A DNA stretch of 64,000 nucleotides. It comes from Winogradskyella arenosi (GTDB lineage: Bacteria > Bacteroidota > Bacteroidia > Flavobacteriales > Flavobacteriaceae). This document shows positions 1 through 64,000 of this stretch, piece after piece (the first letter of the stretch is position 1; every line of letters starts with the position of its first letter). A program made the translations under genes and the position numbers. Under the pieces are notes generated by a model. The model worked only from the letters and a program-made list of their open reading frames with translations. It was not told the DNA's origin and did no database searches. The DNA is taken from contig NZ_QPJO01000004.1 in the NCBI RefSeq assembly GCF_003337305.1, forward strand, positions 62,001-126,000. Direction: 5' to 3'.

Positions 1-167
1 GTCTTTGTTTGGCCTTATTACTTTTTAACGAACCCTTTGTTCCTTCCTTAATTCCATTTGTGGTGTTTTTACCAGGAATTACCCTCTTGGTACTAGTCAT
101 TGGTCTGAGCAATATAAGAACGGTTTTAAATAGTTCGCCCTTAGCCGTTTTACGTAAGGAAGCTTAG
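1..167 (+). CDS. FtsX-type ABC transporter permease, C-terminal fragment
   Basis: An open frame runs in from the window edge (codons from base 3) to a TAG at 165-167. It encodes a hydrophobic segment followed by GLSNIRTVLNSSPLAVLRKE and a final Ala. A last membrane helix followed by a short tail with P-x-x-x-LR is the usual C-terminus of FtsX/MacB-type permeases in Bacteroidota. Only about 54 residues are visible, so the substrate cannot be told. The 5' part lies outside the window. Confidence 0.7.
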   Translation, partial: LCLALLLFNEPFVPSLIPFVVFLPGITLLVLVIGLSNIRTVLNSSPLAVLRKEA

Positions 168-308
168 CATAGACTTAATTATATAAAATAAGGGCTATTG
201 GAGTTTTATTCCTTTAGCTCTTTTTCTTTCTAAACCTTTAGACAACAAGCACATTAAATACTGATTTACAGATAATTAAAAAACAGTATCTTTAGAAGAA
301 TTCTTATT

Positions 309-2078
309 TTGTTGATTTTGAAATCGATTATAAATTCTTTGCTATTAATTTTATCTGGCCTTGTATCTCTGACAGTACATGGACAAGAGCTGCAGTCCGA
401 ATCCTCCTCAGCTTTTTTAGAATTCAAGCAGATTAGCGATTCTATGACGGCTATTTTTCCTGAAGATGAACTTCAAACATACCGACGAAGTTCGTATTCA
501 GATGCAGAGATGCAAAACTATCTGTCTTTACATGTGCAGCGTTTAGACCTTTTAAAAAGTATTAAAAGACGTCCTCAATTTGTCTTAGACAATTATCTTC
601 ATTCTGGCAATTGGTTTCACGAAGTCGGTTTTCCGAAGGAATCCATAAAATCTTATCTTTATTTTTTCGATTATTTTCAAAAGCATCATCAAGAACTCAG
701 TCTAACTCAGCACGAACACTATAAAGAAATGCGGAGTTATGCGAGGAGTATGCTGGCTGAAAGTTATGCTAAACTTGGTGCATATGACGACGCAGAAGAA
801 CAACATAAAACAAATGTAGCGTTCACTAAAACGCTTAACTACATCTATCATCCGTCGGCCTTAAATAATTACGGGCTCTTTTTCTATTGGCATAAGAACA
901 AGCCAGATACGGCCATGACGTATTTTAAAAGTGCTTACCGCTTAACACAAGCCCATCATCCTCTGCACAGTCTCAATGGCAGTCTTAGAGATAATATGGC
1001 AGACATCTACAGAGACCAAAACGACTACCAAAACGCCGCAGCCTTATACGCTGAAAATTTTAAGTTTTACCAAACCGCTAGAAATGAAAAAACCTTATTG
1101 ATAGACCTCCCAAGACTTGTCAGCGCAGGGGCTCAGGGTATTGAGGCTAATATTTATCTAAACCGTTTAGATACCGCCCAGGTAACCTTTAACAAGCTTT
1201 CTGATATTGTCCGTTCACCACCCCAAAATCAAGCACTATCTACAACAACACAATTGGAATACCTAAACGCTAAAGAGCAATTGCTTAGCGCTCAAAATCG
1301 AATAAAAGAGGCCTATAAAGTCGTTAAAACGGTACAAAAAATTTCAGATAGTCTTAAAACGCTTTCTGAGCAGGCTGATAAAAAATGGAGAGCGGAACTC
1401 AACGCGATTACCTTATCTAAAATAGGATTGGATTTTAAAATAGACCAACTTCAAAAAGAAAAAATGATTAAAGCCCAACGCGTAAAGCTTTGGTTTATTG
1501 GAATACTATCTTCTGTATTTATTGTGATTTTAGTGCTCTTAATATTTAATCGCAGACAACACCTTATCAATGCTAAAAACAAACAATTATTAGCCGAGCA
1601 AACTTTAGAGAATACAGCTTTAAAAATAGAGCAGCTCAACTCGGAAATAAAATCTAAAGAACGTGATCTATCTGATTTTGCGCTAAAACTAACGCAAGAC
1701 CAAGATTGGGCTAAAAATCTCGCCCATCAATTAGACCAAATTTCTAAAGCAACAGGCGAGGAGCGGAGCAACTTATTTAAGACCTTGTCTACCGACATTA
1801 ATAATAAAATCACGGTAGACAGTGATACGCAAGCCTTTTTTGAACGTTTAGATAAATTAAGCGATGCCTTTTACAGTAAGTTAATTGCACAGTTTCCCAA
1901 CTTAAGCAAAAATGAAATTAGACTCTGTTCACTGATTCGGTTAAAAATTGAAAGCCGCAGTATTGCCACGCTTCAAAATATCACTTTAGCTTCTCTAAAT
2001 ACAAGTCGCTATCGCTTACGTAAAAAACTTCAACTTTCAGAAGACAACGATTTAGATCTGTTTATTCAAAATTTATAA
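309..2078 (+). CDS. TPR-repeat membrane sensor with C-terminal LuxR-like HTH
   Basis: A 589-residue protein with an N-terminal signal/anchor (residues 1-25), a long alpha-helical region with TPR-like repeats (about 60-370), one transmembrane helix near 394-416 (WFIGILSSVFIVILVLLIFN), a coiled coil, and a C-terminal winged-helix/LuxR-like segment (about 530-589) containing FPNLSKNEIRLCSLIRLKIE and NTSRYRLRKKLQL. This architecture is common in Flavobacteriia: periplasmic TPRs, one TM helix and a cytoplasmic DNA-binding tail. The membrane-tethered regulator role is inferred; the ligand and target are unknown. No in-frame ATG lies near the 5' end. The signal peptide requires one of the TTG codons at 309, 312 or 318, so the exact start is uncertain. 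Confidence 0.75.
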   Translation: MLILKSIINSLLLILSGLVSLTVHGQELQSESSSAFLEFKQISDSMTAIFPEDELQTYRRSSYSDAEMQNYLSLHVQRLDLLKSIKRRPQFVLDNYLHSGNWFHEVGFPKESIKSYLYFFDYFQKHHQELSLTQHEHYKEMRSYARSMLAESYAKLGAYDDAEEQHKTNVAFTKTLNYIYHPSALNNYGLFFYWHKNKPDTAMTYFKSAYRLTQAHHPLHSLNGSLRDNMADIYRDQNDYQNAAALYAENFKFYQTARNEKTLLIDLPRLVSAGAQGIEANIYLNRLDTAQVTFNKLSDIVRSPPQNQALSTTTQLEYLNAKEQLLSAQNRIKEAYKVVKTVQKISDSLKTLSEQADKKWRAELNAITLSKIGLDFKIDQLQKEKMIKAQRVKLWFIGILSSVFIVILVLLIFNRRQHLINAKNKQLLAEQTLENTALKIEQLNSEIKSKERDLSDFALKLTQDQDWAKNLAHQLDQISKATGEERSNLFKTLSTDINNKITVDSDTQAFFERLDKLSDAFYSKLIAQFPNLSKNEIRLCSLIRLKIESRSIATLQNITLASLNTSRYRLRKKLQLSEDNDLDLFIQNL

Positions 2079-2274
2079 TCTCCTCTAAAACAAGCCCTAA
2101 AAGCCATTATACATCACTTGTCTATTGTTTGTCTATAGGCTGTTTATTAAGGGTCTATGCTAGAAATTTAGCTATAGCCTTATAATCCTTTACTTTGGTC
2201 TTGTGTAAATTTTGCATGGGCCTCAAACTAAAATAACCTTCATTTTTAGTATCACTTTTAAAAACAATATTCAG

Positions 2275-2805
2275 ATGAAAACAACACTTTTTGGTTTAGT
2301 ATTTCTAGGATTAACCCACCTAATTTCAGCGCAAAACGAACTCGCTATGGAAACTTCAACTCACAAAATAAAAACCTATAAGAGCTCTAAAGTTGCAATA
2401 CACAATGCTCGATATTTAAAGGCTGATCGGCAGACAACGGCTTCTTTTGCAGCAAACATGAAAACCTTACAACAGCTTGCAGCGAATTATAACATTAAAA
2501 AAGATCCTGTTTATAGTAAGAACAAGAGCGTAACGTATACGGTACATTTTCAATCAAAGGCTAATACCATTACCGCTATTTATGATTACAAAGGCCTTAT
2601 ATTACGTTCTGAAGAGCATTATACAGACGTTAGAATTCCATATCAATTGAGCGTGAAATTAGCTAAAGACTACCCCGGATGGGCGTTTTATAAAAGCACT
2701 TGCCAATTAAATTACGACCAGTCTGAAGGCACCACAAGACGCTACACGGTACAACTCAAAAAAGATGACCTTATAAAAACAGTTTCCCTTCCCTTAACAT
2801 CTTAG
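2275..2805 (+). CDS. secreted protein of unknown function (176 aa)
   Basis: I chose the ATG at 2275 rather than the upstream in-frame ATG at 2212, because it begins a clean Sec signal peptide (MKTTLFGLVFLGLTHLISAQ) with cleavage after SAQ. The mature part is about 155 residues, basic and soluble, with a stretch predicted to form beta strands (VTYTVHFQSKANTITAIYDY). I do not recognise the family; the size and pattern resemble small periplasmic PepSY-like or nicastrin-like proteins of Bacteroidota, but this is only a resemblance. It is a single gene followed by a strong terminator. Confidence 0.7.
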   Translation: MKTTLFGLVFLGLTHLISAQNELAMETSTHKIKTYKSSKVAIHNARYLKADRQTTASFAANMKTLQQLAANYNIKKDPVYSKNKSVTYTVHFQSKANTITAIYDYKGLILRSEEHYTDVRIPYQLSVKLAKDYPGWAFYKSTCQLNYDQSEGTTRRYTVQLKKDDLIKTVSLPLTS

Positions 2806-2828
2806 GTAACCTTGGTTAGTTAAGTTAA

Positions 2829-2860
2829 AAAGCAGCACCTTAATCGTGCTGCTTTCTTTA
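2829..2860 (+). terminator. rho-independent-like hairpin
   Basis: A perfect 10-bp inverted repeat AAAGCAGCAC / GTGCTGCTTT with a 7-nt loop lies 24 bp after the stop of the secreted-protein gene. It is followed by a T-rich stretch. Confidence 0.8.
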
Positions 2861-2968
2861 TGAAGGCCAATCTTATAAAATCTGGCCGAAATCCAAGGAT
2901 TTAAGTTAATATTAAGAGCTCTTTTTCTTATTTTTTGTAACTTAATGTCAACCTTTAAAAAAGACACT

Positions 2969-3145
2969 ATGCAAAATCTGTTACGACCAATTTTTATACA
3001 AACCCCTACAGCAGCACCAACCCCAGGAAGCAGCAGTCCTATTGATTTTAATAGCACTTTTGACATCATCGTGTTTATTGTGCTTCCAATTTTAATGATT
3101 GTCTTCTACTTTATTTGGAAACAGCAGAAAAATAACAAACTGTAA
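2969..3145 (+). CDS. small single-pass membrane protein
   Basis: An ORF opens at ATG 2945, but the second ATG at 2969 gives the compact 58-residue form usual for this family in Flavobacteriia. It has a short Thr/Pro/Ser-rich N-terminus (QTPTAAPTPGSSSPIDFNST), one membrane helix (DIIVFIVLPILMIVFYFIW) and a basic tail (KQQKNNKL). The helix followed by a positive tail suggests the N-terminus faces outward. Function is unknown. It converges on the exonuclease gene, leaving only 23 bp between the stops. Confidence 0.65.
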   Translation: MQNLLRPIFIQTPTAAPTPGSSSPIDFNSTFDIIVFIVLPILMIVFYFIWKQQKNNKL

Positions 3146-3168
3146 ACAAAAAGCTACAGAACATTGCC

Positions 3169-4506
3169 TTAGAGCTCTAAGAGGTAGGGCCTTAATATTT
3201 TTTGAATATCTCGGTTGTTCTTTTGTGGAATAAGAAAATCATGAAGTTCTTCGGGGTGTTGAATTTGGACCTCTTTCTCTATAAAACCGTAACCCAAATA
3301 CGTCCCATTTTCAATCAACACAAAGGCGTCTTCCTCCTTGGTACGACCTTTTTCCTTAATCACAAGATCTCTTTTTTGATTACTAATGTCGTAAATGGCT
3401 TCAAGTACTCTATTGTTATAGGTTTCTACAGACTCTTCATCTCTGCAAATTCCACGACAATCTGTAATACTGTAATGCGAACATTCGGTAACCGCTTCTT
3501 GTAAATGACAATACTTAGGACATAAATTATATTTCGCACACAACTTTTCTAAAAATGCGCGTATTTCCCTGAGACTATAGAATGTGATCATCGGATTAGG
3601 GACGAGATTTCCTTTATTACTCGCTAAATGAATAATCCCTTTTCGATCTTGATAAGAGACAATGGAATAGGCTTGTAGTGCTCGTTTCGCCACTTTATTA
3701 TGAATAGGATAATAATGTTTAATTGCAGCATCTTCCATCAATAAAGCCACGAGTTCACTCCCGGAAGTTTCAAAATCAATATCGCCCGTTTCCCGCACCA
3801 TATCTAAGGATTTTTTAGTCTTACTATAGAAATGACTTAGAACTCTCTTTTTTATATTAATGGCTTTCCCTACGTAAATGACCTTCCCTTTTTTATTTTT
3901 AAAATAGTAAATCCCAGCCGTGGTTGGTAAAGCTTCAAAAGTGGCCTTAGGAAGATTAGGAGGTAAAGTTGCTTCTCTAGAATTCTTGTTTAAAAACTCC
4001 GTAAATACAGTTGTGGCTTCAGGCTGTGCCAATAACATTTCAAACAAAATAACAGTCGCTTCAGCATCACCACGAGCGCGGTGTCTATCCACTAAATTTA
4101 TATCTAAAGCCTGACAGAGTTTCCCTAAACTATAGGAACGATGCCCTGGCAACAAACGCCTTGAGAGCCTTACGGTACACAGTTTTTTTCGTTGAAACGG
4201 AAGGTCTAAGCGCTTAAATTCTGAACTTATAATATTATAATCGAAATTAACGTTGTGAGCCACAAAAATAGTTCCTTCTGTAATATCTAAAATATCTTGA
4301 GCAATATCCTCAAATAAAGGAGCATCAGCCACTAGATGATTATCAATTCCTGTCAAGGCGGTTATATGTTGCGGAATATAAGCAATGGGATTCACTAAAG
4401 AGGTAAACTCATCTACAACCGTATCGCCATCGTATTTAAAAATTGAAATCTCAGTAATGCGTTGACTTTTACCTGTGGTTTCAACATCAATAATTGTATA
4501 TAACAT
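3169..4506 (-). CDS. DnaQ-like 3'-5' exonuclease fused to GIY-YIG (UvrC/Cho-like) nuclease
   Basis: A 445-residue, two-nuclease protein. Residues 1-165 are a DEDDh exonuclease: D7-x-E9 in IIDVETTG, D89 in AHNVNFDY, and H142/D147 in RHRARGDAEA. Residues about 194-275 are a GIY-YIG nuclease: GIY at 198-200, YVG at 211-213, then KAINIKKRVLSHF. The rest resembles the non-catalytic region found in UvrC/Cho-like proteins, including a Cys cluster (CAKYNLCPKYC). Fusions of an epsilon-like exonuclease with a UvrC N-terminal module are known in several phyla. An accessory role in excision repair is the likely job, inferred from the domains. It stands alone on the minus strand. Confidence 0.85.
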   Translation of the reverse strand: MLYTIIDVETTGKSQRITEISIFKYDGDTVVDEFTSLVNPIAYIPQHITALTGIDNHLVADAPLFEDIAQDILDITEGTIFVAHNVNFDYNIISSEFKRLDLPFQRKKLCTVRLSRRLLPGHRSYSLGKLCQALDINLVDRHRARGDAEATVILFEMLLAQPEATTVFTEFLNKNSREATLPPNLPKATFEALPTTAGIYYFKNKKGKVIYVGKAINIKKRVLSHFYSKTKKSLDMVRETGDIDFETSGSELVALLMEDAAIKHYYPIHNKVAKRALQAYSIVSYQDRKGIIHLASNKGNLVPNPMITFYSLREIRAFLEKLCAKYNLCPKYCHLQEAVTECSHYSITDCRGICRDEESVETYNNRVLEAIYDISNQKRDLVIKEKGRTKEEDAFVLIENGTYLGYGFIEKEVQIQHPEELHDFLIPQKNNRDIQKILRPYLLEL

Positions 4507-4698
4507 GGTTTTAATTCTTCTTTTTTATAGCCTTGTAAAGATAAGGCTTTCTGCCCATTAAATTATTCTCGTAGTAGACCGTATACCTTAATCATTTTCA
4601 TAAAAAAAGCCATGACCACTTACGCAAGGCAAGTTTCCATAGCTATTTGTACTTTTTTATTTTAGGCTAACGAAACGTCAGGCGTCTCTTATTAACGA

Positions 4699-5229
4699 TT
4701 AGAGTAAACGTTCCGCAATTTCTAACCAAGTTGAGACGCGGGTATAACCGGTGTCATTGACGTTATGAGGCGAATTAAACAATAGCGTATCGCCGTCAAA
4801 GTTTTCAAGATTATAAGTTCTATCATCAATAAGCAAATCGCCTTTAAGAATAAACTTATGACCACACATAATTTGATGCTGCCATGTAATAAAAGGCATG
4901 TGTTCTGCTAACCACTCACTCTTTTCCTCTAAGGAATTCGGAAATTGGGTTGCCGCAGTAGCAATATACACCTCATGCTTTGCATAAAGGGCTTCCATAA
5001 CCTGAATAGCGTCTTTAATAGGCTTTAAATCTCTAAAAAACCCAGGCTGATGTGCATGCTTCAAAATACTTTTTTGATGCATTTCTGGGACGTTTTGCCA
5101 CATTTCGCCTTCCGTGATTTGAGAGACACATAATTCTTGTTGGTGTTCTAGATTATACATTTCAATGTGCTTGCCATAGGTGTCGGCCAAGACATCATCC
5201 ATGTCTACAAATATTGTCATAGGTTTCAA
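4699..5229 (-). CDS. 5'(3')-deoxyribonucleotidase (HAD family)
   Basis: A 176-residue HAD-superfamily hydrolase of the NT5C type. Motif I is FVDMDDVLADTYG, with the nucleophile and acid/base Asp residues of DxDxV. Motif II is in YIATAATQFPNS. A motif IV-like LIDDRTYNLENFDG holds the paired Asp that binds Mg2+. These proteins dephosphorylate (deoxy)ribonucleoside monophosphates and help balance nucleotide pools. The length fits the bacterial members. A second in-frame ATG lies three codons in, and either could be used. It is cytoplasmic and probably monocistronic. Confidence 0.8.
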   Translation of the reverse strand: MKPMTIFVDMDDVLADTYGKHIEMYNLEHQQELCVSQITEGEMWQNVPEMHQKSILKHAHQPGFFRDLKPIKDAIQVMEALYAKHEVYIATAATQFPNSLEEKSEWLAEHMPFITWQHQIMCGHKFILKGDLLIDDRTYNLENFDGDTLLFNSPHNVNDTGYTRVSTWLEIAERLL

Positions 5230-5337
5230 TTTTGTACTAAGGTCTTAATATTGCAAGGAATACGCAAATAACACTTAGGCATTTCACCTTAATTTAACAG
5301 CCCTGAATAAGAACCGACTTGCGCATAATCTTCTTTA

Positions 5338-5634
5338 TTACTTATCCTTATTGTCAATATCTAATTCTAGGTTTTCATTGTGGTCACTACCGAGACTGTG
5401 GTGTCTGTTCTCCTCATCAGAGTGGCGATCATTTGTTAATGGTCTTGCATTTCTACCCCCTGGAATATCGAGATTATTAGCAGCAAAATCTGGCTCGTTT
5501 TCACGTTTTTTAAGAATTTCATCATCGCCATTGTCTTGCCTTAAATTTCCAGATTTGTCCCCTAAAAGGCGTTCATCTTCTTTTGTAATATCTGAATTAT
5601 AACTGGTTTTGTTTTTATCGTCTTTCATAATCAT
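5338..5634 (-). CDS. hypothetical hydrophilic protein (98 aa)
   Basis: The protein is very charged and low in hydrophobic residues (DKNKTSYNSDITKEDERLLG; RHSDEENRHHSLGSDHNENL), so it is probably intrinsically disordered. No signal peptide, membrane segment or known motif is visible. Similar short Asp/Glu/Asn/Arg-rich proteins are common in Flavobacteriia and have no assigned function. Start is either the first ATG or the ATG two codons later. The coding call rests on open-frame length and bacteroidete-like composition. Confidence 0.5.
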   Translation of the reverse strand: MIMKDDKNKTSYNSDITKEDERLLGDKSGNLRQDNGDDEILKKRENEPDFAANNLDIPGGRNARPLTNDRHSDEENRHHSLGSDHNENLELDIDNKDK

Positions 5635-5724
5635 TTTGTTTTTATGTATCTCAAAATTAACACGATTACCAAAGGTGCTTTAACGGAAAAACACAAAATA
5701 TTAATGCGTTTGAAAGCGCTTATT

Positions 5725-7896
5725 TTAAGCCTGATCCTTAAAAACCGTCTTCAAATCGTCATCATCCGCAAAGTGAAAGCGTTTTGCTTCCTTTAAGATG
5801 CGCTGGGTCACTTCTGTAATATTGAACAGCAAACTATAATCTAAACGCTCTGATATCTCCTTTTTAGTGTGAAGCATACGTCTTATTTCTGCTAAATCTT
5901 CTTCAATAGACTTCATTTCTTTGATGTCTTTAACCGTTAACCATTTATTGGCTTGGTCTAAGGTTTTTAAAATATAATTTTCAATAATCACTACATTGAT
6001 AGATTGCTTGGTATTGTGATCTTTATGCACCCCTAAGGCCGACAAATAAGACAATAGTGCATGATTGAGGTAGGTTAGACGGAAGGCTGTAGCTTTTAAT
6101 TTTTGATGTTTTTTAGGGTCTAATTGCATATTTTGCCACACCATTACCAAAGCATTATCTGCTCTATGGGCTTTTCTTCTTGCTATTCGATACTCCAAAT
6201 CATCTGGATGCGGTGACTTACAAGCCTTTAAGATCGCTTTTAAATATGCGGAGTTATTCAAAATAACCAAACTTAACAACTCAGGAAGCTTTTTATATTG
6301 CCAATTAGGCCATAAAAAACGGATGACAATAAATGCAATTAAAGCGCCATACACCGTATCTATAAGTCGGGGAGCCATAACATCAACCCCTTTCCCTGCG
6401 ATGATATTAAACGCACAAAGCACAAAGAAAGTAATGAAAATAACACTTATAGAATACTGTCGTTTTAACCAGAAAAAGAACAGATAAGTCGATAAAATCA
6501 TTAAAGCAATTTGGCCTGAAAAGGTCACTAATTGTATGACAAGAATACCGCTAACCACCCCAATGAGCGTTCCAAAAATACGTTGCAATAAAAACTTTCG
6601 GGTTTCACTATAACTCGGTTGCAATACAAGGAGCACGGTTAAAATGACCCATTCACCTTTTTCAATTTCAAAAAAGCGATAGGTACAATATGCGATAACA
6701 AAAGCCAAACTTAACTGTAAGGCATAGCGCATTTTAGGGTGACTTATATGCAGCTGAGATTTAAACCGTTCAAAATAACTACGAGGGTCTTTTTCTAGTC
6801 TAGGAAGCATCACCAACTCGTAATTATCCTCAATATTTTTGAAAGCTAAATGCGAAGCTTTTAAATTTCTTATTAATAAACTAATCGGTAAAGAGGGTTG
6901 AACTTCATTATTCTTAATCGTGTTGGCAACGGCAGTGGTTACCCAATCTAAAGCCGTAGGATGCTTGTAGGTTTTCCCGGTGAGCAAGCTGTGTCCAAAT
7001 CGATGCGACGCGGTAGACAAGCCTCGTAATAATTGTCGGATGCCACCAATCACATCTTTATTAGAGGGATCCGTACTTAACAAATCGTAGCGTTCATGGC
7101 TTGAGGTGGCCCGTTCGTGCAAACTTTGCAACACCATAAAATAATACATATACGGTTTTAGAACGTTTTGGTCGGGCAAGGATTCGCCATAGCTATTTAA
7201 AACCTCCTTACAACGGTCTAAAGCCACCACCGTTTTCACATTTAACAAGGATAAACTAGCTCTGATATCTTTCTGTTCTGAAGCCGTACTCGGAAAGAGT
7301 TTTGATTTTTCTTCAAAATATAACGACAAGGCCAAAAAGCCTCTTGCCAATTGTTCTTCTAGAAGACTGTAGGGCTTGAGGCGCAATTGTAGGTAAGACA
7401 CCAAACCGTAAATCACAGCACCGGAAGTTAACAGAATAGGCTGCATATACCAATCAGGACTAATTTGCGTACCAATCATGGTATAAATACCGATTAACAA
7501 CCCACCAAAACTAACGCCTCTAAAACGCTCACTTATTCCACCAATGAGAATTAATAAAATGGTCGATAAGCCTAGTCCAACGCCTAAAATAATAGGGTAG
7601 GGCTGTAAGAGCTCTACTGAAACACTAGCAATAAGAAAACATATAATTTTCAAGGCCATTGATTTTAGGCGGCCTTTGGGATGATCATCCGTTTCTGATA
7701 AGGCACCAGCTAATGCCCCTAAACCTAAAGTTACCGCATAAAAAGGATAACCCAAACCCAAGGTAACAATAAGCAACACTCCAATAACTAAGGTTGCTTT
7801 TGCCGAGAGTAAACGGTTAGGATTGCGAAGAAATTTGGTTTTATAAGTCGCCAACCAAGGAAGCTGTTTAAAACGTAAATTTTGTAGCTTCTTCAT
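5725..7896 (-). CDS. YccS/YhfK-type FUSC family inner-membrane protein
   Basis: A 723-residue protein with the FUSC/YccS layout: about six closely spaced membrane helices (roughly 30-165), a long cytoplasmic helical region (about 170-390), a second cluster of helices (about 395-525, including GEWVILTVLLVLQPSYSETR), then a C-terminal helical domain. The segment LQPSYSETRKFLLQRIFGTL is characteristic of the family, which is related to aromatic-acid efflux proteins such as AaeB. A role as an efflux or envelope-stress permease is inferred from the family; the substrate is unknown. It is monocistronic. Confidence 0.85.
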   Translation of the reverse strand: MKKLQNLRFKQLPWLATYKTKFLRNPNRLLSAKATLVIGVLLIVTLGLGYPFYAVTLGLGALAGALSETDDHPKGRLKSMALKIICFLIASVSVELLQPYPIILGVGLGLSTILLILIGGISERFRGVSFGGLLIGIYTMIGTQISPDWYMQPILLTSGAVIYGLVSYLQLRLKPYSLLEEQLARGFLALSLYFEEKSKLFPSTASEQKDIRASLSLLNVKTVVALDRCKEVLNSYGESLPDQNVLKPYMYYFMVLQSLHERATSSHERYDLLSTDPSNKDVIGGIRQLLRGLSTASHRFGHSLLTGKTYKHPTALDWVTTAVANTIKNNEVQPSLPISLLIRNLKASHLAFKNIEDNYELVMLPRLEKDPRSYFERFKSQLHISHPKMRYALQLSLAFVIAYCTYRFFEIEKGEWVILTVLLVLQPSYSETRKFLLQRIFGTLIGVVSGILVIQLVTFSGQIALMILSTYLFFFWLKRQYSISVIFITFFVLCAFNIIAGKGVDVMAPRLIDTVYGALIAFIVIRFLWPNWQYKKLPELLSLVILNNSAYLKAILKACKSPHPDDLEYRIARRKAHRADNALVMVWQNMQLDPKKHQKLKATAFRLTYLNHALLSYLSALGVHKDHNTKQSINVVIIENYILKTLDQANKWLTVKDIKEMKSIEEDLAEIRRMLHTKKEISERLDYSLLFNITEVTQRILKEAKRFHFADDDDLKTVFKDQA

Positions 7897-8137
7897 ATCA
7901 TTTAGGCATCTGCATTGGTTCGTCTTGTAAAATTAAGGAATCGGCTTTAAATGACCCATAAGAATACGGTTTAATTATCCTTTATCCATTCCGTAAAAGA
8001 GAACAAAAAAGTTCCTGCAGACTGCTTAAACAAAATCCTTTAAACCAAAATAAATTCCTTTTTATTAAAATTTGAATCTAGTGGGTATTTTCATTTTTGG
8101 AAATAGTAAATTTGGACCTCGCATAAATTGAAACCGC

Positions 8138-9400
8138 ATGACCATGAAAAACGAAACACAAGTAAAATGTCCTAACTGTGGGACATCTATAGATGTTCAA
8201 GATATATTGTCGCACCAACTTGAAGAAGAGATCAAGCAGAAATACCAATCTGAAATTGCCAGAACCAAAAAGCAATACAGCGTAGAGCAAGAGAAGTTAA
8301 AGCAAGAAAAATTAAATTTTGAACAGAAAAAAAAGCGTGAAAACGAGTTGTTTCAAGAGCGTTTAGCTCAGCAATTAAAGGCCGATAAAAAAGAGATTGA
8401 ACACAAGCTGAAACAGAAGCTTAAAGATGAACAATTAGAGCAGTTTGAAGCCCTTCAGAAAGAATTAAATGAGAAATCTGCCCAGGTTAGAGAGCTTAAC
8501 CGATCTAAAGCGGAAATTGAAAAATTAAAGCGTGAAAAAGGAGAGCTGAAAGAAGCGGCTGAAGCAGAAGCTCAAAAGCGTTTAAACGACATTCTTCTTG
8601 CAGAACGCGAGAAAATAAAAAAGCTTGAAGAAGATAAAAACGAATTGCGTTTTAAGGAAATGCAAAAACAGTTAGAAGACCAGAAAAAGCTTACTGAAGA
8701 AATGAAACGCAAGCAAGAACAAGGCTCCATGCAATTGCAAGGTGAAGTTCAAGAATTAGCGATAGAGGAGTGGTTGGCTACTAAATTTCCTTTAGATACC
8801 ATTGAAGAAATCAAAAAAGGGGCTCGTGGTGGCGATTGTCTTCAAGTGGTCCATACCCGAACTGAACAAAACTGCGGAACCATTTATTACGAAAGTAAGC
8901 GAACTAAGGATTTTCAGCCTAGTTGGATTGAAAAATTCAAAGCCGATATTAGAGATCGTGGGGCCAATGTTGGGGTTTTAGTAACTGAAGTGATGCCTTC
9001 AGACATGGACCGAATGGGATTAAAAGACGGCATTTGGATCTGTAATTATGAAGAGTTTAAAGGTCTTTGTACCGTATTGCGTGAAGGTATTTTACAAGTT
9101 AATAATGCTTTGGTGACGCAAGAAAACAAAGGCGACAAAATGGACTTGCTCTACGATTACCTTACTAGCAGTACTTTCCGAATGTCTATTGAAGCCATTG
9201 TAGAAGGTTTTACACAAATGAAATCGGACTTAGATAGCGAAAAACGTTCTATGCAGCGTATTTGGAAGCAACGTGAAAAACAAATTGAAAAAGTAGTGAT
9301 CAATACCATCGATATGTATGGTTCTGTAAAAGGTATTGCCGGAAATGCCATTCAATCTGTAAAAGCCTTAGAACTTCCTGAAGGCGATTTGGAGGATTAA
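8138..9400 (+). CDS. DUF2130 protein: CxxC motif, long coiled coil, PD-(D/E)xK-like C-domain
   Basis: A 420-residue protein. It begins with a CPNCGTSI motif (Cys 11/14), followed by a very long Glu/Lys/Gln coiled coil (about 25-200). The C-terminal domain (about 205-345) matches DUF2130. Within it, D233 in GGDCLQVV and an E-x-K in IYYESKRTKDF (E252, K254) are spaced like a PD-(D/E)xK nuclease core. Nuclease activity is my inference. The role in the cell is not established for this family, though RmuC-like coiled-coil nucleases are a plausible analogy. The start may instead be the ATG at 8144. Confidence 0.8.
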   Translation: MTMKNETQVKCPNCGTSIDVQDILSHQLEEEIKQKYQSEIARTKKQYSVEQEKLKQEKLNFEQKKKRENELFQERLAQQLKADKKEIEHKLKQKLKDEQLEQFEALQKELNEKSAQVRELNRSKAEIEKLKREKGELKEAAEAEAQKRLNDILLAEREKIKKLEEDKNELRFKEMQKQLEDQKKLTEEMKRKQEQGSMQLQGEVQELAIEEWLATKFPLDTIEEIKKGARGGDCLQVVHTRTEQNCGTIYYESKRTKDFQPSWIEKFKADIRDRGANVGVLVTEVMPSDMDRMGLKDGIWICNYEEFKGLCTVLREGILQVNNALVTQENKGDKMDLLYDYLTSSTFRMSIEAIVEGFTQMKSDLDSEKRSMQRIWKQREKQIEKVVINTIDMYGSVKGIAGNAIQSVKALELPEGDLED

Positions 9401-9439
9401 ACGATATGAATTCAAAAAAGTTAAATCTATCCTAATTGA

Positions 9440-9457
9440 CCTATGTCAATGCATAGG
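9440..9457. promoter_or_regulatory. palindrome upstream of the OYE gene (possible operator)
   Basis: An inverted repeat CCTATG-n6-CATAGG lies 50-67 bp before the start of the alkene reductase gene. It sits just upstream of a weak -7-like TAACTTTA at 9472-9479. The 18-bp size and position fit a regulator site, but no consensus is recognised. Confidence 0.35.
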
Positions 9458-9506
9458 CGCTACGAAATTCGTAACTTTAGGTCATTGAATTTTTAAAAAA
9501 AAGCAG

Positions 9507-10601
9507 ATGAATACACAACACTTACTTACTCCATATCATAAAAATATCACTTTGAAAAATCGCGTTGTAATGGCGCCGATGACGCGGAGTCGTGCAGACA
9601 ACAAAGCTAAAGTTCCGACTAATGATTTACACGGTTTATATTACGAACAGCGTGCTTCAGCCGGCCTTATTATTACGGAAGGTTCTCAGGTTTCTAAAGA
9701 AGCTGTTGGTTATATTAACACCCCAGGAATTCATTCAGAAGCCCAAGTGGAAGGTTGGAAATCGGTCACCAAACGTGTGCATGATAAAGGCGGAAAAATC
9801 TTTATTCAGTTATGGCATGTGGGGCGCATTTCTCATCCTGATTTTCATGATGGCGAACTCCCTGTTTCGGCCTCTGCAATAAACCCGAAGGCACAGTCGT
9901 ACACCCCATCTGGATTTAAGGAAACCGTAACACCAAAAGAAATGACCATAGAAGACATAAAGCGTACGGTAAAAGATTTTCAACAAGCCGCGGCCAATGC
10001 CGTTGAAGCGGGCTTTGATGGTGTAGAAATTCACTCTTCAAACGGTTATTTATTTCAACAATTTTTCAATAATTGTTCTAACCAAAGAACGGACGATTAT
10101 GGGGGAAGCATTGAAAACAAAACAAGATTCTTTTTTGAAGTTTTAGAGGCTTTAAAAGAGGTGATTCCGCAAGAAAAGATTGGAGTTCGTTTTAACCCTT
10201 CAGCACACGGTCTTTTTGGTATTACTGTAGATGAAGAAACCATTCCGACGTTTGAATATATCATTAAAAAACTGAACGATTATAATCTTGCTTATGTGCA
10301 TTTATCAGAACCCTTTACGGATGTATCAGATGTTCCGTTTGCCGTAACCGATATCGCGAAGCACTTTCGTCCTTTATACAACGGAACGCTTATGATTAAT
10401 GCCGGATTTGACCAGAATAAAGGAAATAAGATTATCGCCGATGGTGATGCCGATCTTGTGGCCTACGGAAAACTTTATATTTCCAATCCCGATTTAGTTG
10501 AACGTTTTGAACAAGGTTTAGAACTTTCAGAATGGGATGAAGACACCTTTTACACCACAGGAGAAAAAGGCTATACGGATTACCCTGCGGCTTCAAAATA
10601 A
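9507..10601 (+). CDS. Old Yellow Enzyme family alkene reductase (FMN)
   Basis: A 364-residue TIM-barrel flavoprotein. Family landmarks are VVMAPMTRSRA at the N-terminus, QLWHVGRISHP, the substrate-binding H-x-x-N in GVEIHSSNGYL (around 175-178), the RTDDYGGSIENKTRF signature, and the C-terminal GYTDYPAA. Enzymes of the NemA/OYE group use NAD(P)H to reduce the C=C bond of activated alkenes such as enones, maleimides and nitrate esters. It is not in the TetR-controlled operon at 13.6-18.6 kb, but it fits the same detoxification theme. It is monocistronic, with its own palindrome upstream and terminator downstream. Confidence 0.93.
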   Translation: MNTQHLLTPYHKNITLKNRVVMAPMTRSRADNKAKVPTNDLHGLYYEQRASAGLIITEGSQVSKEAVGYINTPGIHSEAQVEGWKSVTKRVHDKGGKIFIQLWHVGRISHPDFHDGELPVSASAINPKAQSYTPSGFKETVTPKEMTIEDIKRTVKDFQQAAANAVEAGFDGVEIHSSNGYLFQQFFNNCSNQRTDDYGGSIENKTRFFFEVLEALKEVIPQEKIGVRFNPSAHGLFGITVDEETIPTFEYIIKKLNDYNLAYVHLSEPFTDVSDVPFAVTDIAKHFRPLYNGTLMINAGFDQNKGNKIIADGDADLVAYGKLYISNPDLVERFEQGLELSEWDEDTFYTTGEKGYTDYPAASK

Positions 10602-10620
10602 AGCTGTTTTACAACCTACA

Positions 10621-10658
10621 AAGCATGATTTCGTCCTTAGATGAAATCATGCTTTTTT
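10621..10658 (+). terminator. rho-independent terminator of the OYE gene
   Basis: A 12-bp inverted repeat AAGCATGATTTC / GAAATCATGCTT with a short loop is followed by a run of T, 19 bp after the OYE stop. Confidence 0.9.
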
Positions 10659-10721
10659 TATGCCTTTTAATTTGTTATTTTACAGTATACCAATAGCTTT
10701 GTTTCAGTAGTAATTTAAGGT

Positions 10722-11645
10722 TTAAAAAATACTCATTTCAGAATGTGTCGTTACCTTTTCTAAGAGCTCCATACCTTTATACGAGTTGCCGTGCTTGTTT
10801 AATTTAGGACTCCAAACGACCATAGCATAATTTTTTGGGTAAAGCGCCACAATGCCGCCACCAACACCACTTTTACCTGGTAAACCCACCCTAAAGGCAA
10901 ACTCTCCAGATTCATCATAAAATCCACAAGTGAGCATCAGTGCATTAATCCGCTTGCATTTATTCTTGGTGATAATTTTGGTGCCATCTGAAATTTTACA
11001 ACCTTCATTAGCCAAAAAACCAAAGGTTCTAGACACCTCTTGGCAGGTCATTTCTAGGGAACACATATCAAAATAAAAGTCAAGTACTTCTTCGGGTTCA
11101 TTAGTGATGTTTCCAAAGGATTTAATAAAATTACAAAGCGCCACATTCCGATAGCCCGTTCTCTTTTCTGAATCTGCAATTTTATCTGAATAATTAAGCT
11201 CTGGCAAATCGCTCAACTCTCGTACAAATTCTAAGAATTCTACTTTAGTATCTTTAAGATGCGTCATTAAAATATCGCAAATAACAATGGCTCCTGAATT
11301 GATAAAAGGATTTCTAGGAATGCCCCTATAACTTTCTAAGAGCAGCAGCGAATCGAATTTTGTCCCTGAGGGCTCCACATCGACACGTTCCCATAAGGGT
11401 TCACCAACAATTTTATAAGCCAAGGTTAAGGATAAAACTTTCGCTATACTCTGAATAGAAAACTTATGTAAATCGTGCCCAATTCCAAAATGATTCCCGT
11501 CTATACAGGTCATATGCACTCCTAATTTTGAAGGATCTACATTTGCCAATTCAGGAATATAGGTGGCCAGTTCACCAGCGTCAGGAAGGGCTTTTACTTC
11601 CTCAAAAGCATTTTTTATAATACGGCTATAACTTGTGTTCATCAT
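10722..11645 (-). CDS. glsA: glutaminase A
   Basis: A 307-residue serine-dependent glutaminase with a beta-lactamase-like fold, hydrolysing L-glutamine to glutamate and ammonia in the cytoplasm. The S-x-x-K catalytic pair is S66-I-A-K69 in FSIQSIAKVLSL. Other family signatures are GIPRNPFINSGAIVICD, NYSDKIADSEKRTGYRN, GLPGKSGVGGGIVALYP and NKHGNSYKGMELLE. Length is normal for the bacterial enzyme. Start is the first or second of two adjacent ATGs. It may also support glutamate-dependent acid resistance, but no decarboxylase or antiporter is near. Confidence 0.93.
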   Translation of the reverse strand: MMNTSYSRIIKNAFEEVKALPDAGELATYIPELANVDPSKLGVHMTCIDGNHFGIGHDLHKFSIQSIAKVLSLTLAYKIVGEPLWERVDVEPSGTKFDSLLLLESYRGIPRNPFINSGAIVICDILMTHLKDTKVEFLEFVRELSDLPELNYSDKIADSEKRTGYRNVALCNFIKSFGNITNEPEEVLDFYFDMCSLEMTCQEVSRTFGFLANEGCKISDGTKIITKNKCKRINALMLTCGFYDESGEFAFRVGLPGKSGVGGGIVALYPKNYAMVVWSPKLNKHGNSYKGMELLEKVTTHSEMSIF

Positions 11646-11762
11646 TCTTAAAATTCATTATAACCTTTAAAATAAATTATAATTCTGAGACCACACAATA
11701 ATACCCGCTTTGATTTTAAAAACTAAAACCTGCCGTAAGACTCTAATTTTAGAATCGGCACT

Positions 11763-12662
11763 CTAAGAGTATAATATTAAGCCTACACCAATCATAATCC
11801 CTAAAAGTGGCACCAACTTTTTACGTTTGTTTTGCTCTTTAAAGACCAAACCACCTACAACCACCGCGATTAGAATTTGGCTTCGTTTTATGGCAGACAA
11901 TAGCATAATTAGGGCGTCAGAGTCTTGAAGCGCTTTAAAATAAAAATAATCTGCCGCTTGTAATAACACCCCAACTGCAATGATGGACCAACGAAAGGTA
12001 AAGGCACGCCGTTTTTCGGCATAAGGAAACCAAGTTACGGTAAGAATAACTAGTAAAATAAGTATGGTATAAAAGCAAAACCAGAATTGTAAGGTTTGTG
12101 GATTTAGACTTAGATTCTGAATTAAAAACTTATCGTACAAGCCACTAGAAGCTCCTAAAAACGTGGCGCCTATAATGGCAAAAATCCACTTATTTCGTTT
12201 GAAATTGATGCCTTCTTTTTTTCCAATTTTAGAATATAAGATGACTGAAAATATAATGAGGAAAAAACCAATCCATTGCAAGACATTTGGGCGCTCTTGA
12301 TAAATTAATATCGCACCAATAAAGGTAAAAAAGGGACCAGCTGACCGAATAGGCGTAACAATGGTTATGGGTAAGTGTTTAAGTGCTTGATAAGCTAGAA
12401 TCCATGAACTGGTCATTATAGCCGATTTTATAAAAATAAAACCATGTGTAGACCAAGGGAGTTTCTGAAAATTATAGCCGTTAGCAATAGCATATTCAGG
12501 ATAGTATAAGGACAAGAGACAGAAGCTTGCAATAAACAAAAAACCACTAGAAACCGTTCCTAATAACACAGGAAACACTTCATTTCCTTGTACGGCATGC
12601 TTCTTACAAAGATTGTGTAACCCTAAAAAAAGTGCCGCTAATAAGCCTAAATACATCCACAT
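11763..12662 (-). CDS. EamA/DMT family transporter
   Basis: A 299-residue protein with about ten hydrophobic helices arranged as two EamA repeats, which is the normal size for the drug/metabolite transporter superfamily. Typical motifs are TPIRSAGPFFTFIGAILIYQE near the end of the first repeat and a Lys/Arg-rich loop (YSKIGKKEGINFKRNK) between repeats. The substrate cannot be predicted from sequence; members export metabolites or take up amino acids and sugars. It is probably monocistronic. The ThiE-like gene upstream reads the same way, with a 62-bp gap. Confidence 0.85.
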   Translation of the reverse strand: MWMYLGLLAALFLGLHNLCKKHAVQGNEVFPVLLGTVSSGFLFIASFCLLSLYYPEYAIANGYNFQKLPWSTHGFIFIKSAIMTSSWILAYQALKHLPITIVTPIRSAGPFFTFIGAILIYQERPNVLQWIGFFLIIFSVILYSKIGKKEGINFKRNKWIFAIIGATFLGASSGLYDKFLIQNLSLNPQTLQFWFCFYTILILLVILTVTWFPYAEKRRAFTFRWSIIAVGVLLQAADYFYFKALQDSDALIMLLSAIKRSQILIAVVVGGLVFKEQNKRKKLVPLLGIMIGVGLILYS

Positions 12663-12724
12663 GGCGCGAATATAATATTTAGCACCTAATTGCTTCCCGT
12701 AAGGCCTTTGTTTTTTGCACTATT

Positions 12725-13372
12725 TTATTCGAAGGTATGCCGCTGTTCTGCAATCACCGAGGCTTTAAGGAGGTGATGAAACGTTTTTATAGTATCAAAA
12801 TTTTGAGTAATCTCCTCTGAAACAGCCACTCCAGATACACCGGTTTCTAAAATGTCTTTAACTGCAGTAGTCTTAATACCTCCAAAACCAATAACAGGTA
12901 TTGGCGTCTGTAAAACTTCCATAATTGCGGCGTAACCTTTAATTCCTAAAGACGGCTTAGAAAGAGTCTCTGAACCTTCAACCTTATAAGGTCCTAAAAA
13001 TATATAATCGACTTCTTTTTGTACTAAAGCTTCACAGTCTTGGAGGGTATAAGCTGTAGCTCCTATAATTTGCCAGGTATACAATTCGGTCCTTAAACCT
13101 GTAGGGCAGCGGTCCGCATTTTCAATATGAACCCCATCGGCTTTTACAGCTTTAGCGACCTCATAAGCATCACTAATAATTAATCGGGTTTGAAAGTGAC
13201 TTGTAATCCCTCGAGCCGATTGCGCAAGTTCTAAATGTTCAGCTTCGGGAAACGTTGCTAGCGATAGCTGTACCCATTCCGCACCAGACGTGCAGGCACT
13301 TTGAATATTTTGTAACATAATTTCTGCTGTTGCTCCTTCAGAAATATAATGTAGTTTAGAAACGTTTCTCAT
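12725..13372 (-). CDS. thiamine-phosphate synthase-like protein (ThiE/TenI family)
   Basis: A 215-residue TIM barrel of the TMP-synthase/TenI superfamily. LIISDAYEVAKAVKADGVHI corresponds to the pyrophosphate/Mg2+ region, DYIFLGPYKVEGS to the GPhxxTxxK loop, and PVIGFGGIKTTAVKDILETG to the C-terminal phosphate loop. ThiE couples HMP-PP and thiazole phosphate; TenI-type relatives aromatise the thiazole. No other thi gene is in the window. The loop lacks the usual T-x-T-K spelling, so either role is possible. Confidence 0.72.
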   Translation of the reverse strand: MRNVSKLHYISEGATAEIMLQNIQSACTSGAEWVQLSLATFPEAEHLELAQSARGITSHFQTRLIISDAYEVAKAVKADGVHIENADRCPTGLRTELYTWQIIGATAYTLQDCEALVQKEVDYIFLGPYKVEGSETLSKPSLGIKGYAAIMEVLQTPIPVIGFGGIKTTAVKDILETGVSGVAVSEEITQNFDTIKTFHHLLKASVIAEQRHTFE

Positions 13373-13522
13373 TGTTCTCCTTATTTTTTAACTCCGATGT
13401 GCAAAAATACAAAGGTTTCTATAGTCACTGTCTGCTTTTGCTTTCAAACTTAAAAAGATGTTCTGTTATAGTGTATCGCGCTTCAATTTCGCCTTAAAAA
13501 CAGTAAACACTTTAGTTGTTGA

Positions 13523-13559
13523 ATAAAAAAAAGCTTGCAAACACAAGGTTTACAAGCTT
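13523..13559 (-). terminator. terminator of the TetR-Hsp31 operon
   Basis: Read on the minus strand, AAGCTTGTAAAC and GTTTGCAAGCTT form a 12-bp stem with one G:U pair and a 5-nt loop. It is followed by a U-tract (the A-run at 13524-13530 on the plus strand). It lies about 50 bp after the stop of the Hsp31-like gene, the last of the six-gene operon. Confidence 0.85.
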
Positions 13560-13610
13560 CTTAAAGTGCGCTTCATCTAGAATTGTACTCTAGTTCAATC
13601 GCTTCTTTAT

Positions 13611-14417
13611 TTATTTAATGGCCTCTAACAACTTCTCAGCAACGAGCTCTGAAGAGGCTGGATTTTGACCTGTAATAAGGTGACCATCTTGTAAGGCGTA
13701 TGGTGCCCAATTCTCTTTATTAGAATACATAGCTCCGTTTTCTATGAGCATATCTTCTAAAAGAAATGGTACCACTTCCGTTAAGCCTACAGCAGCTTCT
13801 TCTTTATTAGAGAAGCCTGTTACTTTTTTACCTTTAACCAAAGCCGTTCCGTCTTCATTTTTAACATCCTTTAAAACTGCAGGTGCATGACATACGAAGG
13901 CGATAGGCTTTTCTTGACGATTAAATTTTTCGATTAAAGCAACCGAATCCGTATCATTACTTAAATCCCATAATGGTCCGTGACCACCAGGATAGAATAC
14001 AGCATCAAAATCATCAGCATTCATCTCTGATAAGACTTTAGTATGCGCTATTTTTTGTTGTGCGTCTTCATCTTTATCATAACGTTCTGTTGCAGAAGTG
14101 GCCGCATCTGGACTGTCACTACTTGGGTCTATTGGTGCTGCGCCTCCTTTAGGGGTGGCTATAGTAATATCTACACCTTTATCTAACAAGGTGTAATATG
14201 GGCTTGCAAATTCTTCAACCCAAAATCCTGTTTTCTTTCCCGTATCTCCTAATTGATCGTGAGAGGTTAATACAAATAATACTTTCATGTTTTTATCTTT
14301 TTTAGGTTCTATGTTTTCTTCTGAATCTTTTTCAGAAATAACTTCCTTTTTCACTTCTTGACAACTCGAAGCTGTAATGATAGTCAGTGTTAAGGCTAGT
14401 GTTTTAATAAAATTCAT
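13611..14417 (-). CDS. Hsp31/DJ-1/PfpI-family lipoprotein (glyoxalase III-like)
   Basis: A 268-residue type-1 glutamine-amidotransferase-like protein. The nucleophile elbow is C176 in FVCHAPAVL. An upstream acidic residue sits in GFWVEEFASPYY, and the FYPGGHGPLWDL loop is typical of the Hsp31 branch. Hsp31-class proteins convert methylglyoxal to lactate without cofactor and act as chaperones or deglycases. Unusually, the N-terminus carries a lipobox-like signal (TASSCQ, Cys 19), predicting an exported, lipid-anchored form. It is the last gene of the six-gene operon, 8 bp after the YqhD-like gene. Confidence 0.85.
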   Translation of the reverse strand: MNFIKTLALTLTIITASSCQEVKKEVISEKDSEENIEPKKDKNMKVLFVLTSHDQLGDTGKKTGFWVEEFASPYYTLLDKGVDITIATPKGGAAPIDPSSDSPDAATSATERYDKDEDAQQKIAHTKVLSEMNADDFDAVFYPGGHGPLWDLSNDTDSVALIEKFNRQEKPIAFVCHAPAVLKDVKNEDGTALVKGKKVTGFSNKEEAAVGLTEVVPFLLEDMLIENGAMYSNKENWAPYALQDGHLITGQNPASSELVAEKLLEAIK

Positions 14418-14425
14418 TCTTAAAA

Positions 14426-15586
14426 TTAATAGGTCATTTTTACAATCTTCTCAACGCGGTCTGGCGATAAGGTTTGGTGCTCACCTAGGCCCATCCACTT
14501 GCGCGCCTTAAAACGTTTTGCGATTTCTTCAGCTGTCCCTTCGTAATCTTCGGTGTAATCCGATAACTTGGTAGCAATACCTAATTGATGGAAGAAGGCC
14601 TCTGTTTTATCAATAGCGGCGTAAGCTTTATCGTCAATACTTCCTTCTGTAATATTCCAAACGCGCTCTGCATATTGCGCTAATTTTTCTTTCTTCGTAT
14701 CGAAATTGTATTTGTAATGACTCGGTGCAATCACAGCTAAGGTTCTAGCATGATCTATACCAAATAAGGCCGTTAATTCATGTCCCATAGCGTGCACAGC
14801 CCAATCCGTTGGCACTCCTTTTTGGATCAATCCGTTTAAAGCCATTGTACAGCTCCACATAAAATTAGATGCCGCTTTATAATCCGTAGGATCGGCTAAA
14901 ACTTTTGGTGCCACTTCAATTAAGGTTTGCAAAATGCTTTCTGCAAAACGATCTTGAAGTAAGGCTCCGATTGGGTAGGTCATATACTGCTCCAAAACGT
15001 GAGTAAACGCATCGGTAATACCGTTAGCTAACTGACGTTCCGGTATAGAAATAATCACTTGTGGATCTAAAATTGAAAACTTCGGAAATAACCCAGGCCC
15101 GCCCATGGCTAATTTTTCCTTAGTTTCCGCTCTTGTAATCACAGAACCCGAGTTCATCTCAGACCCTGTAGCTGGTAAGGTTAAAACGGTACCAAATGGC
15201 ATTCCTTTTTCAGTACGAATGTTTTGCGTTAAAATATCCCACGGCGTATCTCCTTCATATAAGGCTGCCGCTGATAAAAACTTAGTACCATCGATAACAG
15301 AACCGCCTCCAACAGCAAGTAAATACGTGATATCTTCGTCTTTAATGACTTGTAAGGCTTCCATTAATTTAGCATATTCCGGATTTGCAGGAATTCCGCC
15401 AAACTCTATGACCTTTACTTTTGATAATGCGGTTTTAACCTGATCGTAAATTCCATTTTTCTTAATGCTACCACCACCGTAAAGCAGTAATACTTTAGCA
15501 TCCTGAGGAATTTCATTTTCTAACTTTTCTATAGTGTCCTTTCCAAAAATAATTTTGGTAGGATTTTGATATTCAAAATTGTTCAT
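14426..15586 (-). CDS. yqhD: YqhD-like NADPH-dependent aldehyde/alcohol dehydrogenase
   Basis: A 386-residue iron-containing-type alcohol dehydrogenase that reads along its length like E. coli YqhD. Matching regions include NNFEYQNPTKIIFGKDTI, LLYGGGSIKKNGIYDQV, LLAVGGGSVIDGTKF, LTLPATGSEMNSGSV, the metal-ligand regions ITDAFTHVLEQYMT and HELTALFGIDHARTLAVI, and AERVWNITEG. YqhD reduces short-chain and lipid-peroxidation aldehydes (acrolein, glyoxals, malondialdehyde) with NADPH. It is followed after 8 bp by the Hsp31-like gene. Together they remove dicarbonyls and aldehydes. Confidence 0.9.
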   Translation of the reverse strand: MNNFEYQNPTKIIFGKDTIEKLENEIPQDAKVLLLYGGGSIKKNGIYDQVKTALSKVKVIEFGGIPANPEYAKLMEALQVIKDEDITYLLAVGGGSVIDGTKFLSAAALYEGDTPWDILTQNIRTEKGMPFGTVLTLPATGSEMNSGSVITRAETKEKLAMGGPGLFPKFSILDPQVIISIPERQLANGITDAFTHVLEQYMTYPIGALLQDRFAESILQTLIEVAPKVLADPTDYKAASNFMWSCTMALNGLIQKGVPTDWAVHAMGHELTALFGIDHARTLAVIAPSHYKYNFDTKKEKLAQYAERVWNITEGSIDDKAYAAIDKTEAFFHQLGIATKLSDYTEDYEGTAEEIAKRFKARKWMGLGEHQTLSPDRVEKIVKMTY

Positions 15587-15643
15587 CTTTTTTCTTTTTA
15601 AATAATTAATAATAGGGGATTGCGATAAGCTGTGGCTTCAGAA

Positions 15644-16642
15644 TTAAATCTTAACCACCATTTTACCTTTGTTTTTCCCATCAAATAAATCGATAAAGGC
15701 TTGTGGTATATTGTCAAAACCTTCAACAATAGTTTCAGAATAGGTCAGCTTATCTTCACTTAACCAACCTGATAAAGCTTTCACGGCTTCTGGGAATTTG
15801 GCGGCATAGTTAGAAACAATAAACCCTTGCATTAAGGCGCTGTTCTTCACTAAAAATGGTTGTACACTTAAACTTTTAGGAACTTCAGTACTATTGTATA
15901 CCGAAATTGCCCCACAAATAATAATTCTAGCAAATTGGTTGATATTCACTAAAACCGCATCTGATATTGGTCCACCAACGTTATCAAAATAAATATCTAC
16001 ACCATTTGGAGCGGCTTTAGCAATAGCTGCTTGCATGTTTTCCGTAGTGTTGTAATTGATCCCTTCATCAAAACCGAATTTCGATTTTAAAAGCTCTACT
16101 TTTTCATCTGTACCGGCAATACCAATAACTCTCAAACCTAGAATTTTTCCTATTTGTCCCACTACAGATCCTACAGCACCTGCTGCTCCAGAGACAACTA
16201 GGGTTTCACCTTCTTTCGGTTTCCCGATCTCTGTAAGTCCACAATAGGCCGTTAATCCGGTCATTCCTAAAATACCTAAATAAGCACTTAATGGCGCCCT
16301 TGAAGAATCTACTTTGGTAAGGCCCTCACCATTTGAAACTTGTTGGGTTTGCCAATTAAGCATTCCTGAAACATAATCTCCTTCCGAAAAATTATCGTTT
16401 TTAGAAGCTACAACTTTAGCAATAACGCCCGAGTGCACAGGTTCATCTAATTTAAAAGGCGGTACATACGATTTAGCATCGCTCATACGACCTCTTAAAT
16501 AAGGGTCTACAGAGACGTAAGCTGCTTTTAGTAAAATTTCTCCGTCTTTGATTGTTAATTCAGAATCTTGTTCTACAAATTCAAAATTTGAAGTTGAAGG
16601 TTTTCCTTCTGGTCTATTTTTTAATATGATTGTTTTTGTCAT
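15644..16642 (-). CDS. zinc-free MDR NADP-dependent oxidoreductase (CurA/PTGR-like)
   Basis: A 332-residue medium-chain reductase of the leukotriene-B4-dehydrogenase/CurA group. Landmarks are RPEGKPSTSNFEFVEQD at the N-terminus, DPYLRGRMSDAKSYVPPF, the Rossmann glycine motif VSGAAGAVGSVVGQIGK, FDNVGGPISDAVL, and AFIDLFDGKNKGKMVVKI at the C-terminus. No structural or catalytic zinc ligands are apparent. Such enzymes reduce alpha,beta-unsaturated aldehydes and ketones with NADPH. It is the fourth gene of the operon, with 19 bp to the nitroreductase upstream. Confidence 0.88.
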   Translation of the reverse strand: MTKTIILKNRPEGKPSTSNFEFVEQDSELTIKDGEILLKAAYVSVDPYLRGRMSDAKSYVPPFKLDEPVHSGVIAKVVASKNDNFSEGDYVSGMLNWQTQQVSNGEGLTKVDSSRAPLSAYLGILGMTGLTAYCGLTEIGKPKEGETLVVSGAAGAVGSVVGQIGKILGLRVIGIAGTDEKVELLKSKFGFDEGINYNTTENMQAAIAKAAPNGVDIYFDNVGGPISDAVLVNINQFARIIICGAISVYNSTEVPKSLSVQPFLVKNSALMQGFIVSNYAAKFPEAVKALSGWLSEDKLTYSETIVEGFDNIPQAFIDLFDGKNKGKMVVKI

Positions 16643-16661
16643 TGTGTTTAATTTTTTTTAA

Positions 16662-17294
16662 TTAATCCATTACCGTTACTAAATCTTCCATAGGTTTTCT
16701 CACCTTTACGAGATTTACTAACCAGTCTTCATTTGTTTCTCTATAGCCTATTGGCATTAAAACGGCACTACGTAATCCTTTTTCTCTTAGTCCTAAAATT
16801 TTATCGACTGCAGTAGGGTCGAAGCCCTCTATAGGTGTCGCATCTACACCTTCAAAAGCTGCAGCGGTTAAGGCCTGAGAAAAGGCGATATAGGCTTGTT
16901 TTGCCGCGTGATTAAAATTCTCTTCAGCATCTTTCTGCGGATAAGAGTTTAATAACATTTGGCGGTAATTTTCCCAACCTTCGTTTTTAAAGCCACGAAT
17001 ATCATTGGTTAAATCGAACATATAATTAATACGGTCTTCTGTGTAAGTATCCCAAGCTGCGAAAACGAGGAGATGAGAACAGTCCGTAATTACAGATTGG
17101 TTCCATGCTACCGGTTTTATTTGCTCTAAAAGTTCTTGATTTTTAACCACTATAATCTCAAAAGGCTGCAGTCCACTTGACGTTGGGGCCAAACGTGCGG
17201 CTTCCAATATATTCTGAAGTTTTTCTTCAGGTACCGTTTCACCATTCATTGCTTTTGCTGCGTAACGCCAGTTTAATTTATCTAATAATTCCAT
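16662..17294 (-). CDS. nitroreductase family NAD(P)H-dependent oxidoreductase (NfsB-like)
   Basis: A 210-residue FMN nitroreductase. The frame opens at 17345, but that start would overlap the preceding gene. The ATG at 17294 begins MELLDKLNWRYAAKAMNGE, the canonical family start, and leaves a 19-bp gap. Further signatures are RLAPTSSGLQPFEIIVV (FMN phosphate region), AYIAFSQALTAAAFEGVD and RSAVLMPIGYRETNEDW. Activities in this family include quinone, nitroaromatic and flavin reduction. The context suggests a quinone or electrophile reductase. Confidence 0.88.
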   Translation of the reverse strand: MELLDKLNWRYAAKAMNGETVPEEKLQNILEAARLAPTSSGLQPFEIIVVKNQELLEQIKPVAWNQSVITDCSHLLVFAAWDTYTEDRINYMFDLTNDIRGFKNEGWENYRQMLLNSYPQKDAEENFNHAAKQAYIAFSQALTAAAFEGVDATPIEGFDPTAVDKILGLREKGLRSAVLMPIGYRETNEDWLVNLVKVRKPMEDLVTVMD

Positions 17295-17313
17295 AGTTAA
17301 TTTATTTCTTTTT

Positions 17314-17991
17314 TTAGTTGTGTTTGTGTATTGCGTTAATTTCATCTGATCTAATAATAACGTTCTTCGCCATACTTGAGTTCGACATATAAATCATAGC
17401 ATTGGCAATGGCTTCGGCCTCAACAATGCGATATTTTTTAAGAGGCCCTATTAATAGAGGACTGATCAGTTTAAAAAGAGATAGTCCAAATTTTTCTAAA
17501 GCTCTTGCTTCCTTTCGGTCGCCGCCAATAAGTGAGGGCCTTAATATAAATGTGTGGTCTAAATTTTGTGCTAAAACGGCAGCTTCCATTTCGCCCTTAA
17601 CTTTGTTATAAAAAATAGCACTGTTCGCATTGGCGCCCATAGCCGACACTACAGCGTAGCTACCGATACCATTTTCTTTCGCTAATTTAGCTGCAGACAC
17701 AGGAATCCCGAAATCAATCTTTTTATACAGATCTTTGTTTGGAGTTTTCGATTTGGTAGTCCCAATACAACAGTAAACCTCATCGCCTGTAAAATCCGAA
17801 CGAAACTGCTCAAGATTCAATAGGTCACCAATATATTGTTCTACCTTAGGCGATGTCACAGACGTGACGTTAGACCTAGAAAATAGCTTAATAGTCGCAT
17901 AACGCGGGTCTTTAATTAACTGTTGAAGAAGTTGAGATCCTGTTAATCCTGTAGCTCCTAATATTATCGCGGTTTTTCCCATGTTATGCAT
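17314..17991 (-). CDS. NAD(P)-binding atypical SDR (HTATIP2-like)
   Basis: A 225-residue Rossmann protein with the glycine motif AIILGATGLTGSQLLQQL. VYCCIGTTKSKTPNKDLYKK and the later YNKVKGEMEAAV provide the Y-x-x-x-K pair, and HTFILRPSLIGGDRKE follows. This is the NAD(P)H-binding HTATIP2/oxidoreductase group, often found with redox-stress genes; its substrate is not known. The start at 17991 overlaps the tetR stop by 8 bp (ATGCATAA), implying coupled translation. An ATG at 17982 is the alternative. Confidence 0.82.
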   Translation of the reverse strand: MHNMGKTAIILGATGLTGSQLLQQLIKDPRYATIKLFSRSNVTSVTSPKVEQYIGDLLNLEQFRSDFTGDEVYCCIGTTKSKTPNKDLYKKIDFGIPVSAAKLAKENGIGSYAVVSAMGANANSAIFYNKVKGEMEAAVLAQNLDHTFILRPSLIGGDRKEARALEKFGLSLFKLISPLLIGPLKKYRIVEAEAIANAMIYMSNSSMAKNVIIRSDEINAIHKHN

Positions 17992-18568
17992 TCATTTTTA
18001 TACTATCCCAAGCCGCTCGATACGCCTCTTCTATATGTGATTCATCCATCTGAAAAGTACCACGTTTCTGATTTATCATTAAAAAGGATAGGGGATTGAT
18101 AGCATAAGCGTAGAGAATAAAGTCAGAAAGCGGTTTAATAATGCCTTCTTTTTTACCTCGTTGCCATAAATCTACTAAGGGCTGAAGATGTCTAATACCT
18201 TCCATACGGCTAGGTTCATCTATCATAGGTGTGTTATCACATTGCGCTAAAAACATAGCGTGTTCGCACTCTTTCAATTTAAAATCCGCGATACGTTTCC
18301 AGATATATTCAAAACCAGCTTCCACACTCATAGACTCATCATAATTTTCAAAAGCATAATTGGTATATTCTGCTTTAACTTCTATATAGGTTTGGTTAAC
18401 GAGATCTTGCTTGTTTTCAAAATATAGATAAATTGTAGCTGGCGACACCTTAGCCATTTTGGCTATTTTACTCATAGGCGTCGCATGGAAACCATTGTTG
18501 TTCACCAACTCAATAGTCGCCTGCACTAGTGCGTTACGTTTATCAATACTTTTTTGAAGTTTTGCCAT
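17984..18568 (-). CDS. TetR/AcrR family repressor of the electrophile-response operon
   Basis: The frame is open from 18631, but the ATG at 18568 (MAKLQKSIDKRNALVQATIE) gives the normal TetR start, a 194-residue protein, and leaves the palindrome at 18606-18617 in the leader. The HTH is ATPMSKIAKMAKVSPATIYL followed by YFENKQDLV. The C-terminal helical domain should bind the inducer. It is the first gene of a tightly spaced six-gene operon, so autoregulation of the whole set is the simplest reading. An aldehyde, quinone or enone inducer is inferred from the downstream enzymes. Confidence 0.88.
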   Translation of the reverse strand: MAKLQKSIDKRNALVQATIELVNNNGFHATPMSKIAKMAKVSPATIYLYFENKQDLVNQTYIEVKAEYTNYAFENYDESMSVEAGFEYIWKRIADFKLKECEHAMFLAQCDNTPMIDEPSRMEGIRHLQPLVDLWQRGKKEGIIKPLSDFILYAYAINPLSFLMINQKRGTFQMDESHIEEAYRAAWDSIKMNA

Positions 18569-18605
18569 GTCATTATCTAATTCTGATACAAAGGTAAGTA
18601 AAAAT

Positions 18606-18617
18606 GAATGTTCATTC
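18606..18617. promoter_or_regulatory. TetR-type operator
   Basis: The palindrome GAATG-TT-CATTC is 38 bp upstream of the chosen tetR start. GAATGnnCATTC-like sites are common operators of small TetR/AcrR regulators. A T-run (A-tract on the coding strand) flanks it. Confidence 0.65.
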
Positions 18618-18805
18618 TTTTTTTTTAACAAAGGTTTATACTTCCGCTTAAAAGTTATAGCAAGAGAAGGCTGAACGGGAATCTTATATGGAAATGAAAC
18701 GAGCTAAGGCTTTAAGGAAAAGCGTTAATCCGCCTAAGATAAAGGATTTAATTTAGCAGTAAATAAATCAAAGCGATTTATAGTTAATTTAAAATTATAG
18801 ATATT

Positions 18806-19006
18806 ATGTCACAACCGTGGGAAGATAAAGTAAAAGGAAATTGGAATATAGCAAAAGGAAAAATCAAGCAAAAGTGGGGTGAGGTCACTGATGACGATTT
18901 AGACTATGCAGAAGGAAAAGAAGATGAACTTATAGGACGCATTCAAAAGCGTACAGGAGAAACGAAAGACAATATCAATTCATTTCTTAACGATCTTAAA
19001 TATTAA
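18806..19006 (+). CDS. CsbD family stress protein
   Basis: A 66-residue hydrophilic helical protein with the CsbD signature: WEDKVKGNWNIAKGKIKQKW, then GEVTDDDLDYAEGKEDELIG and RIQKRTGETKD. CsbD proteins are general-stress induced in many bacteria and have no defined biochemical role. It is monocistronic with its own strong terminator. The 174 bp upstream separate it from the divergent tetR operon. Confidence 0.92.
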   Translation: MSQPWEDKVKGNWNIAKGKIKQKWGEVTDDDLDYAEGKEDELIGRIQKRTGETKDNINSFLNDLKY

Positions 19007-19027
19007 GCAACAGTATATAATGCTTAC

Positions 19028-19054
19028 AATCCTGCTTCGGCAGGATTTTTTTTT
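19028..19054 (+). terminator. terminator of the CsbD gene
   Basis: AATCCTGC / GCAGGATT stem with a TTCG tetraloop followed by seven or more T, 21 bp after the stop. Confidence 0.95.
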
Positions 19055-19263
19055 AACTATGACGTCATAAGTTTTGTGTAAACCTACAATTTTCTCTTAA
19101 ATCCAAACCGTTAAAAATACAAAATGGTTAAGCGGTACTGTTCGCTGAAACTCAATTTAAAAGGACTTTTTTCGAAGATTTAAAATTTAATAATTAAATT
19201 ATGAAAATTACTTTGGTAAAATAGAAGTAAATTAATTTCTTGCACGATTAAATTTTAAGATCC

Positions 19264-19887
19264 ATGGATAACTTAATTACCTTTTCAATCACTGTATTTA
19301 CGGGCTTTTTCGCGATTACAAATCCCATCTCTAATCTTACAGTTTTTTTGTCTTTAACCCAAGGGGAAGACAAAGCAACTAAGCAAGACATTAATAAACG
19401 GGCCAATTTTATTGCTTTTATTATTGTTACCGTCTTTATTATTTTGGGGAAATATATTTTTGAGTTGTTCAATATTAGTATTCCTGCCTTTAAAATTACG
19501 GGGGGAATCTTAATTTTCTTTATTGGGTTTGAAATGCTTCAGTCTAAAAAGTCGAATGTAAAAAACATTAAGAATGTAGATGAAGACGAAAATATCGCCG
19601 TTTCTCCTTTAGCAATTCCTATTCTTGCCGGCCCAGGGACTATTGTAACAGCGATGAACTTTGTAGCCAACGCCGCCCCTTTAAAAATTTTTTTAGTTAT
19701 TGCGATTTTTGGATTTATGAGTGTTTTAACTTACATTACCTTTAGTCTGAGTAACTTTGTAGTGAGAATGGTTGGAAATAATGTGATTTCAGTAATTGGT
19801 AAAATTATGGGTTTAATCATTGCTATTATTGGAACTGGAATGGTGATCCAAGGGATTAAAATTTCATTCAACCTTATTACGCAATAA
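19264..19887 (+). CDS. MarC family integral membrane protein
   Basis: A 207-residue protein with about six membrane helices. MarC landmarks are FAITNPISNLTVFLSLTQGE near the N-terminus, FKITGGILIFFIGFEMLQSK, and the second-repeat AIPILAGPGTIVTAMNF. MarC proteins were once linked to antibiotic resistance, but their transport function is unproven. It is monocistronic. The start ATG follows an AT-rich leader, and a hairpin terminator follows. Confidence 0.9.
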   Translation: MDNLITFSITVFTGFFAITNPISNLTVFLSLTQGEDKATKQDINKRANFIAFIIVTVFIILGKYIFELFNISIPAFKITGGILIFFIGFEMLQSKKSNVKNIKNVDEDENIAVSPLAIPILAGPGTIVTAMNFVANAAPLKIFLVIAIFGFMSVLTYITFSLSNFVVRMVGNNVISVIGKIMGLIIAIIGTGMVIQGIKISFNLITQ

Positions 19888-19946
19888 TATTTGTAGTTCT
19901 AAGCTATTATAAAAGATGCGCATGTTGCATCTATAATACTGCAGTC

Positions 19947-19984
19947 AAAGAGGATCGTTTTAAAACGGTCCTCTTTTTTTTTGG
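19947..19984 (+). terminator. terminator of the MarC gene
   Basis: AAAGAGGATCGTTTT / AAAACGGTCCTCTTT forms a 15-bp stem with one G:U-type mismatch, followed by a run of T. Confidence 0.92.
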
Positions 19985-20090
19985 TCTTATCGTATTGAGG
20001 TACGTCTAGGCGTGTTAATTCTAAATTTAAGAAAACTAGAACTTATTTGATAACATGACATCTATCATAAAATAAGACCCTGTCGTAAAG

Positions 20091-20098
20091 TAAATTTG
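20091..20098 (+). promoter_or_regulatory. Bacteroidota -7 promoter element for the methylmalonyl-CoA operon
   Basis: TAAATTTG matches TAnnTTTG exactly and lies 22 bp before the epimerase start codon. A clear -33 TTTG was not found at the usual distance, so the call rests on the -7 element and position. Confidence 0.5.
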
Positions 20099-20120
20099 GT
20101 AAAAATTAAACGCCTTTATT

Positions 20121-20522
20121 ATGAATATATCACACATTGAACATTTAGGAATAGCGGTTGAAAATCTCGAAGACTCTATTGCATACTATGAAAACGTACT
20201 GGGTTTAAAATGTTATTCCATTGAGGAGGTTGAAGATCAAAAAGTCAAAACCGCCTTTTTTTTGGTCGGTAATACAAAAATTGAATTGTTAGAAAGCACC
20301 TCGCCCGAGGGTCCAATTGGGAAATACATCGCTAAAAAAGGGCAGGGCATTCATCATATCGCCTTTGCTGTAGACGATGCTACGGAAGCCCTAAAAACTG
20401 CAGAATCACGTGGTGTAAACCTCATCGATAAGGTGTCGCGCAAAGGTGCCGAAGGATTAGATATCGGGTTTTTACATCCCAAATCGACCTTAGGTGTGCT
20501 CACCGAGCTTTGTTCTAAGTAA
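20121..20522 (+). CDS. mce: methylmalonyl-CoA epimerase
   Basis: A 133-residue vicinal-oxygen-chelate (glyoxalase-fold) protein with metal-binding His in NISHIEHLGIAVENLED and in GQGIHHIAFAVDD, and the metal Glu in the terminal GVLTELCSK. It interconverts (R)- and (S)-methylmalonyl-CoA between the B12-dependent mutase and the decarboxylase encoded just downstream. It is the first gene of the block, with 43 bp to the carboxyltransferase gene. Length is standard. Confidence 0.94.
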   Translation: MNISHIEHLGIAVENLEDSIAYYENVLGLKCYSIEEVEDQKVKTAFFLVGNTKIELLESTSPEGPIGKYIAKKGQGIHHIAFAVDDATEALKTAESRGVNLIDKVSRKGAEGLDIGFLHPKSTLGVLTELCSK

Positions 20523-20565
20523 AACTAAATTCAAACTTCTTACATATCAGTAAATTACAAATTTT

Positions 20566-22125
20566 ATGGCAAATCAAGATAAAATTAACGAGCTCATAGA
20601 AAAAAGAGCCCAAGCCAAATTAGGTGGTGGAGAGAAACGAATAGACTCTCAGCATGCTAAAGGGAAACTTACAGCTCGTGAACGTATAGCAATTCTTTTA
20701 GATGATGATAGTTTTGAAGAATTTGACATGTTTGTAACACATAGAACAAAATCTTTCGGCCTAGACAAGCAAATCTACCTTTCCGATGGTGTTGTTACAG
20801 GCCATGGTACAATAGACGGAAGAGTTGTTTATTTATTCGCGCAAGATTTCACCGTGTTCGGAGGCTCTTTATCAGAAACCTACGCATTAAAAATTTGTAA
20901 AGTGATGGATATGGCTATGAAAATTGGTGTTCCTGTAATTGGTTTAAATGATTCTGGAGGCGCTCGTATTCAAGAAGGGGTAAGATCTCTTGCCGGTTAT
21001 GCTGAAATTTTTCAACGTAATATAATGGCCTCTGGAGTGATACCACAAATCTCTTCAATCTTAGGTCCTTGTGCTGGGGGAGCTGTTTATTCTCCTGCCT
21101 TAACAGACTTTACCATTATGACCGAAGAAACCAGTTATATGTTTGTGACCGGTCCTAAGGTGGTGAAATCGGTGACAGGTGAAGTAGTGACTGCCGATCA
21201 ATTGGGTGGCGCTAAAATTCATTCCACACGTTCTGGAGTATCACATTTCTTAGCAGAAAATGATGAAGAAAACTTACTCCTTATTCGTAAGCTATTGAGT
21301 TATATGCCTGCGAATAATTTGGAAGAAGCTCCAATTATTCCTTGTAATGACCCTATAGATCGCTTAGAAGATGCTTTAAATGATATTATTCCTGAAAATC
21401 CTAATCAGCCTTATGATATTGTAGATGTTATTTCTATCCTAGCCGATCACGGTGAATTTACCGAAGTTCATAGAAATTACGCTAGAAATATTGCCGTTGG
21501 TTTTGCTCGTTTTAATGGGCGTCCGGTCGGTATTGTTGCCAACCAACCTAAATATTACGCGGGGGTTTTAGATATTGATGCCTCTAGAAAAGCAGCCCGT
21601 TTTGTACGATTCTGTGATGCCTTCAATATCCCTATTGTCACTTTAGTTGATGTTCCCGGGTTCTTACCAGGAACAGGTCAAGAATACGGCGGTATAATTC
21701 TTCATGGTGCTAAACTATTATTTGCATACGGAGAAGCTACAGTGCCTAAAGTTACCATTACATTACGTAAGTCTTATGGTGGTGCGCACGATGTTATGAG
21801 TTGTAAACAGTTACGAGGCGATTTAAATTATGCTTGGCCTACGGCTGAAATTGCAGTGATGGGCGCCAAAGGTGCTGTTGAAGTTTTAGAAGGCTCTAAC
21901 ATTAGAAAAATTGAAAGTGATTCTGAAAAAGAAGATTACATCCAAAAGAAAGAAGACGAATACACCCACAAATTTGCGAACCCTTATCAAGCCGCAAAAT
22001 ACGGGTTTATTGATGATGTTATTGAACCGAGAAACACACGTTTCAGAATTATTAGAGCACTAGAATTACTTCAAAATAAAAAAGATACCAACCCGCCTAA
22101 AAAGCACTCAAACATTCCTTTATAA
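20566..22125 (+). CDS. mmdA: methylmalonyl-CoA decarboxylase alpha / acyl-CoA carboxylase beta-type carboxyltransferase
   Basis: A 519-residue carboxyltransferase with two crotonase-like halves. The oxyanion-hole motifs are [16 protein letters not shown] and [15 protein letters not shown] in the first half, and [16 protein letters not shown] and [13 protein letters not shown] in the second. It moves CO2 between methylmalonyl-CoA/propionyl-CoA and biotin. The adjacent genes encode a gamma anchor, a biotin carrier and a Na+-pump beta subunit, with no biotin carboxylase. This makes a Na+-translocating decarboxylase more likely than an ATP-dependent carboxylase. The stop overlaps the next start (TAATG). 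Confidence 0.9.
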
Positions 22126-22484
22126 TGATACAGATTCTATTAAATACAGATCCTATTAGTGAAGGCTATGTGATACTCATAACGGGACTACTCATTGTTT
22201 TTGGAGCCTTAGTCATCCTAGCTCTTTTCTTTAATTTTGGTCTACCCGTAATGCTTTATGTCTATAAGATTATTACCAAGGGGAAAGACAAAAAGATCAG
22301 TGAGATTAAGGTGAAAGGCGATACTGGTTTTACAGGTGAAATTTCAGCCGTAATCGGAGCCTCAGTTCATATGTATTTGAGCGAGCAACACGATCATGAA
22401 AGCGCCATTTTAACCATCAAACAGGTAAAAAAAACCTACTCGCCATGGAGTTCTAAAATTTACGGCATTCAAAATAGATTATAA
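22125..22484 (+). CDS. OadG-type gamma subunit of the Na+-translocating decarboxylase
   Basis: A 119-residue protein with one N-terminal membrane helix (GYVILITGLLIVFGALVILA) and a short cytoplasmic tail. The position (between carboxyltransferase and biotin carrier), size and topology identify it as the gamma/OadG-type anchor that ties the soluble subunits to the membrane beta subunit. Sequence conservation in this family is low, so the call relies on context. Translation is probably coupled, since its ATG overlaps the upstream TAA by one base. Confidence 0.78.
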   Translation: MIQILLNTDPISEGYVILITGLLIVFGALVILALFFNFGLPVMLYVYKIITKGKDKKISEIKVKGDTGFTGEISAVIGASVHMYLSEQHDHESAILTIKQVKKTYSPWSSKIYGIQNRL

Positions 22485-22573
22485 CAGACTTACGAGTAGA
22501 TTTCACGGTAAGACAAGACGTTATTAGACCTATTGTCAGAACGTGAAAACTACACTCACAACACTATAAACAT

Positions 22574-22993
22574 ATGAAAAGTTATAAATTCAAAGTCAAT
22601 GAAAATGGCTATACGGTTAATATTAAATCACACGAGGATAATATTATTAATTTAGAAGTCAACGGCACACCTTACGAGGTGGTGATGAAAGCAAATGTTA
22701 AAACTACCAAAACGCCAACCTTAGTGCGTTCTGCTTCTAAACAACCTGCCGTTCCTTTAAAGGTTAATCCAAAATCTGCAAAAACCAGAATTGTTGCACC
22801 AATTCCAGGGGTTATTCTTTCACTAAACGTTAAAGTAGGGGATGTTATTAAAGAAAACGACTTGCTCTTAGTGTTAGAGGCCATGAAAATGGAGAACAAT
22901 ATTGTTGCAGAAAAATCGGGTACCGTAACAGCCGTCAAAGTTGAAGTCGGTCAACAGGTTCTACAAGATGCCCTAATGATAGAATTAGAATAA
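22574..22993 (+). CDS. biotin carboxyl-carrier subunit
   Basis: A 139-residue protein with a C-terminal biotinyl domain (about 70-139). The biotin-accepting Lys is in LVLEAMKMENNIVAEKSG, preceded by VAPIPGVILSLNVKVGD. The N-terminal 55 residues are a small beta-rich domain and the linker is Pro/Lys/Thr-rich. It carries CO2 from the carboxyltransferase to the membrane beta subunit. An 89-bp gap separates it from the gamma gene; no terminator was seen there. Confidence 0.92.
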   Translation: MKSYKFKVNENGYTVNIKSHEDNIINLEVNGTPYEVVMKANVKTTKTPTLVRSASKQPAVPLKVNPKSAKTRIVAPIPGVILSLNVKVGDVIKENDLLLVLEAMKMENNIVAEKSGTVTAVKVEVGQQVLQDALMIELE

Positions 22994-23048
22994 TAATTTC
23001 TTTTCCTCTATTTCTATTTCACATTAACCCACAGTTAAACGAACAAAA

Positions 23049-24371
23049 ATGAAAAAACTAATCATCATATTCAGTGTTTTGTCTTTACTGATTTTTATAA
23101 GACCAGTATTAGGTTTGGGCGCTAATAACCAGGTTATGGAAACCACAACCGTTTCCAATACACAAGTACAAACACCTGACGAAGAAAGCGTATTAGATGG
23201 GGCGTTTAAAGGCATTAAAACCTTTTATAACTATACCGGATTTGCCAATGCGACTTCCGGACATATCATTATGATTATTGTCGGGATTATCTTCATCTAT
23301 TTAGGTATTAAATATGATTACGAACCCTTACTTCTTATCCCTATAGGTATTGGTGTTATCATAGGAAATATACCGTTTGTTGCCGGCAACCAAACCGGAA
23401 TTTACGAAACCGGTTCCGTACTAAATTATCTCTATTTTGGGGTCGTCAAAGGGGTGTATCCGCCTCTGATCTTTTTAGGTATTGGTGCCATGACGGATTT
23501 CTCATCTTTAATAGCTAATCCTAAGCTAATGCTATTAGGGGGCGCTGCCCAAATTGGTGTCTTTGCAACGTTTTTAGGCGCCCTCTATTTAGGATTTAAC
23601 TTACCAGAAGCCGGAGCCATAGGGATTATTGGAGGCGCTGATGGACCAACGGCTATTTTCCTATCTTCAAAATTAGCCAATGGTATAAATGTCCTCGCCG
23701 ATGGTACTACTGTGAAAAACTTAATTGGCCCAATTGCTATCGCTGCTTATTCTTATATGGCTTTAGTCCCTGTAATTCAGCCGCCATTAATGCGTTTACT
23801 TATTTCAAAAGAAGATCGAAAAATTAAGATGAAACCTCCTAGAGCGGTCACTCAGAAAGAGAAAATGATCTTCCCGGTTGTCGCTTTAATCTTAACTCTA
23901 TTTATATCACCGAGTGCGCTACCCTTATTAGGGATGCTCTTCTTTGGTAATTTATTAAAAGAATCTGGGAGAACAGAACGTTTAGCCGAAACAGCACGTA
24001 CCAAATTAATTGATATCGTAACCATTCTATTAGGGGTAACCGTAGGAGCCTCAACACAAGCCGATATTTTTATCACTAAAGATTCAATGTTAATCTTTGG
24101 CTTAGGAGCAATTTCCTTTGTTATCGCGACTTGTGGTGGCTTATTATTTGCTAAATTTATGAACCTCTTTTTAAAAGACGGCAATAAAATTAATCCACTA
24201 ATCGGCGCTGCAGGGGTTTCTGCTGTTCCAGATAGTGCTAGAGTAGTCCATACCGAAGGTTTAAAGTCAGACCCAAGTAATTATTTACTTATGCATGCCA
24301 TGGCTCCAAATGTCTCAGGTGTTATTGGTTCTGCCATTGCCGCCGGTATAATATTGAGTTTCTTAGGCTAA
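23049..24371 (+). CDS. mmdB: Na+-translocating decarboxylase beta subunit (OadB/MmdB family)
   Basis: A 440-residue polytopic protein. The two diagnostic regions are present: GAIGIIGGADGPTAIFLSSK, with the Na+-pathway Asp, and the C-terminal NPLIGAAGVSAVPDSARVVH followed by APNVSGVIGSAIAAGI. It decarboxylates carboxybiotin and couples this to Na+ export. An unusual N-terminal extension (about 35-80) follows a signal-like helix. With the mutase it lets the cell conserve energy on the succinyl-CoA to propionyl-CoA route, or run the reverse for propionate assimilation. Confidence 0.93.
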   Translation: MKKLIIIFSVLSLLIFIRPVLGLGANNQVMETTTVSNTQVQTPDEESVLDGAFKGIKTFYNYTGFANATSGHIIMIIVGIIFIYLGIKYDYEPLLLIPIGIGVIIGNIPFVAGNQTGIYETGSVLNYLYFGVVKGVYPPLIFLGIGAMTDFSSLIANPKLMLLGGAAQIGVFATFLGALYLGFNLPEAGAIGIIGGADGPTAIFLSSKLANGINVLADGTTVKNLIGPIAIAAYSYMALVPVIQPPLMRLLISKEDRKIKMKPPRAVTQKEKMIFPVVALILTLFISPSALPLLGMLFFGNLLKESGRTERLAETARTKLIDIVTILLGVTVGASTQADIFITKDSMLIFGLGAISFVIATCGGLLFAKFMNLFLKDGNKINPLIGAAGVSAVPDSARVVHTEGLKSDPSNYLLMHAMAPNVSGVIGSAIAAGIILSFLG

Positions 24372-24409
24372 ATGCTTAAGTATTATCGCATTTTAAAATT
24401 CTAATTATT

Positions 24410-26209
24410 ATGAATACAACGAACAAACTTCTTTTTTCCGAATTCTCACCCGTGTCTAAATCGGAATGGATGGAAAAAGTGACTGCCGATTTAAAAGGCG
24501 CGGATTTCAATAAAAAACTTGTTTGGAAAAACTTAAACGATCTCAACTTTCAACCTTGTTATACCAGACAAGATTCTATAACACAACTAAAAAACACAGG
24601 GGTTAATTCACAATCGCTAGTGAATTATAGAACCATTGATGTGGTTACCGCTCTACAAGGAAACAGCTCCGCTTTAATAGCTATAGAAGAAGGGCTTAAT
24701 GGACTTCTCTTTCATATAAACGCTCCTGTAGACGTGTCGCTATTATTAAAGGGTATAGATCTTAATGCTTATAGCGTTTCCTTTAAGTTAGACAACGATG
24801 CTGTAGCATTTACAAAAGATTTAGTGGCTTACGCGAAAGACACCAACCTTAAAGGTTTTATTGATACCGGCCTCATTTCTGAGTATGTCACCACAGCCGT
24901 TTATAAGGCCAGTGCCATAGATGACCTTGCAGAGCTTATCAATTTAACCTCGTTTTTCCCTAATCTTAAAGTGCTAACCGTTTCGGGTACCGAATTCTTA
25001 GATTCTGGAGCAAACCAAGTTCAAGAAATTGCCTATACCTTAAATGCTTTAGTTTTCTTAGTTGAACAACTAAAAGAAAAAGGCATCTCAGCACAGAGCG
25101 CCTTTGACCATCTTAATATTAATCTTGCCATCGGTCTGGAGTACTTTGTTGAAATCGGAAAATTTAGAGCATTTAATAATTTACTTACTGAAGTGGCGGC
25201 CAAATATGGTGTGGATGATTTCTGCCATACCCTTACGGCTAAAACCTCACTTTGGAGTAAATCAGTTACCGATGCAGAAACCAATTTATTACGTTGTACC
25301 ACCGAAGCTATGTCGGCCATTTTAGGAAATGTCAACGGGGTTGTTATTGATCCTTACGATGCTTCTTATAAAGCGCCTACTGACTTTTCTAAACGTATCG
25401 CGGGGAATATTACAACCATTTTAAAAGAAGAATCTTACTTCGGAAAAGTATCTAATCCTGTAGATGGGGCCTATTATATTGAAGAGGTCAGCTCTAAAAT
25501 CGCCGAAAAAGCGCTAGAATTATTTAAAGCGATTGAAGCGCAAGGTGGATTCTATACAGCCTTTGAAGCTGAAAAAATTCAGCAACAAATTGCAGAAATA
25601 CGCCTCAGAAAGTTGAAGCTTATAAGCCAACGTCGTACAGCGATGGTCGGGATTAACAAATATCCTAATCTGATGGAAACGGTAGATAAGACTTTGCTAT
25701 CCACCAAAACCTCATCAGATCCAAAAGTTTTAACACCGCGTCGTGCCTCTTTAGAAATTGAAGCTATGCGTAGTGTTACGGAAGACATCGTTGCGAAAAC
25801 CAATGCTCGTCCAGTTGTAAAACTAGCAAGCTATGGAAATCTAACCATGCGAAAAGCAAGAGCGGCATTTGCTTACGACTTTATTGGGGTGAGTGGTTTT
25901 GATGTACACCAAGAAGAGAGCTTTGAGAACGCCACAATAGCAGCAACCCAAAGTGCGCAATCGGATGCCGATGTTGTTGTAATCTGTAGCTCGGACCAAG
26001 ATTATGACGCTACGGCTTTAGAATTTGTAACAACCTTTAGACAACTTAACAAATCTAAAGTTTTGCTTTTAGCAGGAGCGCCTAAAGCCTTAGAGCAATT
26101 GACGGCCGCCGGACTAGACGGCATTATAAATATGAAAACGGATGTGCTTGAAACCCTTACGACTCTTCAGAAAAACATCCAAAAATCCTTAATATCTTTA
26201 GAAATATAA
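24410..26209 (+). CDS. mutA: methylmalonyl-CoA mutase small subunit
   Basis: A 599-residue mutase-fold protein (FSPVSKSEWMEKVTADLKGA at the N-terminus, VSNPVDGAYYIEEV near 350). The C-terminal domain has the Rossmann-like shape of a cobalamin domain (VVKLASYGNLTMRKARAAFA) but lacks the D-x-H-x-x-G cobalt ligand. This is expected of the non-catalytic small subunit. It pairs with the large subunit 27 bp downstream. Its length is typical of Bacteroidota small subunits. Confidence 0.93.
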   Translation: MNTTNKLLFSEFSPVSKSEWMEKVTADLKGADFNKKLVWKNLNDLNFQPCYTRQDSITQLKNTGVNSQSLVNYRTIDVVTALQGNSSALIAIEEGLNGLLFHINAPVDVSLLLKGIDLNAYSVSFKLDNDAVAFTKDLVAYAKDTNLKGFIDTGLISEYVTTAVYKASAIDDLAELINLTSFFPNLKVLTVSGTEFLDSGANQVQEIAYTLNALVFLVEQLKEKGISAQSAFDHLNINLAIGLEYFVEIGKFRAFNNLLTEVAAKYGVDDFCHTLTAKTSLWSKSVTDAETNLLRCTTEAMSAILGNVNGVVIDPYDASYKAPTDFSKRIAGNITTILKEESYFGKVSNPVDGAYYIEEVSSKIAEKALELFKAIEAQGGFYTAFEAEKIQQQIAEIRLRKLKLISQRRTAMVGINKYPNLMETVDKTLLSTKTSSDPKVLTPRRASLEIEAMRSVTEDIVAKTNARPVVKLASYGNLTMRKARAAFAYDFIGVSGFDVHQEESFENATIAATQSAQSDADVVVICSSDQDYDATALEFVTTFRQLNKSKVLLLAGAPKALEQLTAAGLDGIINMKTDVLETLTTLQKNIQKSLISLEI

Positions 26210-26236
26210 AGACCTTAATTTTCCTTTATACCACTA

Positions 26237-28396
26237 TTGAAACCTCTAAACACTAAAGTTATGAAACCCGATTTTTCAGATATAACATTAAATAAAGCCG
26301 TAAAACATACGGTTGAAACAAAAGAAGAGACTAAGGACATTTGGAACACGCCCGAAGGTATTCCCGTAAAAAAACATTTTAGTAAAGCCGATCTTTCTGA
26401 AGCGGAACATTTAGATTTCACTTCTGGTGTACCGCCATTTTTAAGAGGTCCTTATAGCGCCATGTATGCCATGCGTCCTTGGACCATTAGACAGTATGCC
26501 GGATTTTCAACAGCCGAAGAATCTAACGCCTTTTATAGACGAAATCTTGCCGCAGGTCAAAAAGGACTTTCAGTAGCCTTTGATTTGGCCACACACCGCG
26601 GATACGATTCCGATCACCCACGTGTTACGGGTGATGTTGGTAAAGCTGGTGTTGCTATCGATTCTATTTTAGATATGGAAATCTTGTTCGATCAAATTCC
26701 ATTAGATAAAATGTCGGTGTCTATGACCATGAATGGGGCGGTGCTCCCAATTATGGCTTTTTATATTGCTGCAGCCAAAAAACAAGGTGTGGCTTTAGAC
26801 CAATTATCAGGAACCATTCAGAATGATATTTTAAAAGAATTTATGGTCCGAAATACCTATATCTATCCACCTGCACCATCTATGCGAATTATTGGTGATA
26901 TTTTCGACTATACCACGAAGTATATGCCAAAATTCAACTCTATTTCTATTAGTGGTTACCATATGCAAGAAGCAGGCGCTACCGCAGATATCGAATTGGC
27001 TTACACCTTAGCCGATGGGATGGAATATATAAGAACCGGATTAAAATCGGGCCTAAAAATTGACGAGTTTGCGCCACGACTCTCCTTTTTCTGGGCCGTT
27101 GGGATGAACCATTTTATGGAAATCGCTAAAATGCGTGCCGCAAGAATGTTGTGGGCAAAAATTATAAAATCCTTCAACCCTAAGAACCCAAAATCAATGG
27201 CCTTGCGGACGCATAGCCAGACCTCGGGTTGGAGTTTAAGTGAACAAGATCCTTTTAATAATGTGGCTCGTACTTGTATTGAAGCTATGGCGGCCACCTT
27301 AGGCGGTACCCAATCCTTACACACCAATGCTTTAGATGAAGCTATTGCTTTACCTACGGATTTCTCTGCTAGAATTGCTAGAAATACCCAGATTTTTATT
27401 CAAGAAGAAACGAAAATGACGAAAGCCGTAGATCCATGGGCAGGCTCTTATTATGTTGAATATTTAACTCAAGAAATTGCTAAAAAAGCCTGGGCGCTTA
27501 TTGAAGAAGTAGAAGAACTTGGCGGCATGGCAAAAGCGATTGAAACCGGAGTTCCTAAACTGAGAATTGAAGAAGCTTCAGCCCGTAAGCAAGCCCGATT
27601 AGATTCTGGACAAGATATTTTAGTCGGCGTAAATAAGTTTAAAACTAATGAAAAATCGAATATTGAGATCCTAGAAGTCGATAATACGGTTGTAAGAGAA
27701 TCTCAGATTGCCCGATTAAATAAAATGAAAACCGAACGCGATTCTGAAGTGGTTGCGGCCAATTTAAAAGCTTTAGAAGATTGTGCAGGTGGTAAGGAAG
27801 GTAATCTATTGACCTTAGCTGTTGAAGCTGCTGAAAACTTTGCCACCTTAGGTGAAATTTCTGATGCCTTAGAAGTGCACTTCGGAAGACATAAAGCCGC
27901 CACAAAACTTATAAGCGGTGTTTATGGTAAAGAAGTCAATAATGATACAACCTATGAACGTGCTCAGAAATTAGCCGATAAATTTGCGGAGATTGAAGGC
28001 CGAAGACCAAGGGTTATGATTGCTAAAATGGGACAAGACGGTCATGATCGTGGTGCCAAAGTGGTCGCTTCTAGTTTTGCGGACCTCGGTTTTGATGTCG
28101 ATATGGGCTCCTTATTTCAAACACCTGAAGAAGTGGCGAAACAAGCCATTGAAAATGATGTGCACTTTATTGGTGCTTCTAGTTTAGCGGCGGGACACAA
28201 AACCTTAATTCCACAGTTAATTGGAGAATTAGAACAATTAGGCCGACCAGATATTATGGTATTTGCTGGAGGTGTAATCCCTGCTCAAGATTATGATTTC
28301 TTATTAGAACGAAAAGTCGTAGCTATTTTTGGTCCTGGTACAGTAATCTCGGAATCTGCCATTACCATAATGGAGAAATACCTCGAAAAAGAATAA
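26237..28396 (+). CDS. mutB: methylmalonyl-CoA mutase large (catalytic) subunit
   Basis: A 719-residue B12 enzyme isomerising succinyl-CoA and (R)-methylmalonyl-CoA. The N-terminal TIM barrel contains [38 protein letters not shown] and [19 protein letters not shown]. The C-terminal domain carries the cobalt-ligand motif in [19 protein letters not shown] (D-x-H-x-x-G). The family start is probably at or near the second Met at 26261, since the first residues are poorly conserved. It is the last gene of the plus-strand block; a hairpin ends it. Confidence 0.95.
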
Positions 28397-28426
28397 GTGT
28401 TTAACCAAGTTTAAGTTGATGATTAG

Positions 28427-28461
28427 AAAAGTCTGTACCTGTATTGGGTTCAGGCTTTTTT
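28427..28461. terminator. shared terminator between the mutase and thioesterase genes
   Basis: AAAAGTCTGTACC / GGTTCAGGCTTTT forms a 13-bp stem with one wobble and one mismatch. It is T-rich on both strands and lies between convergent genes. Confidence 0.8.
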
Positions 28462-28476
28462 ATATAGAACGGACCT

Positions 28477-29229
28477 TTAATAAGGTTTCCAAATCGTGGT
28501 TGCAGTAGCACAAACCTTAGACGTACCTTTAACAGTAATACTGTGGCGATACGATTGAGGCTCCTCTAATTGCTCGGTGAAAGAGACCACCGTATCTCCT
28601 AATTGCGCTTCAGCAATAAAACGACCATCAATGACATGAAGAAAATGAGAATTTACAATTGTTTCAGGGATGGTTTCAATAACCCATTGCAAATAACGAA
28701 TATTGTTTAGGTGCTTATTCATATCCGTATCAAATCGGTGCACTTTAAATTCTCCTGTAAAATCGGGATTATTAACCGCTTGAATTTTTTTCCTAATATT
28801 CGTCGTAATGGAAGGGGTTTCTGAGTACGACCAGCGTGAGATTATCGTATCGTAAATAGGAGTGGGCCTTCGTTTTTCAATATCAAAAAACACCCATAAG
28901 CCTTTAGCACGACCAATGATATTCTGGTTTTCATCAAAAATAAGATTCTCTCTATAACCTTTTATAGTAGAATAATTAGATAACCAAGTTCTAATGGTAA
29001 TTCGTTCTTTGTATCTAGGGTAGCGTTCCATTTTCAACACCCCTGAAAATAAGACCCAGCCGATGTTTTTCTTGAGTAAATCGAATAAACTATAATTAAT
29101 GGCGTAACAATGTTCTGCAGCAGTTTCCTCTAACAAGGCCAACATAATTGCTGGAGTCGCTAAGCCTAATGCATTCATTTCAAAATAACGCAACTCAAAC
29201 GACTTGTCAAAATAAACGGCGTCTGTCAT
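28477..29229 (-). CDS. acyl-ACP thioesterase
   Basis: A 250-residue double-hotdog protein of the FatA/FatB-like bacterial acyl-ACP thioesterase family. Landmarks are FDKSFELRYFEMNALGLA, IGWVLFSGVLKMERYPRYKE, and in the second hotdog FKVHRFDTDMNKHLNNIRYL, with the Asp/Asn/His cluster of this family. It would release fatty acids from ACP. It lies 29 bp after meaB on the same strand, so the two are probably cotranscribed. A functional tie to methylmalonyl-CoA metabolism is not obvious. Confidence 0.88.
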   Translation of the reverse strand: MTDAVYFDKSFELRYFEMNALGLATPAIMLALLEETAAEHCYAINYSLFDLLKKNIGWVLFSGVLKMERYPRYKERITIRTWLSNYSTIKGYRENLIFDENQNIIGRAKGLWVFFDIEKRRPTPIYDTIISRWSYSETPSITTNIRKKIQAVNNPDFTGEFKVHRFDTDMNKHLNNIRYLQWVIETIPETIVNSHFLHVIDGRFIAEAQLGDTVVSFTEQLEEPQSYRHSITVKGTSKVCATATTIWKPY

Positions 29230-29258
29230 AGCTTGGAATTTTGAATATTACACAGGAA

Positions 29259-30263
29259 TTAAAAAGATTTTTTAAATTTCTCAATGACTTCAAGCGCCGC
29301 TTTTACAGGGGAAACCTCTGAAGAGATGATGTCTTTCTCTAAAGTTTCTAAAGTTTGAGCTATGGCCTCAGAACCATAAAACATCTGTTTTAGTTCTTCA
29401 TTAATATTGTTATACATCCATTGAATTTTCTGATGGTTTCTGTTCTTTATAAAGTAACCATTGTCATCCACAAGAGCTTTATATTTCAGCACCTCATCCC
29501 ATACCTTAGAAATCCCAATATGTTTTGTGGAGGATGCGGTACTCACCACCGGACTCCACCCAGATTCGCCCAATGGAAAAATATGTAAGGCGTTTTGATA
29601 TTGTCGTTTGGCTAATTTACTATTGGTAATATTATCGCCATCGGCTTTGTTAATAACCACCATATCTGCCATTTCCATAATACCTTTCTTAATGCCTTGT
29701 AATTCATCTCCCGCACCCGAAAGCATTAACAGCAAAAAGAAATCCGTCATCCCATGAACAGCAGTTTCCGATTGACCAACCCCAACGGTTTCAACCAAAA
29801 TAACATCATAACCTGCCGCTTCACAAAGCAACATGGTTTCCCCCGTTTTATTAGCAACACCACCCAAGGTATCTCCAGAAGACGAGGGTCTTATATAAGC
29901 GTCTTCCAAATTTGCTAATTCTTCCATCCTAGTTTTATCCCCAAGAATACTTCCTTTGGTACGTTGGCTACTCGGATCTATAGATAATATAGCCACTTTA
30001 TGGCCTTGTTTCACCAGGTATAACCCAAAAGCTTCAATGAAGGTACTCTTACCAACTCCTGGAACTCCGGTAATTCCAATCCTGATAGAGTTTCCAGCAT
30101 ACGGTAAAATTTGTTGTACAATGTCCTTCGCTAAGACCTTATCACTTGCTAAATTACTTTCTATAATAGTAATCGCTCTAGACAACATAACACGGTCACC
30201 CGCTAAAACACCATTAATATAAGCTTGAGATGAAAGTCTATTTTTGGGTTTGTATTGTTTCAT
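29259..30263 (-). CDS. meaB: methylmalonyl-CoA mutase-associated GTPase MeaB
   Basis: A 334-residue G3E GTPase. The P-loop is in IGITGVPGVGKSTFIEAFG, with Mg2+/switch regions in LSIDPSSQRTKGSILGDKTR and DVILVETVGVGQSETAVHG, and base recognition in MVVINKADGDN. MeaB guards the mutase by gating cobalamin delivery and excluding damaged cofactor. Its mutase partners are encoded convergently 1.8 kb away. A 308-bp divergent region separates it from the TolC gene. Confidence 0.94.
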   Translation of the reverse strand: MKQYKPKNRLSSQAYINGVLAGDRVMLSRAITIIESNLASDKVLAKDIVQQILPYAGNSIRIGITGVPGVGKSTFIEAFGLYLVKQGHKVAILSIDPSSQRTKGSILGDKTRMEELANLEDAYIRPSSSGDTLGGVANKTGETMLLCEAAGYDVILVETVGVGQSETAVHGMTDFFLLLMLSGAGDELQGIKKGIMEMADMVVINKADGDNITNSKLAKRQYQNALHIFPLGESGWSPVVSTASSTKHIGISKVWDEVLKYKALVDDNGYFIKNRNHQKIQWMYNNINEELKQMFYGSEAIAQTLETLEKDIISSEVSPVKAALEVIEKFKKSF

Positions 30264-30571
30264 TTTTTGAGGTATAAAACGCGGTTGCTTTGATAAAATT
30301 CAACACCTTACAAAGGTAACGAATAAGCCAAAGAATGCATAGTTTAAAAAGGGATTTATAGCGGTAAAATACAGCAACTATTTTCGCATTTGTCAACCAT
30401 AATCTATTGAAACAGCTATAAAACTTCCTCTAGGGATTTGGTATCGTCCTAAAAAATCTCGTCGATAAAATACTATCATTGATCTAGGAGATTGTACTCA
30501 ACTTATATTACAGTTTTAAAACAGGCCATAGGTTTACATCTTTGAAGTGTAGAATTTAAATACATAACATT
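30264..30571. other. non-coding divergent promoter region
   Basis: 308 bp between meaB (leftward) and the TolC gene (rightward). It is AT-rich with stops in all frames and no RNA-like fold that I can see. A -7-like TACATCTTTG close to 30535-30546, about 30 bp before the TolC start, is the only promoter hint, with non-ideal spacing. Confidence 0.5.
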
Positions 30572-31903
30572 ATGAAATCGTATTTCCTCCTTATAGCATT
30601 ATTAACCGCAACGTTTAGTTTTGCTCAAGACACACCAACACCTGAAACAAAAAAGGTATGGACATTAGAAGATTGTATTTCTTATGCCATTGAAAATAAC
30701 ATCACTATAAAAGAAGCCAGTTTAAATAAAGACCTTGCTGATGTAGATTATGGTGCCTCAAAATCGTCGCGACTACCTAATTTATTCGGAAGTGCTTCGC
30801 AAAACTTTTCTAACGGTAATACAATTGACCCAATTACAAGCGATTATGTTACAGACCAAATTCACAGTACCAATCTTGGTATTAATAGTTCTATGACTTT
30901 GTTTCAAGGGAATCAAATTAGCAACGAAATAAAGAAAAGTAAACTATTACTAGATCAAAGTATTTTACAAGAAGATGTCGAGAAAAATAACATCATCTTA
31001 AATATCTTAGAAACTTATTTACAAGCGCTTTACGCTAAAGAAAGCATCACTGTTGCTGAAAATAATTTAAATGCTTCTGAAACTGAAGTTGCTAGAGCCA
31101 AAGCCCGATTAGATGCCGGAACCATTGCCTTAAGCGATTATACCGAAGCACAAAGTCAGGCGGCCACCAACAGATACAATATTATTGCGGCTAAAAATGA
31201 TTACCAACAATACATCATTACTTTAAAACAACTTTTAGAATTGACACCAGCAGATGAACTTGAAATAGACCCGATTTCTGAAAATATGGATGTGGTAAAT
31301 TTAGAACTCGATAAGATAGACATCTATAACAAAGCCTTAGGCATTTTACCAGAAATTAAAGCTAGTGAATTAAATGTAGCTGTCTCAGAAAAAGAACTGG
31401 ATATTGCTAAAGGCGGGTATTTACCAACCTTAACCTTATCGGGTAGTGTAGGCTCAGGGTATACAAGTATTAACGATAACACATTTTCAGATCAATTTGA
31501 TGTGAATTTCAACCAACAATTAGGGCTGTCTTTAAGCATTCCTATTTTTAACAGAAATCAAACCAAAGCTGCTGTACAAAGCGCTACAATTAATATTGAA
31601 AAAGCACAAATACAAAAGCAGGCCACAGAAAAAGACCTCTATAAACGTGTAGAAACAGCTTATCAAAATGCCGTTTCTGCCCAAGAGCAAGTCCTGGCCG
31701 CAGAAGCCTCTAAAGTTGCAGCCGAGCAATCTTATGAATTAGCACAAAAGAAATATGAGCTCGGTGCCTTAAGTACCACGGATTTAGTGATTAGCCAAAA
31801 CACGTTTACTAATGCCCAGCAAAATTATTTACAAGCAAAATACCTTAATGTATTGTACCACCAATTGCTACAGTACTACCAAGGAAATGCTATAACACTT
31901 TAA
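30572..31903 (+). CDS. TolC-family outer-membrane efflux protein
   Basis: A 443-residue protein with a Sec signal peptide (ending FSFAQ) and two OEP repeats, each a long helical hairpin with strand segments. Internal family signatures are WTLEDCISYAIENNITIKEA at the N-terminus, ARLDAGTIALSDYTEAQSQA and KYELGALSTTDLVISQNTFT. It forms the outer-membrane exit duct for the MacA adaptor and ABC transporter encoded next. A short 70-bp gap to macA suggests one operon. Confidence 0.92.
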   Translation: MKSYFLLIALLTATFSFAQDTPTPETKKVWTLEDCISYAIENNITIKEASLNKDLADVDYGASKSSRLPNLFGSASQNFSNGNTIDPITSDYVTDQIHSTNLGINSSMTLFQGNQISNEIKKSKLLLDQSILQEDVEKNNIILNILETYLQALYAKESITVAENNLNASETEVARAKARLDAGTIALSDYTEAQSQAATNRYNIIAAKNDYQQYIITLKQLLELTPADELEIDPISENMDVVNLELDKIDIYNKALGILPEIKASELNVAVSEKELDIAKGGYLPTLTLSGSVGSGYTSINDNTFSDQFDVNFNQQLGLSLSIPIFNRNQTKAAVQSATINIEKAQIQKQATEKDLYKRVETAYQNAVSAQEQVLAAEASKVAAEQSYELAQKKYELGALSTTDLVISQNTFTNAQQNYLQAKYLNVLYHQLLQYYQGNAITL

Positions 31904-31973
31904 TCGAAATAAAAAACAAGATCGTTATGCCATAGGCTTATGGCATTCTCAAAACCATTAAATAGAAATCATC

Positions 31974-33176
31974 ATGAAGAATAAGAAAAAAATAATTATC
32001 GGTAGCCTAGTTGCAGTCGGACTCGCCATAGCAGCATTTGGATATTTTAATGCCGATGATGCTGTAATTATACAAGCAGAAACTGTTGCTGCAAAAGAAG
32101 CCAATGTAACCACCATGGTAACCGCAACAGGAACTATAGAACCTATTAACCAAGTTGATGTGGGTACCCAAGTCTCTGGTGTTGTAGAAAAAGTATATGT
32201 AGATTACAACTCTATTGTAAAGGAAGGCCAGTTAATTGCAGAGCTTGATAAAACAAACTTACAAGCTTCACTGACACAAGCCCAAGCCGCTTATGATAAT
32301 GCGGTAAGCCAGAGAGATTATACGAAAACCATATACGATAGACAGAAAACCTTATACGATAATCAGGTGATTAGTAAATCAGATTTTGATGACGCTAACT
32401 ATAATTATCAAACCGCAAAAGGTACGGTTACGCAACGTTATTCAGATTTGCAATCGGCAAGAACTAACTTAGGTTATGCTAATATCTACTCGCCAATTGA
32501 TGGAGTGGTCTTATCTAAAGATATTGAAGAAGGACAAACTGTAGCTGCAAGTTACAGCACACCAACACTATTCACTATCGCTCAAGACTTAGAACAAATG
32601 CAGGTTGAAGCCGATGTTGATGAAGCTGATATAGGGCAAGTTAAAGAAGGTCAACGTGTAGAATTTACGGTAGATGCCTATGTAGGAGAAACTTTTAATG
32701 GTGTGGTTACCCAAGTCCGTTTAGACCCAACCGTTACTTCTAATGTTGTAACGTATACAGTGGTTGTTAAGGCCGATAATGAAGACCTTAAATTAAAACC
32801 AGGTTTAACAGCAACCATTTCTATTTTCACCTTAGAACTTAATGATGTGTTAACAGCTGAAGCAAAAGCGATTAACTTTAAACCAGAAAGAGAAACTTTA
32901 GCCACTTACAACACACAACACCAACTTGAAGCTAATACAGCAGATCGATCTAGAGAAGCCACTACACTTTGGGTTTTAGAATCTAATGGTGCTATCACCC
33001 CGAAACCCGTAACCCTTGGCGCAAGCGATGGTGTAAATGTTCAGATTTTAAGCGGAATTTCTAAAGGTGATAAGTTAGTCTACAGTTTAAAAGGTGTTTC
33101 TAAATCAGACGGCGCTACAGCAGAAAAAAGTGAAAGTCCATTTATGCCACAACGTCCAGGAGGAGGAAGAAAATAA
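31974..33176 (+). CDS. macA: MacA-like periplasmic adaptor (membrane fusion protein)
   Basis: A 400-residue adaptor. It has an N-terminal membrane anchor (IIIGSLVAVGLAIAAFGYF) and a lipoyl/barrel-sandwich half (QVDVGTQVSGVVEKVYVDY). A helical hairpin (about 90-155) and a second lipoyl half (YANIYSPIDGVVLSKDIEEG) follow, then a beta-barrel domain and a Gly/Pro-rich C-terminus. It bridges the ABC permease and TolC. It lies 8 bp before the ATPase gene. Confidence 0.92.
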   Translation: MKNKKKIIIGSLVAVGLAIAAFGYFNADDAVIIQAETVAAKEANVTTMVTATGTIEPINQVDVGTQVSGVVEKVYVDYNSIVKEGQLIAELDKTNLQASLTQAQAAYDNAVSQRDYTKTIYDRQKTLYDNQVISKSDFDDANYNYQTAKGTVTQRYSDLQSARTNLGYANIYSPIDGVVLSKDIEEGQTVAASYSTPTLFTIAQDLEQMQVEADVDEADIGQVKEGQRVEFTVDAYVGETFNGVVTQVRLDPTVTSNVVTYTVVVKADNEDLKLKPGLTATISIFTLELNDVLTAEAKAINFKPERETLATYNTQHQLEANTADRSREATTLWVLESNGAITPKPVTLGASDGVNVQILSGISKGDKLVYSLKGVSKSDGATAEKSESPFMPQRPGGGRK

Positions 33177-33184
33177 GAGAAACT

Positions 33185-33928
33185 ATGAGCAAAGAAATCA
33201 TAAAAATACAAGATTTAAAACGTGAGTTTACCATGGGTACCGAAACGGTCCATGCCTTAAAAGGCCTCTCGTTTTCAATTCAAGAAGGAGAGTTCGTCAC
33301 CATAATGGGGTCTAGTGGATCTGGAAAAAGTACCATGCTAAATATTCTAGGCTGCTTAGATCAGCCTAGCTCGGGACTTTATGAAATTGACGGTGTAAGC
33401 GTTAAGGATTTGAGTAGAAACGAACTTGCGACAATTAGAAACGAGAAGATTGGTTTTATATTTCAATCTTATAATTTATTAGCGAGAACATCCGCTATTG
33501 AGAATGTAGAATTACCTTTATTATATAATAGCAAAGTCTCTTCTGAAGAACGCCGAGAACGCGCCATAAAAGCTTTAAAAATGGTGGGCTTAGGTGAACG
33601 TTTAGACCATACACCATCACAATTATCAGGAGGACAACAACAACGTGTGGCTATTGCCAGATCTTTAGTAAACAATCCTGTAATGATTTTAGCTGATGAA
33701 GCCACAGGAAATTTAGATACAAGAACCTCTTATGAGATTATGTCTTTATTTCAAGAATTAAACAAACAAGGTATTACCATTACGTTTGTAACGCACGAGC
33801 CTGATATTGCCACCTTTAGTAGTAGAACTGTCGTTTTAAAAGACGGTAATATTATTCAAGATTATCAAAATCAAGATGTGCAATCTGCAGCGGCTGAATT
33901 AGCAAAATTACCTAAACAAGACCATTAA
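33185..33928 (+). CDS. MacB-type ABC transporter ATP-binding protein
   Basis: A 247-residue ATPase of the LolD/MacB class: Walker A GSSGSGKST, Q-loop GFIFQSYNLLARTSA, signature LSGGQQQRVAIARSL, Walker B VMILADEATGNLDTRTS, and H-loop VTHEPDIA. In E. coli MacB this domain is fused to the permease; here it is a separate gene ending 2 bp before the permease start. It drives the tripartite exporter. The substrate could be a peptide, lipoprotein or siderophore-like molecule, but the sequence does not say. Confidence 0.94.
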   Translation: MSKEIIKIQDLKREFTMGTETVHALKGLSFSIQEGEFVTIMGSSGSGKSTMLNILGCLDQPSSGLYEIDGVSVKDLSRNELATIRNEKIGFIFQSYNLLARTSAIENVELPLLYNSKVSSEERRERAIKALKMVGLGERLDHTPSQLSGGQQQRVAIARSLVNNPVMILADEATGNLDTRTSYEIMSLFQELNKQGITITFVTHEPDIATFSSRTVVLKDGNIIQDYQNQDVQSAAAELAKLPKQDH

Positions 33929-33930
33929 TT

Positions 33931-35151
33931 ATGAGACTATTAAATTTATTTAAAATAGCGACTAAAGCCATCATACTTAACAAAACAAGAACCTTGTTGA
34001 CGATGTTAGGTATCATCATTGGCGTTGCTTCTGTGATTGCTATGTTAGCTATTGGAGAGGGATCTAAAGAAAGTATTAGAACAACAATATCATCAATGGG
34101 CTCTAATATGATTACCATTAGACCTGGAGCTGATGATAGAGGTCCGGCTAGAGGTAGTGGGGGTAATGTGCAAACATTAATATTAGAGGATTATAATGAA
34201 ATTAAAGAACAAGCCTCACTATTAAGTTATATTACGCCTGTTGTTAATGGTGGCGGACAAGTCATTAATGGCGCCAATAACTGGCCATCTACCATTTATG
34301 GTGTTAATCCGGAGTATTTAAATATTAAAGCCGTGGGGTTACAAAGTGGAAGTATGTTTACTGATGCTGAAGTTAAATCTGCCGCTAAAGTGGCTTTAAT
34401 CGGTGAAACGGTAGTAGAAAATGTTTTTCCAGATGGGCAAGACCCAGTCGGACAAATGATTCGATTTAATAATATTCCATTCAAGGTTATTGGAGTATTA
34501 GAAGAAAAAGGTGAGAATACCTTTGGACAAGATCAAGATGATGTAGTCATTGCGCCGTACACCACAGTTCAAAAACGAATTTTGGCAATCGATTATTTAA
34601 ACCAAATTATGGCTTCGGCAATTAGTGAAGATGATGCTTCTGAAGCGGTTACACAAGTTACAGATATATTGCGTTCTCAACACAAATTAATAGAATCTGA
34701 AGACGACGATTTTACGGTACGTTCTATGGAAGAATTAATTTCAACATTTAGTTCTACAAGTGAAATGTTAACCATTCTATTAGTGGCCGTTGCTAGTATA
34801 TCATTGTTAATTGGAGGTATTGGGATTATGAATATTATGTACGTTTCCGTAAAAGAACGAACAAAAGAAATTGGTCTACGTATGGCTGTAGGGGCAAAAG
34901 GCGCCGATATTTTAATGCAATTTTTAATTGAAGCCATATTAATAAGTATCACCGGTGGAGTTTTAGGGGTTATCCTAGGCCTTGGAGCCACGGTATTTAT
35001 TGAAACCTTCTTGAATTGGCCTACAAGTGTCGCCTTATATTCTATTGTAATATCATTTGCCGTTTGTGCGGTTACAGGAATATTTTTCGGGTGGTATCCA
35101 GCAAGAAAAGCTTCTGCTTTAGATCCTATTACAGCCTTACGATACGAGTAA
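33931..35151 (+). CDS. macB: MacB-type ABC transporter permease
   Basis: A 406-residue permease of the type VII (MacB/FtsX) class: one N-terminal helix (RTLLTMLGIIIGVASVIAML), a periplasmic domain of about 230 residues, and three C-terminal helices (ISLLIGGIGIMNIMYVSVKE and following). It ends in GWYPARKASALDPITALRYE, the standard C-terminal motif. It is a half-size MacB without its nucleotide-binding domain. It works mechanically with MacA and TolC to push substrates out of the periplasm. Confidence 0.93.
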   Translation: MRLLNLFKIATKAIILNKTRTLLTMLGIIIGVASVIAMLAIGEGSKESIRTTISSMGSNMITIRPGADDRGPARGSGGNVQTLILEDYNEIKEQASLLSYITPVVNGGGQVINGANNWPSTIYGVNPEYLNIKAVGLQSGSMFTDAEVKSAAKVALIGETVVENVFPDGQDPVGQMIRFNNIPFKVIGVLEEKGENTFGQDQDDVVIAPYTTVQKRILAIDYLNQIMASAISEDDASEAVTQVTDILRSQHKLIESEDDDFTVRSMEELISTFSSTSEMLTILLVAVASISLLIGGIGIMNIMYVSVKERTKEIGLRMAVGAKGADILMQFLIEAILISITGGVLGVILGLGATVFIETFLNWPTSVALYSIVISFAVCAVTGIFFGWYPARKASALDPITALRYE

Positions 35152-35190
35152 TATAACCTAAAGTATAATGCAACTTTAATAAGAGTCACC

Positions 35191-36501
35191 ATGAAAACTT
35201 TAAAAACGAATACAGTAATTCAGGTCACTTCAATAGTCCTGTTCATCATTTTAATGCAGGCCTGTAAGGAAGCGAGTACAACCTCAAAGCCCGTTGCAAC
35301 CACAAATCATACATCGTATACGCAAGTAGCAACGGGACAAGTAAAGGCTTATGATGAAGATGGAACGGTACGTGCGGATCTTCAAATAGGAGATACGCTT
35401 TATGGGCAAGATGCACATTATTTAAAAGGCAAAACCATAACGTTTGAAAATAATGGTGATGGGACAATAAGTGATCTAAATACAGGATTAATGTGGCAAG
35501 AAATTCCAACTTCCGGAGGGTTTAATTGGAAAGATGCCAAAGCCTATTGTGAAAACCTCAAGCTTGGTGGTTATGACGATTGGAGAATGCCAACAGCCAA
35601 AGAACTCTATTCTATTAGTGATTTTAGCGAAGGTTGGCCATATTTAGATACCACTTATTTTTCGTTAGTCAATAATGATTTTGTGGATAAAAGTGAACAA
35701 TATTGGACTAATAATGCCTATGTTGGCCATACCGAAGAAGGGCGGTATAGTGCGGTGTTTGGTGTAAACCATGCTACCGGACATATAAAAGCCTATGCTG
35801 GGGAAGCGCCTAAAGATATGAAGGATAGAAAAGGACCACCTCCTGGGGGAAATGGTCCTAAGGGTCAAACGCATCCTGAAGATGATGATGAAGGTCACAA
35901 ACCACCGCCTCCTACTAATCAGAACGGCAGCCGACCTATGGGCAACCCAATGTTAAAATATGTTCGCGCTGTTAGAGGAAACGACTATGGTGAAAATGAT
36001 TTTATAGATAATGGTGATCAAACGATTACAGATAAAGCCACAGGACTTATGTGGTCTAAGCAAGATAGTAAAAAGGGCTTCGATTGGAAAAATGCCTTGA
36101 TGTATGCTGAAAATTCAGAACTCGCAGGCTACACCGATTGGCGCTTGCCTAACGTAAAAGAACTACAAGGCCTAGTCGATTACGATTATGCTCCAGGAGC
36201 CAAAGATGCCTCTAAGGACCGAGCAGCCATAGCTCCAGTATTTGAAACTTCAGCAATTGTCAATGAAAATGGCGATAAAGATTATCCGTATTTTTGGACC
36301 AGTACTTCTGCGAGATTTCAAAAAGGAAAACCCTATTATTATGCCTGGTATGTTGCTTTTGGACGTGCCGTGAATAATGAAGGTTTAGATTTTCATGGCG
36401 CAGGAGCCATAAGGTTTGATACCAAACATGAAAATGGCCCCGCCAGTGAAGGGGGAGAGCGCTATTATAATTATGTGCGTTTGGTTAGAAATGTCAATTA
36501 A
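35191..36501 (+). CDS. lipoprotein with two DUF1566 (Lcl C-terminal) domains
   Basis: A 436-residue lipoprotein (lipobox LMQACKE, Cys 25). Two copies of DUF1566 are seen: about 75-235 (NGDGTISDLNTGLMWQEI; YDDWRMPTAKELYSI) and about 275-432 (NGDQTITDKATGLMWSKQ; YTDWRLPNVKELQGLVDYD). A Pro/Gly/Asp-rich linker (DRKGPPPGGNGPKG) lies between. The domain is lectin-like or FGE-like in appearance and its function is unknown. The gene follows the MacB permease by 39 bp and precedes a histidine kinase. A surface or periplasmic sensor, or an exported client, are both possible. Confidence 0.85.
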   Translation: MKTLKTNTVIQVTSIVLFIILMQACKEASTTSKPVATTNHTSYTQVATGQVKAYDEDGTVRADLQIGDTLYGQDAHYLKGKTITFENNGDGTISDLNTGLMWQEIPTSGGFNWKDAKAYCENLKLGGYDDWRMPTAKELYSISDFSEGWPYLDTTYFSLVNNDFVDKSEQYWTNNAYVGHTEEGRYSAVFGVNHATGHIKAYAGEAPKDMKDRKGPPPGGNGPKGQTHPEDDDEGHKPPPPTNQNGSRPMGNPMLKYVRAVRGNDYGENDFIDNGDQTITDKATGLMWSKQDSKKGFDWKNALMYAENSELAGYTDWRLPNVKELQGLVDYDYAPGAKDASKDRAAIAPVFETSAIVNENGDKDYPYFWTSTSARFQKGKPYYYAWYVAFGRAVNNEGLDFHGAGAIRFDTKHENGPASEGGERYYNYVRLVRNVN

Positions 36502-36509
36502 TAGTTTGC

Positions 36510-36638
36510 ATGGAAAATCTTGTGCTTGACCATAAAGCGACACTTAAATCTGAATTCGTTTTGATGTATTCAATAGGTGCTTTAGCTTTGTTTTTGACAG
36601 GCGCAGGTAAATACAATGTAGCTTCAAACAACAAATAG
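36510..36638 (+). pseudogene. DoxX-family C-terminal remnant (42 codons)
   Basis: A 42-codon frame whose product, read around VLMYSIGALALFLTGAGKYN, looks like the last helix and 'LtGpGkYs' tail of DoxX membrane proteins. The other three helices are absent. It starts 8 bp after the DUF1566 stop. It may be a gene remnant or a real micro-membrane protein. The match is by eye. Confidence 0.4.
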
Positions 36639-36659
36639 GATTAATTAAAAACGACAAGA

Positions 36660-37697
36660 ATGCCTAACAATAAAAATATCACCCTATTTTCACACCTCCT
36701 CGTTTGGATTGTTCTCTTTAGTATGCCTTATTTTTTAACTTATGGGCAAGAACAAGAAATGGATAGAATTAAAGCCCATTTTTGGATCCCTTTATGTTTT
36801 TCAGTTTTTATCTTCTATTCAAATTACTTTGTTTTAGTCGATCGGTTTTTATTTCCAAAAAAAATGTTACAGTTCATTGCTATAAATACCGTAATGATAG
36901 TGTTATTTCTATTTTTAAAAGAACATATAGAAGACACCTATTTTCAAGAAATTATAAAGAAGCGTTTAGAAAACACCAATAGAGCAGAGCCCCCTTTTAA
37001 AATGGCTGTATACATTCAAATCTTATCGTATATGGCGCCGCTTTTGTTTTCAATAGCATTAAAAACCACAAAACGTTGGGTGCAAACAGAAGCAGAACGC
37101 AAAGAAGCTACTAACGTTAAATTGCAGTCCGAGTTACAGCATTTGCATTATCAATTACAACCGCATTTCTTCTTTAATTCTTTAAATAATATCTATGCCA
37201 TGGTAGACCTGTCTCCAGATCAGGCCAAAACCTCTATACATAGTTTAAGTAAGCTGATGCGCTACATGTTGTATGAAACTAATGTAGAAACCATTCTTCT
37301 ATCTAAAGAAATTGACTTTATGAAGCGCTATATTGAACTCATGAAGCTTCGTGTATCAGATAAAACCGTGGTGAATTACAGTTTCCCAGTAAAAGAAACA
37401 GGAATTAAGATTGCTCCGCTTTTATTCATCTCACTTATTGAAAATGCTTTTAAACATGGGGTATCTGCCAGCAAGGAAAGCCTGATCACTATTGATATGA
37501 CCCAAGAAGATCATAAAATACGTTTTGTTATTGATAACAATAACTATCCCAAACAAACCGATGATAAAAGCGGTTCTGGTATAGGATTACAGAATTTAGT
37601 AAAACGCTTAGAATTATTATACCCTCAGAAACACGAGTTTAAAACCTTCTTAAAAAACGATAGGTTTTTAGTGACCTTAGAAATAGAGACCAACTAA
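36660..37697 (+). CDS. LytS/YpdA-type sensor histidine kinase
   Basis: A 345-residue kinase with four N-terminal membrane helices (about 10-30, 41-60, 68-88, 114-133) and no obvious extracytoplasmic domain. The HisKA-like box is HYQLQPHFFFNSLNNIYAM, with the phospho-acceptor H169. The N-box is LISLIENAFKHG and the G-box GSGIGLQNLVKRLELLYP. This is the His_kinase (PF06580) class that partners LytTR regulators. The cognate LytTR gene lies at 40709, separated by three envelope-protein genes, so those products probably share the signalling circuit. Confidence 0.92.
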   Translation: MPNNKNITLFSHLLVWIVLFSMPYFLTYGQEQEMDRIKAHFWIPLCFSVFIFYSNYFVLVDRFLFPKKMLQFIAINTVMIVLFLFLKEHIEDTYFQEIIKKRLENTNRAEPPFKMAVYIQILSYMAPLLFSIALKTTKRWVQTEAERKEATNVKLQSELQHLHYQLQPHFFFNSLNNIYAMVDLSPDQAKTSIHSLSKLMRYMLYETNVETILLSKEIDFMKRYIELMKLRVSDKTVVNYSFPVKETGIKIAPLLFISLIENAFKHGVSASKESLITIDMTQEDHKIRFVIDNNNYPKQTDDKSGSGIGLQNLVKRLELLYPQKHEFKTFLKNDRFLVTLEIETN

Positions 37698-37728
37698 ATC
37701 ACTCATATATTCCGAAAAATAAAGCTCT

Positions 37729-39045
37729 ATGAAAAATACACTTTTAGCCATTTGTTTTTTCCTCCTAAATCTACATCTGTTTGCTCATGAAGGCGGACAT
37801 GGTACACCTTTAAAACAATGGGAATTAGCAACAACGCATCAAACTGTCAATGCTAATTTCATCAAATTAGAGGATAATGACGTTTATTTAATGGATGCGC
37901 ATCACCCGGTTCAGGTTTATAAGCTTTCAGACTTTTCTGCAGCCGATCAAAATTATATAAAGGCTAAACGTGCAGCTATTCAGAGTTTAAATAATCATCA
38001 CACAGCTTCAGAATCTCAAGAAGGATCCAATTCTAGTTGGTGGCTCCTTATGTTTGGACTCCTGCTTTTGGGCGTATCTGTTTATAAATTAAGGAAAGAA
38101 AGAAAAGCCATGCATTTCACTTATGGTATTTTAGGGGGATGTATCGTCACCTTTGTGTCTTGTAAAAATACCGCCACTACGGGGATTAGTGTGCTTCAAG
38201 TTCCTTCGCACGCGGTTTCTGTAATGCAAAGCTTTTTTGAAAAATTTGATGGTGTCACTACGCATGCAGACAGTACTTATCTATATATATCCTCTAATGG
38301 ATTGCCCAATCATGATATGATGGTTGGCATAAGCAATTGGCAACAGCAAGTACCAATTAATCAAAATTACACAGGCGCTAATAGTTGGGCTATTCCTATA
38401 CATCCAAAAATGGCAGAAGACCCCTTATCTACAAAAACTAATTTACTAAAAGGAGCCATTGCTGTAGCGGTGAATGGAATTCCTATTTTTAATCCTTTAA
38501 ATAATAGAGGTGAAGATGCCAATGCTATTGGTGAATTAGATGAATGGGGCGGACATTGTGGACGTGCCGATGATTATCATTACCATTTACCGCCATTACA
38601 TTTACAAGATCAAGTGGGCGAAGGAAATCCTGTAGCTTATGCTGTAGATGGTTTTCCGGTATATGGAGAAACAACAGAGCCCTTAGATGAATACTTAGGC
38701 AAAACAAATCCTGATGGATCTTACCAATACCATAGCATTGAGGAGTATCCTTATTTTATTGCAGGTATGAGAGGTGAAGTCCAGTTAGACCCAAAAACAA
38801 AAGCACCAGAAAATCAGGTGTATCCACAACCAAGAACACAAGAATTAAGACCTGCACTAAGACCCTTACGTGGTGCTGAAATTATCAATTTTAAATCTTT
38901 GGGAGAAAATGCCTATCAATTAACCTATCGCTCAGAAGGGAAAGACTATATCATTAATTACAGTTGGGATAGTACAGGAACTTACACCTATCAATTTATA
39001 AATCCGGATGGTACGACAACCCTTGAAACCTACAAAGAAAAATGA
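37729..39045 (+). CDS. YHYH-domain protein with N-terminal SHD1-like domain and internal lipobox
   Basis: A 438-residue protein. Residues 1-20 are a signal peptide and 20-85 a small domain resembling SHD1 (FIKLEDNDVYLMDAHHPVQ; KLSDFSAADQNYI). Residues 103-120 form a membrane helix. An internal lipoprotein-like signal follows (MHF at 128, TFVSCKN with Cys 145). The YHYH domain covers about 155-390, with the name motif DDYHYHLPP at 283-286 preceded by GGHCGRA. The YHYH family is uncharacterised; the conserved His and Cys suggest metal binding (inference). Its stop overlaps the next start. Confidence 0.82.
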   Translation: MKNTLLAICFFLLNLHLFAHEGGHGTPLKQWELATTHQTVNANFIKLEDNDVYLMDAHHPVQVYKLSDFSAADQNYIKAKRAAIQSLNNHHTASESQEGSNSSWWLLMFGLLLLGVSVYKLRKERKAMHFTYGILGGCIVTFVSCKNTATTGISVLQVPSHAVSVMQSFFEKFDGVTTHADSTYLYISSNGLPNHDMMVGISNWQQQVPINQNYTGANSWAIPIHPKMAEDPLSTKTNLLKGAIAVAVNGIPIFNPLNNRGEDANAIGELDEWGGHCGRADDYHYHLPPLHLQDQVGEGNPVAYAVDGFPVYGETTEPLDEYLGKTNPDGSYQYHSIEEYPYFIAGMRGEVQLDPKTKAPENQVYPQPRTQELRPALRPLRGAEIINFKSLGENAYQLTYRSEGKDYIINYSWDSTGTYTYQFINPDGTTTLETYKEK

Positions 39046-39641
39046 AACCAACAAAAATTTTAGCTCTCATCCTTTTTCTTTCTTTTATAGCTTGTAAAAA
39101 CAAGACTACTGAGCTTACAACTGTAAATCATGATGATTTTAAAACCATTCATCCCAATTTTAAACTCACAAGTGTTGCTGTAGAAAACGGGGTGTTATTA
39201 GACGCATATAAATGTGAAGAAAAGGTCAAGGATGTGGAAAATTCCATACCACTGTCTTGGGAAAATGTTCCTAAGGGCACGAAATCTTTAGCGATTGTCA
39301 TGTATCATTACCCGAAAAAAGAACATAAGAGCGAGATCAATTCCTATTTGTTATTATGGAATATTGATCCTGAAGTCACAGAACTACCCTATAAAATGGC
39401 GTCTCAAGGAAACTGGTTTATGGGCGCAAATAAAGATGGTACAGCAATATCTTATACATCACCTTGTTCTCGTGGAAAGGGAAAACACGAATACACCATA
39501 GCGCTTTATGCTTTGGCAGAAACACCAGCTTCATTACCTAAAAAAAACAGTTTAAACGTCGATTATAATGTGTTTATGAATGCCATAAATACCGTAAAAA
39601 TTGTCGATAGAACCACCTTAACCTTTGTCGATTCCAACTAA
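39042..39641 (+). CDS. YbhB/YbcL-type PEBP (Raf kinase inhibitor-like) lipoprotein
   Basis: A 199-residue lipoprotein (lipobox FIACKN, Cys 18) with the bacterial PEBP fold: LDAYKCEEKVKD, IPLSWENVPKGTKSLAIVMY, YTSPCSRGKGKHEYTIALYA. The usual 'HW' after the anion-binding strand is replaced by LLLWN, so the ligand pocket differs from E. coli YbhB. It overlaps the YHYH gene by 4 bp and precedes another lipoprotein gene. Role unknown; the neighbours suggest an envelope function. Confidence 0.85.
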   Translation: MKPTKILALILFLSFIACKNKTTELTTVNHDDFKTIHPNFKLTSVAVENGVLLDAYKCEEKVKDVENSIPLSWENVPKGTKSLAIVMYHYPKKEHKSEINSYLLLWNIDPEVTELPYKMASQGNWFMGANKDGTAISYTSPCSRGKGKHEYTIALYALAETPASLPKKNSLNVDYNVFMNAINTVKIVDRTTLTFVDSN

Positions 39642-39652
39642 AAAAAAAAAAA

Positions 39653-40660
39653 ATGATACACATCAAACCTAGCACACTCCTCGTTATTTTTTCTTGTTTT
39701 GCACTATTCACTTGTAAAAACACAAAAAAAACGACACCTAAAAAAACGGAAACCTATAATGGTACCGCCTCCGTATCTCAAGGGCCAGCAACGGTCTTAA
39801 CGCAAAATATTTATGACTGCGATAGAGGTAGAAAAGCACCAATCGGGACGTCTACAGCTACAGGTGGTAGCACATGGACCGTTCCTGCAGAAGTTAATTT
39901 TACGGATGAAAGTTTTCCGATGGCATCCGATTTATTTAACCCTTGTACCAAAATAGAATTTACCTCTGCAGATGAAGCTTTATTTGCTTTGGATGGCAGT
40001 GATATTGTAGAAGTAGATGAAGATGGCGAACTTATTACCGCGTATGTCTTTGCCGACAACTATTTTGAAATGTATATAAACGGCATTCCAGTAGGGAAAG
40101 ACAATGTGCCTTTTACGCAATTCAACTCGAATATCGTTCGTTTTAAAGTTCAAAAACCGTTTACTATAGCTATGAAATTAGTGGATTGGGAAGAAAATAG
40201 TGGTTTAGGTTCTGAAGCGAATAGAGGACAAGCATTTCATCCTGGAGATGGCGGTATGGTCGCTGTTTTTAAAGATGCTGCAGGAGAAATAATTGTTACA
40301 ACAAATTCAGAATGGAAAGCGCAAACCTTTTATACCGCTCCGTTAAGCGATTTATCTTGTGCTACAGAAGAAGGCACCCTAAGACTAAGTTCGTCTTGCA
40401 ACACCGAAGATTCTAACGATGGAACATCATACTACGCTTTACATTGGAAAACACCTCTAAACTGGCAATCTTCAGATTTTGATGATAGCCAATGGCCTAG
40501 CGCAACCGAGTACACAAATAGAACGATTGGCGTCGATAATAAGCCTGCATATACCAATTTTATAGATATCTTTGACCACAGCAAAGCCGATGCAAAATTT
40601 ATATGGTCTACCAATGTTATTTTAGACAATGAAGTTTTGGTAAGATATACGGTAAACTAA
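39653..40660 (+). CDS. lipoprotein of unknown function (335 aa)
   Basis: A lipoprotein signal (CFALFTCKNTK, Cys 21) followed by a Lys/Thr linker and about 280 residues that look beta-sandwich-like. WQSSDFDDSQWPSA resembles the 'W....FDDs.W..A' pattern of galactose-binding/sugar-binding jelly-rolls. TYNGTASVSQGPA lies near the N-terminus. I do not recognise the family. The start codon is immediately preceded by an unbroken A-tract. It sits between the PEBP and LytTR genes and is likely cotranscribed with them. Confidence 0.65.
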   Translation: MIHIKPSTLLVIFSCFALFTCKNTKKTTPKKTETYNGTASVSQGPATVLTQNIYDCDRGRKAPIGTSTATGGSTWTVPAEVNFTDESFPMASDLFNPCTKIEFTSADEALFALDGSDIVEVDEDGELITAYVFADNYFEMYINGIPVGKDNVPFTQFNSNIVRFKVQKPFTIAMKLVDWEENSGLGSEANRGQAFHPGDGGMVAVFKDAAGEIIVTTNSEWKAQTFYTAPLSDLSCATEEGTLRLSSSCNTEDSNDGTSYYALHWKTPLNWQSSDFDDSQWPSATEYTNRTIGVDNKPAYTNFIDIFDHSKADAKFIWSTNVILDNEVLVRYTVN

Positions 40661-40708
40661 ATTTTAATCGTTTTAAAGCTAGCCACTTTTAATTTATACA
40701 TCTAATTT

Positions 40709-41443
40709 ATGAGTCCATTTAAAATATCTTGTGTTATTGTAGACGATGAGCCTATGGCGCTTAATTTAGTTGAGAGTTATGTTGAAAAAACACCCTTTTT
40801 AGACCTCAAGAAAAAGTGTAGTAGTGCCATTGAAGCGATGGAATACATCAAAGATCAACCGGTAGATTTACTGTTTCTAGACATACAAATGCCAGATTTA
40901 ACAGGTATTGAATTTTCAAAAATGTTACCTAAAGACACACGTGTTATTTTTACAACGGCTTTTGATCATTATGCTTTAGAAGGCTTTAAAGTAGAAGCTA
41001 TAGATTATTTATTAAAACCTTTTGATTACGCCGAGTTCCTAGTGGCGGCCAATAAGGCGAATACTTGGTTTGAATTGGTAAAAGGACAACGCCAAAGTGT
41101 ACTTTCTGAAGAAAAGGAATTCCTTTTTGTAAAATCGGAATACAAGCAGTTACGCATTAAACTAGCCGATGTGCTCTATTTTGAAGGTTTAAAAGACTAT
41201 ATTAAAATATGGATTAAAGATAATAAGAAGCCCATCCTAACCTTAATGAGCTTAAAATCTTTAGAAGAAGAACTGCCAAGCACACAATTTATGCGTGTGC
41301 ACCGCTCATTTATCGTTTCCTTAGATAATATTGATGTTATTGAACGCAGTCAGATTATCATCAATGATCAGCGCGTCACAGTATCAGAACATTACAAGCC
41401 AAAATTCTTAGAATTCATTAATAATAACTCCTTAAACGGATAG
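40709..41443 (+). CDS. LytTR-family response regulator
   Basis: A 244-residue regulator. The receiver domain has acidic pocket D12/D13 (VIVDDEPMA), phospho-acceptor D58 (LLFLDIQMPDLTG) and switch Lys in AIDYLLKPFDY. The LytTR DNA-binding domain (about 140-240) contains VKSEYKQLRIKLADVLYFEG and MRVHRSFIVSLDNIDVIE. It is the natural partner of the LytS-type kinase encoded 3 kb upstream. The split arrangement encloses the YHYH, PEBP and unknown lipoprotein genes. Confidence 0.94.
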   Translation: MSPFKISCVIVDDEPMALNLVESYVEKTPFLDLKKKCSSAIEAMEYIKDQPVDLLFLDIQMPDLTGIEFSKMLPKDTRVIFTTAFDHYALEGFKVEAIDYLLKPFDYAEFLVAANKANTWFELVKGQRQSVLSEEKEFLFVKSEYKQLRIKLADVLYFEGLKDYIKIWIKDNKKPILTLMSLKSLEEELPSTQFMRVHRSFIVSLDNIDVIERSQIIINDQRVTVSEHYKPKFLEFINNNSLNG

Positions 41444-41567
41444 CACGATTGGTATTCATCTATTGATTTTCAGATTTAATATGAGGAATTGCGGTATTGG
41501 TCTATTTCCTTTTTAATTTAAAAGCAATAGAAGTACGTTTGTACTGCACAAAACTATATATCAAATC

Positions 41568-41867
41568 ATGAAAAAAATTGTTTTAACCGTATCGGTTGCA
41601 ATCATAATGTTAAGTTGTAACAGTGTTAAAAATGTAGACACCTCTACCATTGCACAAGCTTCAACACTATTAAGTTCTTTAAGCTCAAACTCTACAGTAC
41701 AACAAATTACAAGTCTTTTCAATTTATTAGACACTGATCATAATGATGCCATCAGTTCTTCAGAAGCTATTGGTTCAGTTTCAGAAAACTTTGACGTCTT
41801 AGATACAGACAACAGTTCTAATTTAAATCTTACCGAGCTAACAGGCTTATTAGACTTATTAAAATAA
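41568..41867 (+). CDS. EF-hand lipoprotein (99 aa)
   Basis: A small lipoprotein (lipobox IMLSCNS, Cys 17), a Ser/Thr-rich helical stretch, then two EF-hand-like Ca2+ loops in tandem: DTDHNDAISSSE and DTDNSSNLNLTE. Each shows D-x-D-x-(N/S) and a Glu at position 12. Ca2+ binding is expected; the role is unknown. It lies 124 bp after the LytTR gene and has its own terminator. Confidence 0.78.
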   Translation: MKKIVLTVSVAIIMLSCNSVKNVDTSTIAQASTLLSSLSSNSTVQQITSLFNLLDTDHNDAISSSEAIGSVSENFDVLDTDNSSNLNLTELTGLLDLLK

Positions 41868-41888
41868 TTACCCCTAGAATTAATTGCT

Positions 41889-41924
41889 AAAAAAGGGATA
41901 CTTGAAAAGGTATTCCTTTTTTTT
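41889..41924 (+). terminator. terminator of the EF-hand lipoprotein gene
   Basis: AAAAGGGATAC / GTATTCCTTTT is an 11-bp stem with one mismatch, followed by a T-run. Confidence 0.8.
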
Positions 41925-42127
41925 ATGCATACCTCTAAACCCTTACAGAAATTGCACTTGAACAAAACTCTATATCTACAAAAACAGCCGCTTTATAGAT
42001 AAATATCAAGCACTAGTCTATTGCTTTCTCACAAGCCTTATAATTGCAATACCTTTAAATCAAGGAAAGCAATAAGGCTTATCATTATTGCGATAAAAGA
42101 TTGTTTAACGCCTTAAAATAAATGATT

Positions 42128-42712
42128 ATGAAAACACGTATTAAAACCTACTTACTCCCTTTAACATTTTTGGTTGCATTCGCTTTTCAGGCGCCCGCGC
42201 AAACCAAACGTAGTAGCAGTAAAAAAACAACCGTAATAAGCACTAAGAAACCCGTAAGCAAAAAAATACCGAGCTCAAAAGTGACGTATAAAAAACAGAC
42301 TAAAAAAGTGGTTTCTGTAAGAAGCGTTCCTAATAAAAAGGTTGTACAATATAAGGGACAGAATTATTATTACGCTAATAACAGATTCTATACACAATCT
42401 AGAGGACGTTATATTGTTATTGCTCCTAAGGTAGGATTCAGAATTCAGACCATACCATCTAACTATAAGCGTATACGTTTTAACAACCGTGATTATTATG
42501 CTGTTAATGGAACCTTTTATATCTACGTTAATAACGAATATGAAGTGGTAGAACCAGAGATAGGAACTATTGTATCTGAATTACCAGAAGATTACGAAAA
42601 AGTAACTATAGACAACCAAACTTATTATGAGTACGCTAATATTCTATACGAAAAAGTACAGGTAGACGGCACAAGAGCTTATGAAGTGGTTGGTATTATA
42701 GATATGGAATAA
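42128..42712 (+). CDS. secreted DUF6515-like repeat protein
   Basis: About 194 residues, starting at the second ATG (42128; an ATG also occurs at 42122). A signal peptide ends near FQAPAQ. A Lys/Ser-rich basic stretch follows, then three repeats built on 'YYYANNRFY...Y-VV/I-x-P-x-G': QNYYYANNRFYTQSRGRY, RDYYAVNGTFYIYVNNEY and QTYYEYANILYEKV. Each repeat ends in a Val-Pro/Glu-Gly turn (VAPKVG, VEPEIG). This matches the small Tyr-rich DUF6515-type envelope proteins of Bacteroidota, whose function is unknown. It is monocistronic. Confidence 0.7.
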   Translation: MKTRIKTYLLPLTFLVAFAFQAPAQTKRSSSKKTTVISTKKPVSKKIPSSKVTYKKQTKKVVSVRSVPNKKVVQYKGQNYYYANNRFYTQSRGRYIVIAPKVGFRIQTIPSNYKRIRFNNRDYYAVNGTFYIYVNNEYEVVEPEIGTIVSELPEDYEKVTIDNQTYYEYANILYEKVQVDGTRAYEVVGIIDME

Positions 42713-42754
42713 AGCTATTTAAGAAAATCATATTTAATTGATTGTTAGAGTGAG

Positions 42755-42792
42755 AAGGAGGGAAGTTATTAGAGTGGCGCCCTCCTTTTTTT
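42755..42792. terminator. terminator between DUF6515-like gene and Nudix regulator
   Basis: AAGGAGGG / CCCTCCTT stem with a 17-nt loop followed by T, between convergent genes. Confidence 0.75.
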
Positions 42793-42802
42793 ATGCTCTC
42801 TT

Positions 42803-43534
42803 TTAAATACTGATAAGATAATTCTTATGGTACATCTTTTTATAGATGTCTTTACTAAACATATAGAGTTGCGCTGGTTTTTTAGAAACACCAACTTGCT
42901 TTTCATCTAAAGGAATAATGTATTTTTTATTGATGAGTTTTCGTCTAAAATTACGATTGTCAATTTCTATCCCCAAAATAGATTCATACAAATCCTGAAC
43001 ATCATTAATGGTGAATTTATCTGGTAACAATTCAAAAATAATAGGTTCCGCTAAACACTTGGTTTTTAAATCTTCATGCGCCTCTTCTATAATCTTCTTA
43101 TGATCGAAGCCTAATTCGGGCAAAGATCTTAACGGAAACCATTTAGCTTGGTACTTATTACGTGTAACATCAACATCTTCTGTTTTTAATAAAAAATAGT
43201 AGGCAATCGTGATGGTACGTAAACTAAAGGCTTCTTTATCAATCCAAATTAAATCCTTCTCACTTAATAAACGATCAGGATCTCCAAAGGCTTTAAATTG
43301 CTTTTTATACTGATTGGTTAATCCCGTTAATTCCTTTAATACACGGGTTGCCGAATCATCTAAAGTTTCATCTTCATAAACATGGTATCCTGTAAGGACA
43401 TAGTCGTCAACTAAAACCTCTTTCTCTTTAGATTCTAAGTAACGTTTTATCAGTAAAACATTTAAAGATTTAGTAATTGTGTCATAACCAAAAACCACAC
43501 AATCTACAGATATATTAGAAATTTTATTAGGCAT
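42803..43534 (-). CDS. Nudix-type transcriptional regulator (NrtR/AraR-like)
   Basis: A 243-residue protein: a Nudix domain (about 1-150) and a C-terminal winged helix (about 155-243; TINDVQDLYESILGIEIDNR, RKLINKKYIIPLDEKQVG). In the Nudix box, GYHVYEDETLDDSATRVLKE followed by LTGL, two catalytic Glu positions of the REUxEE core read V and L. It should therefore bind a sugar-type ligand rather than hydrolyse. Nudix regulators control sugar and NAD genes in Bacteroidota. It is divergent from the outer-membrane protein gene and polyol genes, with two matching palindromes in between. A decayed copy lies at 51064-51430. Confidence 0.87.
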   Translation of the reverse strand: MPNKISNISVDCVVFGYDTITKSLNVLLIKRYLESKEKEVLVDDYVLTGYHVYEDETLDDSATRVLKELTGLTNQYKKQFKAFGDPDRLLSEKDLIWIDKEAFSLRTITIAYYFLLKTEDVDVTRNKYQAKWFPLRSLPELGFDHKKIIEEAHEDLKTKCLAEPIIFELLPDKFTINDVQDLYESILGIEIDNRNFRRKLINKKYIIPLDEKQVGVSKKPAQLYMFSKDIYKKMYHKNYLISI

Positions 43535-43573
43535 AATTTGTTTTTAACGGTGTTAAATGTAGCACAATAATTT

Positions 43574-43600
43574 TATTAAACGTCAATATAACATTAAATA
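43574..43600. promoter_or_regulatory. Nudix-regulator operator O1
   Basis: TATTAAACGT-n7-ACATTAAATA, an imperfect dyad 40-66 bp upstream of the Nudix regulator start. It shares arm sequence and 7-bp spacer with the perfect palindrome at 43725, consistent with autoregulation. Confidence 0.6.
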
Positions 43601-43688
43601 TTTATTGAATAAAAGCCAAGCCACATCAGTATTCTCATATCAATATAGCATAGTATTAAGCTAATATAATATATTTTTTGGCTTTATA

Positions 43689-43722
43689 TTTTGTAATATT
43701 CAAAATATATTTTATACATTTG
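43689..43722 (+). promoter_or_regulatory. Bacteroidota-type promoter of the outer-membrane protein/polyol operon
   Basis: -33 element TTTTG (43689-43693), 21-bp spacer, -7 element TACATTTG (43715-43722) matching TAnnTTTG. The expected start site falls inside the palindrome that begins 3 bp downstream. Confidence 0.7.
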
Positions 43723-43724
43723 AC

Positions 43725-43751
43725 TAATAAACGTAAATATGACGTTTATTA
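43725..43751. promoter_or_regulatory. Nudix-regulator operator O2 (perfect palindrome)
   Basis: TAATAAACGT-n7-ACGTTTATTA: 10-bp perfect arms and a 7-bp spacer, placed over the predicted transcription start. Binding there would block transcription. Confidence 0.75.
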
Positions 43752-43776
43752 AAATATAATCTTAGACCATATAGAA

Positions 43777-44652
43777 ATGAGCACCTTAACAACATCGCAT
43801 ACCAACAACATCAAAAAGGTATTTAATCCCAAAGGCCTATCTTTAAGTTATAAGGTATTCATTCTTAGTTTATTTCTAGGGGTTGCCAATACCACCCTTA
43901 ACGCACAAACAGAAAGCGTAACAGAAACCTACAAACCGTTTAGCATAAGCGGACATATAAAAAACATGCACACTTGGCATGGATTTGTAGTGCACCCAAG
44001 TGCGGTATTTGCGACAAGCCTTGAGTACAATACTCGAGATCAAAAATTTACTTTTGGCGTATGGGGAGGGGCTAGTTTTTCTGGCGTTGATATTGAAAAT
44101 TATAATACAGGAGAAAATGTAAGTGCAAGCTATAAAGAGTTTTCTATCTATACAAAGTATAAGTTTTCAGACCGGTTGTTTGTAGAGGCCGTATCGCACA
44201 ACAATTATACTGGAGTAGAAGAACGTGGTGACGAATTGCATTATTGGAGTTACGACAAAACTCAAGGTTACAATTTTGTAGATATCGGAATAGGATACAA
44301 TGTTTGCCCAAACACTTTACTTTATTTTGCTACGATTATAGCAGGTGGGGCCGGCGATTACGAGGTGCAGTCCGATGGGAGCCTAGAAGATTCTTGGACG
44401 CATTATTTTGAAGTAAAAAGCAAAGTTTGGAACAACGACAATGCTAATTTATCCGTTTTTGCTGGTGGTGCATGGTCCTTTATTACAGATAAGACCTTTT
44501 ACACCGAAGGTTCTGGAAACCTTATAAACGTCGGCGCTACTTATGGTAAAAATTTAAATATTGGTAGCTACCAATTACCAGTAGAAGTAACTGCTATGTG
44601 GAACCCTGAACAAGAAAAAACAGTCTTACAATTAGACCTTAAATTATTTTAA
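43777..44652 (+). CDS. outer-membrane beta-barrel/porin-like protein
   Basis: 291 residues. An unusually long N-terminal tail precedes a signal peptide (KVFILSLFLGVANTTLNAQ). The mature part alternates short strands rich in Tyr/Gly/Trp and ends in aromatic residues (VLQLDLKLF), as outer-membrane barrels do. Segments such as KFTFGVWGGASFSGVDIENY and VDIGIGYNVCPNTLLYFATI recall TorF-type putative porins. It lies directly behind operator O2 and upstream of a mannitol-dehydrogenase gene, so a polyol or sugar entry pore is plausible (inference). Confidence 0.68.
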   Translation: MSTLTTSHTNNIKKVFNPKGLSLSYKVFILSLFLGVANTTLNAQTESVTETYKPFSISGHIKNMHTWHGFVVHPSAVFATSLEYNTRDQKFTFGVWGGASFSGVDIENYNTGENVSASYKEFSIYTKYKFSDRLFVEAVSHNNYTGVEERGDELHYWSYDKTQGYNFVDIGIGYNVCPNTLLYFATIIAGGAGDYEVQSDGSLEDSWTHYFEVKSKVWNNDNANLSVFAGGAWSFITDKTFYTEGSGNLINVGATYGKNLNIGSYQLPVEVTAMWNPEQEKTVLQLDLKLF

Positions 44653-44680
44653 CTCTTAAATAACATAGACTCCTAATCCT

Positions 44681-44806
44681 ATGAAAACAATAGCCGATAC
44701 CTTCGTTGGTGTTACAAAAATCGCTAAGGCTTCAGGAATTCCTATTTTTATTACGGGTCGTTCTATTAATCCTTTAGCAGAATTAGGAACCACGATGCTG
44801 ACTTAA
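44681..44806 (+). pseudogene. possible glycerate-kinase-type remnant (41 codons)
   Basis: A 41-codon frame reading KTIADTFVGVTKIAKASGIP then IFITGRSINPLAELG. 'VGVxKIAKxxxIP(V/I)xxxxG' is the pattern found in glycerate kinases (GarK/GlxK). Everything upstream of it is missing. It lies between the porin-like gene and mannitol dehydrogenase, where a kinase would make sense. The identification is by eye and tentative. Confidence 0.3.
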
Positions 44807-44849
44807 CCATGGAAAAAGAACCGCCACCAAAATTAATGGAAAAGAAAAA

Positions 44850-46349
44850 TTGATGACAGCTTACACCTTAAAACAAGACCACTTAGACGCGATATCGGAA
44901 CATATATCGATCCCTAAATATCAAAGACGTCAACTAAAAACGGGCATTGTCCATATTGGTATTGGCGATTTCCATCGTGGACATCAAGCCTATTACACGG
45001 ATCAATTATTACACGACACCTCAATTACAGACTGGGGCATCTGCGGAGTAGCCTTATTGCCATCAGATATTAAAATATATAAGGCGCTTAAAAAGCAAGA
45101 TGGCCTATATACGTTAATGGTAAAAGAATTTGATGGCGCACTCACTAAACGGGTCATTGGTTCTATTACGGAAGTTTTATTCGCTCCAGAAAATCCAAGT
45201 AAAGTCATAAAAAAGATGGCCAGTAGTGCCGTTAAAATTATCACCCTAACCATTACAGAGCGTGGCTACAACTACAATGAAGTCACCAAAGCTTTTGACG
45301 ATCAAAACCCCAATATACGCCACGATATTGCCAATCCACTAATGCCTAAAACGGTGTTTGGTTATCTTACGCAGGCTTTAAAACTTAGAAAAGAAAAAGG
45401 CGCTAAAGGGGTAACCATTCAATCTTGCGATAATATCCAAAGGAATGGTCATATGGCTAAGAATATGCTTTTAAGCTATGTAAGACTTGCAGAACCTTCC
45501 TTAGTGTCATGGATTGAAACTCATGTTTCGTTTCCTAATAGTATGGTAGACCGTATAACACCAACAACAACAGCTTCAGATATTGCAATTTTAAAAGCCA
45601 CCACAAACATTAAAGACACATGTCCAGTGGTATGTGAACCTTTTAAGCAATGGGTTATTGAAGATGATTTTGTTAATGGTCGCCCACTTTGGGATGCTGT
45701 TGCGGCTCGATTTGTAGAGGATATTGTGCCCTATGAAAAAATGAAATTAAGCCTATTAAATGCGGGTCATACCGTACTCGGCATTTTAGGAGCCTTATTA
45801 AGTTACAAGACTATTGATGAAGCCGTACATGATGAAGATCTCCGTACTTTTCTAGAACAGTATATGGATCATGAAGTCAGCCCAACCTTATCCGATTTAA
45901 AAGGTGTGGACCTAGAGCATTATAAAGCTTCTTTATTACAGCGCTTCGGAAATGTTAGTATTAAAGATCAAATTGACCGTATTTGTTCTGAAAGCGCTTC
46001 TAAAATTCCAATTTTTGTTTTACCGACCATTACCGCTAATTTAGAATCTGAAGGGCAAATTAAATGTGCCGCCCTTTTAATTGCTGGGTTTGCCATCTAT
46101 AGTTTAGGTAGAAATGAACAAGGAAAGTCCCTCAACATAAAAGATGCTATGGAGGCCACTTTAAGGAAGAAAGCTGCCCAAGCAGCAAACGGACAACCGG
46201 AAGCCTTCTTAGAGATTGAATCCGTTTTTGGATTATTGAAATCGTCACCCTCGTTTGTAAGCGCTTACACCAAAGCTTATAACACCTTAAGAACCTCAGG
46301 AGTTAAGGCCTGTATTAAAACCTATACCAATAACCGTATCAATTGCTAA
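44850..46349 (+). CDS. mannitol dehydrogenase family protein, copy 1 (polyol/uronate dehydrogenase)
   Basis: A 499-residue long-chain, zinc-independent polyol dehydrogenase. The N-terminal Rossmann region is TGIVHIGIGDFHRGHQAYYT. The catalytic K-x(7)-N-x-x-H is in YEKMKLSLLNAGHTVLG. It oxidises a polyol (mannitol, arabitol) to the ketose with NAD+. Several otherwise conserved spots have drifted relative to copy 2 at 53534: GDFHRGH for GGFHRAH, TERGYN for TEGGYN, NIQRNGH for NIQGNGH. The start is the first or second of two adjacent ATGs. Confidence 0.87.
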   Translation: MMTAYTLKQDHLDAISEHISIPKYQRRQLKTGIVHIGIGDFHRGHQAYYTDQLLHDTSITDWGICGVALLPSDIKIYKALKKQDGLYTLMVKEFDGALTKRVIGSITEVLFAPENPSKVIKKMASSAVKIITLTITERGYNYNEVTKAFDDQNPNIRHDIANPLMPKTVFGYLTQALKLRKEKGAKGVTIQSCDNIQRNGHMAKNMLLSYVRLAEPSLVSWIETHVSFPNSMVDRITPTTTASDIAILKATTNIKDTCPVVCEPFKQWVIEDDFVNGRPLWDAVAARFVEDIVPYEKMKLSLLNAGHTVLGILGALLSYKTIDEAVHDEDLRTFLEQYMDHEVSPTLSDLKGVDLEHYKASLLQRFGNVSIKDQIDRICSESASKIPIFVLPTITANLESEGQIKCAALLIAGFAIYSLGRNEQGKSLNIKDAMEATLRKKAAQAANGQPEAFLEIESVFGLLKSSPSFVSAYTKAYNTLRTSGVKACIKTYTNNRINC

Positions 46350-46379
46350 TTCCCCTATATTTATAATAGCAATTCTTCG

Positions 46380-46413
46380 AAGGTTTATGGCGAAAGTCAT
46401 AAACCTTTTTTTT
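46380..46413 (+). terminator. terminator of the first polyol operon
   Basis: AAGGTTTATG / CATAAACCTT perfect 10-bp stem with an 8-nt loop and a T-run, 31 bp after the mannitol dehydrogenase stop. Confidence 0.95.
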
Positions 46414-46642
46414 GTTTTTATCGTGAAGCCATCCAGTGCAGAGAAGTTGTCTTTATAGTTTTTAAATGACTATCCTGCATTTATTTTCATTTGTAAACAA
46501 AAGTTTAACTTAATAAAGCTATAAGTTGATTTTTGGCTTTGTAAATTTACATTTTGAAAGGCCACTTTACATTAGGATTCAGCCTTAAAAAAGGCCTTCA
46601 GCAATCACAATTATTATCAGTAAAAATTTATATACCCCATTA

Positions 46643-47647
46643 ATGAATACCCAACCCATAGCTTATTCTATCTTAGATCTGGCATTAGTTTCTGAAGGTC
46701 ATTCTCTAAAACAAACCTTTAGCAATGCTTTAAAATTAGCGCAATATGCTGAAACTTATGGCTACACCAGATATTGGTTAGCAGAGCACCATAATGCGGA
46801 AAACATTGCGAGTAATGCCACCTCAATTTTAATTGGTTATATTGCGCAAGGCACACAAACGATTCGTGTGGGTTCTGGTGGAATTATGCTTCCTAATCAT
46901 TCACCTTTAATTATAGCCGAACAATTTGGTACTTTAGGAAGTCTTTATCCACAACGTATAGATTTAGGCTTAGGAAGAGCACCAGGGACGGACCGCGAAA
47001 CTGCTGAAGCCATCCGATCTGATTTTATGAAAGCTGCGCATTCATTCCCAAATGAAGTTAGTAAAATACAAACCTATTTTTCAACGCAAAACGAAGATGC
47101 TAAAGTAAGAGCGACTATTGCTGAAGGGGTAGAGGTGCCTTTGTATATTTTAGGCTCAAGTACTGATAGTGCGCATTTGGCCGCCCAAAAAGGACTTCCT
47201 TATGCTTTTGCCAGTCATTTTGCAACAACGCATTTATTTGAAGCCATTGAAACCTACCGTAAAGAGTTTCAGCCTTCAGAAGAGTTAGAAACACCATACG
47301 TCATCGCAGGTGTTAATATTATTATTGCTGAAACTGATGAAGATGCCCAACGTTTAGCCACCTCATTGATCCGCATGATTGTTGGTATTTTTACCGGCCG
47401 ACGTGCCAAGGTGCAACCACCAACGGAAATGACCGAAGACCTTAAAGATATTATGCGCAATCCTCAGGTACATCAAATGCTGAAATATTCTTTTATAGGA
47501 AGTAAAGCCACCGTAAAAGCGCAGGTTAAAGAATTTTTAGACCAAACCAAAGCGGACGAACTTATTGCCGTTACGCATATTTACGATATTGACAGTCGCA
47601 TACGATCAGCAGAGTTATTCGCAGAAATTATGACTGAATTACAGTAA
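46643..47647 (+). CDS. LLM-class flavin-dependent oxidoreductase
   Basis: A 334-residue bacterial-luciferase-like monooxygenase (MsnO8/YvbT-type). Signatures: SILDLALVSEGHSLKQTFSN, the YTRYWLAEHHNAENIASNAT loop, IRVGSGGIMLPNHSPLIIAE, and QRIDLGLGRAPGTDRETAEA. It would use FMNH2 and O2; the physiological substrate is unknown. It is monocistronic. A 293-bp upstream gap contains the previous operon's terminator and an AT-rich leader. TGAATG-like regulator boxes were not seen. Confidence 0.92.
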   Translation: MNTQPIAYSILDLALVSEGHSLKQTFSNALKLAQYAETYGYTRYWLAEHHNAENIASNATSILIGYIAQGTQTIRVGSGGIMLPNHSPLIIAEQFGTLGSLYPQRIDLGLGRAPGTDRETAEAIRSDFMKAAHSFPNEVSKIQTYFSTQNEDAKVRATIAEGVEVPLYILGSSTDSAHLAAQKGLPYAFASHFATTHLFEAIETYRKEFQPSEELETPYVIAGVNIIIAETDEDAQRLATSLIRMIVGIFTGRRAKVQPPTEMTEDLKDIMRNPQVHQMLKYSFIGSKATVKAQVKEFLDQTKADELIAVTHIYDIDSRIRSAELFAEIMTELQ

Positions 47648-47658
47648 AAATAAAGCCT

Positions 47659-47693
47659 AAAAAAACTCCTATGAATAACATAGGAGTTTTTTT
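47659..47693. terminator. bidirectional terminator
   Basis: AAAAAAACTCCTATG / CATAGGAGTTTTTTT is a perfect 15-bp stem with a 5-nt loop, with T-runs on both strands. It lies between the LLM oxidoreductase and the convergent outer-membrane protein gene. Confidence 0.95.
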
Positions 47694-47721
47694 ATAAGCT
47701 ACTGTAAAATACTTTTCTGAC

Positions 47722-48609
47722 TTACATCATCTTGTTTGACGCAGCACGCTTAAACTTATAGGTAATCCCAAAGTTAATTCCGAAAGAAGAGTAAGGTACT
47801 TTTACCGCTAATTCTTTAGAATCATCTGCATTTGTATTAGACAATTCATCGACATAAGTGGTGGTTCTGTTTGTTCCTGCTGGTAAATTATCTAAAGAAT
47901 AAAACCCAGCTATGGCAACCGTACCATCAGTCCTTACCACATCAGTGTTCCATTCAGTAATTTCAGAATCTTTACGTTTTAAACTGATCCCATAATATTC
48001 AGCTTCAGCAAAAACACTAAAATTATCATTTAAAGGATATTCATAACCAATTGCTGCTACAAAACCTAAAGGAAATTGACCATGGTAATCTTCAACATAG
48101 TTCGTTTCAAAAGTTGATCCAGACTCAATCTCTGTCCCATATGCTTGCGACAAACCTGCTGCTTGCTCATCACTCATCACAGCATTTTGATACGCTACAG
48201 CTTCTGTTTTTCCGCCTAACTTTACTAAAGCTCCTAAACGTGCGTACACATTATCATTAAATTTATATACGACAGATAAAGCAGCTCCAAAAGCACGTGC
48301 TCTAGCCACGGCATCAACTTCTAAACCTGGTACATTTACTTCAGAAACAGTTTGATCAGAACCGTGTAAATATCCCACACTTAGGTCAGCACCAATATGG
48401 TCATTAAAAAAATAGGTTCCTCTAATTTGTCCATTAAAACCCTCACCGTAACTTCCGTAAGTATTTTCGGTTTGAGATACAGATACTTTTTCTCCAATTT
48501 TCATCCCCGCACTTCCAATAGCATACCCGCCACTAGCAGAAATTTGAAATTGAGCATAAGACACGCTGCCTATTAAAAGTGCAGCTAATACTGTAATTGT
48601 TTGTTTCAT
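47722..48609 (-). CDS. outer-membrane beta-barrel protein
   Basis: 295 residues with a signal peptide (LLIGSVSYAQ) and an OmpA-like eight-strand-type barrel pattern: FQISASGGYAIGSAGMKIG, GADLSVGYLHGSDQ, FAEAEYYGISLKRKDSE, FGINFGITYKFKR. Loops are long and polar. Function unknown. It is monocistronic, with 500 bp of non-coding DNA upstream. Confidence 0.82.
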   Translation of the reverse strand: MKQTITVLAALLIGSVSYAQFQISASGGYAIGSAGMKIGEKVSVSQTENTYGSYGEGFNGQIRGTYFFNDHIGADLSVGYLHGSDQTVSEVNVPGLEVDAVARARAFGAALSVVYKFNDNVYARLGALVKLGGKTEAVAYQNAVMSDEQAAGLSQAYGTEIESGSTFETNYVEDYHGQFPLGFVAAIGYEYPLNDNFSVFAEAEYYGISLKRKDSEITEWNTDVVRTDGTVAIAGFYSLDNLPAGTNRTTTYVDELSNTNADDSKELAVKVPYSSFGINFGITYKFKRAASNKMM

Positions 48610-49098
48610 TGATGTTGTTTTTTTAAAGTTATTACGATTTTAAAACCGTCCTAGTTTTAAATCGATGGCAAATATAATTGTTTAATAATGTTGAATTGTT
48701 AAAATCTCACATTAATATTAACGATAATCGAATTTTTAAGCCAAAAAATAAACATTCTTATGAATTCCAAATGCCATGAACCACTTCTAAAAAAGAAAAA
48801 CACACGGCACTAAACCATCTTAAATACAAAAAAACATACGATAAATACTACATTTCCAAACCCTTACAAGTCTATTTGTTCTAAGCAAAATACATCACAG
48901 GACCATCACCACACCTAAAGATGGTCAACACAAGCCTGTTACACCAAAAAATTTGAGGTCTAAAAAATTGAAGCTTGTTTTAAGGTATAGATTAAGGATG
49001 GGATCCAAAATTCACCCAATTTCACATATTAAATACTAAAACAGCCTTAGTATTTATAAGCAATACCGTACAAATAGTCGTATCTTAGCAGCCTTTAA
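48610..49098. other. AT-rich non-coding region with one perfect inverted repeat
   Basis: 489 bp between the divergent outer-membrane protein and acyl-CoA ligase genes, with stops in every frame. It contains GACCATC (48901-48907) and GATGGTC (48920-48926), a perfect 7-bp inverted repeat with a 12-nt spacer. A -7-like TATCTTAG at 49081-49088 would serve the ligase gene. Nothing else is recognised. Confidence 0.5.
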
Positions 49099-49116
49099 TT
49101 GAGGCGAAATTCCTCA

Positions 49117-50937
49117 ATGAAACTCAGTAATATTAAGAGAATGAATTACAAGCATTTAGTTGAAGAACTCAAGGAGAACAGTCAACGTTTTCAAAATAAA
49201 AACGCGGTTTACGCTAAAAACGATCAAAACAACACCTGGGAAGGTATGTCTTGGTTACATTTTGAAACTCAGGTTGAGCGTCTTTCTAAAGCCTTAATTC
49301 ATTACGGTATTAACGTGCAACAGAATGTGGCTATTTTTTCTGAAAATATGCCGAACTGGATTATTGCAGATGCCGCTATTATGCGAGTTAGAGCTGTGAG
49401 TATTCCTATTTACGCCACAAATTCTAAAAAAGAGGTTGAATATGTTATTAATGACGCTGAAGTATCGCTTCTTTTTGTTGGAAACCAGAATGAATTTGAT
49501 AAAGCCTTTGAACTTTTACAAACCTCTGAGTATTTAAAGGGGATTGTAGCCTTAACAAAATCCATTCAACTAAAACCTTCTAGCAGTGTTATGCATTTAG
49601 ACGATTTTATGGCTATTACCCCCACAGAACAGGTAAATATAGAACTTCAAAAACGTTATTACGAACGTGATTTTGAAGATTTAGCCAGTATTATATATAC
49701 CTCCGGAACAACTGGAGAACCAAAAGGGGTAATGTTAGATTATCATAATTTTGGAGGTGCATTAGCCGCACATGATTACGAGTTAGACCTTACCGAAAAA
49801 GACACGTCTCTTAGTTTTTTACCCTTAAGTCATATCTACGAACGTAGTTGGGCTTTCTTTTGTTTAAAGAAAGGTATTGAGGTGTACTTTAACCAAGATC
49901 CTAAAAAAATTGTAGATGTCATTAAAGAAGTGAAACCTACAGTAATGTGTACAGTGCCTAGAATATTTGAAAAAATATTTGCCGCTATACAAGACAAAAG
50001 AAAAGAAGCGTCTCCTACAAAAATGAAATTAGCCAGCTGGGCCTTAGGTGTAGGAAACAACTATTACAATAAACACAAACGCTTAGGGAAATCTATTCCT
50101 TTAGGCTTACAATTAAAACTTAAAATTGCCGACAAACTGGTGTTAAGTAAATTACGCGAGGTCTTTGGCGGTAACATTAAATTTATGCCTTGTGGAGGTG
50201 CACCTTTAGTGGCCGATTTGGTATCGTTTTTTCATTCCTTCGGACTTAATATAAAATGTGGTTATGGCTTAACCGAAACTACAGCAACAGCAACACTTTT
50301 TGGAGACACACATTTTGAATTTAATTCCGCAGGCCAACCCCTTAAAGGTACCCAAATTAAAATTGGTGCTAATAACGAGATCTTAGTAAAAGGTCCTGGG
50401 GTAATGAAAGGCTATTATAAAAAACCTTTAGAAACCGCTAAAGTGTTTGAAGACGGTTGGTTTAAAACAGGTGACGCCGGAAAACTAGACCACAAAGGCA
50501 ACCTTATTATTACAGACCGTATTAAGGATCTTATGAAAACGTCTGGAGGAAAGTACATTGCCCCTCAAAAGCTTGAAAACGCCTTAATTACCGATTCTTT
50601 TATTGAGCAAATCGCTGTTATTGGCGATCAGCAGAAATATGTTACGGCCTTAGCAGTGCCTAGCTTTGAGAACTTAAAAAAATATGCCTTAGAGCATAAA
50701 ATAAGTTTTCAGGACGTTGAGGACCTAATCAGTCACAACCAAATTATAACGCTTTTCGAAAAACGTTTTGAAGACCTTCAGAAGGAATTTTCTAAGTTTG
50801 AAAAGATTAAAAAGTTCACCTTATTACCAAAAGAGTTTACTATTGAAACGGGAGAAATTACCGCTACCTTAAAATTAAAACGAAAGGTTATTCAGCATAA
50901 ATATCAAGAACTTATTGATAAGATGTATTCTGAATAA
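49117..50937 (+). CDS. long-chain fatty-acid-CoA ligase (AMP-forming)
   Basis: About 606 residues. The ANL-family P-loop is YTSGTTGEPKGVMLDYHN, with ERSWAFFCLKKGIEV, the A5 motif GYGLTETTAT, A7 in WFKTGDAGKLD and A8 in ITDRIKDLMKTSGGKYIAP. It activates fatty acids to acyl-CoA via acyl-AMP. I prefer the ATG at 49117; the frame is open from a TTG at 49099, and an ATG at 49141 is equally possible. A 6-bp hairpin (TTGAGG/CCTCAA, 49099-49117) ends at the 49117 start codon. Confidence 0.9.
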   Translation: MKLSNIKRMNYKHLVEELKENSQRFQNKNAVYAKNDQNNTWEGMSWLHFETQVERLSKALIHYGINVQQNVAIFSENMPNWIIADAAIMRVRAVSIPIYATNSKKEVEYVINDAEVSLLFVGNQNEFDKAFELLQTSEYLKGIVALTKSIQLKPSSSVMHLDDFMAITPTEQVNIELQKRYYERDFEDLASIIYTSGTTGEPKGVMLDYHNFGGALAAHDYELDLTEKDTSLSFLPLSHIYERSWAFFCLKKGIEVYFNQDPKKIVDVIKEVKPTVMCTVPRIFEKIFAAIQDKRKEASPTKMKLASWALGVGNNYYNKHKRLGKSIPLGLQLKLKIADKLVLSKLREVFGGNIKFMPCGGAPLVADLVSFFHSFGLNIKCGYGLTETTATATLFGDTHFEFNSAGQPLKGTQIKIGANNEILVKGPGVMKGYYKKPLETAKVFEDGWFKTGDAGKLDHKGNLIITDRIKDLMKTSGGKYIAPQKLENALITDSFIEQIAVIGDQQKYVTALAVPSFENLKKYALEHKISFQDVEDLISHNQIITLFEKRFEDLQKEFSKFEKIKKFTLLPKEFTIETGEITATLKLKRKVIQHKYQELIDKMYSE

Positions 50938-51063
50938 ATGTAATTCCAATCGCACTTAAACATTCAATTTTAAGTGTCATTATTTTCGTCATGATTCCAT
51001 AAATAGGAGTGAAGGGACCTTCATTGGTTTCTACTAGCACGTAGAGACTAATTAAATCGTTTT

Positions 51064-51430
51064 TTAAACCACTTTGTTATAGACGGCTCTACCAAACCTA
51101 TAGAGTTCCGCTATTTTTTTCAGAACCCCAATTGGTTTTTCATCTAGAGGAATAATGTATTTTTTTTATGAATTAGCATTCGTCTAAAATTTCGATTATT
51201 AAAATCTATTCATATCAACTTGTACAAGTCTTGCACCTCGTTCATCGTAAACTTATCTAAAGTTTCTGATTTACTGAGGCATTCTACTACAAGCACATCA
51301 TCATCATCAGCTACAACGTCCTCGTAATCTTTAAGAGTTAAATAACGTGGTATCAACAAATCATTTCAAGATTTCGAACTAGTGTCATACCCAAACACTA
51401 CACAATCTACTGACAAATTTGATCTATGTT
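51064..51430 (-). pseudogene. decayed copy of the Nudix-type regulator gene
   Basis: Read leftward, the C-terminal end is AELYRFGRAVYNKVV then stop, matching AQLYMFSKDIYKKMY of the intact regulator at 42803. DNA such as GGAATAATGTATTTTTT is shared with that gene. The N-terminal end still resembles the DCVVFGYDT region, but the central Nudix part (about 110 residues) is deleted. Small indels and stops break what remains. The two ends join at a short TCTAAAG-type sequence. The product cannot be made. Confidence 0.8.
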
Positions 51431-51503
51431 TCTATTTCCACAACACAATTCAATTACAACAATAAAACCTTATTCTTGAGCACATCTAAACTATGATAAA
51501 CAT

Positions 51504-51530
51504 CATTAAACGTCATATTTACATTAATAA
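51504..51530. promoter_or_regulatory. operator O3 (degenerate copy of O1)
   Basis: CATTAAACGT-n7-ACATTAATAA. It keeps the ACGT-n7-AC(A/G)T core and spacing of O1 and lies 150 bp before O4, just as O1 lies 151 bp before O2. Confidence 0.5.
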
Positions 51531-51653
51531 TCATTAACACTTTAGCTTCCTTAAAAATATGTATTTATCAATATAGTATAGTTAATAAGTAATTTAACAC
51601 ACATTTTCTCCTCAAAAACGACAATTTCTTATTTTTTTGCAATACATTTGAAA

Positions 51654-51680
51654 AAACAAACGTAATTATGACGTTTATAA
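51654..51680. promoter_or_regulatory. operator O4 (copy of O2) at the permease promoter
   Basis: AAACAAACGT-n7-ACGTTTATAA begins 4 bp after a TACATTTG -7 element (51643-51650). This is the same geometry as O2 and suggests control by the surviving Nudix regulator. Confidence 0.65.
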
Positions 51681-51812
51681 TATAAGCGTCGACCGAATTG
51701 TAATTTTCATACGATAACAAATTCCATTAATGTGAATTTTAAGCGTTAGCCATAACACTTAAACTGTTGAAAACGTGAATTACAATACCTTAAGATCATA
51801 AAAAGCGATATT

Positions 51813-53531
51813 ATGAATGGAACCAATGACTTTCAGCAGTTCAAAAACTTAAAAGAAGAACAATTACCAATTGCAAAAAACAGATTGCACAATTGGACAC
51901 ATTTTGCAGGTATCTATGCGGCAGAACATGTAGCCGCAACAGAATTTGTTATTGGTGCTACCTTTGTAGCCTTAGGGGCTTCAACAAAAGATATTTTATT
52001 AGGCTTACTAATTGGTAATATACTAGCGGTTTTAAGTTGGACCTTTATTACATCGCCAATTGCAGTAGACACACGGTTAAGCCTCTATACCTACCTCAAT
52101 AAAATAGCTGGCGATTCTATGACCAAACTCTATAATTGGGCTAATGTGATTATTTTTACCGTGATTTCCGCAGCAATGATTACCGTATCCGCAACAGCGG
52201 TGCGCTTTGCGTTTAATATTCCGCCACAATTAAATTGGTATCCGACCAATCCTTGGTTTGTACTTATTGTATTAATTGTTGGCTCTGTTGTGGTTTCTAT
52301 TGCTATTTATGGCTTTAAAGCGGTATCTGAGTTTGCTGGTATTTGTGCCCCTTGGTTATTTGTCATGTTTACTTGTGGCGCCTTTGTGCTTTTACCTGCT
52401 TTGTCTTTAGAAGTTTTAGACAAAACCATTCCTAGCGGATGGAGCGATTTTATTGCCTTAGGTAACCAATCGATATGGACCGGCATTAATAGTGAAGGAG
52501 AAGCAGGGATCGGTTTAACAGAAGTTATCGGATTTGCTTGGGCAGCGAACACCATTACACACTTTGGACTTATAGATATGGCCTTATTTCGTTTTTCTAA
52601 AAAGAAATCTTACGGATTAGCAACGAGTACAGGGATGATGTTTGGACACTACGTCGCTTGGATTTCTGCCGGAATTATGGGGGCAGGAGCAGCAGTAATC
52701 ATTGGAAAATCTATCGTAGAACTCGATCCAGGTGATGTTGCCTATTACGCTTTAGGATGGTCTGGTTTTGTAATTGTTATTGTAGCGGGGTGGACCACAG
52801 CAGTGGCTAACCTTTATCGTGCTGGTTTAGCCGCACAGGCCATATTTAAAAACCATTCTCGTAAAAAAACAACCATTGTTGTTGGCTTAGTTACTATGGC
52901 GGTCGCTTGTTTCCCTTTTGTATTTTCTCAAATCTTACCGTTATTAACTTACGCAGGACTTTTAGTAGTGCCAGTAGGGGCTATTGTATTTGCAGAGCAT
53001 CAAATATTCCCACGCATTGGCTACACGAGGTACTGGTCACATTACCGCCAATTAACTTTTAGCACGCCTGCAGTTGCCTCATGGGGATTAGGACTGGTCT
53101 TTGGTTTTGGCCTCAACGCTTTAAATGTGATGTCGTTCTTTTATCTGTTTTTACCAACTTGGGTATTCACCATCATTATTTATACCATTTTAGCAGGGAA
53201 ATATGGCGCTAAAGACAACTATCCTGAAGCTGAAGAAAAAGAAAGATTACGCAACATAAACATCGCTAAATTTCAAGAACAAAAAGCAGAGCAAGAAACA
53301 GTTCCTGTAATAGACCACTCCATATTTACTAAAGTATTACGCATCGTTTCTTTATTAGCTTTAATTATTACTGTTGTTTTAGGGAGCAGGGTCTTATTTG
53401 GAAGTGCAAACGAAGAGATCTACATCCAAAACAGAGAACAATTCTATACCTACGCCTTCATTTGTACAATGACTTATTTTATAACTGCGTATTGGGCGCT
53501 TAAACGCGGAAAATCGAAAAACATCTCATAA
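51813..53531 (+). CDS. NCS1-type (purine-cytosine permease-like) transporter
   Basis: A 572-residue polytopic protein with about twelve helices. It resembles the NCS1 nucleobase:cation symporters (NRLHNWTHFAGIYAAEHVAA in helix 1; GWTTAVANLYRAGLAAQAIF later) and has a longer C-terminal part with two more helices (about 505-570). It lies 2 bp before a mannitol-dehydrogenase gene and upstream of a PfkB kinase. The likely cargo is therefore a polyol or sugar rather than a nucleobase. That assignment is inference from context. Confidence 0.75.
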   Translation: MNGTNDFQQFKNLKEEQLPIAKNRLHNWTHFAGIYAAEHVAATEFVIGATFVALGASTKDILLGLLIGNILAVLSWTFITSPIAVDTRLSLYTYLNKIAGDSMTKLYNWANVIIFTVISAAMITVSATAVRFAFNIPPQLNWYPTNPWFVLIVLIVGSVVVSIAIYGFKAVSEFAGICAPWLFVMFTCGAFVLLPALSLEVLDKTIPSGWSDFIALGNQSIWTGINSEGEAGIGLTEVIGFAWAANTITHFGLIDMALFRFSKKKSYGLATSTGMMFGHYVAWISAGIMGAGAAVIIGKSIVELDPGDVAYYALGWSGFVIVIVAGWTTAVANLYRAGLAAQAIFKNHSRKKTTIVVGLVTMAVACFPFVFSQILPLLTYAGLLVVPVGAIVFAEHQIFPRIGYTRYWSHYRQLTFSTPAVASWGLGLVFGFGLNALNVMSFFYLFLPTWVFTIIIYTILAGKYGAKDNYPEAEEKERLRNINIAKFQEQKAEQETVPVIDHSIFTKVLRIVSLLALIITVVLGSRVLFGSANEEIYIQNREQFYTYAFICTMTYFITAYWALKRGKSKNIS

Positions 53532-53533
53532 TC

Positions 53534-55033
53534 ATGAAAAATATAATCAAACTTAATCAAAAGAATTTAGCTGAAATTTCTAAAGAGATTCCTACTCCAA
53601 CTTACAATAGAAGTCAATTAAAAACAGGTATTGTTCATGTTGGCATTGGAGGTTTTCACAGAGCTCATGAAGCATTTTATACCGATCAATTATTACAAGA
53701 TGAATCCATTACGGATTGGGGGATTTGCGGGGTCGCTTTATTGGATTTCGACACCAAAATCTACAACACCTTAAAGGAACAAGATGGTTTATATACTTTA
53801 ATCATTAAAGAACTCGATGGTACGCATACCAAACGTGTTATTGGAGCGATTACAGATTATTTATTTGCTCCTGAAAACCCAGGTAAGGTTATAGAGAAAA
53901 TGGCAAGTCCTGATGTTAAAATCATATCATTAACCATCACAGAAGGAGGTTATAATTATAATGAAGCCACTCAAGAATTCGATTTTAGTAATCCTTTAAT
54001 TCAACACGACTTAAAACACCCACAAGCGCCTAAAACTATTTTTGGGTACTTAACACAAGCTTTAAAACTAAGAAAAGAGCGCAGCTTAAAAGGTTGTACC
54101 ATTCAATCTTGCGATAATATCCAAGGTAACGGACACATGACCAAGAGAATGTTAATGAGCTATGTACAAACTGCTGAACCTGAATTAACAGATTGGATTG
54201 AGACTAACGTGTCGTTTCCAAATGCTATGGTAGACCGTATTACGCCGGCAACATCAGCTTTAGATATTGAAACACTAAAACAAACTTCAGGCATTGATGA
54301 TGCTTGGCCTGTGGTTTGCGAACCGTTTAAACAATGGGTTATTGAAGATGATTTTATCGCCGGAAGACCTGCTTGGGAAACCGTGGGTGCACAGTTTGTA
54401 AAAGATGTAGTGCCTTACGAAAAAATGAAATTAAGCTTACTTAATGCAGGACACTCCGTATTAGGTATTCTCGGTGCTTTATATGGTTATTCTACTATAG
54501 ATGAAGCAGCTAGTAATGCCGATATCAGTTCGTTTTTACGAATTTATATGGGGAATGAAGTGACCCCAACTTTAGGAGACCTAGAGGGGGTGAATTTAAA
54601 AAATTATAAATTTTCTCTTATACAACGTTTCGGAAATACTTATATTAAAGATCAAATTGAAAGAATCTGCTCTCAGAGCTCAGCTAAAATACCGATCTTT
54701 ATTTTACCAACGGTGTATAAACAATTAGAACAAAAAGGAAGCATCAATCATGCGGCTTTTATCATTGCTGCGTTTGCGATTTATAGCTTAGGACAAAATG
54801 AATTCGGTACACAACTCATTATTAAAGATGCTATGGAAGCCGAGCTAAACGAAAAAGCTATTGCTTCTCAAAATAACCCAACCGCATTTTTAGAATTAGA
54901 AAGCATTTTCGGAACCCTTAAAAACGATGAGACCTTTGTAAAAGCATACAATGAAGCTTATCTAAATATTGTTCAAAATGGTATTGAGAAATCCGTTAAG
55001 GACATTAATAGTAACGTTTTAAACGACATCTAA
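53534..55033 (+). CDS. mannitol dehydrogenase family protein, copy 2
   Basis: 499 residues, the same length as copy 1 and colinear with it. It retains the consensus motifs TGIVHVGIGGFHRAHEAFYT, TITEGGYNYNEAT, SCDNIQGNGHM and the catalytic YEKMKLSLLNAGHSVLG. It should oxidise a polyol such as mannitol to fructose with NAD+. It is the middle gene of a tight permease-dehydrogenase-kinase operon (2-bp and 0-bp gaps), which matches import, oxidation and phosphorylation of one substrate. Confidence 0.9.
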   Translation: MKNIIKLNQKNLAEISKEIPTPTYNRSQLKTGIVHVGIGGFHRAHEAFYTDQLLQDESITDWGICGVALLDFDTKIYNTLKEQDGLYTLIIKELDGTHTKRVIGAITDYLFAPENPGKVIEKMASPDVKIISLTITEGGYNYNEATQEFDFSNPLIQHDLKHPQAPKTIFGYLTQALKLRKERSLKGCTIQSCDNIQGNGHMTKRMLMSYVQTAEPELTDWIETNVSFPNAMVDRITPATSALDIETLKQTSGIDDAWPVVCEPFKQWVIEDDFIAGRPAWETVGAQFVKDVVPYEKMKLSLLNAGHSVLGILGALYGYSTIDEAASNADISSFLRIYMGNEVTPTLGDLEGVNLKNYKFSLIQRFGNTYIKDQIERICSQSSAKIPIFILPTVYKQLEQKGSINHAAFIIAAFAIYSLGQNEFGTQLIIKDAMEAELNEKAIASQNNPTAFLELESIFGTLKNDETFVKAYNEAYLNIVQNGIEKSVKDINSNVLNDI

Positions 55034-55918
55034 ATGAAAAATATAGTTTGCTTTGGCGAAGTGTTATGGGATGTTTTCCCTACACATAAAAAGATAGGAG
55101 GAGCGCCTTTAAATGTGGCGTTACGCTTGCAATCTTTAGACAACAACGTATCTATCATTACCAGAATAGGAGCGGACACTAAAGGTACTGAAATTGCTAA
55201 TTTCATTAAGGATCACGGCGTGAATACTGAAAACATTCAAATTGATGATATTTTAGAAACAGGAGCGGTTGATGTCATTTTAGACAAAACAGGATCTGCA
55301 ACATACACCATTAACCATAACCGTGCTTGGGATAATCTGCAAGTCACAGACACCGCTTTACAAGCCACTAAACAAGCCGATGCTTTTATATTTGGGAGTT
55401 TAGTCGCTAGAGATCATACGTCGCGCACCACCTTATTTAATTTATTAGAAGTCGCAAATTATAAAATCTTAGATATTAATTTAAGAGCACCACATTACAC
55501 CAATGCTGTCTTAAAAGAATTGATGACTGTGGCCGATTTTATAAAATTTAATGACGATGAGATTTTTGAAATTGCCGATTCAATGCATTTCAAATCAGAG
55601 CACCTAGAAGAGACTATACGTTTTATCGCTAAACAAACGGGCACAGCAAGTATATGCGTTACAAAAGGTAGTCATGGCGCCGTTTTATATTATAATGAAA
55701 CGTTTTATCACAATAAAGGGTACCACGTTAAAGTCGCAGATACCGTAGGCGCTGGGGATTCTTTTTTAGCAGCAATTATCAATAAATTACTCAAAAAAAA
55801 TAGTCCACAAGACGCCTTAGATTTTGCTTGTGCTATGGGTGCTTTAGTAGCCAGTAGCGAAGGGGCGAACCCTAAAATTGAAACCGAAACGGTACATCAA
55901 TTTATGGAGCAAAGCTAG
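55034..55918 (+). CDS. PfkB-family sugar kinase (fructokinase-like)
   Basis: A 294-residue ribokinase-fold kinase. N-terminal IVCFGEVLWDVFPTHKKIGG and GAPLNVALRLQSL bind sugar. The C-terminal ATP/anion-hole motif is ADTVGAGDSFLAAI, with catalytic Asp in GAGDS. It closes the pathway polyol to ketose to ketose-phosphate. The start codon follows the dehydrogenase stop directly (TAAATG). The substrate is inferred to be fructose from the neighbouring mannitol dehydrogenase. Confidence 0.9.
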   Translation: MKNIVCFGEVLWDVFPTHKKIGGAPLNVALRLQSLDNNVSIITRIGADTKGTEIANFIKDHGVNTENIQIDDILETGAVDVILDKTGSATYTINHNRAWDNLQVTDTALQATKQADAFIFGSLVARDHTSRTTLFNLLEVANYKILDINLRAPHYTNAVLKELMTVADFIKFNDDEIFEIADSMHFKSEHLEETIRFIAKQTGTASICVTKGSHGAVLYYNETFYHNKGYHVKVADTVGAGDSFLAAIINKLLKKNSPQDALDFACAMGALVASSEGANPKIETETVHQFMEQS

Positions 55919-55967
55919 ACGATAAGTCAACTTAGTGATGTCTTTTTATCATCACACTATAATGTAC

Positions 55968-56011
55968 AAATAGCTTACTAACAAAACACAGGATGCGTTA
56001 GTAAGCTATTT
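55968..56011. terminator. long perfect hairpin between convergent operons
   Basis: AAATAGCTTACTAAC / GTTAGTAAGCTATTT: a perfect 15-bp inverted repeat with a 14-nt loop. It lies 49 bp after the sugar-kinase stop and overlaps the stop codon of the PycTM gene. It probably terminates both transcripts, though T-runs are short. Confidence 0.75.
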
Positions 56012-56648
56012 ACATTAGCCCTCCAAAAAAAACATGACACCCTACAAAGGCGACTACGGATAAAATAATACCAATCAGAAAGATATGAAACGATTTGCGT
56101 AGCAACTTAAATTTGCGATCTATCGTTTTCCCTAAATGATAGGTATCTTTAGCTATGGTTCTATAAAGTTCGTCCCCTTCATTCATTAAGTTGGTAATAC
56201 TGTCTATATAGGCGTCTTCTTCCATGTCTTGAAAGTTACCGTAAAACATTAAGTTTTTAGCATCACTTTTGCCGTGTACAAGTTCTGGACGTGTAGCAAA
56301 AACAGCAAAAGTAATCGAAGCTAAATTGGTCACTAAAATCATGATTATCGGATAAATAAGATGGGGGTCATTATGCAATTGCCCCATAACGGTTCCTAAT
56401 ATCAACGATAAAATTAGAGCATTTATAGATATCAAAATGTTAGATTTTGTATCTATCATGGTATTTAAGGTGTACTGATTTTTAGACAGCAGTTTAAATA
56501 AAGTTTCCACACCTCTTTCAGACCTTGGTGCAACTTTAGCCAATTTCTTTTTTAATTGCTTTAAGGCATCTTTATCAATATTTAACTCTGCCATTAAATA
56601 CTTGTCTTCTGCTTTTTCTTTTAATTTGTCTTTTGATTTATCTGCCAT
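56010..56648 (-). CDS. PycTM (Pycsar-effector family) membrane protein
   Basis: 212 residues with a basic/coiled N-terminus (1-60) and the family motif NQYTLNTMIDTKSNILISIN leading into helix 1 (about 70-90). Helix 2 covers about 97-118, a cytoplasmic loop 120-182 contains NFQDMEEDAYIDSITNL, and helix 3 about 185-207. In Pycsar antiphage systems such proteins respond to cCMP/cUMP and permeabilise the membrane. Here no pyrimidine cyclase is adjacent. It is the last gene of a four-gene operon, so this may be a housekeeping or differently triggered relative. Confidence 0.85.
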   Translation of the reverse strand: MADKSKDKLKEKAEDKYLMAELNIDKDALKQLKKKLAKVAPRSERGVETLFKLLSKNQYTLNTMIDTKSNILISINALILSLILGTVMGQLHNDPHLIYPIIMILVTNLASITFAVFATRPELVHGKSDAKNLMFYGNFQDMEEDAYIDSITNLMNEGDELYRTIAKDTYHLGKTIDRKFKLLRKSFHIFLIGIILSVVAFVGCHVFFGGLM

Positions 56649-56677
56649 CCTTCACAAGGTTAAATTTAGATTATTCT

Positions 56678-57424
56678 TTAGCTATTTTTTAAATGACTAA
56701 TAGCGTCTTCAAAAAAGGCTATGCCTTCTGATGCTGTTACAGTATCTGCTTTCAACACAGCACCTACAAAATCCCCCGATTTCCACACCCCTGATGATAA
56801 TACCGGCAACGTAGAAGTCGCTATTTTTTGTCCGTTTTTGTAGCCTGAAATGTATAAATAATGGGTGTTACATATCGCATCTGGAATGGCTAAACCTAAG
56901 CCAAGCGTTATATCAGAATCGGGTAGGGTACTGTAAATCCCTGAATCAAAGTGATGTGGCCAAACTCTAATTGCTCCCTCTAAGCCATAGTCTTTATCGA
57001 CCTGCTTAAGTACCAATTGCGCCATAACGCGTAGGGCTTTTAACGCCATTAATTGGTCGAAATCTAAAAGTTGAAACGTAAAAGTAGCATCTATGGCATA
57101 AGGTAACTCATAGTGAAACTTATAGTGGTAGGTTTTATTTAAACGGGTTGTAGCCGCATGGTTCAACCAACTTAAGACTTCGGTGTGCATAGCACCATCC
57201 AATTCAAAAACAACAGTATCGTTGTCGTTTGATTTCCATTCTAAGGTAAACCGATTGTAATTTAAAGACAATTGATCGCCTTGGTCTGAAAGTACATGAG
57301 TACTCAGACCGCCGTTTTTAATTTCGAAGCCTAAATTTGTATGACTATCGTCTAGTTTTTTATCTAAAAAACTGATTCCTGCTGCAGCTAAATACTGAGC
57401 CGCTAAATGCATTTGTTTTTCCAT
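56678..57424 (-). CDS. conserved hypothetical soluble protein (248 aa)
   Basis: No signal peptide or membrane helix. Predicted alpha/beta protein with a patterned middle (YHYKFHYELPYAIDATFTFQ) and C-terminal part (IRVWPHHFDSGIYSTLPDSD; LGLGLAIPDAICNTHYLYIS). I do not recognise the family. The His/Asp/Glu-bearing WPHHFDSG segment could be a binding site. It sits 23 bp after the 1172-residue gene and 29 bp before the PycTM gene, so it is likely cotranscribed with both. Confidence 0.75.
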   Translation of the reverse strand: MEKQMHLAAQYLAAAGISFLDKKLDDSHTNLGFEIKNGGLSTHVLSDQGDQLSLNYNRFTLEWKSNDNDTVVFELDGAMHTEVLSWLNHAATTRLNKTYHYKFHYELPYAIDATFTFQLLDFDQLMALKALRVMAQLVLKQVDKDYGLEGAIRVWPHHFDSGIYSTLPDSDITLGLGLAIPDAICNTHYLYISGYKNGQKIATSTLPVLSSGVWKSGDFVGAVLKADTVTASEGIAFFEDAISHLKNS

Positions 57425-57447
57425 AAGTTTATCGTATTCATTACTAT

Positions 57448-60400
57448 TTAAAAGGCAAAGCCTAGCACAAAAGCAATTCTACCGCCATCACTGCTGCCAT
57501 AATAGCCTACGTTAGCGGTAAAGGATTCTAAGCCACTGACCCAAAAAGAGCCTCCAACACTGTTATGCCATTTATCTGAAGCATCATCTTCTATCCAAAC
57601 ACGCCCATAATCAAAACCTCCTGTTATACCGTATTTTAATGGAATAAAACTAGTTTTTAACTTTCCTAATAGCAATCTTAAATCGGTGGTATGATACGCG
57701 CTATATTGTCCTGAAAAACGTTCTTTTCTAAAACCACGTAAATTATCACCACCACCTAATTGTGCGGCGTGGTACAGTTCAAAATCATCAGCAAAAATAG
57801 CTTCACCACCTAATTTTGTAGCTAAAACTAAGCTGGCACTTTTATTTAAGCGGTGGTTAATCGCTAAATGCGGTTTAAGATAACCAAATTTATTTTCTGT
57901 TGCACCACCATCTACATTTGCTTTATACCCTGCGGTAAGTCCCGCATCTAATCCCATAGTAGGGAACGACGCATCATCTCTGTTTTTAAAGCCATAATTA
58001 ACTTCTGCACCTGCGTAGGTTTGACGATCAAAAAGCGCGGCATTTGAAGGCAAACTATTTATAAACCTATCGGCTACATTTTTAACTTCAAAAGATTCTA
58101 TTAAGGGTTTAAAGTAGAAAGACCCACCGTCTCTACCATACCATAATAATGCGATAGCCGCATGCCATTCTTTAATACTTACACGGTTAAAGTCAATATC
58201 AACTTCATCTTTATCGTAAGTAGTTTCATTTCCGAAGCCAAAAAAGTTTTGTACAAAATTAGGACTGGTATGTTTGGCTTCTACGGCAAAATTCCAATGG
58301 TGAAAAATATTAGAAAACTCACCTCTATAAGACACATCGTAACCCGAATTCCCTGTGTAATACGACGCACTTAAACTGTGTTTTGTGGTAAACGGATTGC
58401 GTTGTAAACCATAAGTTGTAAAATTATCTACAAACCCAATACGAAACCCATCATCTGGATTGGCCCCTAAGATGGGTAAAAACTGGTTCATGCTATACTT
58501 ACGTTTTTTATAATCGTAATTATTTATACCATAATCATTTACCAACCACTTCTTAGAGTGTTTGTTTACAATGGTATTGTTCTTATCTTTATAATCGTAA
58601 AGCTTTACTTTTTTAGTATTCTCAAAATTATAGGTATCATTTTTCTTTCCTCCAATAATTTTAAGTGTAATAAAATCATCACCTTCTCCAGTGACATTAA
58701 ACGTATCATTTCCATCCAATCCATAAATCCATATTTCTTTGGTTTCGGCTTTGGTAAATGTTCTTTTAAAGATGTCTAGATCTTTGCGGTGTACTTCTAT
58801 AGAGGTTTTTCCATTAGGATGTCTTATAATTTCAAAGCGATCGTCTTTCTGTGTTCCGGTAACGACCTGGTGTTTATTGACGTAATTATAATAGGTGCGA
58901 GCTATGTTAACAATGTTTCCACGTCGGCCTTTTAGCTTTTGCTTAATCTCTTCTATGGTAGCCCCTTTAACTTCTTCTGGTAAATGCTTAAAGGCGTCTT
59001 CTATCACCTGATCTGTAAGACCTGTTTGTAGTGTTTTAGCTTCGGTTTCCCAATCGGCCCAATTGGACTGATTAATAAAGGTCATATCTAGGGGGTAAGG
59101 CTCAAAACTGAACCATTTAGGACTTGGTAATTCCGCATCAAACGATTGCATCATACGGATGCTTGGTATTGCACAGCGCAGAAAACCTAATAGACTTCCA
59201 TCAAAAACAGAAAAAGCCTGGTCCCGATCCCTAGGGATAGGTTTACAAATCTCCGTACCGTCTTCTTTTTCAAACAACGCCCAACGCCATTGGTCTTCAT
59301 GACGATCCCAATCGCCAATAAGCATATCAAAAAGACGAGCTCTAATGTATGAGGGTTCATCTACAATAGATTTCCCCGATTTATTAATTTCTTGCAACAC
59401 ATCATTGGTACTTAATATGGCTTTAGGTCTTCCGAAACTCTCTAAATCCCGATGTCCAGATTCTACACGTTCTTCAATAATATAAAGTTCATCACCATAC
59501 TCATCATTATAAGCCCCTAAAGTGGCTTGTTTAGGAATATAGTACAACTCAGGATTGGTATGAAAAATAGACACGGCATCGGCAAGTGTTCCTATCGTTG
59601 TTGGGGTGTAGGGGTGTGCTGTGGTATAAAAGTCGAGTAGAAAACGATCTGCAAAACTGCCCTCTAAGTCTTCCTCTACATACTTGTCTTGAAAGGCGGT
59701 AGATTGCAAAAACTTAATGGCACTTTTACGTAAAGCACGCATTACGTATTGTTTACCGTCTTTATCCTCTAAGCGTAACGATTTAGATTGATGACCTCCA
59801 CCACGTCTCACAGGGGTTAAGCCCCCTTTTAAGGTATCTATAAAAGCCACTGGTGCATTTACGGCTTTACTGTAAAATGTTCTGTAATGTTGTCCCCAAA
59901 GCCCTTTGTAGGTCTTGCTTTTTTCAGTCTCTTCTGAGGTATATACCGAAGCACTATACGTACTATTAAAACTTGTTTTAGGTTTAAAAGTATAAGTCGC
60001 TTCATTATTTAAGGGGGCAATAATGGTGGTGGTATACGGTGTGGTTATCCCTTGAAACGTGACACTAACAGCACCGTCTTTAAAAAGATCAATACGGGCA
60101 TACCCATTTTCGTTAGCACTAAAATCATTTTCATGTCTTGGATTGGCTTTCTCTATTTTCCCTGCGGCTCCACTTATAATTTGAGGCACACCATAGGTGT
60201 TAATGTATTGTAGGTTTTTATCATGACCCGAAACAAAGAAGATGTTTTCCGTTTGCCTAGCCAGAGTTATTAATCGGTTTCTAAATTTTGTGTTTTGCTT
60301 ATTCTGAAAATCATGTAAAGCCGTACCACCTGTTCTTGCTAATACCCCCTCTTTAGTATTCGAAAAAAGCGCATGGTGCATAGCGACCATTATGGTTTTG

Positions 60401-60966
60401 CCTTGCGATTTTTTTAGCATACTCTCAAACTCTAAGAAAAACTGAGTGCGGTTTTTAATATCACAATCTTCGTTCAGATAGGTGTGCGTATTCCAATCTT
60501 CTAAATACCATTGCGAATCAATAGTGATTAAAACCACAGCATCCGTCAATTCTGTTTTTTTAATAGGGCAACCTTCATCAGGATAGAATTTTGCCTCACT
60601 GTTTTTTTGAATAAAGTCTTCTATAGCCTTTACATCTCTATGCCCATTTTTAGCCCATTCATGATGCCCAGGTGTAAAAATCACCTTACCATCAAAAGCT
60701 TCTAAAACCGCTAATGGCGAGGTGATATGTGCTTTTGAGGCTTTGTTATAACCTGTTTTAGGTACCACATTACCTAATATGAGTAATTTTGAATCGTCTA
60801 AGGTTTTGGCTTCTTCAGTGATTTGTTTTAGCACCGAAGTATCGGTGGTGGTCCCCGTATTTCCTGTGACAAAAACAGAGGTTTCTAATTTTTGTGCTGC
60901 AGAAAAATAACTGACGAACAACAGCATTAAAAGCATGCTGATTTTGATGGGTAAATTTGTTTTCAT
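57448..60966 (-). CDS. phosphoesterase-like / kinase-like / Omp85-barrel fusion (1172 aa)
   Basis: Signal peptide (1-24) and a calcineurin-like phosphoesterase domain (about 28-300). Three metal-ligand positions are altered: VTGNTG (N36, usual GDxG), LLILGNVV (N66, usual GD) and TPGHHEW (H101, usual GNHD/E). MVAMHHAL and VSGHDKN remain. A kinase-like module (about 385-600) has GDWDRHEDQW (551-560) and PIPRDRDQAF (576-585), recalling the HipA/FAM20/CotH catalytic pair. A linker with beta repeats follows. The C-terminal barrel contains GGGDNLRGFRKERFSG, the VRGF/Y-like Omp85 motif, and ends in Phe. It starts 1 bp after the gene upstream. Confidence 0.82.
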   Translation of the reverse strand: MKTNLPIKISMLLMLLFVSYFSAAQKLETSVFVTGNTGTTTDTSVLKQITEEAKTLDDSKLLILGNVVPKTGYNKASKAHITSPLAVLEAFDGKVIFTPGHHEWAKNGHRDVKAIEDFIQKNSEAKFYPDEGCPIKKTELTDAVVLITIDSQWYLEDWNTHTYLNEDCDIKNRTQFFLEFESMLKKSQGKTIMVAMHHALFSNTKEGVLARTGGTALHDFQNKQNTKFRNRLITLARQTENIFFVSGHDKNLQYINTYGVPQIISGAAGKIEKANPRHENDFSANENGYARIDLFKDGAVSVTFQGITTPYTTTIIAPLNNEATYTFKPKTSFNSTYSASVYTSEETEKSKTYKGLWGQHYRTFYSKAVNAPVAFIDTLKGGLTPVRRGGGHQSKSLRLEDKDGKQYVMRALRKSAIKFLQSTAFQDKYVEEDLEGSFADRFLLDFYTTAHPYTPTTIGTLADAVSIFHTNPELYYIPKQATLGAYNDEYGDELYIIEERVESGHRDLESFGRPKAILSTNDVLQEINKSGKSIVDEPSYIRARLFDMLIGDWDRHEDQWRWALFEKEDGTEICKPIPRDRDQAFSVFDGSLLGFLRCAIPSIRMMQSFDAELPSPKWFSFEPYPLDMTFINQSNWADWETEAKTLQTGLTDQVIEDAFKHLPEEVKGATIEEIKQKLKGRRGNIVNIARTYYNYVNKHQVVTGTQKDDRFEIIRHPNGKTSIEVHRKDLDIFKRTFTKAETKEIWIYGLDGNDTFNVTGEGDDFITLKIIGGKKNDTYNFENTKKVKLYDYKDKNNTIVNKHSKKWLVNDYGINNYDYKKRKYSMNQFLPILGANPDDGFRIGFVDNFTTYGLQRNPFTTKHSLSASYYTGNSGYDVSYRGEFSNIFHHWNFAVEAKHTSPNFVQNFFGFGNETTYDKDEVDIDFNRVSIKEWHAAIALLWYGRDGGSFYFKPLIESFEVKNVADRFINSLPSNAALFDRQTYAGAEVNYGFKNRDDASFPTMGLDAGLTAGYKANVDGGATENKFGYLKPHLAINHRLNKSASLVLATKLGGEAIFADDFELYHAAQLGGGDNLRGFRKERFSGQYSAYHTTDLRLLLGKLKTSFIPLKYGITGGFDYGRVWIEDDASDKWHNSVGGSFWVSGLESFTANVGYYGSSDGGRIAFVLGFAF

Positions 60967-60967
60967 A

Positions 60968-61348
60968 TTATTTTAGATTGTTGTTTTTTAAATGATAAAT
61001 TTTTAGAAGTATTAAACTGCTAAAAAGCACTAAGGAATAATAACACATAGGTGTGCCAGACGCTGTTTTGGGACATTCTGCATGTCCCGTAAATTGCATA
61101 ACGGAAGCCACAAGAGCTATACTCCCCGCTAAACCTGTAAATAGAAAATACAGCGCATTTCCTTTTTTTAATAGGTGTGCTGCAAGCGGAACACTAAAAC
61201 AGATGAAGACCACTAAACACATAGGGATATGTAACAGTTTAGGGCAACCTTCACCCGTTTTAAATTCTTCAACAACTAATGCTCCAGCACCAAATACTCC
61301 AATAATGAGGAGTATGAGAATGCTGAAATAGGGTTTCTTTTTTAACAT
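60968..61348 (-). CDS. small four-helix membrane protein with Cys pairs (126 aa)
   Basis: About four membrane helices. Two similar extracytoplasmic segments each carry two Cys: GEGCPKLLHIPMCLVV and AECPKTASGTPMCYYS. The 'CPK...PMC' repeat suggests disulfides or metal/haem chemistry, in the manner of VKOR/DsbB-like folds, but no known family is recognised. It is the first gene of a four-gene operon. An 11-G tract lies 21-31 bp upstream of its start. Confidence 0.7.
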   Translation of the reverse strand: MLKKKPYFSILILLIIGVFGAGALVVEEFKTGEGCPKLLHIPMCLVVFICFSVPLAAHLLKKGNALYFLFTGLAGSIALVASVMQFTGHAECPKTASGTPMCYYSLVLFSSLILLKIYHLKNNNLK

Positions 61349-61368
61349 TAGTTTATAATTCTGTTGAT

Positions 61369-61379
61369 GGGGGGGGGGG
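61369..61379. repeat. homopolymer G11 tract upstream of the four-gene operon
   Basis: Eleven consecutive G (C on the coding strand) in otherwise AT-rich DNA. The tract sits between promoter and start codon of the 126-residue protein gene. Such tracts vary in length by slippage. Confidence 0.85.
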
Positions 61380-61551
61380 TAGAAACATTCTGTTCCATTT
61401 ACAGCAGTGACATTTTTAAGCGCCCTTACAATTTAGACAAAATAAGGTAAGCATCACCATTTAAATTTAAGTCTGTGATGTCATTATCAGTCGTTTACAA
61501 AACCAACTACGGTCTTATAAATTGGTAGGAGACTTTAGTTATAAATAGGGT

Positions 61552-63255
61552 TTACTGGTCTTCAGTAGTGAGCTGACTAACGGTTTCTGTAGCGTCTTCT
61601 ATAGTTGCTTCTTCTGTTGCTTCATCAATTAAAGCCTTTTCAACTTCCGCTTTTAAATCTAAAATGCCATTAATTTCAGGATGGTCTATAGAAATCTCTT
61701 TCGCATTAGCTAACTGAACTTTTACATTTAAAACGCGCGCTGTAGTTCCTAATCCAAATTGAAGCAATGCCGTTTGGTCACTTGCTAAACCTTCTCCTGT
61801 TACTAACCATTCCGTAAGTGTTTTATTTGGGGTCGTTACGGTAACTTTAGCACCTTGTACATTAACCGACTCTCCTAAATCAACTTGCAGGTAATTGTGC
61901 GTTCCCCCTTTATTGATATAAGCTAAAGCTGGGGAGTCTATATTCACCCAAATCATATCTAAGTACCCATCGTTATTAAAGTCGCTTACTAACGAGGTAA
62001 TTGCAAAATGAGGATTACTAAGACCACTTTCTGCTTCGGTAGGCGCAAAGGTGCCATCTGCTTTTTGGATAAGCACACGACTCGGTAATTTAAACAACTT
62101 GCTAGGTGGGAAGTCCACATAATTTTCGCCCACCATTAAATCTTGTAAGCCGTCGTTATTAAGATCAGCAAAGGTACAGCCCCAAGCAAATTCGTAATCC
62201 GCTATTTTAGCCGTTTCAGCCACATCGGTAAATTTAAAATTACCTTGGTTTTCAAATAACATCCATTTGTCTGTAAATAAAGACGTGTCTTTTATATCGC
62301 CATGAGCAATTTTATTAGGCAATGTGCTTCCGGTGTTAGAAAACATAAAGTCTGCCCAACCATCATTATTATAATCTCCAACAGCAAGTCCCATTGGGTA
62401 AGCAAAACGCTTGGTCATTGGGTTGGCTTTCATAGTAAAGGTTAAGTCGCCATTATTTTTATAAGTACGCACTTCACCTGTATCATGTACCACCACTAAA
62501 TCTTGCCAAGTATCATTATCGATATCTACAAAAACACCTTGAAATGTATTGTGTACATAGTCTAAGCCAGCCGCTTTGGTAATACTCTTAAAGGTATTAT
62601 CGCCGTTATTAAGCAACAATTCGCTTGTTGCACCATAATCGTAATCTTCAAAAATATTTTGCCCTTCCATTAATTCCTTTTTGATGTAAGTCGCTAAAAA
62701 GATATCCAAATCGCCATCTTTATCAATATCGGCTACCGTAATTCCGGCAGGATTAGATTTCGCATTTACAGGCGTATCTACAAGCACCTCTGTAAAAGAA
62801 CCATTGGTATTGTAATACAAATGAAGTCCGTCTTCACGACTTAATATAAGATCGGTAAAACCGTTGTTATCAAAATCTGCAGATACCGCTCCAACCGTTG
62901 TTGAGGCAGTTCCTTTTTTAGGTAAGTTAACCTTCTTAGAAATGTCTACAAACGCATTATTACGATAAGCAAAAATAGCATCCTCTTGTTCCATTCCGCC
63001 TCCAAAGAAGACTTCATCAACGTTGTCATTATTAATATCTATTAAAGCCGAAGGGGCAATAGGTAATGATTTTTTACCTTGATATTGATGTACAAAATCT
63101 AAAGTAATAGGCGTAAATTTCGGAATCTCTTTCTCTGAAATACTAATATCGTATTTATCAGAAACAGAGTCGCGCCAGAAAAAGCTCATCATAAATAAAA
63201 TGAACAAGACTGCGGCAAGGCCTACGAGTTTTAAAAGGTTTTTAATGAGTTTCAT
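61552..63255 (-). CDS. VCBS/FG-GAP repeat protein with ASPIC/UnbV domain (CRTAC1 family)
   Basis: 567 residues with an N-terminal membrane anchor (7-27). Six D-x-(D/N)-x-(D/N)-G-x-x-D calcium loops lie in a seven-bladed beta-propeller-like region: DFDNNGFTDLILS, DIDKDGDLDIFLA, DIDNDTWQDLVVV, DYNNDGWADFMFS, DLNNDGLQDLMVG, DFNNDGYLDMIWV. They are followed by an ASPIC/UnbV domain (GLASDQTALLQFGLG). The C-terminus is Glu/Thr-rich. Members are extracytoplasmic, Ca2+-stabilised adhesion or assembly proteins; the exact role is unknown. Overlaps the upstream gene by 14 bp, indicating coupling. Confidence 0.88.
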   Translation of the reverse strand: MKLIKNLLKLVGLAAVLFILFMMSFFWRDSVSDKYDISISEKEIPKFTPITLDFVHQYQGKKSLPIAPSALIDINNDNVDEVFFGGGMEQEDAIFAYRNNAFVDISKKVNLPKKGTASTTVGAVSADFDNNGFTDLILSREDGLHLYYNTNGSFTEVLVDTPVNAKSNPAGITVADIDKDGDLDIFLATYIKKELMEGQNIFEDYDYGATSELLLNNGDNTFKSITKAAGLDYVHNTFQGVFVDIDNDTWQDLVVVHDTGEVRTYKNNGDLTFTMKANPMTKRFAYPMGLAVGDYNNDGWADFMFSNTGSTLPNKIAHGDIKDTSLFTDKWMLFENQGNFKFTDVAETAKIADYEFAWGCTFADLNNDGLQDLMVGENYVDFPPSKLFKLPSRVLIQKADGTFAPTEAESGLSNPHFAITSLVSDFNNDGYLDMIWVNIDSPALAYINKGGTHNYLQVDLGESVNVQGAKVTVTTPNKTLTEWLVTGEGLASDQTALLQFGLGTTARVLNVKVQLANAKEISIDHPEINGILDLKAEVEKALIDEATEEATIEDATETVSQLTTEDQ

Positions 63256-63901
63256 AAGTTGTATTTTTTAGTTGGTATAGGGATAATGCAAATAATATAA
63301 AGTGAGTAACATTCATTAGTATAGGGAGCATATGCTTCCCAATAGCGGGGATAAGTTGCCCTATAAGCACTAATAAAATAAGAATAACAATAGGGTTAAA
63401 AATGGCCATCCCTTTTTTATAATAGGTGCCGCCTTTTAAAATAGTAATGGCAAACACCACTGAAAGGGTTGCGATAATAATCCGCAGGGCTTGTACCAGT
63501 ATTTCCATATGCTTGGTGTAATGCGCCAATAGATCTTGGTAAACCACAGGGCTCATAGCATCTTGTAGGTGTACAATGTTGCCAATTGAAGCTCTAGAAC
63601 CAATCCAAACCCCGCCAACTGTAAAAGCCACAAAACCAATAGCCAAAACAAGTTGTGCTAAGGTTTTATTTCCTGGTTTTAACATGCGGTAAATATGGAT
63701 ATAGCCCGCAAAATAAAAGGGAATACCTATAACCGCTAAAAAATGACCAATACTAAGGTGATCTAAGGGAACATCTTTAAAAAAAGCATAAGCCTCAGAA
63801 TGCTCTAAAATAGAAGGGGAGTAGTGTAAAAAATATTCGCCTAATCCTACAAGAATGGAGGCAAAAAGACCGAAATAGCCTAAAATTTTAGTGCGTTTCA
63901 T
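63242..63901 (-). CDS. multi-pass membrane protein (DUF6796-like)
   Basis: 219 residues with about six helices. A charged periplasmic loop with His and Asp (EHSEAYAFFKDVPLDHLSIG) follows helix 1. YTKHMEILVQALRIIIATLS lies in the middle, and KHMLPILMNVTHFILFALSL near the C-terminus. It resembles the DUF6796 group by eye. No function is known. It is translated with the VCBS protein (14-bp overlap) and is the first gene of that pair. Confidence 0.7.
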   Translation of the reverse strand: MKRTKILGYFGLFASILVGLGEYFLHYSPSILEHSEAYAFFKDVPLDHLSIGHFLAVIGIPFYFAGYIHIYRMLKPGNKTLAQLVLAIGFVAFTVGGVWIGSRASIGNIVHLQDAMSPVVYQDLLAHYTKHMEILVQALRIIIATLSVVFAITILKGGTYYKKGMAIFNPIVILILLVLIGQLIPAIGKHMLPILMNVTHFILFALSLYQLKNTTYETH

Positions 63902-64000
63902 TTGTTTTTTAAAAAGTTGGTTTTCAGTCTGTCGAAGGTTTTTAAAATTCCTTTCAAAAAAATCAATAACGCTATCTTATTGTAATATTACGAGTTATGA

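Follow-up and report, generated by a model that had tools for sequence, protein, structure and literature searches.

Two mannitol-type gene clusters in the window

The window analysed here is a stretch of 64,000 nucleotides on contig C4 of the 3.67-Mb genome of Winogradskyella arenosi, an organism probably of marine origin. It carries two mannitol-type gene clusters, each with a pair of operator-like dyads in its control region (Table 1). Between them, the clusters retain a single regulator, omp, transporter and kinase gene each, along with two dehydrogenase genes.

Table 1. Genes, gene relics and operator-like dyads of the two clusters, in window coordinates
Feature	Position	Strand	Basis or remark
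NudR, intact Nudix/winged-helix regulator, 243 aa	42803..43534	-	Pfam; nearest structure BtAraR
Cluster 1 outer operator-like dyad	43576..43598	.	pattern search, comparison of control regions
Cluster 1 inner operator-like dyad	43727..43749	.	directly downstream of TACATTTG
omp, predicted outer-membrane beta-barrel, 291 aa	43777..44652	+	adjoins NudR in many relatives
ABC sugar-binding-protein gene relic	44696..44796	+	77% over 101 bp, E 4e-18
MDH1, mannitol dehydrogenase family	44850..46349	+	PF01232, PF08125
Gap between MDH1 and ORF 46643	46350..46642	.	kinase gene stands here in G042
Decayed NudR of cluster 2	51064..51430	-	genome blastn, local alignment with shuffles, comparison with relatives' genes
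Cluster 2 outer operator-like dyad	51506..51528	.	beside dead regulator gene
Cluster 2 inner operator-like dyad	51656..51678	.	directly downstream of TACATTTG
Multi-pass permease, 572 aa	51813..53531	+	no Pfam match; adjoins MDH and kinase genes
MDH2, mannitol dehydrogenase family	53534..55033	+	PF01232, PF08125
pfkB-type sugar kinase	55034..55918	+	PF00294 149 bits; 81% to G040

The structure model of omp has a mean pLDDT of 77 and barrel-like strands, and a fold search returned generic outer-membrane beta-barrels only, with low TM-scores. In a quick tree omp groups with the omp of two relatives, G042 and G031 (96). The relic behind omp matches positions 12310-12410 of locus L035, in the middle of the binding-protein gene (11947-12999) of G042, whose ABC genes encode a periplasmic binding protein, an ATPase and a BPD_transp_2 permease. 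Within the gap behind MDH1, positions 46499-46558 match G042 DNA downstream of the G042 kinase. Cluster 1 thus appears to have once comprised NudR, omp, an ABC transporter, a mannitol dehydrogenase and a kinase, of which the transporter and the kinase have been lost.

The permease of cluster 2 matched nothing in Pfam at E<=10 beyond one chance-level match and no family in NCBIfam, and its profile found no relative in the PDB at E<=1. Its structure model (mean pLDDT 39) is too poor for use. Marine gammaproteobacteria have related proteins, of which three, at 44-46% identity, carry the annotation nucleoside transporter. On megaplasmids of Pseudoalteromonas and Catenovulum, the two inspected among 10 matching records, a permease of 66-67% identity stands directly before MDH-family and carbohydrate-kinase genes. 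It is cluster 2 that brings this transporter without a Pfam family to notice. The kinase, which reached the cut-off of none of the NCBIfam subfamilies shown, is a putative fructokinase by context. No omp gene is present in cluster 2; since omp is also absent from 7 of the 15 permease-type clusters of relatives, its absence here may be old. Cluster 2 would once have consisted of NudR, the permease, a mannitol dehydrogenase and the kinase, and has lost its regulator.

MDH1 and MDH2 both match PF01232 and PF08125 above the cut-offs and contain KxxxxNxxH, the motif of the long-chain mannitol dehydrogenase family, which places them in that family. Their best matches in NCBIfam, fructuronate reductase and arabinitol dehydrogenase, and 11 others all score below the cut-offs. 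From family and context, we infer that both enzymes probably act on mannitol, yielding fructose. Both look constrained, with dN 0.059 and dS 1.1 between MDH2 and its G040 counterpart, and dN 0.17 and saturated dS between MDH1 and its G042 counterpart.

NudR is an AraR-like regulator

NudR combines an N-terminal Nudix domain with a C-terminal winged helix, the arrangement that distinguishes Nudix regulators of the AraR/NrtR type. Its Pfam matches, PF21906 NrtR_WHD (86 bits), PF19368 AraR_C (46.5 bits) and PF00293 NUDIX (22.9 bits), all lie above the cut-offs. The closest solved structure is BtAraR (5bs6), with E 2.7e-36 over residues 7-233; 3gz5, which we take to be the NrtR of Shewanella, is far weaker at E 1.2e-11. 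Against the NCBIfam equivalog of the ADP-ribose NtrR (NF050029), NudR scores 84.3 bits, below the curated cut-off of 400. Because BtAraR is the nearest structure and the score for the NtrR equivalog falls this far below its cut-off, a sugar is more likely to be the effector of NudR than ADP-ribose. Read by eye, the Nudix box appears to be without the glutamate pair that the consensus has. The best named relatives of NudR (88-90%) come from W. pacifica, W. psychrotolerans RS-3, W. eximia, W. costae and W. thalassocola. NudR is a candidate mannitol regulator of the AraR-like kind, present in loci of 18 named flavobacterial genera; none of the literature matches listed describes, in its title or the start of its abstract, a Nudix regulator of flavobacterial mannitol genes.

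Remains of a second regulator gene

A first-pass annotation, made from the sequence alone, read the minus-strand stretch beside the cluster 2 dyads as a second regulator gene that had decayed, lost its middle and gathered indels. Alignment and blastn agree with this reading. Local alignment of 42803-43776 with 51064-51812 gave a score of 235, whereas 200 dinucleotide shuffles gave 74 +/- 10 and reached at most 110.5. The control regions by themselves gave 112.5, compared with 53 +/- 8 (maximum 82.5), and the similarity is thus above all 200 shuffles there too. Within the genome, blastn found three collinear pieces shared by the intact and decayed regions, of 185 bp at 74% (E 5e-27), 103 bp at 77% (E 3e-13) and 53 bp at 80% (E 2e-5). 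About half of the gene is left (365 aligned columns of about 730 bp); the middle is absent, and the remaining parts contain stops and many gaps. A global alignment is meaningful at the two ends only, not in the middle. The decayed gene shares 70% identity with its G016 counterpart and 68% with intact NudR of its own genome. At sites invariant in six relatives it is altered in 34 of 190, and the relatives' own genes are altered in 3-11 of 196-204.

Paired operator-like dyads

The first-pass annotation also described paired dyads at both loci, the inner one following a TACATTTG -7 element, and we find the same arrangement, with the dyads 151 bp apart at locus 1 and 150 bp apart at locus 2. In the whole genome the exact operator pattern occurs five times, at each of the four dyads and once within an ORF of 395 aa; the reversed pattern, searched genome-wide as a control, gave no match. 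Among 15 relatives, 7 have matches to the pattern elsewhere in the genome as well, and some true outer dyads escape it.

A dyad pair 147-153 bp apart is present in 43 of 49 control regions (both window loci counted), of which 39 were found automatically and four by eye (Flavivirga, L. himadriensis, P. vadi and U. antarcticus). The six exceptions, three Wenyingzhuangia (178, 179 and 180 bp), Polaribacter Hel1_85 (200 bp), a Polaribacter MAG (134 bp) and a Maribacter MAG (87 bp), decide neither way on helical phasing of the pair. Across the 40 control regions with an automatic spacing of 140-160 bp, the dyad spacing has an SD of 1.7 bp; the distance from the regulator start to the outer dyad has an SD of 13.9 bp (locus 2 excluded). 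Judging from its spread among relatives, the paired arrangement is old.

Two further elements were observed in these regions. A block TATCAATATAG(C/T)ATA lies between the dyads, at 43638-43652 and 51566-51580, and is common to both control regions and partly conserved across relatives. A third inverted repeat, TAAGCGTTA...TAACACTTA, with another spacer, is located at 51740-51761 in the leader of the permease operon.

Clusters in related genomes

We searched the genomes of 99 relatives, 59 of which, besides our own, belong to the same genus. Of the 55 cluster loci fetched, 7 are second copies of the same genomes, leaving 48 distinct relatives' loci. NudR is accompanied by an ABC transporter in 30 of these, by the permease in 15 and by neither in three, two of which are MAG contigs that end nearby. 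Most of the 48 loci contain omp, and an MDH-family dehydrogenase and a kinase are each found in 45. At E<=1e-120, NudR is present in 16 of the 60 genus genomes (own counted), once in each, and a family sample of 397 genomes contains 15 with NudR (own counted) and never more than one. A genome with two undegraded clusters, the state that the first-pass annotation had suggested looking for, is absent from the 60 genus genomes and from the family sample, as is any genome with two close regulators.

Two dehydrogenases of the MDH1/MDH2 kind occur in the window genome only among the 60 genus genomes. In the other family genomes with NudR (n=14), 13 have one dehydrogenase and one has a second (52%, one stop); this second gene lies on the opposite strand beside the first (G333:C1:1399447-1403320).

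In the rpoB tree, sister species differ in their transporter: G014 has the permease and G031 the ABC transporter, and the same holds for G016 and G042 (both 100/100). The loci of G014 and G031 (L036 and L037) have very similar regulators and the same left-flank genes, with the permease in one and omp and the ABC transporter in the other. By sequence, this is a transporter swap behind one regulator, and it places two unrelated kinds of transporter behind the same regulator in sister species. A remnant is seen in G002 (L046, ~9233-10682, reverse complement), where NudR minus its first 36 residues adjoins a kinase remnant and neither a transporter nor a dehydrogenase of the cluster kind lies beside it.

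Position and phylogeny of the two clusters

Cluster 1 lies between ORF 42122 and ORF 46643, the exact place of the ABC-type cluster in G042. In G040, ORF 42122 is ~245 bp from ORF 46643 and no cluster stands between them. Cluster 2 lies between ORF 49099 and ORF 56010, which adjoin each other in G042 with no cluster between. The permease-type cluster of G040 follows ORF 49099, but one other gene intervenes and ORF 56010 was not found in ~18 kb to the right of that cluster, which limits the positional agreement for cluster 2 to its left side. A close ORF 49099 is present in 3 of the 13 other genomes asked, and the positional comparison therefore rests on two genomes.

Comparison of the two downstream dehydrogenases, which the first-pass annotation had proposed as a check, shows them to be 65% identical and members of different clades. 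MDH1 falls with G042, G031, G014, W. costae and G052 (six rows, 100/100) and MDH2 with G040 and G016 (100/99). These are separate starred clades, and a sister relation of MDH1 and MDH2 is rejected (AU p=0.0009). The Maribacter MAG (52% identity) was omitted from this careful tree.

The control region of locus 2 matches those of five permease-type Winogradskyella clusters with 89-125 bits over 182-247 bp, and that of a sixth, G019, with 57 bits; its matches to the five compared members of the intact regulator's clade (G042, G031, G014, W. eximia and W. costae) reach at most 55 bits. When control region and gene are concatenated for one tree, locus 2 groups with the six permease-type relatives (99/99); placing it in the clade of the intact regulator is disfavoured (p=0.027), and a sister relation between locus 1 and locus 2 has p=0.135. 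With the control region alone, the sister relation is rejected (p=0.005) and the intact clade is borderline (p=0.064); the permease-type rows were not all united in the free tree (p=0.26). The control-region trees took 39 of the 49 control regions. For the dead gene alone, which is too short and too diverged for placement, the AU test rejects neither membership of the intact clade (p=0.50) nor a pairing with intact NudR as its sister (p=0.43).

Retention of the orphan operators

Sites at which at least five of six permease-type relatives agree were scored, and locus 2 was compared against them. The outer dyad is changed at 0 of 20 such sites and the inner dyad at 1 of 20, whereas the remainder of the control region is changed at 30 of 116 (dyads 1/40 against 30/116, Fisher p=0.0009). 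In the well-aligned parts of the decayed gene, 46 of 227 sites are changed. Compared with this, the dyad pair is better preserved (Fisher p=0.003), and so is the outer dyad alone (p=0.03); for the inner dyad alone the difference is not significant (p=0.14). Against the whole dead-gene alignment (78/297) the values are 0.0002 for the pair, 0.005 for the outer and 0.03 for the inner dyad, but we prefer the stricter figures because the middle of that alignment is poor. The selection on the operators that the first-pass annotation had suggested is therefore upheld for the pair, weak for the outer dyad by itself and unsupported for the inner dyad by itself. These data support the view that the dyad pair of cluster 2 is still in use.

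Discussion

The first-pass annotation held that a second copy of the regulator died while its control region survived with both dyads, and that both transcription units now answer to the remaining copy. Our analysis bears out the first point and is in line with the second, as one close regulator is left and its operator pattern is found at both places. Its further proposal, a duplication of the unit inside this genome, is not supported by the separate places of the clusters in G042 and G040, the different clades of the dehydrogenases and the control-region scores. It also passed over the decay of cluster 1 itself, from which transporter and kinase are gone. The better reading is that two xenologous or anciently separate clusters were reduced to one split regulon. 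We favour, with a probability of roughly 0.78, two mannitol-type clusters of separate descent that underwent complementary decay, with the surviving NudR probably acting on both. As the source of the separate clusters, we infer transfer, not old duplication.

An older duplication, before many genera split, could have been followed by differential loss, with the window genome keeping both lineages. Both transporter types do occur in sister species (G014/G031 and G016/G042) and in several genera, and such a history predicts the same pattern as separate acquisition. We regard it as unlikely, since among the 60 genus genomes two dehydrogenases are found in the window genome only, 13 of the 14 further family genomes have one, and the permease-dehydrogenase-kinase order on two gammaproteobacterial megaplasmids, with 66% permease identity, speaks for transfer.

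A different objection concerns the operators. The regulator gene may have died recently and the cluster 2 dyads may have been kept by chance, with cluster 2 now constitutive or otherwise regulated. The excess change in the dead gene is low, ~12/93 at first and ~11/92 at second codon positions, and 20 unconstrained outer-dyad sites would therefore stay intact with a probability near 0.06. The dyads have nevertheless changed less than both the gene and the rest of the control region, and their spacing has been kept at 150 bp, which makes chance survival quite improbable. Least credible is a duplication of the regulator-operator-polyol unit within this lineage followed by the death of one regulator copy: gene order, dyads and detectable sequence similarity are common to both regions, and the dead gene's own tree and the concatenated test allow a sister relation, but the dehydrogenases belong to different clades, the control region alone rejects sister loci, each cluster stands singly in a relative where the other's place is empty, and the relic in cluster 1 derives from an ABC transporter and not from the permease.

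Under separate descent with complementary decay, cluster 1 would have kept NudR, omp and MDH1, and cluster 2 the permease, MDH2 and the kinase. In the most likely scheme, the surviving NudR is a trans-acting repressor of both operons. A NudR dimer on each inner dyad would cover the DNA that directly follows the -7 element, and a second dimer on the outer dyad, ~150 bp away, may add to the repression. A sugar of the mannitol pathway would release NudR from the dyads.

The survival of the outer dyad beside a dead gene hints that both operators serve the permease operon, although the statistics are modest; alternatively, the gene may have died recently, or leftward transcription into ORF 49099 may need to be silenced. 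It is possible, at somewhat below even odds, that the two operators ~150 bp apart silence the polyol operon jointly, through a DNA loop or dimer-dimer contact. The outer operator would then be part of the operon's switch, beyond self-control of the regulator. The control region of cluster 2 provides a natural test, with its regulator gene dead and its operators and their spacing kept under a regulator of another lineage, and this orphan region offers a way to ask what the distal operator is for.

The kinds of element involved, an AraR-type regulator and cluster exchange with complementary loss, are already known. The window adds a concrete case in which complementary losses probably turned two separately inherited catabolic clusters into a single split regulon that has one regulator and an operator code that can be recognised.

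Comparison with known systems

BtAraR (BT0354) is described as an L-arabinose-responsive repressor of the NrtR family from Bacteroides; it binds DNA as a dimer, L-arabinose releases it, and the Nudix catalytic residues are missing (PMC4666351). NudR shares with it the combination of Nudix domain and winged helix, and its candidate operators, like those of BtAraR, are semipalindromic, ~21 bp long and placed at sugar-utilization promoters. The gene neighbours of NudR are of the mannitol type, not of the arabinose type. The two operator-like dyads of NudR are separated by ~150 bp and span a divergent region; the sites described for AraR stand in tandem with 3 or 42 nt between them. With dyads 150-151 bp apart and genes of the mannitol dehydrogenase family, NudR does not qualify as a BtAraR orthologue by operator layout.

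NrtR, the ADP-ribose-responsive regulator of NAD genes, resembles NudR in its family fold and the PF21906 match; NudR differs in standing in a sugar gene context and in scoring below the cut-off of the NtrR equivalog. Among flavobacteria, a mannitol utilization system of Zobellia galactanivorans was reportedly described by Groisillier in 2015. In Zobellia uliginosa (L078), NudR, omp, the ABC transporter, the mannitol dehydrogenase and the kinase stand in one cluster, whereas in the window genome they are split over two decayed clusters whose transporter histories differ.
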